64,000 nucleotides of DNA from Microbacterium foliorum (GTDB taxonomy: Bacteria; Actinomycetota; Actinomycetes; Actinomycetales; Microbacteriaceae). Location of the stretch: assembly GCF_003367705.1 (NCBI RefSeq), contig NZ_CP031425.1:2418001-2482000 (forward strand), in the 5' to 3' direction. A program made the position numbers and the translations under genes. The notes beneath the pieces were generated by a model that was not told where the DNA came from, did not search any database, and was given only the letters and a program-made list of their open reading frames with translations. Of the stretch, positions 1 through 64,000 are shown piece after piece; within the stretch, counting starts at the first letter, position 1, and each line of letters starts with the position of its first letter.

Positions 1-44
1 TGACCGAACTGCTCACCACCGACCACGACCAGGAGAGCGCATGA
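1..44 (+). CDS. ptsH: 3' end of probable HPr (PtsH), truncated by window edge
   Basis: Reading in frame from base 3 gives a short C-terminus, TELLTTDHDQESA, ending at TGA 42-44. The stop overlaps the ATG of the EI gene (ATGA at 41-44), so the two are translationally coupled. A tail with Leu-Leu and an acidic His-Asp end resembles the C-terminus of actinobacterial HPr, and HPr is the usual gene before EI. HPr would carry the phosphoryl group from EI to EIIA. Only 13 residues are visible, so the identity rests mainly on context. Confidence 0.45.
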   Translation, partial: TELLTTDHDQESA

Positions 45-1729
45 GCGAAATGCGCGGCGTCGGCATCGGACTGGGCGTCGCCCAGGGCGTCGTCGTGCGC
101 ATGACCGAGGCCTCGCCCGCACCCGAGAACACTCCGAGCACGCAGGGCGCCGATGTGGAGCGCACCCGGGTGCGCGAGGCCGTCGCCGCGGTCGCGTCGG
201 AGCTCACGGCTCGCGGCGGGTCCGCAGGCGGCTCGGCTCAGGAGGTGCTCGAGGCCCAGGCGATGATCGCCGAGGACCCGACCCTGCAGGACGAGGTCGA
301 CACCAGGATCGACGACGGCGCCACCGCTGAGTGGGCCGTGCACGACGCGTTCGCCGGCTTCCGCGCGACACTGGAGGCCGTCGGCGGCTACCTCGGCGAG
401 CGCGCCGCAGACCTCGACGACATCGCCCAGCGCGTTCTCGCCCGACTCCGGGGCGAGGATGCTCCCGGTGTGCCGGACCCGGGTCATCCGTTCGTCCTCG
501 TCGCGAGAGACCTCGCTCCCGCGGACACCGCCCTGCTGAATCTCGATCAGGTGCTCGCCCTGGTGACCTTCGACGGCGGCCCCACCTCGCACACCGCGAT
601 CCTGGCCAGGGAGAAGGGGATCGTCGCGATCGTCGGCGCCTCCGCGGCCGCGGATCTCACCACGGGCACGTCGGTGATCGTCGACGCGGCGGCAGGCATC
701 GTGACCGTGGATCCGACCGACGACGAGAAGGACCGTGCCGACGAGCGCGCGGACGCCCGACGCTCGGCAGACGACGCACCGCTGACTCCCGGCGCCCTCG
801 CCGACGGCACGCTGATCCCGCTGCTGGCGAATCTGGGAAAGCCCGCAGACGCAGCCGATGCCGTCGAACGCGGGGCTGAGGGCGTCGGGCTGTTCCGCAC
901 CGAGTTCCTGTTCCTCTCGTCGGCCCAGGCGCCGACCGTCGAGCAGCAGCGGGAGGCCTACCGGGAGCTGCTCGCGGCCTTCCCCGGCAAGAAGGTCGTC
1001 GTGCGGATGCTCGATGCCGGCGCCGACAAGCCCCTGGCGTTCCTCAACGACGCGCACGAGGAGAACCCCGCTCTCGGGCTCCGCGGTCTGCGCGCGCTGC
1101 GGGCGAGCGAGGACATCCTGCGCGAGCAGCTGACGGCGCTCGCTGAGGCGGATGCCGCGACCGAGGCCGACCTGTGGGTCATGGCACCGATGGTCGCGAC
1201 CGTCGAGGAGACCCAGTACTTCACCTCCCTCGCCCGTGAGTACGGGCTGAAGACGGCGGGCGTCATGGTGGAGGTCCCGGCGGCAGCGCTGCTGGCGGAT
1301 CGGGTGCTCGCCCATGCGGACTTCGCCTCGATCGGCACCAACGACCTCACCCAGTACACGATGGCCGCCGATCGCATGCTCGGCTCCGTCGCCGGGTTCC
1401 AGGACCCGTGGCACCCTGCGGTCCTCCGCCTCGTGCGCGAGGTCGGCGCCGCCGGTGCCCGCCTCGGCAAACCCGTCGGCATCTGCGGCGAAGCCGCCGC
1501 GGATCCGATGCTCGCCGTGGTGCTCGTCGGCCTCGGCGCGACGACCCTCTCGATGGCACCCTCCGCACTCGCGGACGTGCGCCGGATGCTCTCCACCCGA
1601 ACCCTCGACGAGGCCCGCAACCTCGCCGAACTGGCACTGGCGGCAGACGACGCCGCCGGAGCCCGCCTCGCCGTGGCCGACGCCACAGCACCCCTTCCCC
1701 CTCACCAGCAGAAAGAGACGACATCATGA
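41..1729 (+). CDS. ptsI: Phosphoenolpyruvate-protein phosphotransferase (PTS enzyme I)
   Basis: Cytoplasmic enzyme I takes phosphate from PEP onto a histidine and passes it to HPr. The 562 residues are close to the usual 570-575. The phospho-histidine motif GGPTSHTAIL places the active His at residue 184. The PEP-binding barrel follows with RMLDAGADKPLAFL, a GTNDLTQYTMAADR segment and the catalytic-Cys motif VGICGEAA near residue 481. It overlaps the preceding ORF and the following EIICB gene by 4 bp each, so it belongs to the mannitol operon even though EI normally serves every PTS sugar. Confidence 0.96.
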   Translation: MSEMRGVGIGLGVAQGVVVRMTEASPAPENTPSTQGADVERTRVREAVAAVASELTARGGSAGGSAQEVLEAQAMIAEDPTLQDEVDTRIDDGATAEWAVHDAFAGFRATLEAVGGYLGERAADLDDIAQRVLARLRGEDAPGVPDPGHPFVLVARDLAPADTALLNLDQVLALVTFDGGPTSHTAILAREKGIVAIVGASAAADLTTGTSVIVDAAAGIVTVDPTDDEKDRADERADARRSADDAPLTPGALADGTLIPLLANLGKPADAADAVERGAEGVGLFRTEFLFLSSAQAPTVEQQREAYRELLAAFPGKKVVVRMLDAGADKPLAFLNDAHEENPALGLRGLRALRASEDILREQLTALAEADAATEADLWVMAPMVATVEETQYFTSLAREYGLKTAGVMVEVPAAALLADRVLAHADFASIGTNDLTQYTMAADRMLGSVAGFQDPWHPAVLRLVREVGAAGARLGKPVGICGEAAADPMLAVVLVGLGATTLSMAPSALADVRRMLSTRTLDEARNLAELALAADDAAGARLAVADATAPLPPHQQKETTS

Positions 1730-3354
1730 CGACGACGTCACCGGCCGCCACGAAGGCAGGCGACCTCCGAACGGGCGTGCAGCGCTTCGGCACGTTCCTG
1801 TCCGGAATGATCATGCCCAACATCGCCGCGTTCATCGCGTGGGGATTCATCACCATGCTGTTCATCCCGGCCGGGTTCTTCGGCGCGGAGACACCCTTCC
1901 CCGGGTGGCACTGGGCCCCTGTGGCCGAGATCATCGGCGGGGGCGGAGATTCCGCAGTCATCGGCTGGCAGGGTGCCATGACGGCACTCGCCGAAGGTGA
2001 CGGCGGCAACATCTTCGCGTACGTCGGCCTCGTCGGCCCGATGGTCACCTACCTGCTGCCCCTGCTCATCGCCAACACCGCCGGCCGTATGGTCTACGGC
2101 GAGCGCGGCGGCGTCGTGGCGACGATCGCGACGATGGGTGTCATCGTCGGCACGAACATCCCCATGTTCCTCGGAGCGATGATCATGGGCCCGCTGGCCG
2201 CCTGGATCACGAAGCAGATGGACCGACTGTGGGACGGCAAGATCCGGCCCGGGTTCGAGATGCTCGTGAACAACTTCTCCGCCGGCATCCTCGGCATGAT
2301 CCTCGCGATCCTCGGGTTCTTCGCCTTCGGCCCCGTGATGCTCGGCATCAGCGCCGTGCTCGGCGCCGCTGTCGACTGGCTCGTGTCGCTCAGCCTCCTG
2401 CCGATCGTGTCGATCATCGTGGAGCCCGCCAAGGTGCTGTTCCTCAACAACGCGATCAACCACGGCGTGTTCACACCGCTCGGCATCGAGCAGGCTGCGG
2501 AGAACGGCAAGTCGATCCTCTTCCTCATCGAGGCGAACCCCGGCCCCGGCCTCGGACTGCTCCTGGCGTTCACGTTCTTCGGCGTCGGCGCGGCGAAGGC
2601 GTCGGCACCGGGAGCGGCGATCATCCAGTTCTTCGGCGGAATCCACGAGATCTACTTCCCCTACGCGCTCAGCAAGCCGACGACGATCCTCGCGCTGATC
2701 GCGGGTGGAGCAGCCGGTGTCACGACCAACATGATCCTGGGCGGCGGTCTGGCCTTCCCGGCCGCGCCCGGCAGCATCATCGCCGTGACGGCAGCAGCCA
2801 TCGGCAGCGGCGTCGGCAACCTCCTCGTCGTATACCTGTCGGTGGTCGTCGCCGCCGCCGTGACGTTCCTCATCACCGGTGTGATCCTGCGCGCCTCCCG
2901 CAAGAGCGACCTCGCCGCCGAGGGTGACACCTTCGGCGCCGCGATCGCACAGACCGAGGCGAACAAGGGCAAGTCCTCCGCGGCGATGGACGCGCTCCGC
3001 GCGTCCTCCGGATCCGCCGCGAACGCCGCCGCTCCGGCAGCGGTAGCGACCGACCGCCGTATCGAGAACGTCGTGTTCGCCTGCGATGCCGGCATGGGCT
3101 CGTCGGCGATGGGCGCGAGCGTGCTGCGCAACAGGTTCAAGAAGGCGGGGGTCGACGGCATCACCGTCACCAACCAGGCCATCGCGAACCTCGACGGCAC
3201 GGCCGACCTCGTGATCACGCAGCAGCAGCTGACGGATCGCGCGAAGGCGCAGTCGCCGAATTCGATCCACGTCTCGGTCGACAATTTCATGAACTCCCCG
3301 AAGTATGAAGAGGTCGTCGAGATGGTGCGCGAGCAGCGCGGCACCGAGGCGTGA
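1726..3354 (+). CDS. mtlA: PTS mannitol transporter subunit IICB
   Basis: Membrane permease that phosphorylates mannitol during uptake. The 542-residue protein begins at the ATG overlapping the ptsI stop. An upstream in-frame extension exists but would lie inside ptsI, so I reject it. Residues 1-400 hold the hydrophobic IIC domain, with the family segment FNNAINHGVF-like (FLNNAINHGVFTPLG). The C-terminal IIB domain carries the phosphocysteine motif ACDAGMGSS with Cys453. The linker around residues 400-445 is rich in Ala, Ser and Lys. There is no fused IIA domain; that function is the next gene. Product: mannitol-1-phosphate. Confidence 0.95.
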   Translation: MTTTSPAATKAGDLRTGVQRFGTFLSGMIMPNIAAFIAWGFITMLFIPAGFFGAETPFPGWHWAPVAEIIGGGGDSAVIGWQGAMTALAEGDGGNIFAYVGLVGPMVTYLLPLLIANTAGRMVYGERGGVVATIATMGVIVGTNIPMFLGAMIMGPLAAWITKQMDRLWDGKIRPGFEMLVNNFSAGILGMILAILGFFAFGPVMLGISAVLGAAVDWLVSLSLLPIVSIIVEPAKVLFLNNAINHGVFTPLGIEQAAENGKSILFLIEANPGPGLGLLLAFTFFGVGAAKASAPGAAIIQFFGGIHEIYFPYALSKPTTILALIAGGAAGVTTNMILGGGLAFPAAPGSIIAVTAAAIGSGVGNLLVVYLSVVVAAAVTFLITGVILRASRKSDLAAEGDTFGAAIAQTEANKGKSSAAMDALRASSGSAANAAAPAAVATDRRIENVVFACDAGMGSSAMGASVLRNRFKKAGVDGITVTNQAIANLDGTADLVITQQQLTDRAKAQSPNSIHVSVDNFMNSPKYEEVVEMVREQRGTEA

Positions 3355-3361
3355 CAGACCG

Positions 3362-3393
3362 GGAGGGGCGGGTGCCTCGGCATCCGCCCCTCC
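3362..3393 (+). promoter_or_regulatory. Intercistronic hairpin between mtlA and mtlF
   Basis: GGAGGGGCGGGTGC pairs with GCATCCGCCCCTCC, 14 bp with one G-T wobble and a CTCG loop, lying 7 bases after the mtlA stop. No T-run follows, and the mtlF Shine-Dalgarno sequence (AGGAAGAAGG) comes next. A partial terminator or an mRNA-stabilising structure separating membrane IICB from soluble IIA expression is the likely role. The pairing is seen; the role is inferred. Confidence 0.6.
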
Positions 3394-3419
3394 TCCACAT
3401 TCAGGAAGAAGGAATCACC

Positions 3420-3851
3420 ATGAGCGTTCTCACCCTCGACCAGGTCCGCATCCACGCGGGCTCCAGCACGCAGGACGCCGCCCTGCAGGAGGCCACCGAC
3501 ATCCTGGTGGCCGCCGGCGCCGTCACCCCCGCGTACGTCGACGCCATGCGCCAGCGCGAGCAGACGGTCTCGACCTTCATGGGCAACGGCCTGGCGATCC
3601 CGCACGGCACGAACGACACGAAGGATGCCATCCTCGGCTCCGCGCTCTCGGTGGTCCGCTACGACGGCGGGGTGGACTGGGACGGCGAGCCCGCCACGTT
3701 CGTCGTGGGCATCGCGGGACGCGGCGACGAGCACCTCGAGATCCTCTCGCAGATCGCGATCCTCTTCTCCGACGAGGATGACGTCGCGAAGCTCAACGCC
3801 GCACAGACCCCGGAGGAGCTCTACGCCCTGCTCTCGGCGGTGAACGAGTGA
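3420..3851 (+). CDS. mtlF: PTS mannitol-specific enzyme IIA
   Basis: Small cytoplasmic IIA protein (143 residues) of the mannitol/fructose IIA family (PTS_EIIA_2). It accepts phosphate from HPr on a histidine and passes it to Cys453 of the IIB domain next door. The active-site motif [12 protein letters not shown] places the His at residue 62. The start is chosen at the ATG after AGGAAGAAGG. Its TGA stop overlaps the GTG start of mtlD, so IIA and dehydrogenase production are coupled. Confidence 0.95.
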
Positions 3852-5005
3852 AGAAGGCTGTGCACTTCGGAGCCGGCAACATCGGGCGCGGCTTCGTCGG
3901 GCTGCTGCTGCACGAGGGCGGCTACGAGGTCGTCTTCTCCGACGTCGCCGACGCCCTGGTCGACGCGATCGACGCGGTCGATTCGTACACGGTGCATGAG
4001 GCCGGCCCGGGAGGCGTCGACCACGTGGTCACCGGCTTCCGCGCCGTGAACAGCAGGACCGATCCGGATGCCGTGGCCGACGAGGTCGCCTCCGCCGACG
4101 TGGTCACGACGGCCGTGGGTCCGACCGTGCTGCGGTTCGTGGCGCCGACGATCGTCGAGGGACTGCGCCGCCGCTCCCCCGACGCCGCCCCGCTGCAGGT
4201 CATGGCGTGCGAGAACGCGATCGGCGCGACCGACACGCTGCGCACGGAGGTCGAGAAGGCGGCGGGCGCGGATGCCGGAGACCTTCTCTCGCGTGCCGTG
4301 TTCGCCAATACGGCGGTGGACCGCATCGTGCCGGGGCAGCCCGCGGACGGCGGCGTCGACGTGACCGTCGAACCGTACTTCGAGTGGGCCATCGAGACCG
4401 GAGCCTTCGGCGGAGCTCTGCCGACGATCCCCGGCGCGCACTTCGTCGACGACCTGGCGCCCTACATCGAGCGCAAGCTGTTCACGGTGAACACCGGGCA
4501 CGCCGCCACGGCGTACTTCGGCGCCCGTGCCGGCATCGAGCGCATCTCGGATGCGCTCGACGACCCCGAGATCGCGGCTCGGGTCTCCGCCGCCCTGGAG
4601 GAGACGTCGGCGGTGCTCGTCGCGCAGCACGGTCTCGATCCCGCCGACCTCGCCGACTACCGCGCGACGATCCTCCAGCGCTTCCGCAACCCTGCACTCG
4701 TCGACACCGTGCAGCGCGTGGGACGTCAGCCGTTGCGCAAGATCTCGCGCAACGAGAGGTTCATCGGCCCCGCCGCCATGGCCGCGGAGCGAGGGCTGTC
4801 GACGACGGCTCTCGTCGGCGCCGTCACCGCCGCCCTCGAGTTCGACGAGGCCGACGACGAGCAGGCTGTGGAGCTGCAGCACCTTCTGCGCACGGAGGAC
4901 GCCGCGGCGTTCACCACCCGCACCACGGGGCTCGCGCCCGAGCATCCGCTCTTCCCGGCGATCCACGATGCGGTCGTGTCGCGGCAGACGGCGCTGCGCG
5001 CCTGA
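3848..5005 (+). CDS. mtlD: Mannitol-1-phosphate 5-dehydrogenase
   Basis: Oxidises mannitol-1-phosphate to fructose-6-phosphate with NAD+, the first intracellular step after PTS uptake. The 385 residues match the usual ~382. The N-terminus [14 protein letters not shown] is the dinucleotide-binding glycine motif of this family. The C-terminal half has the conserved [16 protein letters not shown] segment, whose Lys is expected to be catalytic. GTG start within the 4-bp overlap with mtlF. Last gene of the operon; a strong hairpin follows at 5025. Confidence 0.95.
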
Positions 5006-5024
5006 GTCCTGCGCCCTGTCGCCC

Positions 5025-5060
5025 CTGCGCCCCCTGCCGTTACGATCGGCAGGGGCGCAG
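5025..5060 (+). terminator. Terminator hairpin after the mannitol operon
   Basis: CTGCGCCCCCTGCCG and CGGCAGGGGCGCAG pair over 14 bp with one bulged C and a 7-base loop. It begins 20 bases after the mtlD stop. No T-run follows, as is common for hairpin terminators in high-GC actinobacteria. Confidence 0.75.
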
Positions 5061-5073
5061 TCGCGCGAGCACG

Positions 5074-5150
5074 GTGTCGTGTGAGCGGCGTGTCGTGTGA
5101 GCGGCGTGTCGTGTGAGCAGGATGCCGTGTGTGCAGGATGCCGTGTGAGG
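5074..5150. repeat. Five degenerate 16-18 bp tandem copies upstream of the monooxygenase
   Basis: GTGTCGTGTGAGCGGC occurs twice perfectly (5074-5089, 5090-5105). An 18-bp variant (5106-5123), a 16-bp variant (5124-5139) and a partial copy follow. The last copy merges with the Shine-Dalgarno GAGGAG of the gene at 5157, so copy-number change would alter that leader. Confidence 0.85.
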
Positions 5151-5156
5151 AGCAGC

Positions 5157-6443
5157 ATGAGCAGGTACGCCATCATCGGCGCGGGCCCGTCGGGACTCGC
5201 CGCCGCGCGGGCGCTGACGCGTCGGGGCGTCGCCGTCGACGGCTACGAGGCCTCGCACGGCGTCGGCGGGCTCTGGGACATCGACAACCCCCGCAGCACG
5301 ATGTACGAGTCGGCTCATCTCATCTCGTCGAGGACGACGACGGAGTTCTCCGAGTTCCCCATGCGGTCCTCGGCGGACTATCCGGGTCACCGCGTGCTGA
5401 AGGAGTACTTCGAGGAGTACGCAGACCGCTTCGACCTCGTCGATCTGTTCCGCTTCGACACGACCGTCACCCGCCTCGAGCCGCGCGACGGCGGGTGGGA
5501 CCTCACGAGTGTGCACGCAGAGGGCACACAGACGCAGCGGTACGCGGGCGTCGTGCTCGCGAACGGCACCCTCGCGACCCCGAGCATCCCCGCCTTCGCC
5601 GGCGCGTTCACCGGTGAGCTGATGCACACCAGCGACTATCGATCCGCCGACCAGCTCGAGGGACGACGCGTGCTGCTGATCGGCGCGGGCAATTCCGGGT
5701 GCGACATCGCCGTCGACGCGGTGCACCGAGCGGTGTCCGTGGACATGAGCGTGCGCCGCGGCTATTACTTCGTGCCGCGCTACCTGTTCGGACGCCCCAG
5801 CGACACCCTCAACCAGGGCCGGCCGCTGCCGGCGCGCATCAAGCAGTCGGTCGACAGCCGGGTGCTCCGCGCGTTCACCGGCGACCCCGTGCGCTTCGGC
5901 TTCCCCCGGCCGGACTATCGGATCTACGAGTCCCATCCGATCGTCAACACGATGATCCTCAATCATCTCGGACAGGGCGATCTGCGCATCCGTCCCGACG
6001 TCGACCGCTTCGACGGGGCGACCGTGCGGTTCCGTGACGGGTCCGCCGACGACTACGACCTCGTGCTGCTCGCGACCGGCTACCGGCTGGACTACCCGTT
6101 CGTCGACCGTGCACACCTGTCGTGGCAGGGCGCAGCCCCGCGTCTGTTCCTGAACATCTTCCCGTCCTCGTTCAACGGGCTGTATGTGATGGGCATGATC
6201 GAGGCATCCGGCATCGGCTGGCAGGGGCGCTACGAGCAGGCCGACCTCCTCGCCGCCTACCTCCATGCTGCCGAGCGCGATCCCGATGCCGCTGAGCGGT
6301 TCCGCTCCCGAGTGAGGACCGCACCGTGGCCGGACGTCACCGGCGGCTATCGCTACCTCGGGCTGGACCGCATGGCGTACTACGTCAACAAGGACGCCTA
6401 CCGCTCCGCCGTGCGCCGGGAGCGGCTCGCGATCGAGCCGTAG
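5157..6443 (+). CDS. Flavin-containing monooxygenase family protein
   Basis: FAD- and NADPH-dependent oxygenase of the FMO/Baeyer-Villiger superfamily, 428 residues, cytoplasmic. The FAD motif GAGPSGLAAA starts at residue 8. The NADP motif GAGNSGCDIA lies mid-protein, and the FMO fingerprint FTGELMHTSDY precedes it. An ATGYRLDYPF segment near the C-terminus is typical of the family. The start is the ATG 6 bases after GAGGAG, which excludes an upstream extension into the repeats. The substrate cannot be told. Its TAG stop doubles as part of the -10 of the next gene. Confidence 0.85.
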   Translation: MSRYAIIGAGPSGLAAARALTRRGVAVDGYEASHGVGGLWDIDNPRSTMYESAHLISSRTTTEFSEFPMRSSADYPGHRVLKEYFEEYADRFDLVDLFRFDTTVTRLEPRDGGWDLTSVHAEGTQTQRYAGVVLANGTLATPSIPAFAGAFTGELMHTSDYRSADQLEGRRVLLIGAGNSGCDIAVDAVHRAVSVDMSVRRGYYFVPRYLFGRPSDTLNQGRPLPARIKQSVDSRVLRAFTGDPVRFGFPRPDYRIYESHPIVNTMILNHLGQGDLRIRPDVDRFDGATVRFRDGSADDYDLVLLATGYRLDYPFVDRAHLSWQGAAPRLFLNIFPSSFNGLYVMGMIEASGIGWQGRYEQADLLAAYLHAAERDPDAAERFRSRVRTAPWPDVTGGYRYLGLDRMAYYVNKDAYRSAVRRERLAIEP

Positions 6444-6446
6444 TCT
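6441..6446 (+). promoter_or_regulatory. -10 element for a leaderless hydrolase transcript
   Basis: TAGTCT lies exactly 6 bases before the GTG at 6453. The first three bases are the monooxygenase stop codon. Confidence 0.55.
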
Positions 6447-6452
6447 GGAGAC

Positions 6453-7202
6453 GTGCAGAAGAAGCGTGGCCGTCGCGTCCTGAAGGTGATCGTCTGGGGA
6501 CTCGTCGCCGTCCTCGTCCTCGGGATCGGCGGCACCGTCGCCTGGAGTCAGATCGGGGTGATGCCGGCGGAGCGGGCACCGCTGGCGAGCGTGAAGGAGA
6601 ACCCCGCGATCCAGGTGGAGGACGCCGAGCAGGGAATCGTCCTCACTCCCGCCGACGGCACCTCCGACCGCGGCCTGGTCTTCGTGCCCGGAGCGAAGGT
6701 GGATCCGTGGGCGTACGCCCCGATCCTGCAGAGCCTCGCCGAAGAGGGCGTCACGGTCGTGATCACGCGCCCGTGGCTCAACCTCGCGTTCTTCGACCTC
6801 CGCGGGCTCGACGCGTTCACCTCCGCCGCCCCCGGCATCGACGACTGGGCCGTCGGCGGGCATTCGCTGGGCGGCGTCCGCGCCTGCCAGCTCGCTGCCG
6901 ACGCCGAGGCACTCGTGCTGTTCGGCTCCTACTGCGCGAACGACGTCTCCGACTCCGGTCTCGCGGTGCTGAGCCTCTCGGGCACCGAAGACGGTCTCTC
7001 CACGCCCGAGAAGGTCGATGCGGCCCGCGACCTGCTGCCGGACGACGCCAGGATGGTCGCGATCGACGGAGCGTCACACGCATCGTTCGGTGACTACGGC
7101 CCACAGTCCGGCGATGGAGAGCCGACGATCACGAGCGACGAGATGCATGCGCTGGTCGCCGAGATCCTCGGCCCCTTCATGGCGGAGCTCGCCCCGCGCT
7201 GA
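6453..7202 (+). CDS. Membrane-anchored alpha/beta hydrolase
   Basis: Serine hydrolase of the alpha/beta fold, 249 residues. A basic N-terminus (KKRGRR) and a hydrophobic helix at about residues 9-30 suggest a single membrane anchor with the catalytic domain outside. The nucleophile motif is GGHSLGGVRA. The acid is probably the Asp in GTEDGLS and the base the His in GASHASFGDYG. It resembles the PF12695-type hydrolases; substrate unknown. There is no Shine-Dalgarno sequence, and a -10 hexamer sits 6 bases upstream, so translation is probably leaderless. Confidence 0.8.
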   Translation: MQKKRGRRVLKVIVWGLVAVLVLGIGGTVAWSQIGVMPAERAPLASVKENPAIQVEDAEQGIVLTPADGTSDRGLVFVPGAKVDPWAYAPILQSLAEEGVTVVITRPWLNLAFFDLRGLDAFTSAAPGIDDWAVGGHSLGGVRACQLAADAEALVLFGSYCANDVSDSGLAVLSLSGTEDGLSTPEKVDAARDLLPDDARMVAIDGASHASFGDYGPQSGDGEPTITSDEMHALVAEILGPFMAELAPR

Positions 7203-7228
7203 CCGGCAGCGCACAGGCTCCGAAGTGC

Positions 7229-7270
7229 GCGGCGGTCAGTGGTCGGCGGTCAGTGATCGGCGGTCAGCCG
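7229..7270. repeat. Three 14-bp tandem repeats over a stop codon
   Basis: Three copies of approximately TCGGCGGTCAGTGA at 7229, 7243 and 7257. The third contains the stop codon of the minus-strand deacetylase (TCA at 7264-7266). The repeats fill most of the space between two convergent genes. Confidence 0.85.
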
Positions 7271-8367
7271 ATCCGCTTGATCAGCGCGTCGAGGCCCATG
7301 CCGTAGTCGATGCGCACGACGGGGAGGGCCAGCTTGTCCGTGCCGATCTCGACGTATCCCGGCTCGATCGTGCGCGCCATCTCGTAGCCGGCCATCGTGA
7401 CGCCCTGCTTCGCCGTGTCGTTGTAGTGACCGTACGGGTAGGCGATGACCTCCCGCACCCCGAGCACGTCGGCGGAGGCGTTGAGGTCTGCGGCGATCTG
7501 CTCGGCCGTCCAGTTCACCATCCGTCCCTTGCCGTTGTCGCCCGCCTTGTGCATGTCATGCGTGTGCGATCGCCGGAGGACGTACTTCGAGGGCGCGGGA
7601 TCCTGACGATCCGCGGTGATCATGAACGAGGTCGAGAGCAGCCCGTACCGATCGATCACCGGCACCGCCAGGTCGAACCAGGTCTGGTCCGCGTCGTCAT
7701 CCGTGATGATCACGGAACGCGCGGGCAGTGAGAGACGACCGTCGATGAACGCGCTGAGCTCATCCCACGTCGGGAGGTAGAAGCCGGTGCTCGCGATGTG
7801 GTTCATCTGCGCGTCGAAGTCGCCGATGTACGCGTAGTTGCCCCGCAGCCATCCGGATTCGCCGTCGGGGTCGGTCGTGAACTGGTGGTACATCAGGATC
7901 GACACCTGCACGTCGGCGGCCGCGTTGGCCTCCGGTGTCGTCCACGCGGCGAACAGGGCTGCCTGCTGGTCGACGCAGACGACCGGGTCGGCGCCGTTCA
8001 CGCGGGCGGCGACCGTCATCGCCGCGGCATCGGCCTCGGTCGCATACCAGCCCGCGAACACGCGACCGTCCTGGGCGGGGATCGGAAGACCGACGTACAG
8101 GGCGTCCTGATGCTGGAGCATCGGGTCCTGCGGTGCGCCGTCACCCACGAAGCTCACCGCGCACGCGAGCGGGTCATCCGCATCCGCGAGGAGCTGCTGT
8201 GCGGGCGTCAGCGAGCGTTCGAGGGTCGCGGAGCTCGCGCGCGGGATGACCTCCGCCGGCGTGCGCGTGACCCAGGCATACGCCAGCGCCGCTCCCCCGG
8301 CGAGCACGACGACGGCACTGATGATGACGACGAGGCCTGCACGGCGTCGTTTCCCCCCGGAAACCAT
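7264..8367 (-). CDS. Polysaccharide deacetylase family protein (CE4-like), membrane anchored
   Basis: 367 residues with a basic N-terminus (GGKRRRAG) and one transmembrane helix at about residues 11-30, so an extracytoplasmic enzyme. The NodB-type signatures are present: MYHQF, a metal-site segment VIITDDDAD (canonical TFDDG has Gly in place of the last residues), a metal-binding HTHDMH and AYPYGHYN near the C-terminus. A cell-wall or extracellular polysaccharide N-deacetylase is expected. It starts only 3 bases after the adenosine deaminase stop, so it is co-transcribed with the nucleoside genes, although no metabolic link is obvious. Confidence 0.82.
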   Translation of the reverse strand: MVSGGKRRRAGLVVIISAVVVLAGGAALAYAWVTRTPAEVIPRASSATLERSLTPAQQLLADADDPLACAVSFVGDGAPQDPMLQHQDALYVGLPIPAQDGRVFAGWYATEADAAAMTVAARVNGADPVVCVDQQAALFAAWTTPEANAAADVQVSILMYHQFTTDPDGESGWLRGNYAYIGDFDAQMNHIASTGFYLPTWDELSAFIDGRLSLPARSVIITDDDADQTWFDLAVPVIDRYGLLSTSFMITADRQDPAPSKYVLRRSHTHDMHKAGDNGKGRMVNWTAEQIAADLNASADVLGVREVIAYPYGHYNDTAKQGVTMAGYEMARTIEPGYVEIGTDKLALPVVRIDYGMGLDALIKRIG

Positions 8368-8370
8368 GAC

Positions 8371-9486
8371 TCAGACGTCGAATCCCTCGGCGATCATCTC
8401 GACGAGCTCCTCGCGCTCCTCGACCGGCAGGAAGGCACCGGCCGCCGCGTTGAACTGGAAGGTCTCGAGATCGTCGAGGTCGTACTCGAACGTCGCCACG
8501 AGGTTCGCGAGCTCCCGCGTGAGCGACGTCGCGCTCATCGTGCGGTTGTCGACGTTGACCGTGACGGCGAATCCGAGCTGGTAGAGCAGGTCGAACGGGT
8601 GGTCGGCGAGGGTGTTGCCCCATGCCGTGATCGCCCCGGTCTGCAGGTTCGACGACGGCGAGAGCTCGAGCGGGATCTCGCGGTCCCGCACCCAGCGGGC
8701 GAGGTCTCCGAACTGCACCTGCACCTCGTCGCCCTCCTGGGTGATCACCTGCAGATCCTCCGCGATCCGCACACCGTGCCCCAGACGCAGTGCGCGTCCG
8801 TCGATCAGCGCGGAGCGGATGGAATCGGGCCCTGCCGCCTCGCCGGCGTGCACGGTCACCGGGAAGAAGTTCTCGGCGAGGAGGTCGAATGCAGCGCGGT
8901 GGTCCGAGGCGGGGAACCCGTCTTCGGGACCGGCGATGTCGAACCCGACCACACCGCGACCCCGGAAGTCGACCGCGAGCTCCGCGATCTCCCGCGAGCG
9001 ATCGGTGTGCCGCATGGCGCTGAGCAGCTGGCCGACGCGGATGCTGCGACCGGCGCGATCCGCGGCGTCCTCGCCCTCTTCGATGCCCTGCTGCACGGCC
9101 TCCACGGCCTGCTCGAGCGAGAGTCCGCGCGTGAGGTGCTGCTCGGGAGCCCAGCGCACCTCGCCGTAGATCACGCCGTCATCCGCCAGATCCTGCACGA
9201 ACTCGCGCGCCACGCGGGTCAGGCCCTCCGTCGTCTGCATGACGGCGGTGGTGACGTCGAACGTTTTCAGGTACTCGACGAGCGAGCCGGAGTCGCTCTT
9301 CGTGGCGAACCACTGCCCGAGCGACTTCGGGTTCGTCTCGGGAAGTGCGAGTCCGATCGCATCCGCGAGCTCGATGATGGTCGACGGGCGCACGGCGCCG
9401 TCCAGGTGATCGTGCAACGACACCTTGGGCAGACTGCGCAGGGAGGCCCCCTGGATGGTGACATCACCGTTCGCGTCGATCGACAT
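8371..9486 (-). CDS. add: Adenosine deaminase
   Basis: Zinc hydrolase converting adenosine and deoxyadenosine to inosine forms; 371 residues, in the family's range. The zinc motif SLHDHLDG supplies His25 and His27. Later come the VHAGEA zinc-His motif, LGHGVRI with the catalytic His, and ELSPSSNLQTG followed by HPFDLL. GAGAGGAATCC supports the ATG. It sits directly after deoA, giving the operon both purine and pyrimidine nucleoside breakdown. Confidence 0.95.
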   Translation of the reverse strand: MSIDANGDVTIQGASLRSLPKVSLHDHLDGAVRPSTIIELADAIGLALPETNPKSLGQWFATKSDSGSLVEYLKTFDVTTAVMQTTEGLTRVAREFVQDLADDGVIYGEVRWAPEQHLTRGLSLEQAVEAVQQGIEEGEDAADRAGRSIRVGQLLSAMRHTDRSREIAELAVDFRGRGVVGFDIAGPEDGFPASDHRAAFDLLAENFFPVTVHAGEAAGPDSIRSALIDGRALRLGHGVRIAEDLQVITQEGDEVQVQFGDLARWVRDREIPLELSPSSNLQTGAITAWGNTLADHPFDLLYQLGFAVTVNVDNRTMSATSLTRELANLVATFEYDLDDLETFQFNAAAGAFLPVEEREELVEMIAEGFDV

Positions 9487-9537
9487 CGGATTCCTCTCGG
9501 TCGCGGATTGAGCTCAGTTCAGGCTAGCGGTCGCCGC

Positions 9538-10836
9538 TCACGCCGTGATGCGCTCGCGCACGATGGGACCCGCGGTCGGAGCCTCGTCGCCGACGGCCCA
9601 CGCGCCCTCCAGCGCCTCGAGCGCTCTCGGGAATCGCGCCTCATCTGCAGCGGAGAGGGTGAACAGCGGCTGACCGGCCACCACCCGGTCGCCCGGCTTC
9701 GCATGCAGATCGATGCCGGCTTCGAAGACGACCGGATCCTCCGCCCGCGCGCGTCCTGCGCCGAGCCGCCAGGCCGCGACGCCGAACGGCAGCGCATCCA
9801 TCTGCGAGACGACGCCGTCTGCCGGCGCGGTGACCACGTGGGTCTCCCGCGCCGTCGGCAGTGCCGCATCGGGGTCGCCGTCCTGGGCGCGGATCATGGC
9901 CTTCCAGCCGTCCATCGCACGTCCGTCGTCGAGAGCCGCCTCGACATCGGCATCCGGCTGTCCGGCGAGCGCGAGCATCTCGCGAGCCAGGGCGATCGTC
10001 AGCTCCCGGACGTCGGCGGGTCCGCCGCCGGCGAGGATCTCGACCGACTCGCGCACCTCGTTGGCGTTGCCGATGGCGAAGCCGAGGGGCACGTTCATGT
10101 CCGTCAGCAGTGCGGTGGTGGCGACGCCGGAGTCGGTGCCGAGAGCGACCATCGTGCGAGCGAGCTCGCGCGCCCTGTCGATGTCCTGCATGAACGCTCC
10201 GGAGCCGAACTTCACGTCGAGCACGAGCGCGTCGGTGCCCTCGGCGATCTTCTTCGACATGATGCTCGAGGCGATCAGCGGGATCGCCTCGACCGTGCCG
10301 GTCACATCACGCAGCGCGTAGAGCTTCTTGTCGGCGGGAGCGAGGCCCGAGCCTGCGGCGCAGATCACCGCGCCCACGTCGCCCTGCATCTGCGCGAACA
10401 TCTCCTCATTGCTGAGCGCCGCGCGCCAGCCGGGGATCGACTCGAGCTTGTCGAGCGTGCCGCCGGTGTGCCCGAGACCCCGACCGGAGAGCTGCGGCAC
10501 CGCGACGCCGAACACGGCGACGAGCGGTGCGAGCGGAAGGGTGATCTTGTCGCCCACGCCTCCCGTGGAGTGCTTGTCGACCGTCTTCTTGCCTAGGGTG
10601 GCGAAGCTCATCCGCTCCCCCGACGCGATCATCGCATCGGTGAGCACCCGGATCTCGTCGCGCTCCATGCCGCGCTGGAAGATCGCCATCGCGAACGACG
10701 CCATCTGCGCATCCGACACGTAGCCGCGCGTGTACGCGTCGACCATCCAGCGCAGCGCCTTCTCGGGCACCGCACCTCCGTCGCGCTTGGCGCGAATGAC
10801 ATCTACCGCGTCGAAAGGCTCAACGCTCATCGCCAC
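9538..10836 (-). CDS. deoA: Thymidine phosphorylase
   Basis: Splits thymidine or deoxyuridine with phosphate to the base and deoxyribose-1-phosphate; 432 residues, typical for the family. The phosphate-binding signature KHSTGGVGDK is at about residue 85, and the SGRGLGHTGGTLDKLE segment marks the pyrimidine nucleoside phosphorylase family. The ATG lies inside the end of cdd (10-bp overlap), so the deoxyuridine made by Cdd is passed to the enzyme translated next. Confidence 0.95.
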   Translation of the reverse strand: MAMSVEPFDAVDVIRAKRDGGAVPEKALRWMVDAYTRGYVSDAQMASFAMAIFQRGMERDEIRVLTDAMIASGERMSFATLGKKTVDKHSTGGVGDKITLPLAPLVAVFGVAVPQLSGRGLGHTGGTLDKLESIPGWRAALSNEEMFAQMQGDVGAVICAAGSGLAPADKKLYALRDVTGTVEAIPLIASSIMSKKIAEGTDALVLDVKFGSGAFMQDIDRARELARTMVALGTDSGVATTALLTDMNVPLGFAIGNANEVRESVEILAGGGPADVRELTIALAREMLALAGQPDADVEAALDDGRAMDGWKAMIRAQDGDPDAALPTARETHVVTAPADGVVSQMDALPFGVAAWRLGAGRARAEDPVVFEAGIDLHAKPGDRVVAGQPLFTLSAADEARFPRALEALEGAWAVGDEAPTAGPIVRERITA

Positions 10837-11246
10837 TCTCCTTCTGGTTCCTGAGCCTGACGAAGGGCTCGGGGGCCGAACGCGTCCGGCAGTACTTCAT
10901 CGATGGTCCGGATGCCGGAGACGGTCTCCAGCAGCATCCCGGGCATCGCGTGTTCGTAGAGCAGCTGCCGGCAGCGTCCGCACGGCATGATCGTCTGTCC
11001 GTCGTTGTTGACGCACACGAAGGCGACCAGCTGCCCGCCGCCCGACATGTGCAGGTCGCCGACGAGCGCGCACTCCGCGCACAGCGTGACCCCATACGAG
11101 GCGTTCTCGACGTTGCAGCCGGCGACGATGCGCCCGTCGCCGACGAGAGCGGCGGCGCCCACCCGGTAGCGCGAGTACGGCGCGTACGCCTTCGTCATCG
11201 CCTCGGTCGCGACCTGACGGAGTTCGTCCCAGTCGATGTCTGTCAT
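10827..11246 (-). CDS. cdd: Cytidine deaminase
   Basis: Zinc enzyme converting (deoxy)cytidine to (deoxy)uridine; 139 residues, the short tetrameric type. The zinc site is clear: TLCAEC gives Cys56 with catalytic Glu58, and PCGRCRQ gives Cys89 and Cys92. The start is the ATG in front of TDIDWDEL, 8 bases after the upstream permease stop; a longer in-frame start would overlap the permease. Third function of the nucleoside operon after transport. Confidence 0.95.
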   Translation of the reverse strand: MTDIDWDELRQVATEAMTKAYAPYSRYRVGAAALVGDGRIVAGCNVENASYGVTLCAECALVGDLHMSGGGQLVAFVCVNNDGQTIMPCGRCRQLLYEHAMPGMLLETVSGIRTIDEVLPDAFGPRALRQAQEPEGEWR

Positions 11247-11253
11247 GTCTCTC

Positions 11254-12540
11254 CTACGACTTGATGTACGGCTTGCCGCTGGCGGCGGGCCCACGGATCT
11301 GACCTGCGAAGCCTGCCACCGCGAGCAGCGTCACCACATACGGCAGCATGAGCATGAACTCGCCGGGGATCGGGGTCTTCAGGATCGACAGCAGGTTCTG
11401 CAGGTTGGTCGCGAAGCCGAAGAGCAGCGCGGCGAGCGTGGCGCGGATCGGGTCCCAGCGGCCGAAGATCACGGCGGCGAGAGCGATGAAGCCGAGGCCC
11501 GCGGTCATGTCCTTCCCGAACTGCGGCACCGAGACGAGCGTGAAGTACGCACCGCCGATGCCGGCGATGGCGCCGGCCAGGAGCACGTTCCAGAAGCGCG
11601 TCGCGTTGACCTTGATGCCGACGGTGTCGGCGGCCTGCGGGTGCTCGCCCACGGCGCGGAGCCGCAGACCCCACTTGGTGCGGTACAGCCCCCAGGCCAC
11701 GACGGCGACGGTGATGAACATGAGATAGACGATGAAGGTCTGGTTGAACAGCACCGGGCCGATGATCGGGATGTCGCTGAGAAGCGGGATCTCGATACGG
11801 CTGAACCGCACAGGGGTGTTGAGCGTCGCCTCGTTCGGAGCGAGCAGCGCTCCGTAGAGGAATCCGGTGAGACCGCTGACCAGCACGTTGAGCACGACGC
11901 CGACGATGACCTGCTCGACGAGGTACTTGATGGCGAAGGCCGCGAGCACGGCGGCGACCAGCACGCCGCCGACCATCGCGCCCAGCAGACCGATGAACGC
12001 GCTGCCGGTGATGCTCGAGAGCAGGGCCGCCGAGAACGCTCCGAGCAGCAGCTGCCCCTCGATCGCGACGTTCACGACACCGGCGCGCTCGCCGATCACT
12101 CCGCCGAGCGCACCGAACACGAGCGGCACGGAGAGCGAGACGGCGCCGAAGAGCAGGCTGCTCACGGGCACGAGTCCGCCGGCGCCGGCCCACACGAGGA
12201 ACCCGAACACGGCGAGCACGCTGAAGGCGATGACCAGCCAGATCGACGGCTTGCGGTACGACCACGCCCGCAGGAACGCCAGCGCCGACAGCACCACGAG
12301 GATCGCGATGATGACCCAGCTCGTCGGCCCGGTCGGCAGCGCCACGTCGGGCAGCGCGAAGGGCGAGGCGGGGTCGTTGAGCCGGAAGGTGCTGGTGCCG
12401 CTGCGCGGCACGAGCAGGAACAGGAGCGCCAGCAGCACGGTGGCTCCGGCGAGGACGATCGGCGCCTTCAGGTGCCGCGCGCGCACGGTAGCGAGCTGCA
12501 CGGTTCCGTCGGCGGCTTCGGTCTGAGCGAGGGAGGTCAT
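11254..12540 (-). CDS. Nucleoside-type ABC transporter permease, second subunit
   Basis: Hydrophobic permease of the branched-chain/simple-sugar transporter family (BPD_transp_2), 428 residues. About ten membrane segments are visible. Family signatures include GERAGVVNVAIEGQLL and LRAVGEHPQAADTVGI. It pairs with the permease encoded immediately upstream, with a 4-bp overlap. A BMP-type binding protein and nucleoside catabolic enzymes in the same operon indicate nucleoside import, as for Bacillus NupOPQ or Lactococcus NupABC. Confidence 0.88.
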   Translation of the reverse strand: MTSLAQTEAADGTVQLATVRARHLKAPIVLAGATVLLALLFLLVPRSGTSTFRLNDPASPFALPDVALPTGPTSWVIIAILVVLSALAFLRAWSYRKPSIWLVIAFSVLAVFGFLVWAGAGGLVPVSSLLFGAVSLSVPLVFGALGGVIGERAGVVNVAIEGQLLLGAFSAALLSSITGSAFIGLLGAMVGGVLVAAVLAAFAIKYLVEQVIVGVVLNVLVSGLTGFLYGALLAPNEATLNTPVRFSRIEIPLLSDIPIIGPVLFNQTFIVYLMFITVAVVAWGLYRTKWGLRLRAVGEHPQAADTVGIKVNATRFWNVLLAGAIAGIGGAYFTLVSVPQFGKDMTAGLGFIALAAVIFGRWDPIRATLAALLFGFATNLQNLLSILKTPIPGEFMLMLPYVVTLLAVAGFAGQIRGPAASGKPYIKS

Positions 12541-13850
12541 GCGGTCACCGCCTTCTTCGCGGCTTTGGCTCTCGACTTGGCCGCCTTCTCCGCGTCGGTC
12601 TTCGGCAGGAAGAACACCGCGCGCAGCAGCGGCGGCGCGGCGATGAACAGCACGACGAGCGACTGGACGACCAGCACGATGTCGACGGGGATGTCCTGCG
12701 CCTGCATGGAGAACGACCCTGCCTTGAGCGCGCCGAACAGGATGCCGGCGGCGAATGTGCCCCAGGCGCGGCTGCGCCCGAGCAGTGCGACGGTGATGGC
12801 GTCGAAGCCGATGCCTGCGTCGATGGTCTCGGTGAGGCCGGTCGTGACCGCACCCTGGATCTGGTTCATGCCTGCGAGCCCGGCGAGCGCGCCGGCGAGC
12901 AGCATGGCGTAGACGTAGACGCGCTGCACGCTGATTCCGGCGGCGCGGGCGGCGTGCGGGTTCTCGCCGACGGCGCGCATCCGCATGCCGAGGGACGAGC
13001 GCTCGATCAGCCACCAGACGAACAGCGTCGCCACGATGACGAGGACGAAGCCGAAGTCGAGCAGGGGGAACTGCGGGCCGAGCAGCTCGGGGAACTGCGC
13101 GCTCTCCGGCGTGGCATAGCCGAGCGCCTGGTTGGTGCCGGGCTTCTGGAGCAGGCCGGGGGTGCGGATCATCCACAGCAGCAGGTAATAGGCCACGTAG
13201 TTCAGCATGATCGTGAGGATGACCTCGTGCGCCCCGGTGCGGGCCTTGATCAGTCCGGCGATGGCTCCCCACAGTGCACCGCCGGCGATGCCGGCGATCA
13301 GCGTCACCGGGATGTGCAGCCAGAACGGCAGATCGAGCTGGAAGGTCAGGAGTCCGGCGACCGCGACGCCGATGAGCATCTGACCGCGGGCGCCGATGTT
13401 GAACAGACCGACGCGGAACGCGAGGGCCACGCCGAGACCGGCCGCGATGAGCGGGGCGGCGAAGCCGAGCGTGTTCGTCAGCGGACGGATCTGAGTGGCG
13501 AAATCCGCGCCGCGCGCGTTGAAGATCGCGCCTCGGAACAGAGCCTCGTACCCGTTGTAGACGGCGTTCCACACGGCGGCGATCGTGTCGCTCGGACGCT
13601 GGAAGAAGTAGCCGGATGCGGTGAGGACGTCCTCGTTCGTGAGGGCGATCAGGATGCCGCCGACGACGAGCGCGAGGAAGATCGCGAGGATCGTGGTGAC
13701 GGCGCTCCCCCGCAGCATCTCCTTCAGTATGACGTTGCCCCGAGGGGGCGGCGGCACGTCTGCGGAGTCGCGCAGAGTGGTCGTCGTGTTCAGCGAGAGC
13801 TGATCGCCCGACCCCTCGTTCGAGCCGGCCTGCGGCGTCGTACCGCTCAT
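12537..13850 (-). CDS. Nucleoside-type ABC transporter permease, first subunit
   Basis: 437-residue membrane permease. A ~50-residue cytoplasmic N-terminus rich in Asn, Ser and Pro precedes the first helix. The family motif FRVGLFNIGARGQMLIG and the MRAVGENPHAARAAGI loop identify the BPD_transp_2 nucleoside class. The C-terminal tail is Lys/Ala rich. It overlaps the ATPase gene and the second permease by 4 bp each, which fits stoichiometric assembly of the importer. Confidence 0.88.
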   Translation of the reverse strand: MSGTTPQAGSNEGSGDQLSLNTTTTLRDSADVPPPPRGNVILKEMLRGSAVTTILAIFLALVVGGILIALTNEDVLTASGYFFQRPSDTIAAVWNAVYNGYEALFRGAIFNARGADFATQIRPLTNTLGFAAPLIAAGLGVALAFRVGLFNIGARGQMLIGVAVAGLLTFQLDLPFWLHIPVTLIAGIAGGALWGAIAGLIKARTGAHEVILTIMLNYVAYYLLLWMIRTPGLLQKPGTNQALGYATPESAQFPELLGPQFPLLDFGFVLVIVATLFVWWLIERSSLGMRMRAVGENPHAARAAGISVQRVYVYAMLLAGALAGLAGMNQIQGAVTTGLTETIDAGIGFDAITVALLGRSRAWGTFAAGILFGALKAGSFSMQAQDIPVDIVLVVQSLVVLFIAAPPLLRAVFFLPKTDAEKAAKSRAKAAKKAVTA

Positions 13851-15361
13851 GCGGCCACCTCTCCTTCGGCGGCGCCCGCCATCATCAGTCCCAGAGTCTC
13901 CCGGGGCGTGTCGCCGGGGACGATCCCGACGATGGTGCCCCGGTACATGACCGCGATGCGGTCGGCGAGAGCCGCGACCTCGTCGAGCTCTGTCGAGACC
14001 ACGACCACGGGGATCCCCGCGTCGCGCGTCTCGATGATGCGCTTGTGGATGAACTCGATCGATCCCACGTCGACGCCTCGCGTCGGCTGAGCGGCGACGA
14101 GAAGACGCAGCTCGCGGCTCATCTCGCGCGCGATCACGACCTTCTGCTGGTTTCCGCCCGAGAGGGTGCCCGCCGGGGTGTGCGGACCCTGCGCGCGGAT
14201 GTCGTACTCCTTGATGCGCTCATGGGCGAATTCGTCGAGCGCCGCACGACGCAGAGTGCCGCCGCGGCTGAACTCGGGGTCGGCGGAGCGATCGAGGATC
14301 AGGTTCTCGGCGACGGTGAAGCCGGCGACCAGGCCGTCCTCCGTGCGGTCCTCGGGGACGAAGCCGACACCGGCGTCGAGGATGGCCCGCACGCTCCTGC
14401 CGACGAGTTCGGTGCCGTCGAGAGTGATCGAACCTTCGACACGCGGTGCGAGGCCGACGATGGCCTCGACGAGCTCGGTCTGCCCGTTGCCCTGCACACC
14501 GGCGACGGCGAGCACTTCGCCGGGACGCACCGTGAAGTCGACGCCGTCGACGACGATGGCCCCCGCGGCGGTGAGCACGCGCAGGCCCGAGACCGCCAGA
14601 CCGCCCTCGCCGAGACGCGGAGCATCCTTCTTCACGGTGAGCTCAACCGCGCGGCCGACCATGAGCGATGCCAGTTCGCCGTTGGTGGCCGTGGGCGATG
14701 CTTCGCCCACGATGCGCCCGAGGCGCACGATGGTGATGGTGTCCGCCACCTCGCGGACCTCTCGGAGCTTGTGGGTGATGAAGACGATCGCGGTTCCCTC
14801 GTCGCGGAGCTGGCGCATGATGGCCATCAGCTCGTCGGTCTCCTGAGGGGTGAGCACGGCGGTGGGCTCATCGAACACGAGCACCTTGGCGTCGCGCGAC
14901 AGCGCCTTGATGATCTCGACCCGCTGCTGCACGCCGACGGGGAGATCGCCGACGACGGCGTCGGGGTCGATGTCGAAGCCGAAGCGAGCGGCGACCGCGC
15001 GCACGTGCTCACGGGCCTTGGCGATGTCGAGGGTGCCGACGCCCTTGGTCTGCTCGTGGCCCAGCATCACGTTCTCGGCGACGGTGAAGACGGGCACGAG
15101 CATGAAGTGCTGGTGCACCATGCCGATGCCGGCGTTCATCGCATCGCCGGGGCCGCGGAAACGCTGCACCACGTCGTCGAGGAGGATGTCGCCCTCATCG
15201 GCCTGGTACAGGCCGTAGAGCACGTTCATCAGCGTGGACTTGCCCGCGCCGTTCTCGCCGAGCAGCGCGTGGATCTGCCCGGGCTCCACGACCAGGTCGA
15301 TGTGGTCGTTGGCCACGAGGGTGCCGAATCTCTTGGTGATCCCGCGAAGTTCGAGCTTCAT
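13847..15361 (-). CDS. Nucleoside-type ABC transporter ATP-binding protein
   Basis: 504-residue double-cassette ATPase of the RbsA/NupO kind. The first cassette has Walker [10 protein letters not shown], signature LPVGVQQRVEI and Walker B VLVFDEPTAVL. The second has a degenerate P-loop GVQGNGQTE and signature [14 protein letters not shown]. Asymmetry of this sort is normal for the family. It energises the two permeases that follow. A 15-bp hairpin separates it from the binding-protein gene upstream. Confidence 0.93.
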   Translation of the reverse strand: MKLELRGITKRFGTLVANDHIDLVVEPGQIHALLGENGAGKSTLMNVLYGLYQADEGDILLDDVVQRFRGPGDAMNAGIGMVHQHFMLVPVFTVAENVMLGHEQTKGVGTLDIAKAREHVRAVAARFGFDIDPDAVVGDLPVGVQQRVEIIKALSRDAKVLVFDEPTAVLTPQETDELMAIMRQLRDEGTAIVFITHKLREVREVADTITIVRLGRIVGEASPTATNGELASLMVGRAVELTVKKDAPRLGEGGLAVSGLRVLTAAGAIVVDGVDFTVRPGEVLAVAGVQGNGQTELVEAIVGLAPRVEGSITLDGTELVGRSVRAILDAGVGFVPEDRTEDGLVAGFTVAENLILDRSADPEFSRGGTLRRAALDEFAHERIKEYDIRAQGPHTPAGTLSGGNQQKVVIAREMSRELRLLVAAQPTRGVDVGSIEFIHKRIIETRDAGIPVVVVSTELDEVAALADRIAVMYRGTIVGIVPGDTPRETLGLMMAGAAEGEVAA

Positions 15362-15459
15362 ATCTGCACCTTATCCAGAAGTGTGATCCAGAGGGTCTGC
15401 GGCGCAATCACCGGGGATCGCCCTGGTGCGCCGTGAACAGTCATCATCGTCCGCCCACG

Positions 15460-15498
15460 GCACGGGGCGAGTGGCCGCTTTCACCACTCGCCCCGTGC
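15460..15498 (-). terminator. Hairpin between BMP lipoprotein and ABC ATPase genes
   Basis: GCACGGGGCGAGTGG and CCACTCGCCCCGTGC form a perfect 15-bp stem with a 9-base loop, 15 bases beyond the lipoprotein stop. No T-run. Partial termination here would make the binding protein in excess over the transporter core, as is usual for ABC importers. Confidence 0.75.
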
Positions 15499-15512
15499 TG
15501 GACATCGATGAC

Positions 15513-16625
15513 TTACGGGGAGTTCGGGGACTCCACCGTGATGTCGCCGGAGATGATCTGCTCCTGCAGCGCTGCGATCTCGTCGAGCAGGCCGTCGGGC
15601 AGGTCGCCCTCGAACGAGCCGAAGCCCGAGAGCTTCACACCCTCGTTCTCGAGCGTGCCCACGTAGGGCGCCGGGTCGAAGTCGCCCTTGGAGGCGGCGA
15701 TCGTGGCGTCCTGCACGGCGACGTCGATCGCCTTCATGATCGAGAAGAGGGTGACGTCGGCCACCGACTCGTCGGCGACCGCGAGGTCGCTGTCGACGCC
15801 GACCATGAGCGTGTCCTTGCCGCTGTCCTTGATCGCCGCAGCGGCGCTCTGGTAGATGGGTCCACCGACGGGGAGGATGACGTCGACGCCCTGGTCGAGC
15901 ACGCCCTGCGCGGTCTGCTTGGCCGTGTCGTTGGCGTCGAAGCCACCGGTGAACGAGCCCTTCTGCGACACGTTGTCCCAGCCGAAGACCTCGACGGCGC
16001 CGGACTTGTCCTCGTTGTACTTCTCGACACCCAGCTGGAAGCCGTCCATGAACACGGCGACCGACGGGATCTGCATTCCGCCGAACGTGCCGACCTTGTT
16101 CACACCGGCCTGAGCGGACCAGCCTGCGGCGGCGTACCCGCCGAGGTAGGCGGCCTGAGCGGTGTCGAAGACGAGGGGCTTGATGTTCGGAGCATCCGTG
16201 GTGCCGTCGAAGTCGGTGTCGGCGTAGTCGTCGATGATCGCGTAGTTGATCTTCGGGTTCGCCAGCGCGGACTCGACGGTCGCGGCGGACAGCTTGAAGC
16301 CGACCGAGACGATGAGCGAGCAGCCCTCGGAGACAGCGGTCTCGAGGTTGGGTGCGTAGTCGTTGTCGTTGGCCGACTCGAACTCGAGCGGCTTGACGCC
16401 GAGCTCATCGGCTGCCTTGTCCATGCCCTCCTTGGCGGACTGGTTGAACGACTTGTCGTTCCACCCGCCGGCGTCGGAGACGAGGCAGGGCAGGAAGTCG
16501 GATGCTGCGTCTCCGCCCGCATCTCCACCGGATTCGGTGGGAGCCTGGCCGCAGCCGGCGAGAGAGAAGATGACGCCAGCGGCGACGGTTGCGCCCAGCA
16601 GCTTCTTGGTGGTGGAGATGGTCAA
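15513..16625 (-). CDS. BMP family substrate-binding lipoprotein, probable nucleoside receptor
   Basis: Extracytoplasmic receptor (370 residues). Signal peptide with lipobox SLAGC puts the lipidated Cys at residue 25, followed by a Gly/Asp/Ser linker. The sequence is of the Bmp/PnrA (Med) class: SDAGGWNDKSFNQSA near the mature N-terminus and GYAAAGWS mid-protein. I choose the TTG at 16625 because AGGAGG lies 6 bases upstream; the ATG at 16630 is out of frame and stops after two codons. An ATG at 16670 in the same frame is possible but has no such site. First gene of the nucleoside operon. Confidence 0.88.
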   Translation of the reverse strand: MTISTTKKLLGATVAAGVIFSLAGCGQAPTESGGDAGGDAASDFLPCLVSDAGGWNDKSFNQSAKEGMDKAADELGVKPLEFESANDNDYAPNLETAVSEGCSLIVSVGFKLSAATVESALANPKINYAIIDDYADTDFDGTTDAPNIKPLVFDTAQAAYLGGYAAAGWSAQAGVNKVGTFGGMQIPSVAVFMDGFQLGVEKYNEDKSGAVEVFGWDNVSQKGSFTGGFDANDTAKQTAQGVLDQGVDVILPVGGPIYQSAAAAIKDSGKDTLMVGVDSDLAVADESVADVTLFSIMKAIDVAVQDATIAASKGDFDPAPYVGTLENEGVKLSGFGSFEGDLPDGLLDEIAALQEQIISGDITVESPNSP

Positions 16626-16773
16626 CTCATGCCTCCTGGAAGGGTCCCGCGCCCATCGCGGATCGCTCAAAGTTACCTACTGTTTCGACTTTTGTGCATG
16701 CTCGACCCAGGGCCGCCTTCGAATGGTTACAAAGCTGAAACCAAGCCAGCCGATGAGCGCCGGCGCGTGCTCA

Positions 16774-17889
16774 TCAGAGCACGTCGCCCCGACCGGTGAG
16801 CTTGAGCGACTCGACGACGCCCTTCACGCGCTGGGCGTGCTCGACGGTGGTGACCAGCAGAGCATCGGGAGTGTCGACCACCACGATGTCCTTGACGCCG
16901 ATCAGGCTGATCACTCGCGAGGTCTGGCTGACGAGGATCCCGCTGGCCGCGTCCGACAGCACCCGGGCCCGGGGCCCGAGCACGGCGAGGTCGTTCTTGC
17001 GGCCGTTGTTGATGAGCTTGGTGAGCGAGGCGAAGTCCCCCACGTCGTCCCAGTCGAAGTGGCCGGGCACGACGGCGAGGCGGCCGCGACGGGCGGCGGG
17101 CTCGGCGACGGCGTAGTCGATGGCGATCTTCTTCAGCCTCGGCCAGATGCGGTCGACGGCGGGGCCCCGGCGTTCGCGGTCGTCCCACGCCTCGGCGAGC
17201 TCGAGCAGCCCGGAGTAGAGGGCGGGCTCGTTCTCGGCGAGCTCCTCGAGCAGCACACTCGCCTTCGCGATGAACATGCCGGCGTTCCACAGGTAGTCAC
17301 GATCGGCGAAGTACGCCTTCGCCGTCTCGAGGTCGGGCTTCTCGACGAAGCTCTCGACGAGCGCGGCCTCGCGCGCTCCCTCCACGACGAGCTCGGGACC
17401 CTTCTTGATGTACCCGAACCCGATGGCGGGCTCGGTCGGAGCGATGCCGATCGTGCAGATGTACCCCTCGCGGGCGACCTCGACCGCGTCTCGCACGGCG
17501 AACTCGAAGACCCTCGTGCTGCGGATCACGTGATCGGCACTGAAGGAGCCGATGATGACGTCGGGGTCGCGGCGGTGGAGGATCGCGGCGGCGAGGCCGA
17601 TCGCGGCCGCCGACTCCCTGGGCTCGGACTCGAGGAAGACGTTCAGGTCCTGGATGCCGGGGAGCTCTGCCTCGACCGCGGCCCGATGCGCACGGCCGGT
17701 GACGACGGCGATGCGGTCGGTTCCGGCCAGCGGCTCCAGCCGGTCCCAGGTGTCGCGGAGCAGCGAATGCCCCGACCCGGTGAGGTCGTGCAGGAACTTC
17801 GGGGCGTCCGCGCGCGACAGCGGCCACAGACGGCTGCCGATGCCGCCCGCGGGGATGACGGCATAGAAGTTCGGAATCGGTTGGCTCAC
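16774..17889 (-). CDS. manC: Mannose-1-phosphate guanylyltransferase
   Basis: Makes GDP-mannose from mannose-1-phosphate and GTP for wall glycans; 371 residues, single nucleotidyltransferase domain without a fused isomerase. The start region YAVIPAGGIGSRLWPLSR is the pyrophosphorylase signature, and PKFL follows as usual. FVEKPDLETA and GHFDWDDVGDF are further family motifs. The GTG at 17889 is chosen because homology starts right there and a -10 hexamer lies 6 bases upstream; a 32-codon upstream extension has no recognisable sequence. Confidence 0.92.
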   Translation of the reverse strand: MSQPIPNFYAVIPAGGIGSRLWPLSRADAPKFLHDLTGSGHSLLRDTWDRLEPLAGTDRIAVVTGRAHRAAVEAELPGIQDLNVFLESEPRESAAAIGLAAAILHRRDPDVIIGSFSADHVIRSTRVFEFAVRDAVEVAREGYICTIGIAPTEPAIGFGYIKKGPELVVEGAREAALVESFVEKPDLETAKAYFADRDYLWNAGMFIAKASVLLEELAENEPALYSGLLELAEAWDDRERRGPAVDRIWPRLKKIAIDYAVAEPAARRGRLAVVPGHFDWDDVGDFASLTKLINNGRKNDLAVLGPRARVLSDAASGILVSQTSRVISLIGVKDIVVVDTPDALLVTTVEHAQRVKGVVESLKLTGRGDVL

Positions 17890-17895
17890 CCCGAC

Positions 17896-17901
17896 AGGGT
17901 A
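17896..17901 (-). promoter_or_regulatory. -10 element for leaderless manC transcript
   Basis: TACCCT on the minus strand, 6 bases before the GTG at 17889. Confidence 0.5.
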
Positions 17902-17990
17902 TCGCGGGCCGGCATCCGGACACGGAGGCGGACATCTCGACATCGAGAGAGTTAGGTTCCCCTTCGTCGCCCAGTCCCCTCTCACGGGAA

Positions 17991-17996
17991 TAGGAT
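17991..17996 (+). promoter_or_regulatory. Candidate -10 element of the sdh operon
   Basis: TAGGAT about 93 bases before the sdhC start. Unlike its neighbours this would give a leader of about 86 bases ending in a good Shine-Dalgarno sequence (AGGGAGGA). No convincing -35 is visible. Confidence 0.35.
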
Positions 17997-18088
17997 GGTG
18001 TCCGATCGGCCGTGCCCTACGCCAGCACGTTCACGCGGGAAAGACGCATCGCACGCGACCGAGTCACATCGATCCAGGGAGGACGACC

Positions 18089-18523
18089 GTGTCCACAAGC
18101 GCTCGCTTGACACCGTCGATTTCGGAAACCACTTCCAAGACGCCGCGCGGCACCCTCTACCGAGGTCGCGAAGGCATGTGGTCGTGGGTGCTTCACCGCA
18201 TCACCGGAGTCGCCATCTTCTTCTTCCTGTTGGTGCATGTGCTCGACACAGCACTCATCAGGGTGTCGCCCGAGGCCTACAACGCGGTCATCGGCACATA
18301 CAAGAACCCGATCATGGCCCTCGGCGAGGTCGTGCTGGTCGCGGGCATCGTGTTCCACGCGATGAACGGCCTGCGCATCATCGCGGTCGACTTCTGGTCG
18401 AAGGGCGCCAAGTACCAGCGCCAGCTCTTCTGGGGCGTGCTGCTGGTCTGGGGCATCATCATGGCGGGCTTCGTGCCGCGCCACCTCATGCTCGCGTTCG
18501 CCGGCTTCGGAGGAGGACACTGA
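18089..18523 (+). CDS. sdhC: Succinate dehydrogenase cytochrome b556 subunit
   Basis: Membrane anchor of complex II, 144 residues with three transmembrane helices. The SdhC signature is WSWVLHRITGVAIFF, with a candidate haem-ligand His in VFHAMNGLR. GTG start 8 bases after AGGGAGGA. First gene of sdhCDAB; its TGA overlaps the sdhD ATG. Confidence 0.93.
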   Translation: MSTSARLTPSISETTSKTPRGTLYRGREGMWSWVLHRITGVAIFFFLLVHVLDTALIRVSPEAYNAVIGTYKNPIMALGEVVLVAGIVFHAMNGLRIIAVDFWSKGAKYQRQLFWGVLLVWGIIMAGFVPRHLMLAFAGFGGGH

Positions 18524-18966
18524 TGACCGCTCAGACCGTCGCCGCTCCGGCACGCGCCCGCCGCGGATTCAACCTCGAGAAGTGGGGCTGGCTGTTCATG
18601 CGCGGCTCCGGCGTCGTCCTCGTCGTGCTGATCTTCGGCCACCTGTTCATCAACCTGATGGTCGGCGAGGGCATCCACGCCCTCGACTTCGCGTTCATCG
18701 CGGGCAAGTTCGCCACTCCGTTCTGGCAGTGGTGGGACGTCCTCATGCTCTGGCTTGCACTGATCCACGGTGCCAACGGCATGCGGACGATCGTCAACGA
18801 CTATGTCACGAACAACACCGCCCGCAAGGCGCTGACCTGGGCCCTCGGCCTGGCTGCGGCCCTGCTCATCATCCTCGGCACGCTGGTCGTCTTCACCTTC
18901 GACCCGTGCCTCGGCGTGACCGAGACGAGCACGCTGTGGGAACAGTGCCAGACGCTGGGCAAGTAG
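18523..18966 (+). CDS. sdhD: Succinate dehydrogenase hydrophobic membrane anchor subunit
   Basis: 147-residue second anchor of complex II with three hydrophobic helices (about residues 26-48, 69-90 and 104-125). The [15 protein letters not shown] segment carries the His typical of SdhD. Together with SdhC it binds haem and quinone. Overlaps sdhC by one base and is followed by sdhA after 19 bases. Confidence 0.92.
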
Positions 18967-18985
18967 AAGAGAAGGCATACCAGAA

Positions 18986-20812
18986 GTGACTACAGAGACC
19001 CAGGCTTCCGTCGTGCGCGACGGAGTGCACTACCACCAGTTCGACATCGTGATCGTGGGCGCCGGCGGCGCCGGCATGCGCGCGGCGATCGAGGCGGGCT
19101 CCGGCGCGAACACCGCCGTCATCTCCAAGCTCTACCCGACGCGTTCGCACACCGGCGCGGCACAGGGCGGCATGGCGGCAGCCCTCGCGAACGTCGAGGA
19201 GGACAGCTGGGAGTGGCACACCTTCGACACGGTCAAGGGCGGCGACTACCTCGTCGACCAGGATGCTGCGGAGATCCTCGCCAAGGAGGCCATCGACGCG
19301 GTCATCGACCTCGAGAACATGGGTCTCCCCTTCAACCGCACGCCCGAGGGCAAGATCGATCAGCGCCGATTCGGCGGCCACACCGCCGAGCACGGCAAGA
19401 CCCCGGTGCGTCGGGCCTGCTACGCCGCGGACCGCACGGGTCACATGATCCTGCAGACGCTCTTCCAGAACTGCGTCAAGCTGGGCATCAACTTCTTCAA
19501 CGAGTTCTACGTCCTCGACCTGCTGACGGTGAAGGATGCCGACGGCAAGACGCAGGTCTCGGGCGTCGTGGCGTACGACCTGTCGACGGGCGAGCTGCAC
19601 GTCTTCCAGGCCAAGGCCGTGATCTTCGCGACGGGCGGTTTCGGCAAGATCTTCAAGACCACCTCGAACGCGCACACCCTCACCGGCGACGGCGTCGGCA
19701 TCGTCTGGCGCAAGGGTCTCCCCCTCGAGGACCTCGAGTTCTTCCAGTTCCACCCGACCGGTCTCGCCGGGCTCGGCATCCTCCTCACCGAGGGCGCCCG
19801 TGGTGAGGGCGCGATCCTGCGCAACGCCTCGGGCGAGCGCTTCATGGAGCGCTACGCCCCGACCATCAAGGACCTCGCGCCGCGTGACATCGTCGCCCGG
19901 TGCATGGTCCAGGAGGTCGCAGAAGGACGTGGCGCCGGTCCCCACAAGGACTACGTGCTGCTGGACTGCACCCACCTCGGCGCCGAGGTCCTCGAGACCA
20001 AGCTCCCCGACATCACCGAGTTCGCCCGCACCTACCTCGGCGTCGATCCGGTCGTCGAGCCCGTGCCGGTGATGCCGACCGCTCACTACGCGATGGGCGG
20101 GATCCCGACGAACAACAACGGCGAGGTCCTCGCCGACAACGACACCGTCGTCCCCGGTCTGTACGCGGCCGGCGAGTGCGCCTGCGTCTCGGTGCACGGG
20201 GCCAACCGTCTCGGCACCAACTCGCTGCTCGACATCAACGTGTTCGGCAAGCGCTCAGGGCGCAACGCGGTCGAGTACGTCAAGACCGCCGAATTCGTGC
20301 CGCTTCCCGAGAACCCTGCGGCCTTCGTCTCGGACATGCTCGAGGGGCTGCGCAACAACCAGGGCACCGAGCGCATCGCCGTGCTGCGCAAGACGCTGCA
20401 GGACGAGATGGACAAGGGTGCGCAGGTGTTCCGCACGCACGAGTCCCTGCAGCACGTGCTCGGCGTCATCGCCGACCTGCGCGACCGCTACCGGAACATC
20501 CACGTCGACGACAAGGGCAAGCGCTTCAACACCGACCTGCTCGAGGCCGTCGAGCTGGGCTTCCTGCTCGACATCGCCGAGGTCGTCGTCTACGCCGCGC
20601 AGAACCGCGAGGAGAGCCGTGGCGGCCACATGCGCGACGACTTCCCCCAGCGCGATGACGAGAACTACATGCAGCACACCATGGCCTATCTCACGGGCGA
20701 TGCGCACTCGTCCGACCCGGGCGATCACATCAAGCTCGACTGGAAGCCCGTCGTGTTCACGAAGAACGAGCAGGGCGAGTTGAACTACCCGCCGATGGAG
20801 AGGAAGTACTGA
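18986..20812 (+). CDS. sdhA: Succinate dehydrogenase flavoprotein subunit
   Basis: Catalytic subunit oxidising succinate to fumarate with covalently bound FAD; 608 residues. The dinucleotide motif [11 protein letters not shown] is near the N-terminus. FAD would attach to the His in [11 protein letters not shown]. The active-site FHPTG and [13 protein letters not shown] segments are intact, as is the C-terminal [11 protein letters not shown] start; two bases separate it from sdhB. Confidence 0.97.
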
Positions 20813-20814
20813 GC

Positions 20815-21582
20815 ATGTCGAACGCCATCGCCGAAGCCCCCGCGGCCACGACCGAAGAGGCGGCGATCCAGTCCTTCATCGTCACCTTCAACATCCGCCG
20901 GTTCGACCCCGAGGTCGACTCCGAGCCGCACTGGGTCGACTACGACGTGGAGCTCTTCTCCACCGACCGCGTGCTCGACGCACTGCACAAGATCAAGTGG
21001 GAGGTCGACGGCTCGCTCACGTTCCGCCGTTCCTGCGCCCACGGCATCTGCGGCTCCGATGCGATGCGCATCAACGGTCGCAATCGTCTGGCCTGCAAGA
21101 CGCTGATCAAGGACCTCGACATCTCGAAGCCGATCTACGTCGAGGCCATCAAGGGCCTTCCGCTCGAGAAGGACCTCGTCGTCGACATGGAGCCGTTCTT
21201 CGCCTCCTACCGCGAGGTCCAGCCGTTCCTCGTCGCCAACTCGGTGCCGGAGAAGGGCAAGGAGCGCGTCCAGAGCATCGCCGACCGCGAGATCTTCGAC
21301 GACACGACCAAGTGCATCCTCTGCGCCGCGTGCACGTCCTCGTGCCCGGTGTTCTGGACCGACGGGCAGTACTTCGGCCCCGCCGCGATCGTGAACGCGC
21401 ATCGATTCATCTTCGACTCGCGCGATGACAACGCCGCCGTGCGCCTCGACATCCTCAACGACAAAGAGGGCGTGTGGCGCTGCCGCACCACCTTCAACTG
21501 CTCCGAGGCGTGCCCCCGCGGCATCGAGGTCACCAAGGCCATCGCCGAGGTCAAGCAGGCCGTGCTGCGCGGGCGTCCCTGA
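20815..21582 (+). CDS. sdhB: Succinate dehydrogenase iron-sulfur subunit
   Basis: Electron-transfer subunit of complex II, 255 residues. Cluster ligands are visible: RRSCAHGICGSDAM for the [2Fe-2S] centre, CILCAACTSSCPVFW and CSEACPRGIEVTKA for the [4Fe-4S] and [3Fe-4S] centres. Last gene of the operon, followed by a 14-bp terminator stem. Confidence 0.97.
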   Translation: MSNAIAEAPAATTEEAAIQSFIVTFNIRRFDPEVDSEPHWVDYDVELFSTDRVLDALHKIKWEVDGSLTFRRSCAHGICGSDAMRINGRNRLACKTLIKDLDISKPIYVEAIKGLPLEKDLVVDMEPFFASYREVQPFLVANSVPEKGKERVQSIADREIFDDTTKCILCAACTSSCPVFWTDGQYFGPAAIVNAHRFIFDSRDDNAAVRLDILNDKEGVWRCRTTFNCSEACPRGIEVTKAIAEVKQAVLRGRP

Positions 21583-21597
21583 CGCGACTCGTACGCA

Positions 21598-21637
21598 GAG
21601 AAGGGGCGGGCGCCCGGTCGGGTGCCCGCCCCTTCTC
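21598..21637 (+). terminator. Terminator of the sdh operon
   Basis: GAGAAGGGGCGGGC pairs perfectly with GCCCGCCCCTTCTC (14 bp, 12-base loop), starting 15 bases after the sdhB stop. Followed by a short mixed sequence rather than a T-run. Confidence 0.85.
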
Positions 21638-21647
21638 GTCGCCCGGA

Positions 21648-21653
21648 TAGGCT
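21648..21653 (+). promoter_or_regulatory. -10 element for a leaderless yihY-type transcript
   Basis: TAGGCT, 6 bases before the GTG at 21660 and 10 bases after the sdh terminator stem. Confidence 0.55.
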
Positions 21654-21659
21654 GAAGAC

Positions 21660-22868
21660 GTGTCTGATCGTGATCGCGGTGCCACCGGCTCCGGTCGCGT
21701 CGACGCCGCCGTCGAGCGGGCGACCGCCCTGACGCAGCGGACCCTCGCGCTGTTCCCCGTGCGAGTGTGGCGACACTTCCTGCAGCACAACGGGTTCCTC
21801 CTCGCCGCGGGCGTGAGCTATCAGGCCCTGTTCGCGATCTTCGCGGCGATCTATCTGGCATTCGCCGTCACCGGGCTCTGGCTGGGCGGCAGCACCGAGG
21901 CGGTCGACGGCGTGATCGCCCTCGTGAACGGCTACGTCCCCAACCTGATCCTCGACGAGGGAGGCGTGTTCACCCCGGCGCAGGTGCAGGAGATCGCGGC
22001 GAACACCACCGGCGTGCTGAGCGTGACGGGCCTGATCGCCCTCGGCACCGTCATCTGGACCGCCATCGGCTGGGTCACCTTCTCGCGGCGGGCGACGAGG
22101 GACATCTTCGGGCTGCCGCCGGATCTGCGCAGCTACTTCCTGCTGAAGGCACGGGATCTGCTGGCCGCGCTGCTCTTCGGGATCGCGCTGATCGCGGGCT
22201 CCGTCCTCAGCTCCGCGAGCGCGGCCGCGCTGACGTGGATCCTCGGCCTCGTCGGCTGGGATTCCGGCTCGACGGGCTGGGAGATCAGCATCCGCATCGG
22301 CACGATCCTCTTCTCCTTCGTCCTGCTCTCGAGCGCTCTCGCCGCGATGGTGCGCTTTCTGACGGGGACCTCGCTCGACTGGGTCGTGATCTGGCCCGGC
22401 GCGCTGCTGGGCGGGGGCGCGATGACCGTGCTGCAGTTCGGGGTGGGATTCCTGCTGAGCTACACCCCCGCGAACCCCCTCCTCGCGACGTTCGCGATCT
22501 TCGTCGGCCTGCTGCTCTGGTTCCGGATCAACGGTGTCGTGATGCTGGTGGCATCCTCGTGGATCGCGGTCGCCGCGAAGGATCGTGATGTGCCGCTGCT
22601 GCACATGTCCGACGCGGAGCGGCGAGCGGCCGAGCACCGCACGCTGCTGCGGGCGGCGCGCATCCGCGTGCGGGAGGCCCGTTCGGCCGCTGACGAGGCG
22701 CCCTGGTTCCGCGCCTTCGCAGCGCGACGTGCAGTGCGCGCGGCCGAATCCGATCTGCACGCGCTCGAGGCGTCCGCTCCTCCTCCGCCGCAGACGGGCT
22801 CGCCGCTCGTCCAGCGACTCCTGGCGGAGACGGAGCGCACGTCTCCTGATGTCAGCCGCCCTCGTTAG
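21660..22868 (+). CDS. YihY/BrkB family inner-membrane protein
   Basis: 402 residues with about six transmembrane helices between residues 40 and 300. The family features are present: an N-terminal amphipathic segment, NGFLLAAGVSYQALFA in the first helix region and GALLGGGAMTVLQFG. The C-terminal 80 residues are a charged, Arg/Ala-rich cytoplasmic tail. The family (UPF0761, formerly and wrongly called RNase BN) has no settled function. GTG start without Shine-Dalgarno; leaderless by the upstream hexamer. Confidence 0.82.
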   Translation: MSDRDRGATGSGRVDAAVERATALTQRTLALFPVRVWRHFLQHNGFLLAAGVSYQALFAIFAAIYLAFAVTGLWLGGSTEAVDGVIALVNGYVPNLILDEGGVFTPAQVQEIAANTTGVLSVTGLIALGTVIWTAIGWVTFSRRATRDIFGLPPDLRSYFLLKARDLLAALLFGIALIAGSVLSSASAAALTWILGLVGWDSGSTGWEISIRIGTILFSFVLLSSALAAMVRFLTGTSLDWVVIWPGALLGGGAMTVLQFGVGFLLSYTPANPLLATFAIFVGLLLWFRINGVVMLVASSWIAVAAKDRDVPLLHMSDAERRAAEHRTLLRAARIRVREARSAADEAPWFRAFAARRAVRAAESDLHALEASAPPPPQTGSPLVQRLLAETERTSPDVSRPR

Positions 22869-22871
22869 GCT
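22866..22871 (+). promoter_or_regulatory. -10 element for leaderless xth transcript
   Basis: TAGGCT, 7 bases before the ATG at 22879. It begins in the last codons of the preceding gene. Confidence 0.5.
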
Positions 22872-22878
22872 TGTCGGT

Positions 22879-23721
22879 ATGCCTCATCTGCGTATCGCCT
22901 CGGTCAATGTCAACGGGATCCGAGCGGCGGCTCGCAACGGCATGGCCTCCTGGCTCGACACCGCCGACGTCGACATCCTCACCCTGCAGGAGGTCCGCGG
23001 GCAGGACGAGCACCTCGAGGCCGCGCTCCCCGGATGGACGTTCGTGCACGACGAGGCGACGGCGAAGGGGCGGGCCGGCGTGGCGATCGCGAGCCGCATC
23101 CCTGCCCTCGCGGCGCGGACCGACTTCGGCGACCCGGGCTTCGACTCGAAGGGCCGCTGGATCGAAGCGGACTTCCTGATCGGCGATCGTCCTCTCACCG
23201 TCGTCAGCGCCTACGTCCACAGCGGCGAGGCCGACACCCCCAAGCAAGACGAGAAGTGGAAGTTCCTCGACGCCTTCGGCGTGCGTCTCGCCGAGCTCGG
23301 TGAGGGCGACCGTCCGCTCGCTCTCGTGACGGGCGATCTGAACGTCGGCCACCGCGAGCTCGACATCAAGAACTGGCGAGGCAACCGCAAGAAGGCGGGC
23401 TTCCTCCCCCGCGAGCGCGCGTATTTCGACCGCTTCCTCGGCGCGGTGGGCGAAACCGTCGAAGGTGTCGACGGCACCATCGGCGAGGGCCTCGGCTGGG
23501 TCGACGTCGGGCGCACCTTCCACGGAGAGGTCGAGGGCCCCTACACGTGGTGGTCGATGCGCGGGCAGGCCTTCGACAACGATTCAGGGTGGCGGATCGA
23601 CTACCACCTGGCCACCCCTGCCCTCGCCGAACGGGTCACCGCCTACCACGTGGCCCGAGCCGACGCCTACGACCAGCGCTGGAGCGACCACGCACCCGTC
23701 GTGGTCGACTACACGTACTGA
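22879..23721 (+). CDS. xth: Exodeoxyribonuclease III (AP endonuclease family)
   Basis: Base-excision repair nuclease of the EEP fold, 280 residues. Active-site motifs in order: SVNVNGIRAA, DILTLQEVRG (metal Glu), TGDLNVGHRELDIKN, and WRIDYHLATPAL with WSDHAPVVVDY at the C-terminus. The ATG at 22879 is where family homology begins; longer in-frame starts would lie inside the preceding gene. Confidence 0.95.
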   Translation: MPHLRIASVNVNGIRAAARNGMASWLDTADVDILTLQEVRGQDEHLEAALPGWTFVHDEATAKGRAGVAIASRIPALAARTDFGDPGFDSKGRWIEADFLIGDRPLTVVSAYVHSGEADTPKQDEKWKFLDAFGVRLAELGEGDRPLALVTGDLNVGHRELDIKNWRGNRKKAGFLPRERAYFDRFLGAVGETVEGVDGTIGEGLGWVDVGRTFHGEVEGPYTWWSMRGQAFDNDSGWRIDYHLATPALAERVTAYHVARADAYDQRWSDHAPVVVDYTY

Positions 23722-24771
<1,050 letters not shown>

Positions 24772-24783
24772 CGCGCTGCGCCA

Positions 24784-24789
24784 TAGGAT
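24784..24789 (+). promoter_or_regulatory. -10 element for leaderless transcript of the Pro-rich protein
   Basis: TAGGAT, 6 bases before the GTG at 24796. Confidence 0.55.
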
Positions 24790-24795
24790 GGGGGC

Positions 24796-25527
24796 GTGAC
24801 TGACCCGCAGCTGCCCCCGTCCGGCGCCGTTCCTCCCGTACCACCCGCACCTCCCGCGTACCAGCCCACTCAGCCCGACGAGCCGGCTCAGCCCGAGTAT
24901 CAGCCCGCGCCTCCCGCGTACCAGTCTGCTCCGCCTCCCGCGTACCAGTCCGCTCCGCCTGCCGCGTATCAGCCTTATCCGCCTGCGCCGCAGACCTATC
25001 AGCCGTCGGCACCGTCGGCCCCCGCCGCGCAGCCGTACCAGGCACCTCCGGGCGCTCCCGTCTACCAGGCGAGCCCTCCCGGCGCCTATCAGGTGCCGGT
25101 CGGCGGCTACCAGACGCCCGCAGGGTCTTACCAGCCGCCCGCCGCGGAGCAGAAGAAGTCCGGGATGCTCGGCCTCGTCGCCCTGATCCTGTCGCTCGTG
25201 GCAGCCGTGGTCACGCCCATCGTCGCCGGAATCGCGGGGTTCGAGATCGGCCGTCGCATCCCCGGCGGCCTGGACACGACCTCTCCTGACTTCCTCTCGG
25301 TGCTCTCCCCGGCGCGCGACCAGGTTCTCTGGGCGGAGGTGTCGTTCTGGACGGGCACGATCCTCGGCATCGCGGCGATCGTGATCGGCATCCTCGCCAT
25401 CCGCAAGAAGCAGGGACGGGGCGCGGGGATCGCGGCCCTCGTCGTGGCAGTGCTCGGCCCGATCATCTTCTGGCTCGTCGTCCTCGTCACCGTCTCGACG
25501 GGAACCGCCGCGGGCTTCCTTCCCTGA
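24796..25527 (+). CDS. Pro/Tyr/Gln-rich N-terminus, two-helix membrane protein (DUF4190-like)
   Basis: 243 residues. Residues 1-115 are a cytoplasmic low-complexity region with about ten short repeats around PPAYQ/PAYQ. After EQKKSGMLG a helix (about 120-142), a loop and two further hydrophobic stretches (about 180-200 and 215-237) follow, with RKKQGRGAGIAALVV between them. The layout is that of the widespread actinobacterial DUF4190-type proteins, for which no function is known. The repeats could serve as a disordered tether. GTG start, probably leaderless. Confidence 0.7.
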   Translation: MTDPQLPPSGAVPPVPPAPPAYQPTQPDEPAQPEYQPAPPAYQSAPPPAYQSAPPAAYQPYPPAPQTYQPSAPSAPAAQPYQAPPGAPVYQASPPGAYQVPVGGYQTPAGSYQPPAAEQKKSGMLGLVALILSLVAAVVTPIVAGIAGFEIGRRIPGGLDTTSPDFLSVLSPARDQVLWAEVSFWTGTILGIAAIVIGILAIRKKQGRGAGIAALVVAVLGPIIFWLVVLVTVSTGTAAGFLP

Positions 25528-25532
25528 TCACA

Positions 25533-25548
25533 CGCGCCTCCGGGCGCG
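25533..25548. terminator. Short hairpin between convergent genes
   Basis: CGCGCC and GGCGCG pair around a TCCG loop 5 bases after the stop of the membrane protein, in the 38-base gap before pth. Only 6 bp, so a weak candidate. Confidence 0.3.
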
Positions 25549-25565
25549 CACCCGCGAACCCGCGG

Positions 25566-26147
25566 TCAGCGCGGAGCGTGGTGCTTCTGCTGCGCGGCGA
25601 GCAGCCCCTCGGCGACCAGCAGCTCGACCGCATCGGCGGCGTCCGAGACGAGGATGGGCAGGTTCGCGCGTTCGTCCTTGCCGAAGGGCGAGAGCACCCA
25701 GTCCGCCGGATCCTGGCGGCCGACGGGCCGGCCGATCCCCACCCGCACGCGCGGGAACTCGGGCGTGGTGATCGCTCGGGCGATGTCGCGCACACCGTTG
25801 TGCCCGCCGTGTCCGCCGCCTGTCTTGAGCTTGACGGTGTCGAACGGGATGTCGAGCTCGTCATGGATCACGATGATCTGCTCGGGGGGCACCGAGTAGA
25901 ACCGCGCGAGAGCGGCGACCGGGGTACCCGAGACGTTCATGAAGGTGTTCGGCTTCGCGAGCACCAGCTTGTCTCCCCCGGGGCGGAGCCACGTCTCCAC
26001 GACGCGTGCGCCGCCCTTGTGCTCACGGAAGGTCTCACCGCGCCGTGCGGCGAGCTCGTCGATCACCATCTGCCCGACGTTGTGCCGGGTCGCCTCGTAT
26101 CGCGGGCCGGGGTTGCCGAGCCCCACCACGAGCCAGGTGGATGCCAT
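25566..26147 (-). CDS. pth: Peptidyl-tRNA hydrolase
   Basis: Releases stalled peptides from tRNA; 193 residues, standard length. N-terminus WLVVGLGNPGPRYEATRHN contains the catalytic His. LAKPNTFMNVSG (substrate-binding Asn) and IVIHDELDIPFD are the family motifs, and KTGGGHGGHNGVRD is intact. Follows rplY in the same direction but a 15-bp hairpin separates them. Shine-Dalgarno GAGAGGAC upstream. Confidence 0.97.
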   Translation of the reverse strand: MASTWLVVGLGNPGPRYEATRHNVGQMVIDELAARRGETFREHKGGARVVETWLRPGGDKLVLAKPNTFMNVSGTPVAALARFYSVPPEQIIVIHDELDIPFDTVKLKTGGGHGGHNGVRDIARAITTPEFPRVRVGIGRPVGRQDPADWVLSPFGKDERANLPILVSDAADAVELLVAEGLLAAQQKHHAPR

Positions 26148-26198
26148 GTCGTCGTCCTCTCGGGGGTGGGCCCTGTGCGGCGCCCGGGTCAGGATACG

Positions 26199-26233
26199 AC
26201 AGAGGGGGCGCGATCTGCTCGCGCCCCCTCTGT
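26199..26233 (-). terminator. Terminator between rplY and pth
   Basis: ACAGAGGGGGCGCGA and TCGCGCCCCCTCTGT form a perfect 15-bp stem with a 5-base loop, 33 bases past the rplY stop and 51 bases before pth. Strong, but pth still lies downstream, so read-through or a separate pth promoter is needed. Confidence 0.85.
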
Positions 26234-26266
26234 GATGCAGTCAGCCGTGGGCTGCGCCTGCGGAGA

Positions 26267-26890
26267 TCACTCCGCGGCGTCCTCCTCCGCGGCCTCTTCC
26301 TCGGTCTCGCCCTCAGCGGGCTCCTCGGCGGTGGTGTCGGTCTCGAGGTCGAGCACCGGCACGGAGACCGCGACGACGAGCGTCTCGGGGTCGGTCAGCA
26401 GCGTCGAGCCCTTGGGCAGCTTGACGTCGGCGGCGGTGATGTGCGCGCCCTCTTCGAGTCCCTCGACCGAGACCTCGACGTTCTGCGGGATGTGCGTCGC
26501 CTCGGCCTCGATCGACAGCGTGGTCGCGTCGAGGTTGGCGATGGTGCCGGGGAACGTCTCGCCCGTGACGACGAGCGGAACGTCGATCGTGACCTTCTCG
26601 CCCTTCTTCACGACGAGCAGGTCGATGTGCTCGATGATCTGGTGCACCGGGTCGCGCTGGACGTCCTTGACCAGCGCGAGCTGGCCCTTGCCCTCGATGT
26701 CGAGCTCGAGAAGCGCGTTGGCGCGACGGATGATCAGCGAGACCTGGTGGCCCGGCAGAGCGACGTGCACGGGCTCGGTGCCGTGACCGTAGATGACGGC
26801 GGGGATCTTTCCGGCTGCGCGCAGACGGCGGGCGAAGCCCTTGCCGAAGCTCTCGCGGAGCTCGGCGACGACCTTGGTGTCTTCAGACAT
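26267..26890 (-). CDS. rplY: 50S ribosomal protein L25, long Ctc form
   Basis: 5S rRNA-binding ribosomal protein, 207 residues: an N-terminal L25 domain (SFGKGFARRLRAAGKIPAVIYG) plus the C-terminal TL5 domain. The last 30 residues are a Glu/Ala-rich acidic tail. GGAGAACCCCC precedes the ATG at 26890; the in-frame extension upstream has no family match. The pairing with pth is common in Gram-positive bacteria. Confidence 0.95.
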   Translation of the reverse strand: MSEDTKVVAELRESFGKGFARRLRAAGKIPAVIYGHGTEPVHVALPGHQVSLIIRRANALLELDIEGKGQLALVKDVQRDPVHQIIEHIDLLVVKKGEKVTIDVPLVVTGETFPGTIANLDATTLSIEAEATHIPQNVEVSVEGLEEGAHITAADVKLPKGSTLLTDPETLVVAVSVPVLDLETDTTAEEPAEGETEEEAAEEDAAE

Positions 26891-27066
26891 GGGGGTTCTC
26901 CTTCGGGACACGCAGCGAGAGCCGCGCGGTGGTCTTGGAATTGTTCTCGAACGCAGACACGTGAGGAAAGCCACCGGCTTGCTTCGCCGCGTCGATAACG
27001 GATGCCAGCGCACGCGCAGAAGCATCCCTCGCCGAGGTACTCCTCTCATGGTACCGGATGAGCCGA

Positions 27067-27072
27067 TAGGCT
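27067..27072 (+). promoter_or_regulatory. -10 element upstream of the 41-residue membrane protein
   Basis: TAGGCT, which would start transcription near 27079 and leave a leader of about 36 bases. A minus-strand TACCAT at 27048-27053 could be the diverging rplY promoter. Confidence 0.4.
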
Positions 27073-27114
27073 GAGAACACCGATTTCCTCTCTGCAGATC
27101 ACGGAGTCTCACTC

Positions 27115-27240
27115 ATGCTCGACGGCGTCTTCTTCTCCCACGCGATCGCCTGGCTCATCGGCGCGATGACGGTGTGCGCCGCGGGCTTCACCTTCGCCGC
27201 CCTGTTCTCTCTCGGACGCTCCGGCTACCGCAAGGACTGA
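27115..27240 (+). CDS. Small single-helix membrane protein (41 residues)
   Basis: ATG to TGA reads MLDGVFFSHAIAWLIGAM, then a hydrophobic run to FAALFSLGRSG and a basic RKD end. One transmembrane helix at about residues 9-33 with positive charges at the C-terminal side, so the C-terminus should be cytoplasmic. A plausible -10 and a weak CGGAG ribosome site precede it. I do not recognise a family. Its length, helix and codon pattern argue for a real gene; it could also be missed by gene callers with length cut-offs. Confidence 0.55.
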   Translation: MLDGVFFSHAIAWLIGAMTVCAAGFTFAALFSLGRSGYRKD

Positions 27241-27283
27241 GGTCGAGGGCGGCGACACACGAGAGCCTCTCCCCCGGCGCCGC

Positions 27284-27289
27284 GATAAT
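27284..27289 (+). promoter_or_regulatory. Candidate -10 element of gnd
   Basis: GATAAT, giving a leader of roughly 30 bases containing TAGGAG before the GTG at 27327. Confidence 0.45.
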
Positions 27290-27326
27290 CTGGACCCATC
27301 CCTCTTTCTCGATCTAGGAGCCTTCT

Positions 27327-28775
27327 GTGCCCGAAGCATCAGCGAACATCGGAGTCGTCGGACTCGCCGTCATGGGGTCGAACCTCGCCCGCAACCTCGC
27401 CAGCCGCGAGGGCAACACGGTGGCGATCTTCAACCGCAGCTACGAGAAGACCGAGACGCTCCTCTCCGAGCATCCTGAAGCCGAGTTCGTGCCGGCCGCG
27501 ACGTATCGGGAGTTCGCCGACAGCCTCCAGAAGCCGCGCACCGCGATCATCATGGTGAAGGCCGGCAGGCCGACCGACGCCGTGATCGACTCCCTCGTCG
27601 AGGTCTTCGAGCCGGGCGACATCATCGTCGACGGCGGCAACGCGTACTTCCCCGACACGATCCGTCGCGAGAAGGCCGTGCGCGAGACCGGCATCAACTT
27701 CGTCGGCGCCGGCATCTCCGGCGGCGAGGAGGGCGCACTGCTCGGCCCGTCGATCATGCCCGGCGGTTCGGACGAGTCGTGGGTCACCCTCGGACCGATC
27801 CTGAAGTCGATCGCCGCGGTCGCCGAGGGCGAGCCCTGCGTCACGCACGTCGGACACGACGGTGCCGGTCACTTCGTGAAGATGGTGCACAACGGCATCG
27901 AGTACGCCGACATGCAGCTGATCGCCGAAGCGTACGACCTCATCCGCCGCGGCACCGGCAAGTCCCCCGCCGAGATCGCCGAGATCTTCGCCGAGTGGAA
28001 CACGGGTGAGCTCGAGTCGTACCTGATCGAGATCACCGCGGAGGTGCTTCGCCAGGTGGATGCCGAGACCGGCCAGCCGCTCGTCGACGTGATCCTCGAC
28101 CAGGCCGGCGCCAAGGGCACCGGCGCGTGGACGGTGCAGACCGCTCTGTCGCTCGGCGTGCCCGTGTCCGGCATCGCGGAGGCGACCTTCGCCCGGTCAC
28201 TCTCGTCGCATCCCGAGCAGCGTGCCGTGTCGGGCGACCTGCCCGGTCCCGAAGACGAGTTCACGGTCGAGGACACCGAGTCCTTCATCGAAGACGTGCG
28301 GCTGGCGCTCTACGCGTCGAAGATCGTCGCCTACTCGCAGGGCTTCGACGAGATCCGCGCCGGCGCGGCCGAATACGACTGGAACATCGACCTCGGCGCC
28401 ATCAGCAAGATCTGGCGCGGCGGCTGCATCATCCGCGCCCAGTTCCTCAACCGCATCGCCGACGCGTACCAGGCGGAGCCCGGTCTTCCCGTGCTGCTGA
28501 CCGCCCCGTACTTCACCGAGGCCATCACGCGCGCACAGGCGTCGTGGCGTCGTGTCGTGATCGCCGCGGCCGAGGCCGGCATCCCCGCTCCGGCGTTCTC
28601 GTCGTCGCTGTCGTACTACGACGGCATCCGCGCCGACCGCCTCCCGGCCGCTCTCGTGCAGGGTCAGCGTGACTTCTTCGGTGCGCACACGTACAAGCGC
28701 ATCGACAAGCCGGGTACCTTCCACACGCAGTGGTCGGGCGACCGCACCGAGATCGAGGCGGAAGACACGCACTGA
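27327..28775 (+). CDS. gnd: 6-phosphogluconate dehydrogenase, decarboxylating
   Basis: Pentose-phosphate enzyme giving ribulose-5-phosphate, CO2 and NADPH; 482 residues, the long dimeric form. The coenzyme motif VGLAVMGSNLARNLA and FNRSYEKTE (NADP-type Arg and Ser after the motif) are near the start. GAGISGGEEGALLGPSIMPGG, the HFVKMVHNGIEYADMQ catalytic segment and the C-terminal YFGAHTYKR-like FFGAHTYKRID are present. GTG start after TAGGAG. Confidence 0.96.
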   Translation: MPEASANIGVVGLAVMGSNLARNLASREGNTVAIFNRSYEKTETLLSEHPEAEFVPAATYREFADSLQKPRTAIIMVKAGRPTDAVIDSLVEVFEPGDIIVDGGNAYFPDTIRREKAVRETGINFVGAGISGGEEGALLGPSIMPGGSDESWVTLGPILKSIAAVAEGEPCVTHVGHDGAGHFVKMVHNGIEYADMQLIAEAYDLIRRGTGKSPAEIAEIFAEWNTGELESYLIEITAEVLRQVDAETGQPLVDVILDQAGAKGTGAWTVQTALSLGVPVSGIAEATFARSLSSHPEQRAVSGDLPGPEDEFTVEDTESFIEDVRLALYASKIVAYSQGFDEIRAGAAEYDWNIDLGAISKIWRGGCIIRAQFLNRIADAYQAEPGLPVLLTAPYFTEAITRAQASWRRVVIAAAEAGIPAPAFSSSLSYYDGIRADRLPAALVQGQRDFFGAHTYKRIDKPGTFHTQWSGDRTEIEAEDTH

Positions 28776-28791
28776 TCGCGTCTGCGACAGA

Positions 28792-28825
28792 ACGAAGGCC
28801 CCGGTGGGAACGCCGGGGCCTTCGT
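28792..28825 (+). terminator. Terminator of gnd
   Basis: ACGAAGGCCCCGG and CCGGGGCCTTCGT form a perfect 13-bp stem with an 8-base loop, 16 bases after the stop. Confidence 0.85.
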
Positions 28826-28883
28826 CGTGTCCGCTGCGTCGGGCCTCTGAGATCGCCGATGCTCTCGGACCTCACAGCAGACG

Positions 28884-28911
28884 CATAACGGACTCCATAG
28901 AAAACCCATAG
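28884..28911 (+). promoter_or_regulatory. Three CATAR direct repeats upstream of the response regulator
   Basis: CATAA, CATAG and CATAG at 28884, 28896 and 28907, spaced 12 and 11 bases, that is about one helical turn. They lie 25-50 bases before the probable transcription start. OmpR-type regulators bind such phased direct repeats, so autoregulation is possible. Confidence 0.35.
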
Positions 28912-28920
28912 CTGATTCCG

Positions 28921-28926
28921 CAGAAT
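28921..28926 (+). promoter_or_regulatory. Possible -10 element for the two-component operon
   Basis: CAGAAT, 6 bases before the ATG at 28933, the same spacing as other leaderless genes here but with a poorer hexamer. Confidence 0.35.
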
Positions 28927-28932
28927 GTACTC

Positions 28933-29661
28933 ATGAGCACCGATCTCCCCGAACTGCACCGTCCCGACGGCTCTCCGCTGCGCATCCTCGCCGTCGACGA
29001 CGAGCAGATGCTCACCGACCTGCTCGCGATGGCGCTGCGGATGGAGGGCTGGGAGGTGCGCACCGCATCCTCCGGTCTCGAGGCCCTGCAGGTCGCACGC
29101 GAATTCGAGCCGGACGCCCTGGTGCTCGACATCATGATGCCCGACCTCGACGGGATGGCTGTACTGCGCCGACTGCGTGAATCCGGCAGCCTCGTTCCCG
29201 TGCTCTTCCTCACCGCGAAGGATGCTGTCGGCGACCGCGTCGCGGGCCTCACCGCCGGCGGCGACGACTACGTCACCAAGCCCTTCAGCCTCGAGGAGGT
29301 GATCGCGCGACTGCGTGCCATCATCCGCCGCACCGGGCATGCGATGGCCGACGAGGGGCAGTCGATCCTGCGGGTGGCCGACCTCACCCTCAACGAGGAC
29401 AGCCACGAGGTGATGCGCGACGGCACCGAGATCGAGCTCACCGCCACCGAGTTCGAGCTGCTGCGCTACCTGATGCGCAACGAGCGCCGGGTGCTGTCGA
29501 AGGCGCAGATCCTCGATCGGGTCTGGAGCTACGACTTCGGCGGCAAGTCGTCGGTCGTCGAGCTCTACATCTCGTACCTGCGCAAGAAGATCGACGCGGG
29601 CCGCACCCCGCTGCTGCACACCGTGCGAGGTGTGGGCTACATGATCAAGGCGCCGCAGTGA
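28933..29661 (+). CDS. OmpR-family response regulator
   Basis: 242 residues: receiver domain (about 17-130) with the acidic pair in VDDEQ, phospho-acceptor Asp66 in LDIMMPD, FLTAKD and Lys116 in VTKPFSL. A winged-helix Trans_reg_C domain fills about 145-240, with VLSKAQILDRVW and the wing VRGVGYMI. The layout resembles actinobacterial TrcR-type regulators. Its stop overlaps the start of the kinase gene, so the pair is co-expressed. Target genes are unknown. Confidence 0.93.
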   Translation: MSTDLPELHRPDGSPLRILAVDDEQMLTDLLAMALRMEGWEVRTASSGLEALQVAREFEPDALVLDIMMPDLDGMAVLRRLRESGSLVPVLFLTAKDAVGDRVAGLTAGGDDYVTKPFSLEEVIARLRAIIRRTGHAMADEGQSILRVADLTLNEDSHEVMRDGTEIELTATEFELLRYLMRNERRVLSKAQILDRVWSYDFGGKSSVVELYISYLRKKIDAGRTPLLHTVRGVGYMIKAPQ

Positions 29662-31157
29662 GCCATACGAGGATGACGCACAGGCCGATGAGCCTGCAGA
29701 CGAGGCTGATGACCGCGGTGATCGGCTTCGTCTCGCTCATCCTCGTGATCGTGGCCGTGATCACCAGCGCCCTGCTCGGGGGGACGCTCGAGCGTCAGCT
29801 CGAGGACCGGCTGGACGGTTACGCCATGCAGGTGGCGAAGTGGGCGATCAACGTCCCCGAGCAGTATGCGAGCATCGATTCCCTGCTCGACGCCACGAAC
29901 GCCGTGCCGGGGATCCTGCTCGCGGTGTCGAGCCCCGAGAACGGCACCGGCGGCGTGATCTTCCCCGACACCAAGGGACAGTGGAGCGAGGTGTCGCAGA
30001 CGCTCACGGCTGCCGATCTCGCCCGCATGGACGCCGCACTCGGCGGGCAGTCCAGCGCCACCGTCACTCTCGACGACTTCGGCTCCTACCTCGTGGTCGC
30101 GAAGCAGGCGCCGAACGGAGTCACCGTGGTGACCGGGCTCCCCCGCAACGACATCCAGAATCAGCTGGCGACGCTGCTCACGGTGATCGCCCTGGCGACG
30201 ATCGGCGGACTGATCCTGCTCGCCCTCACCACCGCGATCACGATCAGGGTCGGCCTGAGGCCCCTGCGGGCGGTCGCGGCGACGGCCACCCGCGTCGCGA
30301 ACCAGCCGCTCGATCGCGGTGAGGTCGAGATCACCGAGCGCGTGCCCGCCGCCGAAGCGGACCCGCGCACCGAGACCGGCCTCGTGGGCGCCTCGCTCAA
30401 CACCCTGCTCGACCACGTCAACGACTCGCTCGCCTCGCGTCAGAAGAACGAGGAGCGGATGCGTCGGTTCGTCGCCGACGCCAGCCACGAGCTGCGCACG
30501 CCGCTCTCGTCGATCCGCGGGTACTCCGAGCTCTCGCTGCGTGCACTGAAGCAGCAGGCCGGGGAGGCGGCGATCGAGAGCACGACCACCTCGCTCGAAC
30601 GCATCCAGGCGCAGTCGCTGCGGATGACCCGGCTCGTCGAGGATCTGCTGCTGCTCGCTCGGCTCGACGAGGGCCGCGAACTCGTGTACGGCACGGTCGA
30701 TCTCACGCAGCTGGCGCTCGAGGGCCTGTCTGACGCTCGGCCGACGGCCGCCGACCACCACTGGAACATCGAGGCACCCGACGAGCCGCTCGTCATCGTC
30801 GGCGACTCGGGACGCATGCACCAGGTGGTCGCGAACCTGCTCGCGAACGCCCGCACGCACACTCCCCCCGGCACGGCGATCACGCTGAAGGTCAGCCGCG
30901 AGGGCGACGAGGCGGTGCTCCGGGTGCACGACGACGGCCCGGGCATCGACCCAGGGGTGCGCGAGGAGCTGTTCGCGCGGTTCGCCCGAGGCGACAGCTC
31001 GCGTGCCCGCCAGACGGGTGGCACGGGCCTCGGCCTCGCGATCGTCAAGGCGATCGTCGAGGGTCACGGTGGCCGCATCTCCGTCGACAGCCGGCCGGGA
31101 GACACGACCTTCACGGTCCGCATCCCGCTGAGTCCCGGCGGAGTGACCTCTCCGTAG
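29658..31157 (+). CDS. Sensor histidine kinase
   Basis: Membrane kinase, 499 residues, partner of the preceding regulator. Transmembrane helices at about 18-40 and 171-197 enclose a 130-residue extracytoplasmic sensor. A HAMP region follows, then the phospho-His in VADASHELRTPLSS (His277). The ATPase part has NLLANARTHTPPG, DDGPGID and GTGLGLAIVKAIVEGHGG. GTG start overlapping the regulator stop by 4 bp. The signal cannot be read from the sequence. Confidence 0.93.
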   Translation: MSHTRMTHRPMSLQTRLMTAVIGFVSLILVIVAVITSALLGGTLERQLEDRLDGYAMQVAKWAINVPEQYASIDSLLDATNAVPGILLAVSSPENGTGGVIFPDTKGQWSEVSQTLTAADLARMDAALGGQSSATVTLDDFGSYLVVAKQAPNGVTVVTGLPRNDIQNQLATLLTVIALATIGGLILLALTTAITIRVGLRPLRAVAATATRVANQPLDRGEVEITERVPAAEADPRTETGLVGASLNTLLDHVNDSLASRQKNEERMRRFVADASHELRTPLSSIRGYSELSLRALKQQAGEAAIESTTTSLERIQAQSLRMTRLVEDLLLLARLDEGRELVYGTVDLTQLALEGLSDARPTAADHHWNIEAPDEPLVIVGDSGRMHQVVANLLANARTHTPPGTAITLKVSREGDEAVLRVHDDGPGIDPGVREELFARFARGDSSRARQTGGTGLGLAIVKAIVEGHGGRISVDSRPGDTTFTVRIPLSPGGVTSP

Positions 31158-31188
31158 CGGTTCTGGCCTGCATCCTCCCGGCCGGCCC

Positions 31189-31265
31189 GTTTGCAGGACC
31201 CCGGCACGGATGCAGGATCGGACGGCGGAGGTGACCCTGCATCCGTGCTTCGATCCTGCAGACGG
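31189..31265 (+). repeat. 77-bp palindrome-ended element, upstream copy
   Basis: Outer arms GTTTGCAGGACC (31189-31200) and GATCCTGCAGAC (31252-31263) are inverted repeats matching at 10 of 12 positions, with G-T pairs at the other two. Nested inside, GCACGGATGCAGG (31204-31216) and CCTGCATCCGTGC (31236-31248) match perfectly over 13 bp. The whole can fold into one long interrupted hairpin. A second copy of equal length in the same orientation lies at 32240. Confidence 0.85.
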
Positions 31266-31399
31266 CTCGCACCACTCGCCGTCCGAGGCTCTGCGACTCA
31301 GGCAGGACCTCTCCTGCACGGATCCGGATCAGGCCGGGGTCCGTCCTCGGTGCACCGTTCGCAGCCCAACCGCCCGCGTCGTCGGGCATGATCTGTCGG

Positions 31400-32233
31400 A
31401 TGCCGACCGCCGCCCATATCCTCTCCCATCTCGGCGATGCCGCCATGGGTACGACGCTGCGCCGATACGGGCTCAGTCGGCGAATCCTTTCGGCGGCGGT
31501 CCGGAATGGCACCATCCTCCGTGTGCGCAACGGTGTGTTCGCTCTTCCGACGGCTCCGCCCGAGGTGATCACCGCGGCGCAGCACGGCGGCGCCCTGACA
31601 TGTTCGGGTGCTCTCCGCTCGCACGGCGTCTGGACTCTCGACGAGGACGCCGATCCGCACGTCTGGCTGGGCGCTCATGGACGCACCCACCACGTCGACT
31701 GCACCTGCACCGGTCATTACTTCGAGGGGCGCACCCTCTTCGGGATCGCGCCGTTGGAAGACGCCCTCGTGCATGTCTATCTGTGCCGAGGCGACGAGGC
31801 CTTCTTCGTCGCCCTGGAATCCGCTCTGCGCTTGCGCCTGGTCGAAGCCGCAGGTCGCGCGCGGATCCGCTCCCGACTGCCCCTGAAGGCGCAATGGCTC
31901 ATCGACCTTGCTCGGGCCGACGCCGACAGCGGCCTCGAATCGCTGCTGCGACTGCGGCTTCACCTGCTCGGCATCCTTCTCGAATGCCAAGTCGAGATCC
32001 CCTCGGTCGGGAGGGTGGACTTGGTGATCGACGGGAGGCTCATCCTCGAGGCCGACGGTACCGGCAACCACGGCGACGCCGCGCATCGGCACCGCGACCT
32101 GATGCGGGATGCGGAAGCATCCCGGCAAGGATTCGAGACCCTGCGATTCGACTACGCGATGATCGTGCACGACTGGCCGATCGTGGCAGCGGCCATCGTG
32201 TCCGCTGTCGCTCGGCTTCACGCCCGGTTCTGA
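31400..32233 (+). CDS. AbiEi-type HTH plus DUF559 (PD-(D/E)XK-like) protein
   Basis: 277 residues. Residues 5-50 resemble the AbiEi antitoxin-like winged helix, with RNGTILRVRNGVFALP. The C-terminal ~100 residues look like DUF559/Vsr-type nuclease folds: SGLESLLRL (Glu180), then VGRVDLVID (Asp207) and LILEADG (Glu217, Asp219), a basic HRHRDLMRDAE helix and GFETLRFDYA. A DNA-binding nickase or endonuclease is inferred; no cognate AbiEii-like toxin is present. An ATG at 31388 would add four residues; the CATGAT hexamer 7 bases before 31400 favours the shorter form. The gene sits between two 77-bp repeats. Confidence 0.72.
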   Translation: MPTAAHILSHLGDAAMGTTLRRYGLSRRILSAAVRNGTILRVRNGVFALPTAPPEVITAAQHGGALTCSGALRSHGVWTLDEDADPHVWLGAHGRTHHVDCTCTGHYFEGRTLFGIAPLEDALVHVYLCRGDEAFFVALESALRLRLVEAAGRARIRSRLPLKAQWLIDLARADADSGLESLLRLRLHLLGILLECQVEIPSVGRVDLVIDGRLILEADGTGNHGDAAHRHRDLMRDAEASRQGFETLRFDYAMIVHDWPIVAAAIVSAVARLHARF

Positions 32234-32239
32234 CGCACC

Positions 32240-32316
32240 GTTTGCAGGACCACGGCACGGATGCAGGACCAGAAACCCCGGAACGTCCGCAGAACGTGCC
32301 CCGATCCTGCAGACGG
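32240..32316 (+). repeat. 77-bp palindrome-ended element, downstream copy
   Basis: Same orientation and exact length as the copy at 31189. The first 30 bases differ at two positions and the last 21 at two; the centre has diverged and the inner right arm has decayed. It begins 6 bases after the DUF559 stop and could also act as that gene's terminator. Confidence 0.85.
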
Positions 32317-32329
32317 ACCAGACGTGCGC

Positions 32330-32446
32330 CGTGGGCCCGGAGGTGGACCGAGGCCCGGACCCGGACCCGGAAGAAACGGGACGAGACACGGAGCCCGACC
32401 CCGGACCCCGACCCCGGACCCGGAACCTGGACCGGACCTCGGACCG
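32330..32446. repeat. GGACCC-type low-complexity tract
   Basis: An irregular run of GGACCC, CCCGGA and CCCCGA units fills the gap between the downstream palindromic element and the stop of the FNR-fusion gene. No gene is visible in it. Confidence 0.6.
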
Positions 32447-34021
32447 TCAGTACCCGGCGAACGCGTCGGTCGTCAGGGACCTCGCCTTGCGGAGAGCCGG
32501 GGCGAGGTCGGCGATCAGGCGCGGCGGACCCGAGATGTACGAGTGCCGTTCGTCGAGATCGTGCACGTGCCGCTCGAGTCCCGCGGCATCGAGTCGGGCA
32601 CCCTGCGCCCAGCTCCAGTGCGCGGGCAGATCGCTCGGCTCATCGCGGGTGAACACGATCACCCGCGCTCCCGTCTCCGCGAGCTCGTCACGGAACGCGA
32701 GCTCCGCGCTGCTCGACGCCACGTACACGAGGACCACGTCGCGTCGCTGCCCTGTCAGCTGCAGCTGCCGCAGCTGCGACACGAACGGGGTGACGCCGAT
32801 CCCCGCCGCGACCATCAGAACGGGTGTCTCCTCTCGCGGCAGCAGGAAGTCGCCCCAGGTGCCCGTGACCGCGAGGCCGGCGCCGGGCACGGCATCGGCC
32901 AGTGCGCGCTTGTAGCTCGACGGATGCGCCTGATCGCCGTGCTTGTAGGCGATGCGCAGCGTGGGAAGGTCCGCGGGAGCCGAGACGATGCTGAACTCTC
33001 GTCGGGTGCCGCGCACGTCGGGGCGGCGATGCGGGACGTCGAGTTCGAGGTACTGACCCGGCAGGAACTTGACGGGCCCCTCGACCCGGAAGGTGAGCTC
33101 CTGCGCTGTCGGGGTGACCGAGCGCCTCTTCTCCAGCACCAGCTTCACGGATCCGCGCAGGGCGAAGGCGAACGCGAGCAGGTTCCCGATGATCAGCGCG
33201 CGCTCCTGTCCGAGGGTGAACAGCGAACCCACGGCGATCGGCCAGCCGGCGAGCACACCCACCAGCGCCGCCACCGAGAACTGCTGCCAGCGACGCGGCG
33301 GCAGGGTCAGCGGCTCGGACAGCATGAACGCGCCGAGGAACAGGAACGGAGACTGCAGCACGGCGAACGACAGGGCCGTGCCCACGTCGAACGCGAACGA
33401 TGCCTCCTGCGCCTGGACCGCCTGGCGCAGGACCGACACCGCGACCGCGATCACCAGGAAGATCACGACGATGCGCACCTTCTCGGTGCGCCACAGCACG
33501 GCGAGACCGAGGATGGCGACCGGGACGAGAAGCGTGGGGGTTCCCGCCCACCATGACGACGATGTTCCCAGCCACTCGAAGGCGCCGAAGGATCCGAGGA
33601 TCGAGACGACCGAGGCGCCGAACGCGGCGGGATTGACGATATGCCTGCCCCGCCACACGATCAGGTACTTCGAGAGGCTCGCGACCACTCCGGCGATAGC
33701 GAGCCCGAGGAGCGCGCTCGGCTCGATGCCGGGGCGGAGCACGAACAGCAGGATCAGCGCGGTCACGAGAGACGACTCGATGCGCCACGGTCGGCGGAGG
33801 ATGCGCTGCGCGGCCGCGTCGACGAGGGAGATCACCACCGCGAGCACGACCAGGGAGACGAGGATCTCGACCGGAGTGGGCGACACGATCACCCCCAGTG
33901 CCGACATCACCAGAGCGATGGCCGTCAGCGCGACGAGCGCGAACAGCACCATTCGGTACATCGAGATGCCGCCGAGCAGCGCGAGGACGCGCTGGCGTGC
34001 GGAGGTGATGAAGGTGATCAC
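32447..34021 (-). CDS. RnfD/NqrB-like membrane domain fused to FNR-type oxidoreductase
   Basis: 524 residues. Residues 1-290 contain about eight to nine transmembrane helices of the RnfD/NqrB kind, with HIVNPAAFGA and GAFMLSEPLTLPPRRWQQ. The C-terminal half is a ferredoxin-NADP reductase module: FLPGQYLEL and REFSIVSAP bind flavin, VAAGIGVTPFVSQLR binds NAD(P), and YISGPPRLI completes it. It should move electrons from NAD(P)H across the membrane. The two downstream genes encode a flavin transferase and an FMN-binding lipoprotein, the likely acceptor side. Confidence 0.82.
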   Translation of the reverse strand: MITFITSARQRVLALLGGISMYRMVLFALVALTAIALVMSALGVIVSPTPVEILVSLVVLAVVISLVDAAAQRILRRPWRIESSLVTALILLFVLRPGIEPSALLGLAIAGVVASLSKYLIVWRGRHIVNPAAFGASVVSILGSFGAFEWLGTSSSWWAGTPTLLVPVAILGLAVLWRTEKVRIVVIFLVIAVAVSVLRQAVQAQEASFAFDVGTALSFAVLQSPFLFLGAFMLSEPLTLPPRRWQQFSVAALVGVLAGWPIAVGSLFTLGQERALIIGNLLAFAFALRGSVKLVLEKRRSVTPTAQELTFRVEGPVKFLPGQYLELDVPHRRPDVRGTRREFSIVSAPADLPTLRIAYKHGDQAHPSSYKRALADAVPGAGLAVTGTWGDFLLPREETPVLMVAAGIGVTPFVSQLRQLQLTGQRRDVVLVYVASSSAELAFRDELAETGARVIVFTRDEPSDLPAHWSWAQGARLDAAGLERHVHDLDERHSYISGPPRLIADLAPALRKARSLTTDAFAGY

Positions 34022-34045
34022 GGTCTTATCTTCCCTCTCGGGGAC

Positions 34046-34903
34046 TCAGGAACGGGCGGTGAAAAGCTGGGCGGGGCAGTCGGGCGAGCGCTCGGCCCGG
34101 CCGTCCGTGGACATCCGCACCCACTCGACGCCCCAGGATGCGGCGAGCTCCGGGCCGCCGTCGAAGAACAGCGCGGTCGCGACGGCATCCGCTCGCATGG
34201 CGTCCGGCGCGATCGCCCACGTGGCCGCCCACGTCCGCACGGGCAGCCCGGTGCGGGCGTCGAGCACGTGGTGCAGCCCGTCGCCCCACGTGCGGCGGTT
34301 GACCGCGGAGGCGCACAGCGCGGCGTCCTTCAGCTCGACGACGCCGATCGCCCTCGTCGCGTCGTACGGATGCTCGAGGCCGACGCGCACGGCGCTCCCG
34401 CGCACGCGCATGTCACCTCCCGCATCGACGACGAGGCCGCCCGGCAGATCCGCGAGCACGCCGCTGACGAGGTCGACGAGACGTCCCTTGCCGAGTGCAC
34501 CCACATCGAGCAGGGTCGGCTCGTCGGCGGTCACCGCCTGCGGGGTCCACCGCAGCCGCTGCGACCACTCGCGGGGAGCGGCGATCGGATCGCCCGCGAC
34601 GAGAGAGTACGAGGCGTCGTATCCCAGCGCCGCCAGACTGTCGGCGACGAGAGGATTCACCGCTCCCGCTGTGGCATGCGCGAGCTCTCGATACGCGTCG
34701 AGCATCGCCCCCGCATCCGCAGAGGCGATCTCACCGCCCTCGCGTCCGACCCTGGTGACCGCGGAATCCGTGCGGAACCGCGACCACTCCGCGTCGAAAC
34801 GCTCGATCTCGGCGGCGACCCGGCCCTTGGCGTCGCTCTCGAGATCATCGGTCGTCTCGATCTCCCAGCGGGTGCCGATCGCGTCGAAACGCCAGATCGC
34901 CAT
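34046..34903 (-). CDS. apbE: FAD:protein FMN transferase (ApbE family)
   Basis: Attaches FMN from FAD to Thr/Ser of target proteins; 285 residues. Motifs: LLDVGALGKGRLVDLV, VDAGGDMRVRG, the GLHHVLDARTG segment and the metal-site ADAVATALFF. No signal peptide or lipobox is evident, although the presumed substrate is an exported lipoprotein encoded next door; either modification happens inside before export, or the true start lies elsewhere. The gene lies between the FMN-binding protein and the FNR fusion. Confidence 0.9.
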   Translation of the reverse strand: MAIWRFDAIGTRWEIETTDDLESDAKGRVAAEIERFDAEWSRFRTDSAVTRVGREGGEIASADAGAMLDAYRELAHATAGAVNPLVADSLAALGYDASYSLVAGDPIAAPREWSQRLRWTPQAVTADEPTLLDVGALGKGRLVDLVSGVLADLPGGLVVDAGGDMRVRGSAVRVGLEHPYDATRAIGVVELKDAALCASAVNRRTWGDGLHHVLDARTGLPVRTWAATWAIAPDAMRADAVATALFFDGGPELAASWGVEWVRMSTDGRAERSPDCPAQLFTARS

Positions 34904-34919
34904 TGCCGTGGGCAGGCGC

Positions 34920-35393
34920 CTAGGCGGCGGCCTGCTCCTTGATCGACGCGACGGCCTCGTTGAATCCGCCGCTGGTGAGCGAGGATCCGGCGACGCGGTC
35001 GACCTTCAGGTCGTCGAGCGACTTGCCCACGACCTCATCCGAGATTCCCTTGATGAACTGTCCCTGGTACTGCTCGGTCTCGCGGGCCTTCGGGTCGCCC
35101 GTCACCTTCACGTCCTTCACGACGCCGTCGGCGATCGTGAGGGTGACGCTGACCGACTCCACGGTCTCGGGCGTCTGGTACGAGCCGTCGGCCGTGTACG
35201 TGCCGTCGGTGTAGTCGCCCGTCGCGGCCGAGCTCGTGGGGGCATCGGACTCGGCGGTGGTGCCCGTGCCCGCCCCGCTGGACGAGTCCTCGGCGTCGGC
35301 GGTGCCGGAGCACCCTGCGAGGACGAGGAGCCCCGCGACGCCGGCGATGGCAGCGCCCTTGCGAACAGAAGTCGGTACAGTCGTGCGGATCAT
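34920..35393 (-). CDS. FMN-binding domain lipoprotein
   Basis: 157 residues. Signal peptide with lipobox VLAGC (Cys28), then a Ser/Thr/Ala/Gly linker to about residue 65. The rest is an FMN_bind domain: DGTYTADGSYQTPETVES, KVTGDPK and the flavin-attachment region VAGSSLTSGGF, where Ser replaces the usual Thr of SGAT-type sites. It should carry covalent FMN on the outer membrane face and accept electrons from the FNR fusion. GGAAGG precedes the ATG. It is transcribed ahead of apbE. Confidence 0.82.
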   Translation of the reverse strand: MIRTTVPTSVRKGAAIAGVAGLLVLAGCSGTADAEDSSSGAGTGTTAESDAPTSSAATGDYTDGTYTADGSYQTPETVESVSVTLTIADGVVKDVKVTGDPKARETEQYQGQFIKGISDEVVGKSLDDLKVDRVAGSSLTSGGFNEAVASIKEQAAA

Positions 35394-35478
35394 GATGGTC
35401 CTTCCGGCCTTGATCGATGTGTTGTCTCGACCGTAGGGATCGCGTCTATGCACGGGCTGTGCCCCGGGTATGGGGACC

Positions 35479-36513
<1,035 letters not shown>

Positions 36514-36523
36514 CGTTTTTCGC

Positions 36524-37954
36524 CTACTCCGCCACTCGGGATCGGGCGGCGGCGTCTGCCGCACCCGTGCCTGCCCTGTTCTTCTCGACCCACCCCTCGA
36601 TGTTGCGCTGAGGGGCGATGCTCATCGACAGCGATCCGGCGGGGACGTCCTTGCGGACGACGGCGCCGGCGCCCGTCTTGGCACCGGCTCCCAGCCTAAC
36701 GGGCGCGACGAGGGTCGTGTGCGAGCCGGTGTGCACCTCGTCCTCCACGACGGTGCGGTGCTTGTGCACATCGTCGTAGTTGGCGGTGATCGTGCTCGCT
36801 CCGAGGTTGACCCCGCGTCCGATGGTGGCGTCGCCGACGTACGACAGATGCGGCACCTTGCTGCCCTCGCCGATCTCGGCGTTCTTCGTCTCGACGTACG
36901 CGCCGATCTTGCCTCGAGCCCCCAGCACGGTGTTGGGGCGGAGGAACGAGAACGGACCCACCATCGCCTCCGCGCCGATCACCGCGAGCGTGGCGTCGCT
37001 GCGGCGGACGATCGCATCCTCCCCCACCTCGCAGTCGACGAGGGTCGTGTCGGGGCCGATGATCGCGCCCTCCGCGATCTTCGTGGCCCGCAGGATGTGG
37101 GTGTTCGGCAGGATCGTGACGTCGGGCGCCAGCGTCGCATCGTCGTCGATCCACGTGGTCGCGGGATCGATCACGGTGACGCCCTCGAGCTGCCAGCGCC
37201 GGACGATGCGCTGATTGAGAAGTCGCCCCACCTCGGCGAGCTGCGCGCGGTCGTTCACCCCGTAGGTCACGGTGACGTCCGTCACCACGGAGGCGGCGAC
37301 CGGGCTGCCGTCGCGACGGAGCATCCCGGGGACATCGGTCAGGTACATCTCGCTCTGCGCGTTGTCGACTCCCACCGAGGGGAGGTACTCGCGCAGCACG
37401 CCGACGCGGAACACGTACATGCCCGCGTTGATCTCACGCACGGCCGCCTCGTCGGAGCTCGCATCCTTCTGCTCCACGATGCGGTCGACACCGCCGGACT
37501 CGTCGCGGATCACGCGACCGTACCCCGTGGGGTCGTCGACGACGGCGGTCATCAGCGTCGCCCCCGCTTCACCCGCACGGTGCGCGTCGAGGAACGAACG
37601 CAGAGTGTCGGCATCGGCGAGCGGGCAGTCGCCCGAGAGCACGAGGACATCGCCGTCGAAGTCGTCCGGGAGCGCGTCGACGGCCACCTGGACGGCACGT
37701 CCCGTGCCGGGGATCTCGTCCTGATCGATGAAGACCGCATCCGGATAGTCCTGAGCGAGCGCCGCCACCACCTGATCGCGCTCGTGCCGCACGACCACCT
37801 CGACGTGGTCGGCCCCGAGCCGCTGCGCCGTGGTGAGCACATGGCCGACGAGCGGGCGCCCGCCGATCTCGTGCAGCACCTTGGGCAGCCGAGAGCGCAT
37901 GCGCGTTCCCTGGCCTGCGGCGAGGATGATGATGGCGAGCGTGTTCCCAGTCAT
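36524..37954 (-). CDS. glmU: Bifunctional UDP-GlcNAc pyrophosphorylase / GlcN-1-P acetyltransferase
   Basis: Makes UDP-GlcNAc for peptidoglycan; 476 residues. N-terminal uridylyltransferase: IILAAGQGTRMRSRLPKVLH. C-terminal left-handed beta helix with hexapeptide repeats (EGAIIGPDTTLVDCEVG) and the acetyl-CoA segment NYDDVHKHRT. The ATG at 37954 lies one base beyond the tRNA-Gln 3' end. An 11-codon upstream extension would be read from inside the tRNA and is unlikely. Confidence 0.96.
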   Translation of the reverse strand: MTGNTLAIIILAAGQGTRMRSRLPKVLHEIGGRPLVGHVLTTAQRLGADHVEVVVRHERDQVVAALAQDYPDAVFIDQDEIPGTGRAVQVAVDALPDDFDGDVLVLSGDCPLADADTLRSFLDAHRAGEAGATLMTAVVDDPTGYGRVIRDESGGVDRIVEQKDASSDEAAVREINAGMYVFRVGVLREYLPSVGVDNAQSEMYLTDVPGMLRRDGSPVAASVVTDVTVTYGVNDRAQLAEVGRLLNQRIVRRWQLEGVTVIDPATTWIDDDATLAPDVTILPNTHILRATKIAEGAIIGPDTTLVDCEVGEDAIVRRSDATLAVIGAEAMVGPFSFLRPNTVLGARGKIGAYVETKNAEIGEGSKVPHLSYVGDATIGRGVNLGASTITANYDDVHKHRTVVEDEVHTGSHTTLVAPVRLGAGAKTGAGAVVRKDVPAGSLSMSIAPQRNIEGWVEKNRAGTGAADAAARSRVAE

Positions 37955-37955
37955 G

Positions 37956-38027
37956 CTCCGCCGCCAGGACTCGAACCTAGACCTCACAGCTCCAAAGGCT
38001 GTCGTGCTGCCATTACACCACGGCGGA
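37956..38027 (-). tRNA. tRNA-Gln (anticodon UUG)
   Basis: 72 nt cloverleaf: acceptor TCCGCCG with CGGCGGA, D-stem GTG/CAC, anticodon stem ACAGC/GCTGT closing loop CTTTGGA (anticodon TTG), T-arm CTAGG-TTCGAGT-CCTGG, discriminator G. CCA is not encoded; the next bases are C and then the ATG of glmU. Confidence 0.95.
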
Positions 38028-38030
38028 CCG

Positions 38031-38047
38031 CGGTGCCGAGGGCACCG
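38031..38047. other. Small palindrome upstream of tRNA-Gln
   Basis: CGGTGCC and GGCACCG around GAG, 3 bases before the tRNA 5' end. Possibly in the tRNA precursor leader. Confidence 0.4.
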
Positions 38048-38105
38048 CCCGTCAATTGTGCCACGCCGTCATCCCTGCGAAACACGGCCCTGCGATGCTT
38101 CCGAC

Positions 38106-38576
38106 ATGAGCATCACGATCGACCGCGTCGAGGGCCCCGTGCCCGGCCTCGCCGCATTCCTTCTCGACCACCACGCCGACATGGCAGGCACGGCACCGCC
38201 GGAGAGCCAGCATGCACTCCCCCTCGACCGGCTGCTGACACCCGGTGTACGTCTGTTCGCGCTCCGAGACGGCGATCTGCTGGTGGGCACCGGCGCCCTC
38301 GCCTCGATCTCGGAGGGACATGAGGAGCTCAAGTCGATGCGCACGGATCCCGGCCGGCGCGGCAGAGGACTCGGTCGCGCGATGCTCGACGCACTGCTCG
38401 ACGATGCGAGACGTCGTGGCGTGCGACGGGTCTCGCTGGAGACGGGGAGTGCGGACTTCTTCCGCCCGGCGCGGGCACTGTACGCCCGCGCCGGCTTCGA
38501 GGAGTGCGACCCGTTCGCCGACTACGCCGCCGATCCGCACAGCACGTTCATGACGATGCGACTCGACGCGGACTGA
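38106..38576 (+). CDS. GNAT family N-acetyltransferase
   Basis: 156 residues. The acetyl-CoA motif is MRTDPGRRGRGLGRAML, followed by RRVSLETGSADFFRPARALYARAGF, the usual C-terminal half. The substrate is unknown; the short single-domain form is typical of small-molecule or antibiotic acetyltransferases. The start is the ATG before SITIDRVEG; longer in-frame starts run into the tRNA and glmU on the other strand. Confidence 0.85.
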   Translation: MSITIDRVEGPVPGLAAFLLDHHADMAGTAPPESQHALPLDRLLTPGVRLFALRDGDLLVGTGALASISEGHEELKSMRTDPGRRGRGLGRAMLDALLDDARRRGVRRVSLETGSADFFRPARALYARAGFEECDPFADYAADPHSTFMTMRLDAD

Positions 38577-38589
38577 CCGCCGCACCCGC

Positions 38590-38595
38590 GATAAT
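38590..38595 (+). promoter_or_regulatory. -10 element for leaderless MarR transcript
   Basis: GATAAT, 6 bases before the ATG at 38602. Confidence 0.55.
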
Positions 38596-38601
38596 GGACG
38601 G

Positions 38602-39096
38602 ATGACTGAGGCGGATGAGGTTGACCGGATCGTCGGTGCCTGGAACACCCAGCGTCCCGACCTCGACTTCTCGCCCCTCGAGGTCCTCTCGCGGATGGAC
38701 AGACTGACGCGCCTGCTCGACAGGGCGCGTCGTGACGTGTTCCGTCGCAGCGATCTCGAGGCCTGGGAATGGGATGTGCTCTCCGCGCTGCGACGCGCGG
38801 GCGCGCCGTTCCAGCTCTCTCCGAAGCAGCTCCTCCAGCAGACGCTGGTGTCGAGCGGCACCATGACGAATCGCATCGACCGTCTGGTCGGGCGCCGGTT
38901 CGTGCGCCGCGAAGCGGATCCCGCCGACGGACGCAGCGTGCTGGTCACCCTCACGGACGACGGACGGATCCGGGTGGACGCCGCGATCACGCGCCTCGTC
39001 GATGTCGAAGACGATCTGCTGCAGGCGCTGTCGCGCGCGGATCGTGACCGGTTGGCCGGTCTGCTGCGCAAGCTCAGCCTCAGTGTCGACGCGTGA
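38602..39096 (+). CDS. MarR family transcriptional regulator
   Basis: 164 residues, winged helix-turn-helix. The recognition region is SGTMTNRIDRLVGRRFVRREADPADGR; I split this as SGTMTNRIDRL then VGRRFVRR. The wing and D-x-R-x-V motif SVLVTLTDDGR follow, with dimerisation helices at both ends. It lies between an acetyltransferase and a pseudouridine synthase gene, all in one direction, and may control the GNAT gene. No obvious palindromic operator was found. Confidence 0.88.
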   Translation: MTEADEVDRIVGAWNTQRPDLDFSPLEVLSRMDRLTRLLDRARRDVFRRSDLEAWEWDVLSALRRAGAPFQLSPKQLLQQTLVSSGTMTNRIDRLVGRRFVRREADPADGRSVLVTLTDDGRIRVDAAITRLVDVEDDLLQALSRADRDRLAGLLRKLSLSVDA

Positions 39097-39108
39097 GGTT
39101 CTGACCCC

Positions 39109-40038
39109 GTGGCCATGCTCTCTCCTCTGCCGGTGCGCGACGGCGTCGGCGCCACGCGCCTGCACGTGCCGATGACCGGCGACTGGCCGACGATCGGCGC
39201 GTACATGATCGACCGCTTCTTCCACCTCGATCCCGAGGGCCTGCTGAGCCGGTTCGACCGCGGTGAGATCGTGGCCCGTGACGGCACGCCTCTCGCCAGG
39301 GACACTCCCCTGGGCGTCGAGGAGTTCATCTGGTACTACCGGGATCCCCCCGTCGAGACCCGGCTCCCGGTGGAGATCGAGGTCCTGCATCAGGACGACG
39401 ACCTCGTGGTCATCGACAAGCCGCACTTCCTGCCGACCATCCCCGGCGGCAAGTTCCTGCAGAACTCCGCGCTGATCCGCCTGCGCAACCTGCTCGGCAA
39501 CGACGAGCTCGCCCCGATCCACCGTCTGGACCGCGCGACCGCGGGTGTGCTGATGTTCTCGGCGCGCCCGCAGACCAGGGCGCCGTACCAGCTGCTGTTC
39601 GAGACGCGGCAGGTGCAGAAGGTGTACGAGGCGGTCTCCGCGCGCCCGGTCGACTGGGACGCGTCTCGGTTCCCGCTCGTCTACCGCAACCACATCGTCA
39701 AGCTCCGCAACGAGCTGAAGGTGCAGGTCGACGACGAGCGGGAGCCCAACGCCGAGACCGCGATCGAGGTCATCGACGCCGACGAGCGCGTCGTGCACAC
39801 GCTGCTGCGCCCGCACAGCGGCAAGATGCATCAGCTGCGGGTGCACCTCGCAGCTCTGAATCTGGGCATCCTCAACGACCCCTTCTACCCCGAGCTGCGG
39901 GGCGAGCGCCCCGACGACTTCGACCACCCCATGCAGCTGCTCGCGCGCGAGCTGCACTTCGTGGACCCGCTGAGCGACGCGCCGAGGGTGTTCTCCACGA
40001 CGCGCACGCTGCAGGACGCACCCGTCAGCGGCGCATGA
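39109..40038 (+). CDS. RluA-family pseudouridine synthase
   Basis: 309 residues, rRNA or tRNA pseudouridylation. The catalytic motif is HRLDRATAGVLMFS, with the active Asp in the third-fourth position. VVIDKPHFLPTIPGG and the Tyr-containing KVYEAVS are further family signs; QLRVHLAALN is near the C-terminus. GTG at 39109 or ATG at 39115 may be the start. Its 3' end overlaps that of convergent metI by 14 bp. Confidence 0.88.
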   Translation: MAMLSPLPVRDGVGATRLHVPMTGDWPTIGAYMIDRFFHLDPEGLLSRFDRGEIVARDGTPLARDTPLGVEEFIWYYRDPPVETRLPVEIEVLHQDDDLVVIDKPHFLPTIPGGKFLQNSALIRLRNLLGNDELAPIHRLDRATAGVLMFSARPQTRAPYQLLFETRQVQKVYEAVSARPVDWDASRFPLVYRNHIVKLRNELKVQVDDEREPNAETAIEVIDADERVVHTLLRPHSGKMHQLRVHLAALNLGILNDPFYPELRGERPDDFDHPMQLLARELHFVDPLSDAPRVFSTTRTLQDAPVSGA

Positions 40039-40684
40039 CCTTGCGTGCCAGCCGTGTTCCGAGCGTCTGGGCCAGGTGCACGAATACGACGATGAGCAGC
40101 ACGGCCGCCCACATCACCACGGGCTCGAATTGACGGCGGCCATACGTCAATGCAAAGTTGCCGAGTCCGCCGGCGCCGATGTACCCGGCCATTGCCGTCA
40201 TATCGATGAGCGCGACGATGACGAAGGTGTATCCGAGGATGAGCGGGCCCAGTGCTTCCGGGATCACAACGGTGAAGAGAGTCCGCCAAGGGCCTGCCCC
40301 CATGGCGCGCGCAGCTTCGATCACTCCGGGCGAGACGCCGACGAGGTGCTGCTCGACGATACGGCCGATCGCGAACATCGATGCCACGACCAGTGCGACG
40401 ATCGCGGCGTTCGTACCGATGCCGCTGCCCACGATGAACCGCGAGAACGGGATCAGCACTGTGATCAGGATCACGAACGGGATGGGGCGGAAGAAGTTGA
40501 TGAAGAGATTCAGCACCGCGGACACAGGGCGGCTCGGCAGCATCCCTCCCGGCCGAGTGAGATACAGGCCGACGCCGATCAGACCACCCAGCAGGCCCCC
40601 CAGCACCAGCGTCACCGAAACCATATACAGGGTTTCGACGGCGGCCTTCCAGAACTCAGGACCCAGCTCGATGAGACGATCCAT
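40025..40684 (-). CDS. metI: Methionine ABC transporter permease
   Basis: 219-residue permease with five to six transmembrane helices. The ABC permease loop ARAMGAGPWRTLFTVVIPEAL (EAA-type, Gly conserved) docks on MetN. AMAGYIGAGGLG is characteristic of MetI. The ATG overlaps the metN stop by one base. Last gene of the metQ-metN-metI operon for L/D-methionine import. Confidence 0.93.
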   Translation of the reverse strand: MDRLIELGPEFWKAAVETLYMVSVTLVLGGLLGGLIGVGLYLTRPGGMLPSRPVSAVLNLFINFFRPIPFVILITVLIPFSRFIVGSGIGTNAAIVALVVASMFAIGRIVEQHLVGVSPGVIEAARAMGAGPWRTLFTVVIPEALGPLILGYTFVIVALIDMTAMAGYIGAGGLGNFALTYGRRQFEPVVMWAAVLLIVVFVHLAQTLGTRLARKVMRR

Positions 40685-41730
40685 CAGCGCACCTCCTCGC
40701 GGTCGATATCGGACACCTCGACGTTCTGAGCGATGCGTACGAGAGTGCGCTCGATAGTGTCGCTATCCTCCCCACGGATCGCGAGGGTCAGGTGCCCGAA
40801 GGCTCGCCCACGAATATCGTTGATTCCCCCGAACACGAGCTCGAATTCCAGTCCCGCGTCGGCGAGCTGGAGAAAGACCTGCGCCTGGGACGGACCGCCG
40901 TCACGGAACGAGAACGTCACGAGGCGACCATCGTGACGTTCTCGGAGCACCGCCCGTTCAGACGGAGAGGGCACGCCCTTCACGACCGTGCCGACGAAGC
41001 GTTGCGACGCCGCGTGTTGCGGGTTGGAGAAGACCTCGAACACGTCACCTTGCTCGATGACCCGACCGCGGTCCATGACGGCGACCTTCGTCGCGATCGT
41101 CTGGATGACGTCCATCTCATGCGTGATGACGACGATCGTCACGCCTTGTTCCTCGTTGACCTTCTTGAGCAGCGACAGCACCTCGTGCGTGGTCTCCGGG
41201 TCGAGCGCGCTGGTCGCTTCGTCTGCGAGGAGGATCGCCGGCCTCGTGGCGAGGGCGCGGGCGATGCCGACGCGCTGTTTCTGACCGCCGGAGAGCTGCT
41301 CGGGGTACGACCGCGCCTTGTCACTCAAACCCACGAAGGAGAGCAGCTCGGTCACGCGCGCGTCAACGTCGGGCTTGGACCATCCGGCGAGCTTGAGCGG
41401 GTACCCGACGTTCGCCCGCACGCTCTTCGAAGAGAAGAGATTGAACTGTTGGAAGATCATTCCGATTCCGCTGCGCACGCGGCGCAGCTCCCGCTCCGTG
41501 AGGGCGGTGATCTCCACGTCGTTGACGGTGATACGCCCCTCGGAGGCGGGCTCCAACGCGTTGATGAGACGCACGAGGGTCGACTTGCCGGCCCCCGAAT
41601 AGCCGATGATGCCGTACACGTCGCCCTGGTCGATCTGCAGCGTGACGTCGTCGACCGCCGTGATCTGCTCGTCGGCCGCCGCCGGGGAGGGGTATTTCTT
41701 CGACACGTTCTCGAGGGAGACGATCGGCAT
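40684..41730 (-). CDS. metN: Methionine ABC transporter ATP-binding protein
   Basis: 348 residues. Walker A GYSGAGKST, signature LSGGQKQRVGIARAL, Walker B ILLADEATSALD and the switch His in VVITHEMDV. The last ~80 residues are a NIL domain, which senses intracellular methionine and inhibits transport. The ATG at 41730 is taken because the cassette begins there. It is preceded by a 15-bp hairpin after metQ. Confidence 0.95.
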   Translation of the reverse strand: MPIVSLENVSKKYPSPAAADEQITAVDDVTLQIDQGDVYGIIGYSGAGKSTLVRLINALEPASEGRITVNDVEITALTERELRRVRSGIGMIFQQFNLFSSKSVRANVGYPLKLAGWSKPDVDARVTELLSFVGLSDKARSYPEQLSGGQKQRVGIARALATRPAILLADEATSALDPETTHEVLSLLKKVNEEQGVTIVVITHEMDVIQTIATKVAVMDRGRVIEQGDVFEVFSNPQHAASQRFVGTVVKGVPSPSERAVLRERHDGRLVTFSFRDGGPSQAQVFLQLADAGLEFELVFGGINDIRGRAFGHLTLAIRGEDSDTIERTLVRIAQNVEVSDIDREEVR

Positions 41731-41781
41731 GGGGGTGCTCCGGTCTTGAGGGGGAGAAGGGCGTAGTCGACCTGAAGATGC

Positions 41782-41815
41782 AGAATCGGGCGACGCGCAT
41801 GCGTCGCCCGATTCT
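41782..41815 (-). terminator. Attenuating hairpin between metQ and metN
   Basis: AGAATCGGGCGACGC and GCGTCGCCCGATTCT form a perfect 15-bp stem with a GCAT loop, 15 bases past the metQ stop. Without a T-run it may stop only part of transcription, keeping MetQ in excess over MetNI. Confidence 0.8.
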
Positions 41816-41830
41816 CTCAGGTCACGGTGA

Positions 41831-42748
41831 TCAGCCGTTGGCGGAAACGTCCTTCTGGACATCCTTGAGCAGCGATGCAAGCTCGTCGGCTGGAGTCTGA
41901 AGCGTCACACCGGTGCCGCCCGACGACTTCGCCAGGCCTTCCTGCACGCCCTTGTCGGTCTGGAAGATCTCCACCAGCTTGAGGTAGGTCTTGTTGTCGA
42001 CGTCTTCAGCGCGCGACGCGAAGATGTTCACATACTGGAGCGCGCTCGGGTCCTTCGGGTCGTCGGTGAACAGCGCGTCATCGAACGAAAGCCCTGCCTC
42101 TTCCACGAAGTCGTTGTTGATGATCGCTGCTGCCACGTCGGGTAGAGCTTCCGGCGTGAGCGCCGCCTCCAGCGCTGTGACCTTGACCTTGGATTTGGCC
42201 TCATCGACGTCAGCGAGGTCCGAGAACGCCGTACCGTCGTCCTTCAGCTCTACGAGACCGGCGGCCTGCAGCACCAGCAGCGCGCGGGCCTGATTCGAGG
42301 CGTCATCGGGCACAGCGACGGTCTCTCCTTCGGGGATGTCCTTCACGGAGTCGTACTTCGTCGAGTAGAGGCCCAACGGGTAGATCTGCGTCGAACCGAT
42401 CGCAGCAAGGTCATCGCCCGACGCCTCGTTGTACTGAGCCAGATACACGATGTGCTGGAACTGGTTGAGGTCTACCTCTCCCTCGCTCAGCGCGGGGTTC
42501 GGAAGCTCGTACGAACCGAAATCGACGAGCTCGACGGTGATGCCTTGCGCCGCAGCCGCATCCACGAACGCGGGCCACTGCGGATCGCTCTCGCCGACGA
42601 CGCCGATCTTGACGGTCTCGTTCTCGGAGTCGCCGCCGGAGCCGGCGTCGGACGATGCCGTCGCGCAGCCTGAGAGCGCGACGAAGAGCGGGACCGCGGC
42701 GAGCGCGGCGATGACGGATGTGGTCCGGCGGGATGCGGTGATGGACAT
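41831..42748 (-). CDS. metQ: Methionine-binding lipoprotein
   Basis: 305 residues, NlpA family. Lipobox ALSGC sets Cys28, followed by a Ser/Gly linker. VKIGVVGESDPQWPAF and VELVDFGSYELPNPALSEGEVDLN (written here in two halves: VELVDFGSYELP, NPALSEGEVDLN) match the family core, as does NQFQHIVYLA. It delivers methionine to MetNI. GAGAGGAA precedes the ATG. I see no S-box or other riboswitch in the 90-base leader region. Confidence 0.92.
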   Translation of the reverse strand: MSITASRRTTSVIAALAAVPLFVALSGCATASSDAGSGGDSENETVKIGVVGESDPQWPAFVDAAAAQGITVELVDFGSYELPNPALSEGEVDLNQFQHIVYLAQYNEASGDDLAAIGSTQIYPLGLYSTKYDSVKDIPEGETVAVPDDASNQARALLVLQAAGLVELKDDGTAFSDLADVDEAKSKVKVTALEAALTPEALPDVAAAIINNDFVEEAGLSFDDALFTDDPKDPSALQYVNIFASRAEDVDNKTYLKLVEIFQTDKGVQEGLAKSSGGTGVTLQTPADELASLLKDVQKDVSANG

Positions 42749-42839
42749 GAGTGTTCGGGTTCCTCTCTTGGGGGACTCGAATACGTTAGGCAGCGCGACG
42801 CCGTGCGCGACAATCGAGTGTCACACGGCGTCACAGCTC

Positions 42840-44666
42840 TCAGTCGTACTCCTCGATGCCCTGCAGACGGACCTGCTCCAGGTCGAGCCGGGCGGAGATG
42901 CGGCGCACCACGAGGTCGTCGACGGTGCCGTCTCTGCGCAACCCGAGCAGCACTTCCCTCTTGCGGTCGAGCAGCGCCAGCTTGAGCCTCGTGTGCTCCT
43001 CGTGGCGCAGCAGCGGCGAGCGCTGCATCACGTCGACGTCGACCGAGGTCGCGAGCATCTGCAGAGTCCTCACCTGGCCGTCCGGCGAGGCGCCATCCGC
43101 ATCCGCCGAGGTGCCGCCGTCGGCGCCGGGCCGGGGGTCGGGAAGCCGGAGCCGCGGCGACCCGGCATCCGTCCCGCCGTCCAGCTGCTCTCCGCCGCCC
43201 AGCTGCTCGTCGCCCAGAGGGTCCGGCTCCCCCAGCATCACATCGAGCGCCTCCGCCTCGGCATCGACCAGCGCCTGTTCGCGCGCGAGGGCCCGCGCGT
43301 TCGAGAACTCGAGCATCTGATACCCCTCGGCGCGCACCTTGTCGCGGATCTCCTGCCCGATCCCGTGCTCGACGGCCAGGTCGTCGAGCGCCGCGAGAGC
43401 GGCTCCCGAGATGGTCCGCTCCGCGAGCTCGTACTCCTCATCCTCCGCGTGATCGACGGGGAATCTGGCCCAGCGGACGATCGCCGGGAGCAGGGGGGCC
43501 TGAACGAGCAGGCTCAGCAGGATGACCCCCGCGGTGACGAAGACGATCTCATCGCGCCCCGCGATCTCGCCCTCGGTGGAACTCGCGACCGGCACCGACA
43601 GGGCGATCGCCAGCGAGACCGCGCCCCTCATTCCGGCGACGGTCGACACCGCCATCGAACGCGCCCTCGCGCCGCGAGAGGGACGCACCGTATTGCGGCG
43701 CTGGAACGGTGCGTTCATGACCTGGAAGAGGTAGCGCACGACCAGGAGCGACACCCATACCGCGAGCGTGATCAGCACGAGGCGTCCGATGGCGGCCGCC
43801 GAGATCTCATGCGCGACGAACTGCACCTCCAACCCGATCAGCACGAAGAGCGCGCCGTTGAGCAGGAAGACGCCGAACGGCCACGCCGCGGCGACCTGAC
43901 GCCGGGACGACGCCGTGGTGACCCTCGGCGACACGTAGGCGACGATGAGTCCCGCGACCACCACGGCCAGGACGCCGGAGGCATGCACGATCTCGGCCAG
44001 CAGGAACGACGAGAAGGGGACGAGCAGCAGGGTGACGTTGATGACGGTCGTCGACGAGGAGCGACGCAGCAGCAGGTAGCCGAGGGCGGCGATCACCACA
44101 CCGGCGGCGATGCCGCCGACGTAGGAGGTGAGCACCGACATCGTCACCGACAGCGGCGTCACGTTGCCACCGAGCGCGAGCGAGATCGCGATGGCGTAGA
44201 GCACCAGCGCGGTGCCGTCGTTCGTGAGGCTCTCCGCCTTGAGCTTCATGAAGAGGCGTTTCGGCAGCAGCCTTCCGAGCGCGGCCACAGCCGTCGCATC
44301 CGGCGGTGCGACTGCGGCACCGAGGATCAGCGCGGTCTCCCAGGGCATCCCGAACAGGATCCCGACCCCGGCGACGGCGAACGCCGATGCCACCACGAGC
44401 AGTGTGCTCATCGGGAGGATGTAGCGGAAGTCGCGCCGGATCGAGCGCAGCGACGTCGTCAGGCTCTCCCAGAACAGCATCACCGGCAGGAACAGCAGCA
44501 GCACGGTCTCGGGCGGCAGCTGGATCTCGCGCAGCTGCGGCACGAAGCCGAGCGCCAGCCCGAGGATGACGAGCACCAGCGGCAACGCCAGCCGCACCCG
44601 CGGCGCGAGCAGCGTTCCCACGAGGATCGTGAGTCCGATCAGGACGGTGACCTCGAGTCCTTCCAT
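42840..44666 (-). CDS. Na+/H+ antiporter, CPA1/NhaP-type
   Basis: 608 residues. About 12 transmembrane helices occupy residues 1-400; the ion-binding region is GAAVAPPDATAVAALG with NDGTALVLY and GMRGAVSLAIAL. The long C-terminal cytoplasmic part (about 420-608) includes a Gly/Asp-rich spacer and helical segments, probably regulatory. Exchanges Na+ or K+ for H+ in pH and salt homeostasis. Single gene with about 120 bases of flanking DNA to the next unit. Confidence 0.9.
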   Translation of the reverse strand: MEGLEVTVLIGLTILVGTLLAPRVRLALPLVLVILGLALGFVPQLREIQLPPETVLLLFLPVMLFWESLTTSLRSIRRDFRYILPMSTLLVVASAFAVAGVGILFGMPWETALILGAAVAPPDATAVAALGRLLPKRLFMKLKAESLTNDGTALVLYAIAISLALGGNVTPLSVTMSVLTSYVGGIAAGVVIAALGYLLLRRSSSTTVINVTLLLVPFSSFLLAEIVHASGVLAVVVAGLIVAYVSPRVTTASSRRQVAAAWPFGVFLLNGALFVLIGLEVQFVAHEISAAAIGRLVLITLAVWVSLLVVRYLFQVMNAPFQRRNTVRPSRGARARSMAVSTVAGMRGAVSLAIALSVPVASSTEGEIAGRDEIVFVTAGVILLSLLVQAPLLPAIVRWARFPVDHAEDEEYELAERTISGAALAALDDLAVEHGIGQEIRDKVRAEGYQMLEFSNARALAREQALVDAEAEALDVMLGEPDPLGDEQLGGGEQLDGGTDAGSPRLRLPDPRPGADGGTSADADGASPDGQVRTLQMLATSVDVDVMQRSPLLRHEEHTRLKLALLDRKREVLLGLRRDGTVDDLVVRRISARLDLEQVRLQGIEEYD

Positions 44667-44788
44667 CTGAACCTCCCGGGTACCGCAGGATCAAGCTGTG
44701 CGATCCCGGACGGCATCGAACCCCGCCCAGAGCACAGCGCACGGCAGTGCCACAGTATTCCCACAGGCGCCGGATGGCGAGGGTCGGA

Positions 44789-46600
<1,812 letters not shown>

Positions 46601-46674
46601 GTCCTCTCCAGGCTAGTTGGCCCGGCTGGGCGTCCGCCCGCATCCGCCCTTCGGGCTCGCGGCCCCTCGGCCCC

Positions 46675-46680
46675 TAAACT
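46675..46680 (+). promoter_or_regulatory. -10 element for leaderless spermidine-synthase-like transcript
   Basis: TAAACT, 6 bases before the GTG at 46687. Confidence 0.55.
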
Positions 46681-46686
46681 CGACGG

Positions 46687-47613
46687 GTGCCATGGAAACG
46701 CCGCGTGTTCTCGCTCTCACTCGACGACCGCAGGGCGAAGCTCGTGCAATCGAGAAGACGGCCCGGTCGCTTCGAACTCAGCGTGGATGGCATTCCGCAG
46801 TCCGTCGTCTCGATGACCGACCCCACCGACCTCGAGTACGCGTACACCCGGCACATCGCCCGCGCGATCGACGCCGCCGCCGAGCCCGGTGCGCCGCTGT
46901 TCACCGTGCACCTGGGCGCCGGGGCGCTCACACTCGCCCGCTACGTCACGGCGACGCGTGCCGGATCCCCCCAGCTCGTTGTCGAGTTCGAGCCCACGCT
47001 CTACACGGCGGTGGTCGACGCACTGCCCCTGCCTCCCGGCTCCGACGTACGCGTCATCTTCGGCGATGCACGGACCGTGGCGGACGCCGAGCTTCCGGGC
47101 GAGGATCCATCGTCCGCGCCGTCGGCTCCTTCCTCCGCGCCCGATGCCGACGTGACGGGCAGCACCGCGGGCGCCGACGACTGGGTGGAGGCGCGCTTCA
47201 CCGTCGTCGATCTCTGGGATGCCGCCGTCATCCGGCATCGCGTGGCCAGCCAGGAGTTCTACCGCCGGGTCGCCGCACGCTCCGCGGCGACCGGGGTGGT
47301 CGCGGTGAACCTGCTCGACGGGCATCCCTTCGAGTATTCACGACGACAGGCGGCCACCCTGAGATCCGTGTTCGAGCACGTCGCCGTCGTTCTCGATGCC
47401 GAGCCGGACGACGACGAAGGGCCTCTCGGCAACGTCGTCATAGTGGCGAGCCAGGAGCCGCTGGACAGCGTGACCGCCCCGGGCCTGCTCGACACTCCGC
47501 GATCCCGCCTGCTCCACGATGGGGCTCTGACGTCGTGGATCGCTGACGCGCGCATCATGACCGACGCCGACGGCACGGACTCCCCCGACCCCGACGACCT
47601 GCTCTGGGAATGA
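46687..47613 (+). CDS. Spermidine synthase-like (PABS fold) protein
   Basis: 308 residues. The Rossmann-type methyltransferase-like core is visible: TVHLGAGALTLARY as motif I, VVEFEP as the acidic end of strand 2 and FGDARTV. It resembles actinobacterial spermine/spermidine-synthase-like proteins that probably do not make polyamines. A Ser/Ala/Pro/Asp linker at about 140-160 interrupts the core. The C-terminal DPDDLLWE is the source of the tandem repeat that follows. GTG start, probably leaderless. Confidence 0.8.
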   Translation: MPWKRRVFSLSLDDRRAKLVQSRRRPGRFELSVDGIPQSVVSMTDPTDLEYAYTRHIARAIDAAAEPGAPLFTVHLGAGALTLARYVTATRAGSPQLVVEFEPTLYTAVVDALPLPPGSDVRVIFGDARTVADAELPGEDPSSAPSAPSSAPDADVTGSTAGADDWVEARFTVVDLWDAAVIRHRVASQEFYRRVAARSAATGVVAVNLLDGHPFEYSRRQAATLRSVFEHVAVVLDAEPDDDEGPLGNVVIVASQEPLDSVTAPGLLDTPRSRLLHDGALTSWIADARIMTDADGTDSPDPDDLLWE

Positions 47614-47688
47614 CGACCGCTTTGGGAATGACGACCTGCTCTGGGAATGACGACCTGCTCTGGGAATGACGACCTGCTCTGGGAATAG
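47595..47688. repeat. Five 18-19 bp tandem copies of the gene's own 3' end
   Basis: The unit CGACCTGCTCTGGGAATGA includes the last codons and stop of the preceding gene. Copies lie at 47595, 47614 (18 bp, two changes), 47632, 47651 and 47670 (last base changed). Three are perfect. Each brings another TGA. Confidence 0.92.
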
Positions 47689-47731
47689 AGCTCGTCGAAA
47701 CCTCGAGCGCCGTCGAGACGGGGAATCGCGA

Positions 47732-48445
47732 TCAGCCGAAGAGCTCCGGGAGCGCGGCCATGAACTCGTCGAAATGGCTGTACCAGAGGGTGTGGGCCGC
47801 GCCGGGGATGCTGCGGACCTCACCACCCTGTCGAGCGAACCTGCGCGCATCATCGTCGGAGACCCAGGCACTCGGGTCCGCACGCACCAGGATCGACGCC
47901 GGGCCCGGCACCCACGCGTGGTCGATCCCGCACGACACGGATGCCATGGTCTCGGGATCGAAGCGTTCCGCCGCACGGGCCTCGACCTCGGCATCCGCGG
48001 CGGAGTAGAACGGTCGGGCGATCCGCAGCACCTCGGATGACGATCGCGCTCGGCGGTCCTTCTCGTAGGCCTCGACGAGGCTTGCCCGATCCGCCCCTCC
48101 GGTCAGGCGCAGGGCGGCGTCGACGTACACGGCGAGGCGGGGCCGCAGTGATGCGGCGGCCTGCGCGAGAACGGTCGCCCCGTAGGAGTGGCCGAGGCCG
48201 ATCACCGGGCCGCCCGTCGCCCTGCTCTTCACCGTCTCCACCACCGATGCCGCGGCGGTCTCGATCGTGAGGTGCGGATCCCGGGGAGACAGGCCGTGGC
48301 CGGGAAGGTCGAATGCGAGCACCCGGAACCCCCGCCTCGCGAGCCGGGGCACGACGCGGTGCCAGCTCTCCGACGAGCCCATCATGCCGTGCAGAAGCAC
48401 CACCGTTCGAGGGCCGATACCCGACTCGTCCACGTGCAGGAGCAT
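47732..48445 (-). CDS. Alpha/beta hydrolase
   Basis: 237 residues, cytoplasmic. Oxyanion region VVLLHGMMGSSESW, strand FDLPGHGLS, nucleophile GLGHSYGATV with the Ser in the elbow, acid near VRADPSAWVSDDDA and catalytic His in GAAHTLWYSHFDE. This is the classical Abhydrolase_1 layout; substrate unknown. It diverges from the DUF222-HNH gene across 102 bases. Confidence 0.85.
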   Translation of the reverse strand: MLLHVDESGIGPRTVVLLHGMMGSSESWHRVVPRLARRGFRVLAFDLPGHGLSPRDPHLTIETAAASVVETVKSRATGGPVIGLGHSYGATVLAQAAASLRPRLAVYVDAALRLTGGADRASLVEAYEKDRRARSSSEVLRIARPFYSAADAEVEARAAERFDPETMASVSCGIDHAWVPGPASILVRADPSAWVSDDDARRFARQGGEVRSIPGAAHTLWYSHFDEFMAALPELFG

Positions 48446-48535
48446 CAGGTCAGTGTGTCACGGAGGGTGCTGCCAGGCGTATCGTCGTATCGGCATATAT
48501 CGTATCTTTGTTCTAATCTCGCAGCTCTTTCGGGA

Positions 48536-48541
48536 TACGAT
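48536..48541 (+). promoter_or_regulatory. -10 element for leaderless DUF222-HNH transcript
   Basis: TACGAT, 6 bases before the ATG at 48548. The preceding 70 bases are unusually AT-rich for this genome and hold three CGTATC motifs (within 48480-48520). Confidence 0.55.
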
Positions 48542-48547
48542 GGAGAT

Positions 48548-50023
48548 ATGAACGCAGTCCTCGACGCGACCGATTCCCAGATGGCGACCCTCGCCGATCT
48601 GGTGGCCACGCTCGAGATCGCCGAGTCGACGCTGAGCAGCATGACGGCCGCTCGAGACGGGCTGCTGGCGATGGCCGGGCGGCTGGCCATCGATATCGCG
48701 ACGCAGGGCGATCACCCCGACTGCGGTGACCAATCGGTCACGATGATCGCCGCCGAGATCGCCGCCGTCCAGCACGTCAGCGACAGGACGATCGAGCGAC
48801 GGATGGCCGCAGCGAGCATGCTCGTCGACCTCTTCCCCACCGTCTGGGAGGCGCAGTCGAAGGGGCGTATCAGCGCGGCCCACTCCCGGGTGATCGTCGA
48901 CGCAGGCGCACACCTCGAGTCGTCGAGCGCGCGCGAGGCCTTCGCGGCGATCGTGCTGCCGTTGGCCGAGACCGATTCGCCGAACCGTCTTCGCCTACTC
49001 GCCCGCCGCGTGGCAGAGCGGTTCGCCCCGTCGACGGTGACCGAACGCCATCGCACGGCCCGGGCGCAGCGACGAGTCTGGATGACCGACGGGGAAGACG
49101 GCATGGCGGCGTTGCACACACATGCTCCCGCTGCGCTGGTCCACGGAATGCTCGATCGGCTCTCGCAGATGGCGCACACCCTCCGCGACGAGAACCGCCG
49201 TGCGAAGCGGGATGCCATTCGCGAGGGTCGCGAGTACGACGCCGATGACCGCTCGGTCGACGAGATCCGCGCCGACCTGCTCGCCGATCTGGTGCTGAGC
49301 GGCACCCCCGCCGGCCACGACAGCGACGACGGACTGCTCGGTTCGCTTCGAGGACGCGTCGAGATCACGGTTCCTGTGATGACATTGATGTCCGACGATG
49401 CCGGCGCCGATGCATGGACCACCGCCGGCCTCCTCGCGCTTCAGCCCGGTGACCTTGCTGCGGAACCTGCTGACGCTGCTCCTGCTGCGGAATCGGCTGA
49501 CGCTGCTGCGCAACCGGCTCACTCTGCTGCGGAACCTGCTGACGCTGCTGGGGAACCTGCTGACGCTGCTCCTGCTGCGGAACTCGACGGTGCCATGCCG
49601 ATCGACGTCGACACTGCACGACGGCTCGCCGGACTCGTGACCGGTTGGGATCGAGTGATGACCCATCCCGTCAGCGGTCGGGTGCTCGCGGTCGACCGCT
49701 ATCGGCCGAGCACGCACCTTCGACGGCACCTGCGAGCCCGCGACGGGCGGTGCCGCTTTCCCGGGTGCGGGATCATCGCCCGCAAGTGCGATCTCGACCA
49801 CAACCACGCCGCATCGGCGGGTGGTGCGACGTGTGACACGAACCTGGCGACGTTCTGTCGTCGACATCACGTGCTCAAACACAATTCACCGTGGCATGTC
49901 GAGCAGAAGCCCGGCGGTGTCATCGAGTGGACCAGCCCGACCGGGCGGACATATGTCGACACACCCCCGGTGCCGAACACCGTGACCTTTCGCGACTCGG
50001 CAGACGCCCCCGCGCCCTTCTGA
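48548..50023 (+). CDS. DUF222 / HNH endonuclease family protein (13E12-like)
   Basis: 491 residues. Residues 1-290 are the helical DUF222 domain. Residues about 300-355 are a repeat of Ala, Glu, Pro and Asp. The C-terminal HNH nuclease has CRFPGCGI, the DHNH core of CDLDHNHAASAGG and NLATFCRRHHVLKH. This multicopy actinobacterial family includes the mycobacterial 13E12 repeats; its role is unproved, with homing or mobile behaviour suspected. It starts at the ATG after a -10 hexamer, with no ribosome site. The secreted-protein cassette follows directly. Confidence 0.88.
   Translation: MNAVLDATDSQMATLADLVATLEIAESTLSSMTAARDGLLAMAGRLAIDIATQGDHPDCGDQSVTMIAAEIAAVQHVSDRTIERRMAAASMLVDLFPTVWEAQSKGRISAAHSRVIVDAGAHLESSSAREAFAAIVLPLAETDSPNRLRLLARRVAERFAPSTVTERHRTARAQRRVWMTDGEDGMAALHTHAPAALVHGMLDRLSQMAHTLRDENRRAKRDAIREGREYDADDRSVDEIRADLLADLVLSGTPAGHDSDDGLLGSLRGRVEITVPVMTLMSDDAGADAWTTAGLLALQPGDLAAEPADAAPAAESADAAAQPAHSAAEPADAAGEPADAAPAAELDGAMPIDVDTARRLAGLVTGWDRVMTHPVSGRVLAVDRYRPSTHLRRHLRARDGRCRFPGCGIIARKCDLDHNHAASAGGATCDTNLATFCRRHHVLKHNSPWHVEQKPGGVIEWTSPTGRTYVDTPPVPNTVTFRDSADAPAPF
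49447..49590. repeat. In-frame tandem repeat inside the HNH gene
   Basis: Variants of GCTGCGGAACCTGCTGAC recur about seven times. All lengths are multiples of three, so copy changes would lengthen or shorten the Ala/Glu/Pro/Asp linker without a frameshift. Confidence 0.75.
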
Positions 50024-50040
50024 CCGAGACTTCGCCGTCC

Positions 50041-50049
50041 TGTGGATAA
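50041..50049. promoter_or_regulatory. DnaA-box-like 9-mer upstream of first lipoprotein gene
   Basis: TGTGGATAA is the exact complement of TTATCCACA. It starts 36 bases before the -10 hexamer. The same word stands at the same distance in front of the paralogous pair (51625). Confidence 0.5.
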
Positions 50050-50076
50050 CTGAAACGGGGAAGGCCGGTGTGTGGT

Positions 50077-50082
50077 TACGGT
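50077..50082 (+). promoter_or_regulatory. -10 element for leaderless lipoprotein transcript (copy 1)
   Basis: TACGGT, 6 bases before the ATG at 50089. Confidence 0.5.
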
Positions 50083-50088
50083 GGCGCG

Positions 50089-50688
50089 ATGTCCTGTTCG
50101 AGAGTCTTCGCTGCCACCACCGCCCGCGAGCGCCACAAGTCCCGCACGTCCCGCATGCCTCACCCCCTCAGTCAGATCGTTGCGGCTGCGATCGCCGGAG
50201 CCTTGATCATCGCCGCCGCCGGATGCTCGCCAGGGCCGAGCCCCACCCCCACTCCGACTCCCGCTTTCACCGACGAAGCGGATGCCTTCGCCGCAGCCGA
50301 GAAGGTCTACCGGGCGTACAACGATGCGCTGAATGAAGTAGACCCTGCCGATCCCGAGACTTTTGCGCCGTTGTATGCCTTGTCGAGTGGCAATTTCGAG
50401 GCAGCCGATCGAGAGAACTTTTCGGTGATGCACGCCGAGGGGCACGAGATCAGTGGCAGCGCGAGGATCGTCAGCTTCACTGGCATCTCAGCCACGCCAG
50501 CCTTTGACGAAGTGGTCGCGACCGCTTGTCTCGATGTGAGCGATGTCCGCATCGCTGACCGTGACGGTGCATCTTTGGTGTCCGAAACCCGACCAGACAT
50601 ATATCCGCTGAATCTCACTTTTCTGGCCTCGGCCGGCAAAGTGACAATCGACTCGGCGTCGAAGACGGAGGACAACTCATGCATGTGA
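50089..50688 (+). CDS. Small lipoprotein, copy 1 of duplicated pair (DUF6318-like)
   Basis: 199 residues from the ATG at 50089. The lipobox AAAGC gives Cys46; a start at the ATG at 50155 would give a more normal 23-residue signal peptide, but the -10 hexamer favours 50089. A Pro/Thr-rich linker precedes the mature domain, which begins DEADAFAAAEKVYRAYNDAL and ends in a Cys-Met. The helical DAFAAAE..YRAYN segment resembles DUF6318-like proteins; function unknown. It overlaps the PKD-like gene by 10 bp. About half of its mature sequence can be aligned with the product of 51673. Confidence 0.72.
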   Translation: MSCSRVFAATTARERHKSRTSRMPHPLSQIVAAAIAGALIIAAAGCSPGPSPTPTPTPAFTDEADAFAAAEKVYRAYNDALNEVDPADPETFAPLYALSSGNFEAADRENFSVMHAEGHEISGSARIVSFTGISATPAFDEVVATACLDVSDVRIADRDGASLVSETRPDIYPLNLTFLASAGKVTIDSASKTEDNSCM

Positions 50689-51506
50689 CATCAACAGCGA
50701 TATTCCTGATGATGTTGCTCTTGCCAGCCAACCTGGGCGGTGGTGATGGTGGAACGGACTACCTATATGGCACAGACGGTTCTTCGCTCACCGTCACCGG
50801 GACTCGAGACGAACCGGGCACAGGGTCGACCGACCCCGGCCCCGACCCCGGCGCACGGACCGCGCCCGGCTCTCCGAGCGCCCCTGGCACACGATCAGGG
50901 CCGAGCGACGAAGCGATCAAGTTCGCCAAGTGCATGGACGATCAAGGAACCACGCGCTGCGCCCGAGAACTGCCCACACCCGGTACCCCGGAGACGGCGC
51001 CGCAGAAGCAGGACACCGGCGCCCCCGCCATCACCATCTCGGACCTTGCACAGTTCGCTCCCGAGCCGACGCGCACCGTCGCGGAGCCCGGCAACGTCGG
51101 GATCGCCGGTCTGCCGACGAACTTCGTCGCCGCGGCCGAGACCGACATCCGAGACGGCGAACTGCTCGGCATGCCCATCCGCGTGAGGTTCACGCCCACC
51201 GGCTACGACTACACCTACGGTGACGGCAGCACCGCCGTCCTCGAAAGCGCTGGGCAGACCTGGAAGGCATTGGGCCAGGCCCAATTCACCCCGACACCGA
51301 CCAGCCACACGTATCGCATCTCAGGCATCTACCCCGCATCCGTCGACGTCCGCTACGCCGCCGAGGTCGATATCGGCGGCGGGTGGCAGCCGATCGCCGG
51401 GGAACTGACCAGCCGCGGCCGGGCCCAGAACATCCGCATCCTCAGTGCCCGCACCGCGCTCGTCGCCCACACCTGTCTCGAGCGCCCTGCGGCCGCCGGG
51501 TGCTGA
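50679..51506 (+). CDS. Secreted PKD-like domain protein, copy 1
   Basis: 275 residues. Signal-like hydrophobic N-terminus (TAIFLMMLLLP), a Pro/Gly/Thr/Ser-rich spacer to about residue 100, then the conserved part: VGIAGLPTNFVAAA, the YTYGDGST loop typical of PKD domains, QAQFTPTPTSHTYR, and the C-terminal ALVAHTCLERPAAAGC. The two late Cys residues could form a disulfide or pair with the lipoprotein. It starts inside the lipoprotein gene, so the two products are probably made together and work as a surface pair. Function unknown. Confidence 0.72.
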   Translation: MHVTSTAIFLMMLLLPANLGGGDGGTDYLYGTDGSSLTVTGTRDEPGTGSTDPGPDPGARTAPGSPSAPGTRSGPSDEAIKFAKCMDDQGTTRCARELPTPGTPETAPQKQDTGAPAITISDLAQFAPEPTRTVAEPGNVGIAGLPTNFVAAAETDIRDGELLGMPIRVRFTPTGYDYTYGDGSTAVLESAGQTWKALGQAQFTPTPTSHTYRISGIYPASVDVRYAAEVDIGGGWQPIAGELTSRGRAQNIRILSARTALVAHTCLERPAAAGC

Positions 51507-51624
51507 ACACCGCGCAAAACAACGCGACACGCATGGGCACGATGCTCGGCTCGATGTGTGCCCGCCGCCCGGTGCGCAGCCTCCTGACGGGCGCTGCGAC
51601 GTCGAGTTCGCCACCCTGACGGGC

Positions 51625-51633
51625 TGTGGATAA
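51625..51633. promoter_or_regulatory. DnaA-box-like 9-mer upstream of second lipoprotein gene
   Basis: TGTGGATAA again, 36 bases before the -10 hexamer at 51661. The sequence between box and hexamer has diverged between the two copies, but the spacing is unchanged. Confidence 0.5.
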
Positions 51634-51660
51634 CCTCGACGGCGGCTGCGGCATCCGGGC

Positions 51661-51666
51661 TACCTT
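51661..51666 (+). promoter_or_regulatory. -10 element for leaderless lipoprotein transcript (copy 2)
   Basis: TACCTT, 6 bases before the ATG at 51673. Confidence 0.5.
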
Positions 51667-51672
51667 GGCCGG

Positions 51673-52218
51673 ATGATTCACAGACCTGCTCGTGCGCGCG
51701 CCACCGTCCTTCTGGCACTGGGTGCGGTCGCACTCGCAACCGGAGCGCTGATCGGGTGCACGCCCCGCCCTGCACCGACACATACCCCGGCAGCCGTCTT
51801 CGCCACCGAGCAAGACGCGTTCGCCGCAGCCGAAGACGTCTACAGGGCGTACAACGAAGCGGTGAATGAGTCTCGCGACAATGAACAGACGCTCGCTCCA
51901 GAAGACTTTCTGACGGGCCAGATCCTCGCTGCGGAGACCGCCGCTTCGCAGACTCTTGAAGAATCCCACATTCGCTTGGAGGGGCACACGCAGATCCTCG
52001 AGTTTGCAGGCGTATCTGCTGACAAAGGCGTCGCGGTCTCCAAGGTGGTGGCACGCGTGTGCCTCGATATCGAGAACGTTCGGGCTATCGATGCCGATGG
52101 CAATGATGTGACCACCATCGGACGCAGCGATCTCTATGGACTGGACGTCGAGTTCAGCGGCAACAACAACTCGCTGCTGATCTCTGACTATGAGGTCAAC
52201 TCGGAGATCCCGTGCTGA
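51673..52218 (+). CDS. Small lipoprotein, copy 2 of duplicated pair
   Basis: 181 residues, lipobox ALIGC at Cys29, His/Thr/Pro linker. The mature start EQDAFAAAEDVYRAYNEAV is nearly the same as in the product of 50089, and VARVCLDIENVRAIDADG matches VATACLDVSDVRIADRDG there. The C-terminal IPC again ends close to a Cys. Overlaps the next gene by 7 bp, as in copy 1. Function unknown. Confidence 0.72.
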   Translation: MIHRPARARATVLLALGAVALATGALIGCTPRPAPTHTPAAVFATEQDAFAAAEDVYRAYNEAVNESRDNEQTLAPEDFLTGQILAAETAASQTLEESHIRLEGHTQILEFAGVSADKGVAVSKVVARVCLDIENVRAIDADGNDVTTIGRSDLYGLDVEFSGNNNSLLISDYEVNSEIPC

Positions 52219-53000
52219 CGGCGGCACTGGCTGTGGCAGTGCTAGCTTTCGTGCCTGCCGCGACGACCGCGACAGGCTGTTCCGACTCAGCGCTCGCAAC
52301 CGGAGGATGCGGAGTCACCAACGACGGCACCACGCTCACGATCACCGGGACGGAGCACAAGCCGGGCACGAGCACTGACGACTCCACCTCCGACCGCAAC
52401 GACACCGATTCCCCGTCAGATCCCACCCCACGGGCTGCATCCGACCTGTGCAGCCCCCTGGGCTCGCGGGCCGGCAACTGCGCCACGGCCCCGGTGCTCC
52501 CCACCGTGGGTGTGGTCCCATCGATCACGATCGGCGACCTCGAGCAGTTCGCGCCGCAGGCGATCACCGCCGTCGCCGAGCCGGGCAACATCGGCATCGC
52601 CGGAATGTCGACCAACTTCGTCGCGATCGCCACATCGCAGACGAGCGCCGGCACCATCCTTGGATCCCCGGTCACGGTCCGGTTCACCCCCGTCGCATAC
52701 CACTACCGCTACGGCGACGGAAGCATCGCGACACTCGACGCCGCCGGGCAGACATGGGCTGCGCTGGGCCAGGCGCAATTCACCCCCACGCCGACGAGCC
52801 ACACCTACCGCAACCGAGGCATGTACCTGGCCGACGTCGACGTCCGCTACACCGCCGAAATCGACCTCGGCAGCGGATGGTTCCCGGTCGACGGGCAGCT
52901 CACCACCGACGGTCCCGCCCAGGAGATCCGCATCCTCGAAGCGCGCACCGCTCTCGTCGCCCACACCTGTCTCGAACGCCCCGCGTCAGCCGGATGCTGA
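52212..53000 (+). CDS. Secreted PKD-like domain protein, copy 2
   Basis: 262 residues, GTG start inside the lipoprotein gene. Hydrophobic signal (LTAALAVAVLAFVPA), Asp/Ser/Thr spacer, then VGIAG-like NIGIAGMSTNFVAIA, YRYGDGSIA, QAQFTPTPTSHTYR and ALVAHTCLERPASAGC. The distal 150 residues are clearly homologous to the product of 50679, while the spacer has diverged, as expected for an old tandem duplication under selection on the domain. Function unknown. Confidence 0.72.
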   Translation: MLTAALAVAVLAFVPAATTATGCSDSALATGGCGVTNDGTTLTITGTEHKPGTSTDDSTSDRNDTDSPSDPTPRAASDLCSPLGSRAGNCATAPVLPTVGVVPSITIGDLEQFAPQAITAVAEPGNIGIAGMSTNFVAIATSQTSAGTILGSPVTVRFTPVAYHYRYGDGSIATLDAAGQTWAALGQAQFTPTPTSHTYRNRGMYLADVDVRYTAEIDLGSGWFPVDGQLTTDGPAQEIRILEARTALVAHTCLERPASAGC

Positions 53001-53025
53001 GCGCCGCACGTCACCCCGAGCACAC

Positions 53026-53100
53026 CGCACGACCCTGAACCGCACGACCCTGAACCGCACGACCCTGAACCGCACGACCCTGAACCGCACGACCCTGAAC
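53026..53100. repeat. Five perfect 15-bp tandem repeats
   Basis: CGCACGACCCTGAAC five times without a change, then a degenerate sixth copy. It lies 25 bases after the PKD-like gene copy 2 and before the terminator. Confidence 0.95.
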
Positions 53101-53135
53101 CGCCGCACGCTCCTGAACGGCGCGGCACGACGCAG

Positions 53136-53171
53136 AGGAGCCGCCCGGACCCGAAGGTCCGGACGGCTCCT
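53136..53171. terminator. Bidirectional terminator between convergent operons
   Basis: AGGAGCCGCCCGGACC and GGTCCGGACGGCTCCT form a 16-bp stem with one mismatch and a CGAA tetraloop, between the secreted-protein cassette and the sugar transporter. It can serve both strands. Confidence 0.85.
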
Positions 53172-53193
53172 GTGCGTGGAGAAGCGACGTCGC

Positions 53194-54315
53194 TTACTGG
53201 TACGACTTCACGATCTCGAGCAGGCTCGGAACGTTCGCGTACGCCTCAGCAGCGTTCTCCTTGGTGACGATCACCGGGTCGAGCAGGTACGCCGGAACGA
53301 CCTTGGCGCCGTTGTCGTAGGACTCGGTGTCGTTGACGTCGACCTTTTCGCCCTTCTGGAGCTGGCCGACCATCTTGATGGCCTGCTCGACGAGGAGCGT
53401 GGTGTCCTTGTTGATCGTGGAGTACTGGATGCCCTCCATGATCGACTTCACCGACTCGACCTCGGAGTCCTGTCCGGTGACGACCGGAACGGGCTTGCCG
53501 GCCTGCTGCACCGAGGTGATGATGGCGCGAGCGAGGGTGTCGTTCGGGGACAGCACGCCATCGAGCACCGTGTCACCGCTGTACGACGAGGTCAGGATCG
53601 TGTCCATACGGTTCTGCGCGTTCTCGGGCAGCCATCCGTCGGTCGCCGTCTGCGCGATCTCGGTCTGACCCGAGACGACCTTCAGCGTGCCGTCGTCGAT
53701 CTTCGGCTGCAGGACCTCCATGGCCCCGTCGAAGAAGACCGCCGAGTTGGCGTCATCCGGCGAGCCCGAGAAGAGCTCCACGTTGTACGGAGCCTCGTGA
53801 CCTGCACGCTCGGCGAGACCGTCGAGCAGGGCCTGGCCCTGCAGGTTGCCGACCTTGAAGTTGTCGAACGCGGCGTAGTAGTCGACGGCCTCGGTGTTCT
53901 CGATGAGACGGTCGTAGGCGATGACGTAGGCGCCGGCATCCTTCGCGGCCTGCACCTGCGTGGCCAGCTGCTTGCCGTCCTTCGCGCCGATGATGATGAC
54001 CTTGGCACCGTTCTGGACCATGGCCTGGATCTGGTTCTGCTGCTCGGCGACCGTGTTGCTCGCAGGAGCGTACTGGACGTCGGCCTTGAAGCCGGCCTCC
54101 TTCAGGCCGTCCGTGAACAGCTTGCCCGCGAGGACCCAGTTCTCACTGGTCTTGTCGGGAAGCGCGACACCGATCGTGGATCCTGCCTCGAAGCCCGCTG
54201 CGGCCTCGTCGCCGGATCCCGTGTCGGTTCCGCCACCACGCTCAGCGGAGCAACCCGTGAGTGCGAAGGCAGCCGTCGCGACGAGCGCTGTCGCTGTGAC
54301 GATGATCTTCTTCAT
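53194..54315 (-). CDS. chvE: ChvE-type sugar-binding lipoprotein
   Basis: 373 residues, lipobox ALTGC at Cys22. Periplasmic-binding-protein-4 fold of the ChvE/XylF group: GVALPDKTSENWVLAG, GAKDGKQLATQV, AYDRLIENTEAVDYY and VTGQDSEVESVKSI. It should bind monosaccharides such as xylose, galactose, arabinose or glucose and feed MmsAB. It is the last gene of the operon, whereas binding proteins are more often first; the 61-base gap may hold its own promoter. Confidence 0.9.
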   Translation of the reverse strand: MKKIIVTATALVATAAFALTGCSAERGGGTDTGSGDEAAAGFEAGSTIGVALPDKTSENWVLAGKLFTDGLKEAGFKADVQYAPASNTVAEQQNQIQAMVQNGAKVIIIGAKDGKQLATQVQAAKDAGAYVIAYDRLIENTEAVDYYAAFDNFKVGNLQGQALLDGLAERAGHEAPYNVELFSGSPDDANSAVFFDGAMEVLQPKIDDGTLKVVSGQTEIAQTATDGWLPENAQNRMDTILTSSYSGDTVLDGVLSPNDTLARAIITSVQQAGKPVPVVTGQDSEVESVKSIMEGIQYSTINKDTTLLVEQAIKMVGQLQKGEKVDVNDTESYDNGAKVVPAYLLDPVIVTKENAAEAYANVPSLLEIVKSYQ

Positions 54316-54376
54316 GTGATCTCTTTCTCTGTGGTGTGACGGACTCGGCGCGCGAGCACTGCGCGTGTGCGTCCGC

Positions 54377-55732
54377 TTACTTTCCGCTCGTCTTGTCGAC
54401 GGGTGGGGCTTGGTAGGTCTTGTTGGGCTCGAAGGTCGCGGTCGCCGGATCCTGCTGGCGCGCGGAGCGACGCATCATGAAGCCGATGAGCGACGGGCGA
54501 CCCTGCTGCTTGTTCCAGACGTCGATGCCCACGGCGAGCAGGAGCACGAGGCCCTTGATCATGGACACGACATCGGAACCCTGACCGAGCAGGGCGAGGC
54601 CGTTGTTGAGGAACGCCATCACCAGACCACCGATGATCGAGCCGACCACGGTGCCGATACCGCCGGCCACCGCGGCGCCACCGATGAAGACCGACGCGAT
54701 CGCGTCGAGCTCCCAGCCGGTGCCGTCGTTCGGGCCGGAGGCCTGCGAACGGGCGACGAAGATCATTCCGGCGAGTGCGGCCATCATCGACATGTTCATC
54801 ATGACGAAGAAGTCGACCCAGCGGTCCTTCACACCCGACAGGCGCGCGGCCTGGCGGTTGCCGCCGACGGCGTAGATGTGACGGCCGAACACGGTGTTGC
54901 GCGTGACGAACGAGTAGATGATGACGAGCGCGAGCAGGATGAGGCCCGGTACGGGGAAGCTGGTGCCGGGGCGGCCGGTCGCGAACATCCAGGCAGCGGC
55001 GAGCACGACCACCGAGAGCAGGACGACCTTGACGACGCTCACCCAGACGGGGGCGCTGTCAGAGCCCATCTTGTGCTGGATGCGACGGGTGCGGATCTCC
55101 CAGAACACCAGCCACGCCACGGCGAGCAGGGCGAGCAGCATCGTCAGGACGTTGAAGTTGAGCGGCAGGCCGACCTCGGGAAGGTACCCCGTGCCGATGA
55201 CCTGGAACCCCTTGGGCACCGGGATCGTCTGCGCGTCGCCGATGAACTGCTGCGCTCCACGGAAGAAGAGCATGCCGGCGAGCGTCACGATGAACGCCGG
55301 GACCCCGACGTACGCCACCCAGAATCCTTGCCAGGCGCCCACGAGGGCACCGACACCGAGGCCGAGGAGGATGGCGAGCGGCCAAGGGAGGTTCCAGTCC
55401 GCCATCGCCTTCGCGACGATGATGCCCGTGAACGCCGCCACGGATCCGACCGACAGGTCGATGTGACCCATGATGATCACCATCACCATGCCGATCGCGA
55501 GGATCAGGATGAACGAGTACTGGTTGATGACGTTGATCAGGTTGCCCGGCGTCAGGGTCGCGCCGTTCGGTCCGTTGCGCAGCAGCGTGAGGATCTCGAA
55601 GAGCGCGATGATGACGATCAGGCTGCCGAGGATGCCGAACTGGCGCAGCGACGAGGTGCCGTTGCCCCCGAACATCTTGCGGATGTCGCCGAAGTGGAAG
55701 CCGCGCTTCGTTGTCGTGAGGTCGGTGGTCAT
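54377..55732 (-). CDS. mmsB: Multiple-monosaccharide ABC transporter permease
   Basis: 451 residues with about ten to eleven helices (BPD_transp_2). Family signs: [29 protein letters not shown] and [17 protein letters not shown]. The long variant with an extra helical region between residues 190 and 250 is usual for GguB/MmsB. The ATG overlaps the mmsA stop by 4 bp; a longer in-frame start would lie inside mmsA. Confidence 0.93.
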
Positions 55733-57297
55733 GCGGATGCTTTCTGGTTCGCGGAGGTCATGCTGCGCATGAGTGCCTCGGGTGTCGCCTGGTCGGCCGG
55801 GATGCAGTCGGTGACCCGACCTTCGAAGACGGTGTAGATGCGGTCGGAGATGCCGAGAAGCTCGGGCAGCTCGCTCGAGATGACGATGACGCCCTTGCCC
55901 TGGGACGCGAGCTCGTTGATGATCGCGTAGATCTCGTACTTGGCGCCCACGTCGATGCCGCGCGTCGGCTCGTCGAGGATCAGCAGGTCGGGGTCGGTGA
56001 ACATCCACTTCGCCAGAACGACCTTCTGCTGGTTTCCACCCGACAGCTTGCCGACGCCCTCTTCGACGCTCGGCGCCTTGATGCGCAGCGCCTTGCGGTA
56101 CCGCTCGGCGACCGCGAACTCCTCGCGCTCGTCGACGACACCGCGACGGGAGATCTTCGACAGCTTCGCGGCGACGACCGAGCGCTTGATCGTGTCGAGC
56201 AGGTTCAGGCCGAGCACCTTGCGGTCCTCGCTGACGTACGCGAGGCCCTGCTTGATGGCCGACGCGACGTCGGGCATGGAGATCTCCTGCCCGTCCTTGA
56301 ACACCTGACCGCCGAGGAACGTGCCGTAGGAGCGACCGAAGAGGCTCATCATGAACTCGGTGCGACCGGCACCCATGAGACCGGCGATGCCGACCACCTC
56401 GCCACGACGGACGTTGATGTTCGAGCCCTTCACGACCATGCGCTCGGAGACGGTCGGATGCTGGACCCACCAGTCCTTGACCTCGAAGAACACCTCGCCG
56501 ATCTCGGGGGTGCGGTCGGGATAGCGGCTCTCGAGCGAACGCCCCACCATGCCGCGGATGATGCGGTCCTCGTTGATCTCACCGCGGGAGATGTCGAGGG
56601 TCTCGACCGTGCGTCCGTCGCGGATGATCGTGATCTCGTCGGCGATCTGCTCGATCTCGTTGAGCTTGTGGCTGATCATGATCGACGCGATCCCCTTGGA
56701 CTTCAGGCCCAGGATCAGGTCGAGCAGATGCTGCGAGTCGTTCTCGTTGAGCGCCGCGGTCGGCTCGTCGAGGATCAGCAGCTTGACGTCCTTGTTGAGC
56801 GCCTTCGCGATCTCGATCAGCTGCTGCTTGCCGACGCCGAGCGTCTTGATCGGCACGTCGGGGTCTTCTTTCAGACCCACGCGCGCCAGCAGCTCGATCG
56901 TGCGCTGACGCTGCGCCTGCCAGTCGATGCGGCCGAAGCTGCGGATCTCGTTGCCGAGGAAGATGTTCTCCGTGATCGAGAGCTCGGGGATCAGCGCCAG
57001 TTCCTGGTGGATGATCGCGATGCCGGCCTGCTCGCTGGCCGCGATGTCGCGGTAGCGCTGCTCCTCGCCGTACAACAGGATGTCCCCGTCGTACGACCCG
57101 TAGGGGTACACGCCGGAGAGGACCTTCATCAGGGTCGACTTGCCGGCGCCGTTCTCGCCGCAGATCGCATGGATCTCTCCGGCTCGAACGGTGATGGACA
57201 CGTCGGACAGTGCCTTGACTCCCGGGAACTCCTTGGTGATGCTGCGCATCTCCAGGATGGGGCCTGACACGACCGGCAACGTTGCTGTGGTGCTCAC
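55729..57297 (-). CDS. mmsA: Multiple-monosaccharide ABC transporter ATP-binding protein
   Basis: 522 residues, two cassettes. First: [22 protein letters not shown] and [11 protein letters not shown]. Second: degenerate P-loop [24 protein letters not shown] and [15 protein letters not shown]. The start is the GTG at 57297, 6 bases after GAGGAA; the GTG at 57324 lies nearer the operator and has no ribosome site. First gene of the operon, with promoter and LacI-type operator upstream. Confidence 0.93.
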
Positions 57298-57329
57298 AAG
57301 ATCTTCCTCGCGACGGGCGGTCACCTTCG

Positions 57330-57345
57330 ATGTGACCGTTCACAT
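57330..57345. promoter_or_regulatory. LacI-type operator at the mmsAB-chvE promoter
   Basis: ATGTGACCGTTCACAT: arms ATGTGA and TCACAT around CCGT. It covers about +2 to +18 of the predicted transcript, a repressing position. It differs at one base from the site in front of the lacI gene when both are read in the same orientation. Confidence 0.75.
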
Positions 57346-57353
57346 TGGTTTAC

Positions 57354-57382
57354 ATAGTCTACGCTCGCCGAAGCGGTGTCAA
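57354..57382 (-). promoter_or_regulatory. Promoter of the mmsAB-chvE operon
   Basis: On the minus strand TTGACA (57382-57377), 17 bases, then GACTAT (57359-57354). A start near 57347 would fall just before the operator. Confidence 0.6.
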
Positions 57383-57404
57383 GACCACCGACGAAAATGT
57401 GGCT

Positions 57405-58418
57405 CTACCGAGGCGCGGAGGATTCCCTCGTGCGCAGCGTCGTCTGCAGCGGCCCGAACTCCGGCACGGCCTCGCCGCGGATCTGCGCGAGCAGGATCCG
57501 CACCGCCCGGCGCCCGAGCTCCGGGAAGTCCTGATGCACCGTGCTGAGGGTGGGAGCCACGTGCGCCGCCACCGGGATGTCGTCGAAGCCGACCACGCTC
57601 ACATCCTCCGGAACGCGGATGCCCGAGTCCCGGAATCCGTGCATCAGCCCGATCGCCATCTGGTCGTTGGCCACGAAGACGGCGGTGAAGTCCCGCCGCC
57701 TCGACAGCTCCTGTCCGGCGAAATACCCGAAGTCCGCGGTCCAATCGCCGCGGATCGGCGGGAAGGTCGGCAGATCGGCCTCGCGGAGCGCATCGAGGTA
57801 CCCGCGCATGCGCGACTCCGCCTCGATCCAGTCCTGCGGTCCGGCGATGTGGATGATGTCGCTGTGGCCGAGCCCGATGAGATGCTCCGTGGCGGTGCGC
57901 GCACCGGCGACCTGGTCGGCCGACAGGCTCACCCCGTCGGAGCCCGACGCGGTCTGCAGCGAGACGAACGGGATGTCCGCCGACATGCCGCGCAGGACAT
58001 GGAAGGCCCGCACCTGAGGCGCGAGCACGACGATGCCGTCGACCTGCTCGCGGGCCAGCTGGCGCAGTGCGCTGCCGATGGCCTCGGGGGTCGTCGCCGA
58101 CAGGTTCAGCGTCGAGACCGAGTACCCCTCCTCGCGCGCGGCATCCTCGATGCCGACGATCGACGAGGTGGGTCCGAACTCCCCCACCGTCGCCGACAGG
58201 ATCCCCAGCATGTTGGACTTGCTGGTCACGAGCGCGCGCGCGGCGAGGTTGGGGCGATAGTCGAGGACCGAGATCGCGTCGAGCACCTTGGCCTTCGTCT
58301 CCGGCCGGATGCTGGGGTGATCGTTCAGCACCCGCGAGACGGTCTGATGCGAGACGCCGGCCAGGCGGGCGACATCGCGGATGCTGGGCATCCGGGCGCG
58401 TTCAGAGGGGGTCGACAT
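57405..58418 (-). CDS. LacI family transcriptional regulator
   Basis: 337 residues. N-terminal helix-turn-helix IRDVARLAGVSHQTVSRVLND with hinge NLAARALV (two stretches, the first RDVARLAGVSHQTVSRVLN). The sugar-binding core has VVGFDDIPVAAHVAPTLSTV. It lies directly beyond the sugar transporter operon, and an operator of the same sequence stands before both, so it should repress the transporter and itself until a sugar binds. ATG at 58418, 6 bases after GGAGG; a GTG one codon earlier is less likely. Confidence 0.92.
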   Translation of the reverse strand: MSTPSERARMPSIRDVARLAGVSHQTVSRVLNDHPSIRPETKAKVLDAISVLDYRPNLAARALVTSKSNMLGILSATVGEFGPTSSIVGIEDAAREEGYSVSTLNLSATTPEAIGSALRQLAREQVDGIVVLAPQVRAFHVLRGMSADIPFVSLQTASGSDGVSLSADQVAGARTATEHLIGLGHSDIIHIAGPQDWIEAESRMRGYLDALREADLPTFPPIRGDWTADFGYFAGQELSRRRDFTAVFVANDQMAIGLMHGFRDSGIRVPEDVSVVGFDDIPVAAHVAPTLSTVHQDFPELGRRAVRILLAQIRGEAVPEFGPLQTTLRTRESSAPR

Positions 58419-58433
58419 CACAGACCTCCTCGT

Positions 58434-58449
58434 ATGTGCACGGTCACAT
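58434..58449. promoter_or_regulatory. LacI-type operator upstream of its own gene
   Basis: ATGTGCACGGTCACAT, 15 bases before the ATG at 58418. The reverse complement of the transporter operator is ATGTGAACGGTCACAT, a 15/16 match. Confidence 0.75.
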
Positions 58450-58515
58450 CTTCACTCATTATGTCGGGAAGGCACGTCGAGCGCACCTTTGCGACCCCGG
58501 GGATCACGACCCGGC

Positions 58516-59448
58516 TCAGGAGATGATGCGGGCGCCGGCGACGGGGCCGTGCACGTGCAGGGTCTCGAGGCCGTGCGCCCGCATCGCGGACTGCACGTCA
58601 TGCGCATCCTCGGGGCCCGCGCAGAGCAGCGCGACCGTCGGCCCCGAACCGGACACGATCCCCTGCAGGGCGCCGGCGTGGATGCCCTGCAGGATGACGT
58701 TCTCGAGATCGGGCCGTTCGTACAGAGCGGCCTCCTGCAGGTCGTTGTAGATGCTCTCGGAGAGCAGCTCGGGATCCCCCGACCGCAGCGCCTGCAGCAC
58801 CGGGGCCGGCACCTCCAGCGACAGCGGCGGGTCGTCGGCGAGCGCTCCCTCGTCGTCACGCAGGGCGTCGAGCCTGGCGTACACGACCGGCGTCGAGAGT
58901 CCCCCGTCGCTCTGCACCAGCACCCAGTCGAAGCGGCCACGGGCCAATGCCGGGCTCAGCTGGTCGCCTCGACCGGTGCCGACGGCCGTGCCGCCGTGCA
59001 GAGCGAACGGCACGTCCGCCCCCAGACGCGCGGCGAGCTCGTGCAACCTCGCGGTCGAGAAGCCGGTTCCCCAGAGCGCGTCGCAGGCGACCAGCGCCGC
59101 CGCCGCGTCGGCGGACCCCCCGCCCATGCCACCGGCCACCGGCACGCTCTTGCGGATCTCCAGCGCCACCCCGCCGTCGTACTCGGCCGCGGTCGCGAGC
59201 AGCTTGGCCGCGCGCATGGCGAGATTGCGGTCGTCGAGCGGCACCGTGCTCGGATCTTCGAGCCCCGACACCGTGATCGAGAAGTCGTCGGCGTGACGGG
59301 CGATCACGTCCTCGTACAGCGACACCGCCTGGAACACCGTCGCCAGCGCGTGGTAGCCGTCGTCGTGCCGGCCGCCCACGCCGAGGTAGACGTTGATCTT
59401 GCCCGGTGCGCGGACGCGGACCGAGTCGACGGGGGCGGCGGTGCTCAT
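58516..59448 (-). CDS. ispE: 4-diphosphocytidyl-2-C-methyl-D-erythritol kinase
   Basis: MEP-pathway GHMP kinase, 310 residues. APGKINVYLGVGGRHDDGYH at the N-terminus, ATP loop PVAGGMGGGSADAAA, and GSGPTVALL near the end. Needed for isoprenoids. In actinobacteria it commonly follows rsmA; here an aldo/keto reductase lies between. Confidence 0.95.
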   Translation of the reverse strand: MSTAAPVDSVRVRAPGKINVYLGVGGRHDDGYHALATVFQAVSLYEDVIARHADDFSITVSGLEDPSTVPLDDRNLAMRAAKLLATAAEYDGGVALEIRKSVPVAGGMGGGSADAAAALVACDALWGTGFSTARLHELAARLGADVPFALHGGTAVGTGRGDQLSPALARGRFDWVLVQSDGGLSTPVVYARLDALRDDEGALADDPPLSLEVPAPVLQALRSGDPELLSESIYNDLQEAALYERPDLENVILQGIHAGALQGIVSGSGPTVALLCAGPEDAHDVQSAMRAHGLETLHVHGPVAGARIIS

Positions 59449-59461
59449 CAGGGGCGTTCCG

Positions 59462-60529
59462 TCACAGCTCCGTGGACGTCGCCCACAGGTCGACGTCGAT
59501 CGAGCCCGCGGCCTCGTCGATGCGCGCGAGCTGCGCGTCGGTGAAGTCGGGACCGTTCACCGCGGCGATGTTCTCGTCGAGCTGCTCGGGACGCGAGGCG
59601 CCGACGAGGGCCGAGGCGACCACCGGGTTGCGCAGCGTCCACTGCAGTGCGAGCTGGGCGAGCGACTGCCCGCGCTCCTTCGCGACGTCGTTCAGCGAGC
59701 GCAGCGTCTGCACCGCGGCATCCGACAGCGGCGCCTCGGGAAGCGACCCGCGCTTCTGCGCGCGGGAGGCCGTGCCGTCGCCGAGGTACTTGTCGGTGAG
59801 CAGGCCCTGCGCGAGCGGGGTGAAGGCGATCGCGCCGACCCCCGACTGCTCGAGGGTGTCGGTCAGGCCGTCTTCGATCCAGCGGTTGAGGATCGAGTAC
59901 GCCGGCTGGTGGATCACGAGCGGAGTGCCGAGCTCGGTCGCGACGGCGACCGCCTCGGCCGTGCGCTCGGCGCTGTACGACGAGATCCCGACGTAGAGGG
60001 CCTTGCCCTGACGCACGAGCGTGTCGAGGGCGCCGACCGTCTCGGCGATCGGGGTCACCGGGTCGGCGCGGTGCGAGTAGAAGATGTCGACGTGGTCGAG
60101 GCCCATGCGGGTCAGCGACTGCTCGGCGCTGGCCAGGATGTACTTGCGGCTCGCGAAGTCGCCGTACGGACCCGGCCACATGTCCCAGCCCGCCTTCGAC
60201 GAGATGATCAGCTCGTCGCGGTAGGGGCGGAAGTCCTCGGCGAAGATCCTGCCGAAGTTCTTCTCGGCGGAACCGTAGGGCGGGCCGTAGTTGTTCGCGA
60301 GGTCGAAGTGCGTGATGCCACGGTCGAACGCGTGGCGCAGCAGCGCACGCTGGTTGTCGAGCGGGATGTTGTCGCCGAAGTTCCACCACAGGCCGAGCGA
60401 GATGGGAGGCAGGAACAGACCCGACGTGCCCACCTGGCGGTACTCGAACTGCTGGTAACGGCTCTCGTCGGCCGCATACGGCCGGTGCAGCTCGGGGATG
60501 TTCGGGCGGAAGCGGGGAGAGTCGGTCAC
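59462..60529 (-). CDS. Aldo/keto reductase, YghZ-like
   Basis: 355 residues, NADPH-dependent TIM barrel. The catalytic Asp and Tyr lie in FDLANNYGPPYGSAE, the Lys in ELIISSKAG and the His in DIFYSHRAD. The extended N-terminus YRQVGTSGLFLPPISLGLWW is that of the YghZ/Kv-beta group. Substrate unknown; detoxification of aldehydes such as methylglyoxal is typical of the group. Between rsmA and ispE, 9 and 13 bases away, hence in one operon. Confidence 0.9.
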   Translation of the reverse strand: MTDSPRFRPNIPELHRPYAADESRYQQFEYRQVGTSGLFLPPISLGLWWNFGDNIPLDNQRALLRHAFDRGITHFDLANNYGPPYGSAEKNFGRIFAEDFRPYRDELIISSKAGWDMWPGPYGDFASRKYILASAEQSLTRMGLDHVDIFYSHRADPVTPIAETVGALDTLVRQGKALYVGISSYSAERTAEAVAVATELGTPLVIHQPAYSILNRWIEDGLTDTLEQSGVGAIAFTPLAQGLLTDKYLGDGTASRAQKRGSLPEAPLSDAAVQTLRSLNDVAKERGQSLAQLALQWTLRNPVVASALVGASRPEQLDENIAAVNGPDFTDAQLARIDEAAGSIDVDLWATSTEL

Positions 60530-60538
60530 GGTGCCAGA

Positions 60539-61408
60539 TTAGTCGGTGACGACGGCGTCTTCGATCCGAGCGACCTGCTGCGCAACACGGTGGTAGTCCT
60601 CGACCGTGAGGTCCTCGCCACGTGCGGTCGGGGCCACGCCCGCCGCGATCAGCAGCTCGGAGGCCGCAGCGGAGCTGCCGAACAGGCCGGACAGCGCCTG
60701 CCGCAGCATCTTGCGGCGCTGGTTGAACGCGGCATCCACGATCTGGAACGTGCGACGACGCTCGTCCTCCGTGCCGCGCTCACCCACCGACCGGTCGAAT
60801 CCGACGAGGAGGCTGTCGACGTTGGGCACGGGCCAGAAGACCTGGCGCGACACGGTGCCCGAGAGCTTCCACTCGCCGTACCAGGCCGCCTTGACACTCG
60901 GCGAGCCGTAGATCTTCGAGCCCGGCTTCGCCGCGAGTCGCTCGGCGACCTCGGCCTGCACCATGACGACCCCGCGCTGCAGATACGAGAAGTTCTCGAG
61001 GAAGTGCAGCAGCACGGGGACAGAGACGTTGTACGGCAGGTTCGCGACGAGCACGGTGGGCTCGCCCGGCAGCTCGGTGATGCGCAGCGCGTCGGCGTCG
61101 ACGACCGTGAGCATCTCGGCCGGCACCCCGTGCTCGACGACGGTCTGCGACAGTCGGGCGGCGAGCCGGTGATCGATCTCGACGGCGGTGACCGACGCCC
61201 CGGCCTCGAGGATCGCGAGGGTCAGGGATCCGAGCCCCGGCCCGACCTCGACGACCCGCTCCCCCGGCTGCACCCGCGCCGCATGCACGATCTTGCGGAC
61301 CGTGTTGGCGTCGACGACGAAGTTCTGTCCGAGCTTCTTGGTCGGGGTGACATCGAGCTCGGCGGCGAGTCGGCGGATCTCGGTGGCGCCGAGCAGGGTG
61401 ACTGTCAT
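60539..61408 (-). CDS. rsmA: 16S rRNA dimethyladenosine transferase
   Basis: KsgA family, 289 residues; dimethylates the two adjacent adenines at the 3' end of 16S rRNA. PTKKLGQNFVVD, SAM motif VEVGPGLGSLT, catalytic NLPYNVSVP and the C-terminal helical domain. A GAGAAT hexamer lies 6 bases before the ATG at 61408, and no Shine-Dalgarno is apparent. Upstream lies a run of 16 C shared with the divergent MFS promoter. Confidence 0.96.
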   Translation of the reverse strand: MTVTLLGATEIRRLAAELDVTPTKKLGQNFVVDANTVRKIVHAARVQPGERVVEVGPGLGSLTLAILEAGASVTAVEIDHRLAARLSQTVVEHGVPAEMLTVVDADALRITELPGEPTVLVANLPYNVSVPVLLHFLENFSYLQRGVVMVQAEVAERLAAKPGSKIYGSPSVKAAWYGEWKLSGTVSRQVFWPVPNVDSLLVGFDRSVGERGTEDERRRTFQIVDAAFNQRRKMLRQALSGLFGSSAAASELLIAAGVAPTARGEDLTVEDYHRVAQQVARIEDAVVTD

Positions 61409-61414
61409 TGCTCC

Positions 61415-61420
61415 ATTCTC
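61415..61420 (-). promoter_or_regulatory. Possible -10 element for leaderless rsmA
   Basis: GAGAAT on the minus strand, 6 bases before the ATG at 61408. Confidence 0.35.
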
Positions 61421-61436
61421 CCCCACTCCCTCGATG

Positions 61437-61452
61437 CCCCCCCCCCCCCCCC
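61437..61452. repeat. Homopolymer of 16 C in the rsmA/MFS intergenic region
   Basis: Sixteen consecutive C, beginning 28 bases from the rsmA start codon and ending 2 bases before the -10 of the MFS gene, so it fills the spacer where a -35 to -10 distance is set. Confidence 0.9.
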
Positions 61453-61454
61453 AG

Positions 61455-61460
61455 TAGTCT
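61455..61460 (+). promoter_or_regulatory. -10 element for leaderless MFS transcript
   Basis: TAGTCT, 6 bases before the ATG at 61467, just downstream of the poly-C run. Confidence 0.6.
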
Positions 61461-61466
61461 TCTGTG

Positions 61467-62741
61467 ATGCCCTCCCTCGGTGAACTGATCGCACCACGGC
61501 GCATGGGCAGGGACTTCCGCTGGCTGCTCGCGTCATCGTGGACGAGCAACGTCGGAGACGGCGTCGCCCTCGCGGCCGCTCCCCTGCTCATCGCGTCGAT
61601 GACGTCGTCGCCGATTCTCGTCGCCGCGGGCGCCATCATGCAGTTCCTGCCGTGGCTGCTGTTCGGCCTGCACGCCGGGGCGATCGCCGACCGGTTCGAC
61701 CGTCGCCGGCTGGTGATGTTCGCCAACGCGGCGCGAGCCGTGGTGCTCGCAGGGCTCTGCGTCTTCCTGCTGACCGGCACGGCGAACATCTGGATCGTGC
61801 TCGCGGTCGCCTTCCTCTACGGCACCGCCGAGGTGTTCGTCGACACGGCCGGGAGCACGCTGCTGCCGATGCTCGTGGCACCGTCGGATCTCGGCATCGG
61901 CAACGCCCGGCTGCAGGCCGGATACCTCGTCGCCAATCAGTTCGCGGGGCCCCCTCTGGGCGCGTTCCTGTTCGCCGCGGGCACGGCCTGGCCCTTCCTG
62001 CTCGAGATCGTCTGCGTGCTCCTCGCGGTCGTCCTGATCTCACGCATGGCGACGACGCCGGTACCTCCGCGCTCCGCGGGCGAGGGCGAGAGATCTCCCG
62101 TGCACACCGACATCGGCGAGGGCCTGCGCTGGCTGTGGCGCAACCCGCCGGTGCGGATGCTGGTGCTGATCATCCTCGTGTTCAACGTCACATGGGCAGC
62201 ACCGTGGGGCGTGCTCGTGCTCTACGCCACCGAGCATTTGCACATGGGCGCGGTCGGGTACGGCGCCCTCACCACGGCGTCCGCGGTGGGCGGGATCCTC
62301 GCCACGCTGTGCTTCGGATGGCTGGAGCGGCATGTGTCCTTCGCGACGCTCATGCGGGTCGTGCTGTCGCTGGAGGTGCTGATGCACCTCGCGTTCGCCC
62401 TCACCTCCACAGGGTGGGTCGCGCTGGTGATCATGTTCGTCTTCGGGGCGTACGCCTTCGTCTGGGGCACGATCTCGACCACGGTGCGACAACGCCTCGT
62501 GCCGGCCGAGCTGCAGGGCCGAGTCGCCTCGGTCAACATGGTCGGAGTGTTCGGCGGCATGGTGATCGGACAGGCGCTGGGTGGCGTGATCGCGCAGGTG
62601 TGGGGACTCACCGCGCCCTGGTGGTTCGCGTTCGTCGGCGCCGCGCTCACGCTGGCGCTGGTCTGGAAGCCGATCTCGCAGATCATCAGCGCAGCACCGG
62701 TCGATCAGTCGCTGAACGAGACTCAGACGAACGAGCCGTAG
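61467..62741 (+). CDS. MFS transporter, enterobactin-exporter/DHA3-like
   Basis: 424 residues with twelve predicted helices. Features include LLASSWTSNVGDGVALAAAP in helix 1, the loop ADRFDRRRLVMF after helix 2 and ELQGRVASVNMVG in the second half, as in DHA3-type drug or siderophore exporters. No binding partner nearby. Opposite in direction to the genes on either side; its last 19 bases overlap the end of tatD. An extra GTG codon directly precedes the ATG. Confidence 0.85.
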   Translation: MPSLGELIAPRRMGRDFRWLLASSWTSNVGDGVALAAAPLLIASMTSSPILVAAGAIMQFLPWLLFGLHAGAIADRFDRRRLVMFANAARAVVLAGLCVFLLTGTANIWIVLAVAFLYGTAEVFVDTAGSTLLPMLVAPSDLGIGNARLQAGYLVANQFAGPPLGAFLFAAGTAWPFLLEIVCVLLAVVLISRMATTPVPPRSAGEGERSPVHTDIGEGLRWLWRNPPVRMLVLIILVFNVTWAAPWGVLVLYATEHLHMGAVGYGALTTASAVGGILATLCFGWLERHVSFATLMRVVLSLEVLMHLAFALTSTGWVALVIMFVFGAYAFVWGTISTTVRQRLVPAELQGRVASVNMVGVFGGMVIGQALGGVIAQVWGLTAPWWFAFVGAALTLALVWKPISQIISAAPVDQSLNETQTNEP

Positions 62742-63607
62742 ACCCGCAGCGTGTTCTCGGCGATCTGTGCGGACAGCTCGTCGACCTCGATGCCGAGTTC
62801 CGCCGCCATGAAGCGCACGGTGATCGGCACCAGATAGGGCGCATTCGGTCGACCGCGCAGCGGGGACGGCGTGAGGAACGGCGCGTCGGTCTCGACGAGG
62901 ATGCGATCGAGCGGCGTCACCTTCAGCGCATCCCGCAGGTTCTGCGCGTTCTTGAACGTGACGTTGCCCGCGAACGACAGGTGGTAGCCGGCATCCGCAC
63001 AGATCCTGGCCATCGCGTCATCGCCCGAGAAGCAGTGGAACACCGTGCGCTCCGGCGCCCCGACCCGGTGCAAGGTCTCGAGAACCGCATCATGGGCGTC
63101 GCGATCGTGGATCTGCATCGCGATGCCGTGCGTCTTCGCGAGAGAGATGTGAGCCTCGAACGACTCGAACTGCGCCCCCCTGCGCTCGGGCTCCGTGCGG
63201 AAGAAATCGAGCCCGGTCTCGCCGATCGCCCGCGTCCGCGGGTGGGCTGCGAGCTCGTCGATCACCGCGATCGCCTCGTCGAGACCGACCCCGCCGAGCC
63301 GCCCGGCCTCGGCATAGGCGGGCGCGTCGTTCGGATGGATCGCCACCGCCGCGAGCACGCGGGCGTCGGATGCCGCGGCCTCGACCGCCCACCGCGACGA
63401 CTCGATGTCGCCCGACGCCTGCACCACTCCGGCGATGCCGACCGCCTCGGCCCGATCGAGCTGCTCGGTCAGCGACAGCGGCTGGTCGCCGTCGAGGATC
63501 TCGAGGTGCGCGTGGTTGTCGTACACGGGCACGGCGAGGGGCTCGGGCGCCGCCGGATACCGGAGGTCCTTGCGCCCGTCGCCGTCTCGCTGCTGCACGT
63601 AGGTCAT
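62723..63607 (-). CDS. tatD: TatD family metal-dependent hydrolase
   Basis: 294 residues. Metal site YDNHAHLEI at about residue 30, GETGLDFF, HDRDAHDAV, FHCFSGDDAMA and the C-terminal ETDAPFLTPSPLRGRPN. TatD proteins are 3'-5' DNases/RNases. About 30 residues of basic, polar N-terminus precede the core, longer than usual. Ten bases after the metG stop, so co-transcribed with it. Confidence 0.93.
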   Translation of the reverse strand: MTYVQQRDGDGRKDLRYPAAPEPLAVPVYDNHAHLEILDGDQPLSLTEQLDRAEAVGIAGVVQASGDIESSRWAVEAAASDARVLAAVAIHPNDAPAYAEAGRLGGVGLDEAIAVIDELAAHPRTRAIGETGLDFFRTEPERRGAQFESFEAHISLAKTHGIAMQIHDRDAHDAVLETLHRVGAPERTVFHCFSGDDAMARICADAGYHLSFAGNVTFKNAQNLRDALKVTPLDRILVETDAPFLTPSPLRGRPNAPYLVPITVRFMAAELGIEVDELSAQIAENTLRVYGSFV

Positions 63608-63617
63608 CGGATGCGGC

Positions 63618-64000
63618 TCAGGCGGCGGTCTCCACGCGCGGGAACAGCGGCGCGAGCGCGCTGACGCTCGTGCCGGGGCGCAGTACGCCCCACGCCCCCG
63701 CCTCGCGGATCGGCTGATCCTGCAGACGCCCGAGGCTCTCGGCGGCCCCGAGGGCGCTCCAGAGCTTCTCCGTCGACTGCGGCATCACCGGCGAGAGCAG
63801 CACGGCGAGCGCGCGCAGCCCCTCGGCGCAGGTGTACAGCACGGTGCCGAGGCGACCGCGCTTCTCGTCGTCTCCGCTGTTCGACTGCTTGGCCAGCGCC
63901 CACGGCTCGTTCTCGGTGATGTAGCCGTTCAGGGCATCGACGATCGTCCAGATCGACGAGATGGCCTCGTTGATGCGGAACTGCTCGACCGCGGCATCCG
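63618..64000 (-). CDS. metG: Methionyl-tRNA synthetase, C-terminal part (5' end beyond window)
   Basis: The minus-strand frame is open from the stop at 63618 to the window edge, 126 codons. VEQFRINEAISSIWTIVDALN, read as VEQFRINEAISS then IWTIVDALN, with ENEPWALAK is the helical anticodon-binding domain of MetRS, and VLLSPVMPQSTEKLW follows. The catalytic domain and start lie outside. Gene order metG-tatD is conserved in actinobacteria. Confidence 0.93.
   Translation of the reverse strand, partial: DAAVEQFRINEAISSIWTIVDALNGYITENEPWALAKQSNSGDDEKRGRLGTVLYTCAEGLRALAVLLSPVMPQSTEKLWSALGAAESLGRLQDQPIREAGAWGVLRPGTSVSALAPLFPRVETAA

Follow-up and report, generated by a model that had tools for sequence, protein, structure and literature searches.

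A toxin-less AbiEi-DUF559 nuclease gene of Microbacterium foliorum bracketed by cognate palindromes: a candidate REP/RAYT-like system with a non-homologous enzyme

The 64,000-nucleotide stretch of the Microbacterium foliorum chromosome analyzed here (hereafter the window) contains a nuclease-like gene with a copy of one four-half-site palindrome on either side. Many related genes stand between palindromes of their own, which differ from gene to gene, and in the families examined the cognate palindromes are also dispersed in the same genome, their presence varying between close relatives. The per-gene matching of the flanks implies that the nuclease recognizes the palindromes. On balance, gene and repeats probably constitute a cognate palindrome-nuclease system that works like REP/RAYT with an enzyme from another superfamily; having a non-homologous enzyme, it is not a member of that group. 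Self-regulation in addition is possible. The locus comprises the following features, in coordinates of the window:

29658..31157, plus strand: histidine kinase, left neighbour, retained at empty sites
31187..31265, no strand assigned: upstream palindromic element of 79 bp, with four TGCAGGA half-sites, two per arm, about 18-19 bp apart, and a 13-nt variable centre
31388..32233, plus strand: gene encoding an AbiEi-like DNA-binding region and a DUF559/EDxHD nuclease, 281 aa as annotated
31394..31915, plus strand: AbiEi-like region, residues 3-176, with a winged helix at about residues 1-56
31922..32224, plus strand: Vsr-like nuclease domain, residues 179-279, with invariant E184, D211, D223, H228 and D237
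32238..32316, no strand assigned: downstream palindromic element of 79 bp, beginning 4 bp past the stop codon, inner right arm degraded
32447..34021, minus strand: NAD-binding reductase, right neighbour, convergent, retained at empty sites

The two repeats had originally been described as 77 bp long, equal in length and in the same orientation. Both are indeed present, equally long and in direct orientation, with a start-to-start spacing of 1051, but their true length is 79 bp. The conserved ends and diverged centre of that description were confirmed (36 nt at 92% and 22 nt at 91% between the two copies), as were the inverted TGCAGGA arms and the inner inverted repeat of copy 1, a perfect 13-bp stem (GCACGGATGCAGG/CCTGCATCCGTGC). 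Copy 1 is a 33-nt inverted repeat, 82% complementary, and the arm consensus of the element, CCGTCTGCAGGACC...GGCACGGATGCAGGA, is that of an imperfect palindrome with two half-sites per arm. The distance from the end of the upstream element is 122 bp to the annotated ATG and 134 bp to the second ATG at 31400, which is probably the true start because most aligned homologues begin there. Folded as single-stranded DNA, the two copies have z-scores of -5.66 and -4.54, and 0 of 200 dinucleotide shuffles fold equally well. All four exact occurrences of CCGTYTGCAGGA in the window lie at the ends of the two repeats; with up to two mismatches the window has 23 matches versus 13.9 expected, and the exact motif is found 13 times genome-wide versus 0 times for the reversed control pattern. 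On the motif counts, shuffled folds and genome-wide copies, an origin of the repeats by chance or as terminators was rejected. Structured RNA was also considered and rejected, Rfam returning at this locus only two microRNA matches, both under the gathering scores, and no match reaching the gathering score at six other gene loci. Short GC-rich tandem repeats (for example GGACCCGG or GACGAACGAGG) adjoin the downstream palindrome at 32340-32440 and occur likewise in the flanks of some dispersed palindromes (L033, L034 and L029); at L033 and L034 they are absent from the close relative G134 together with the palindrome.

The protein had been predicted to join a winged helix-turn-helix to nuclease-like residues of the DUF559 type, and this assignment agrees with the Pfam matches, the invariant residues and the winged-helix model. 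For the bracketed gene product the DUF559 match exceeds the Pfam cut-off. When this product and 25 relatives were scanned at E<=0.1, DUF559 was matched in 26 of 26 proteins, REase_MTES_1575 in 25, AbiEi_4 in 21, AbiEi_3_N in 9 and DUF7574 in 1, and no HUH/Y1 transposase family was recovered. Fold searches also listed no HUH match, a result that alone would not exclude HUH, and no NCBIfam family matches the gene product. Residues S181, E184, D211, D223, H228 and D237 are invariant among 26 relatives. The N-terminus models as a winged helix and residues 3-176 match the fold of the AbiEi antitoxin (PDB 6y8q) with a middling Z, while the nuclease domain matches the EDxHD homing endonuclease I-Bth0305I (PDB 3r3p) and Vsr (1vsr). 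Homologues are in places annotated as AbiEi family antitoxin. With a histidine kinase on one side and a reductase on the other, the gene has no toxin partner next to it, as originally noted, and no AbiEii gene at this locus. The gene is under purifying selection, with a dN/dS of 0.17 against the 75%-identical orthologue of Microbacterium sp. Leaf320, and its nuclease residues are conserved.

In order to compare bracketing across related genes, these were listed by protein similarity in 149 genomes of the genus (93 with E<=1e-40), and 111 loci were used, consisting of the first 91 entries and 20 more distant ones, 18 of the latter from genomes positive for R1, a covariance model made from eight palindrome copies. 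The 210-nt upstream and downstream flanks of 107 usable genes were then aligned all versus all. A gene's own downstream flank was the best match in 58 of the 107 cases, among the top three in 81 and among the top ten in 95 (about 1, 3 and 10 expected), and ranked worse than tenth for 12 genes. The mean own-flank score was 56.0 versus 21.0 between different genes, the maximum of 10,000 permutations being 24.8, and 55/107 own-flank scores lay above the 99th percentile of different-gene scores. Top-three ranks were obtained by 62/88 genes of the closer group and 19/19 of the distant group. In the 55 genes over the 99th percentile, the matched block is 83 bp long, ends 89 bp before the ATG on the upstream side and starts 27 bp past the stop on the downstream side (all medians).

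A second set was drawn from named relatives, the best 80 of 210 being kept, all of them Microbacterium or named only at higher rank, and 77 genes were tested. The own flank ranked among the top three in 57 and first in 28; for the 45 genes not common to the first set the figures were 35 and 16. Here the mean own-flank score was 61.2 against a permutation maximum of 28.1, and scores above 46 were reached by own flanks in 48/77 cases versus 0/76 for control segments from the same loci (maximum 27); since near-identical orthologues are included, different-gene scores in this set have their 99th percentile at 67. An association of the palindromes with DUF559 genes, an expectation of the original prediction, is borne out in the 107- and 77-gene tests by gene-matched flanks far beyond chance. 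Flanks of the same gene (mean 56) are also more similar than upstream and downstream flanks of different genes with 70-80% identical proteins (mean 33.5, 68 pairs), the mean at 80-100% identity being 48.9 (8 pairs). Over all pairs, protein identity and palindrome similarity correlate weakly (Spearman 0.23).

Several further analyses describe the bracketing elements themselves. An R1 match lies within 250 bp of the gene in 36/91 loci, at both ends in 19, and the distant group yields 2 weak matches in 20 loci. Where both ends match, the better strands agree in 14 cases, differ in 4 and tie in 1, although strand means little because the element is nearly palindromic. A de novo scan inspected by eye revealed palindromes of 80-95 bp at the bracket positions of many of the loci shown, with gene-specific sequences. 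At a strict threshold, set at the 99th percentile of 218 control regions, 44/111 upstream and 32/111 downstream flanks contain a palindrome, and 20 loci do so on both sides. Across the 111 loci, close and distant groups alike have their lowest mean upstream folding energy in the segment beginning 160-180 bp before the ATG, at -36 and -41 kcal/mol versus about -22 to -33 elsewhere upstream; the downstream minimum is less marked and, for the distant group, not distinct. In the distant clade (L176-L195) the inner half-site is often the common GACACGCCG (upstream 11/19, downstream 13/19) and the outer half-site is gene-specific; ACACGCCG occurs in 2/38 control segments. Near-perfect palindromes of about 40 bp (CGGATGCCGCG...CGCGGCATCCG), probably terminators, lie near the genes at L089, L099, L106, L116, L117 and L124.

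Beyond the gene, the R1 search of the 3.57-Mb genome recovered at least 20 distinct places at E<1e-8, all of 78-80 bp and including the two bracketing copies, so that at least 18 TGCAGGA palindromes are dispersed elsewhere. Under strict filters an R1 match at E<=0.01 was present in at least 56 of the 149 genus genomes, this one included. These counts are lower bounds, the scan of the own genome having scored the best 150 of 2,315 first-look candidates and that of the genus 31 per genome. The recurrence of the element that had been anticipated is thus observed both in the genome and in the genus. Of the 20 own-genome copies (G000:C1), 12 are no more than 490 kb away from contig position 0, in a region covering about 28% of the chromosome. 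At genome level, the gene (E<=1e-40) occurs in 43/56 R1-positive and 50/93 R1-negative genomes (Fisher p 0.005), a modest association of the kind expected if R1 detects only one of many families. The 13/56 genomes with R1 palindromes and no gene at E<=1e-40 could be explained by relics like that of G134, described below. Genome G118 has six members of the gene family and no R1 palindrome among the 31 candidates scored per genome.

The dispersed copies show turnover between close relatives. Of 13 dispersed sites of the own genome, G134 has the element at 7 and lacks it at 5; at the remaining one, an orthologous intergenic site (L031 versus L399, G134:C1:825800-827200), the own genome has a TGCAGGA palindrome and G134 one of a different family, GGATGGCTGAC. 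Palindromes of this GGATGGCTGAC type also flank another DUF559 gene, and intergenic sites seem to be reused by different palindrome families. In six site alignments the element-free sites also lack about 50 to 200 bp more, for which reason the ends of the elements and any target duplications cannot be defined; precise empty sites at dispersed copies were sought in these alignments and none was obtained, nor was target duplication seen. A crude gene finder based on codon usage placed 5 of 16 dispersed sites between convergent gene ends, 2 in tandem gaps and 8 overlapping an ORF, with 1 unclear; the 8 overlaps are probably false calls in GC-rich DNA.

Agreement between the two arms at variable positions amounts to 107/238 in 17 oriented copies, two tandem pairs included, versus 119.1 (sd 6.4) after shuffling, and to 196/400 in 25 copies versus 209.2 (sd 8.3). 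This test gives no positive signal for a hairpin maintained through compensatory change, and the conserved portion of the element is the half-site itself, four times. Both observations favour a protein that reads duplex half-sites over one that reads a hairpin, and the recognized hairpin originally envisaged is accordingly disfavoured.

Occupancy of the kinase/reductase locus was compared across 30 loci. The gene is present in 5 (own included), palindromes occur without the gene in 2, the gap is at most 80 bp in 14, other content is found in 6, and in 3 the kinase lies outside the locus with no gene match. Empty sites, which had been expected in relatives, are therefore found at this locus; one of the 14 short gaps, that of G015, has a short inverted repeat. 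The gene-less palindromes are one TGTCGGGAG copy in G005 and three of another type in G001. The closest relative seen is G134, whose kinase is 94% and whose reductase is 97% identical; it retains both palindromes around a decayed, internally deleted gene (L071, G134:C3:108500-113500, about 2275-2932), and dispersed palindromes are likewise present in it. Four further genomes (G002, G021, G022 and G029) have the gene at the locus with palindromes of TGTCGGG type, not TGCAGGA, on both sides. Gene orientation also varies: gene and reductase are on opposite strands in the own genome (G000), G134, Leaf320 and G021, and share a strand in G002, G022 and G029 (L196, L204, L287 and L071 versus L199, L200 and L201). 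Both orientations at one locus imply an inversion of the segment between the palindromes or more than one arrival of the gene. Inversion could occur by recombination between the near-palindromic brackets, and the bracketed segment may be invertible; the opposite orientation in G002, G022 and G029 speaks against simple vertical inheritance at the locus. When the oppositely oriented copies are excluded, the gene evolves faster than its neighbours, being 75% identical in Leaf320 (kinase 87%, reductase 87%) and 64% in G021 (kinase 80% over 40 residues, reductase 76%), both with the same locus and orientation.

Other genes of the own genome show comparable arrangements. Gene 1197062 is bracketed by CCCGATCTGCGG palindromes, with 5 near-full-length copies dispersed elsewhere. 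Dispersal is weakly supported for gene 945095, with 12 pattern matches versus 2 for the control, the sole exact match being the gene's own. In G111, a ACGATCAGCACAC palindrome occurs at no fewer than 6 places, two bracketing the gene and 4 dispersed; this family has any match in 10/149 genomes, nearly all weak outside G111 and G064, and at most six candidates per genome were scored, so that copy numbers are lower bounds. The gene itself looks chromosomal on the sequence searches made: it has no match in 50,697 phage records, two peptide patterns found no relative in viral contigs, and among plasmid records four hold distant relatives.

The favoured reading suggests the following mechanism. The AbiEi-like winged helix would recognize the half-sites in double-stranded form, probably as dimers bound to both arms of the palindrome. 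AbiEi binds inverted repeats at its own promoter and so restrains its own expression, and by analogy the upstream copy may let the present protein do likewise. The Vsr/EDxHD domain would nick or cut at or near the bound element, and repair or copying over evolutionary time would rarely seed new intergenic palindromes and also keep the palindrome copies alike, the gene itself remaining in few copies. Gene conversion could be another cause of the bracketing copies staying alike.

Three other explanations have to be weighed against this one. The protein could be a self-regulated transcription factor with a regulon, its nuclease unrelated, the palindromes being operators, with looping or insulation of the gene by the flanking pair and with the dispersed copies as other targets. 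The AbiEi-like fold is in keeping with this, and so are the near-fixed upstream distance (block end at a median of 89 bp before the ATG) and arms that do not covary, as in duplex operators. Operators do not readily account, however, for a cognate copy past the stop codon, for the dispersed sites between convergent ends or in tandem gaps (5 and 2 of 16, by the crude gene finder), for copies gained or lost between close relatives, or for the invariant nuclease residues, and we regard this explanation as unlikely. It is more improbable still that the DUF559 genes are passengers, merely binding palindromes that another enzyme or replication slippage spreads, or occupying palindrome-rich hot spots. 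Hot spots do exist, as indicated by the different families at the orthologous site shared with G134, the unrelated palindromes in the kinase/reductase gap of G001 and the two gene orientations seen at that locus in different species; yet a hot spot leaves unexplained why the same motif stands on both flanks and differs from gene to gene.

The remaining alternative, to which we give the least credence, is that gene and two palindromes form one mobile or invertible unit, IS-like or homing, moved by the nuclease, with single palindromes as its remnants. Such a unit would fit a locus that is filled, decayed, palindrome-only or empty in different relatives, a gene that is found there in both orientations and the structural match to the I-Bth0305I homing endonuclease domain. 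Against it, the two other genes of the own genome are 55 and 58% identical to the bracketed gene, and the genes are mutually divergent and not recent copies; phage and viral matches are lacking in the records searched, and neither target duplication nor a clean end appeared in the six site alignments. A mobile module had also been part of the original prediction; the scattered palindromes, however, look more mobile than the gene, whose copies are usually few and mutually divergent and have no phage or viral match in the records searched.

To our knowledge, REP palindromes have so far been linked with a single class of enzyme, the HUH RAYTs. According to PMC2817692, RAYT genes are always located between two REPs, coevolve with them, outpace their neighbours in evolution and correlate with REP abundance; PMC8049555 describes them as single-copy genes with vertical inheritance. 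The present system resembles REP/RAYT (REPIN) in having a gene between two cognate palindromes, dispersed copies, gene and palindrome that change together and a fast gene, judged by the RAYT traits given in these two sources. The REP/RAYT-like character originally proposed is thus well supported as an analogy by the recurring element, the gene-matched flanks and the empty locus. However, the enzyme is AbiEi-like with a Vsr/EDxHD domain, and the element measures about 79-95 bp with four half-sites and arms without covariation. The flanking copies appear mostly direct where RAYTs would lead one to expect an inverted pair, although strand has little meaning in so nearly palindromic an element. 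Copy number also differs, with about 6-20 per genome in the families examined (lower bounds) versus the usual >100 reported for REPs (PMC2817692). CGTC-tagged REPs, mostly from alpha-Proteobacteria, are likewise palindromic and intergenic and are reported without a dedicated transposase, but have stems of 8-9 bp (PMC3733652); DUF559 does not occur in that paper. The similarity to the AbiEi antitoxin of type IV toxin-antitoxin systems lies in the fold of residues 3-176; here a nuclease domain is added, no AbiEii partner is present at the locus and palindromes also occur downstream and dispersed. The nuclease fold is that of I-Bth0305I and Vsr; unlike a homing endonuclease, the protein has an AbiEi-like DNA-binding part and is encoded by a free-standing chromosomal gene between two intact genes, with no intron or intein setting.

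Literature searches, whose scope included few subscription papers and no bioRxiv preprints, found no report of a DUF559-palindrome system; titles and abstract beginnings of papers on DUF559 contained nothing on palindromic repeats, and a search combining RAYT, Actinobacteria and REP as whole words returned nothing. The AbiEi/EDxHD nuclease is a new candidate enzyme for palindromic repeats without a known transposase, such as the large class reported in PMC3733652 to lack a dedicated one, and if the broader proposition set out below is true, such enzymes could be the missing partners of transposase-less palindromic repeats. Also, toxin-less AbiEi-DUF559 genes gain a testable role. Because so many genes own palindromes on both sides, they provide a large natural set of protein-site pairs from which a specificity code could be read by comparison, perhaps usable for DNA recognition.

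A broader proposition is that a non-HUH AbiEi/EDxHD nuclease both recognizes and itself spreads the four-half-site palindrome, its specificity re-tuned with the palindrome across an order of Actinomycetota, which would make it an independent second class of REP system; this we advance tentatively, as possible though short of probable. Relatives of the gene occur in 68/198 genomes of the order at E<=1e-15, and the loci inspected numbered 27 from the search and 5 from the own genome, one of the latter yielding no match. The upstream-downstream flank score exceeds 46, a threshold uncalibrated for these loci, in 8/27 order-wide loci (L263, L266, L272, L273, L276, L277, L282 and L283), and several others, e.g. 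L264, L270, L271, L279 and L286, have no flank pair. In G235, from another family of the order and with a protein 30% identical, the gene is bracketed at 883414 and 884478 and the palindrome recurs at 11 further places; none was found in 6 other genomes of that genus. At L016 of the own genome (G000:C1:3393643), the flanks of a 34%-identical DUF559 gene match each other with a score of 131 and carry a different motif.
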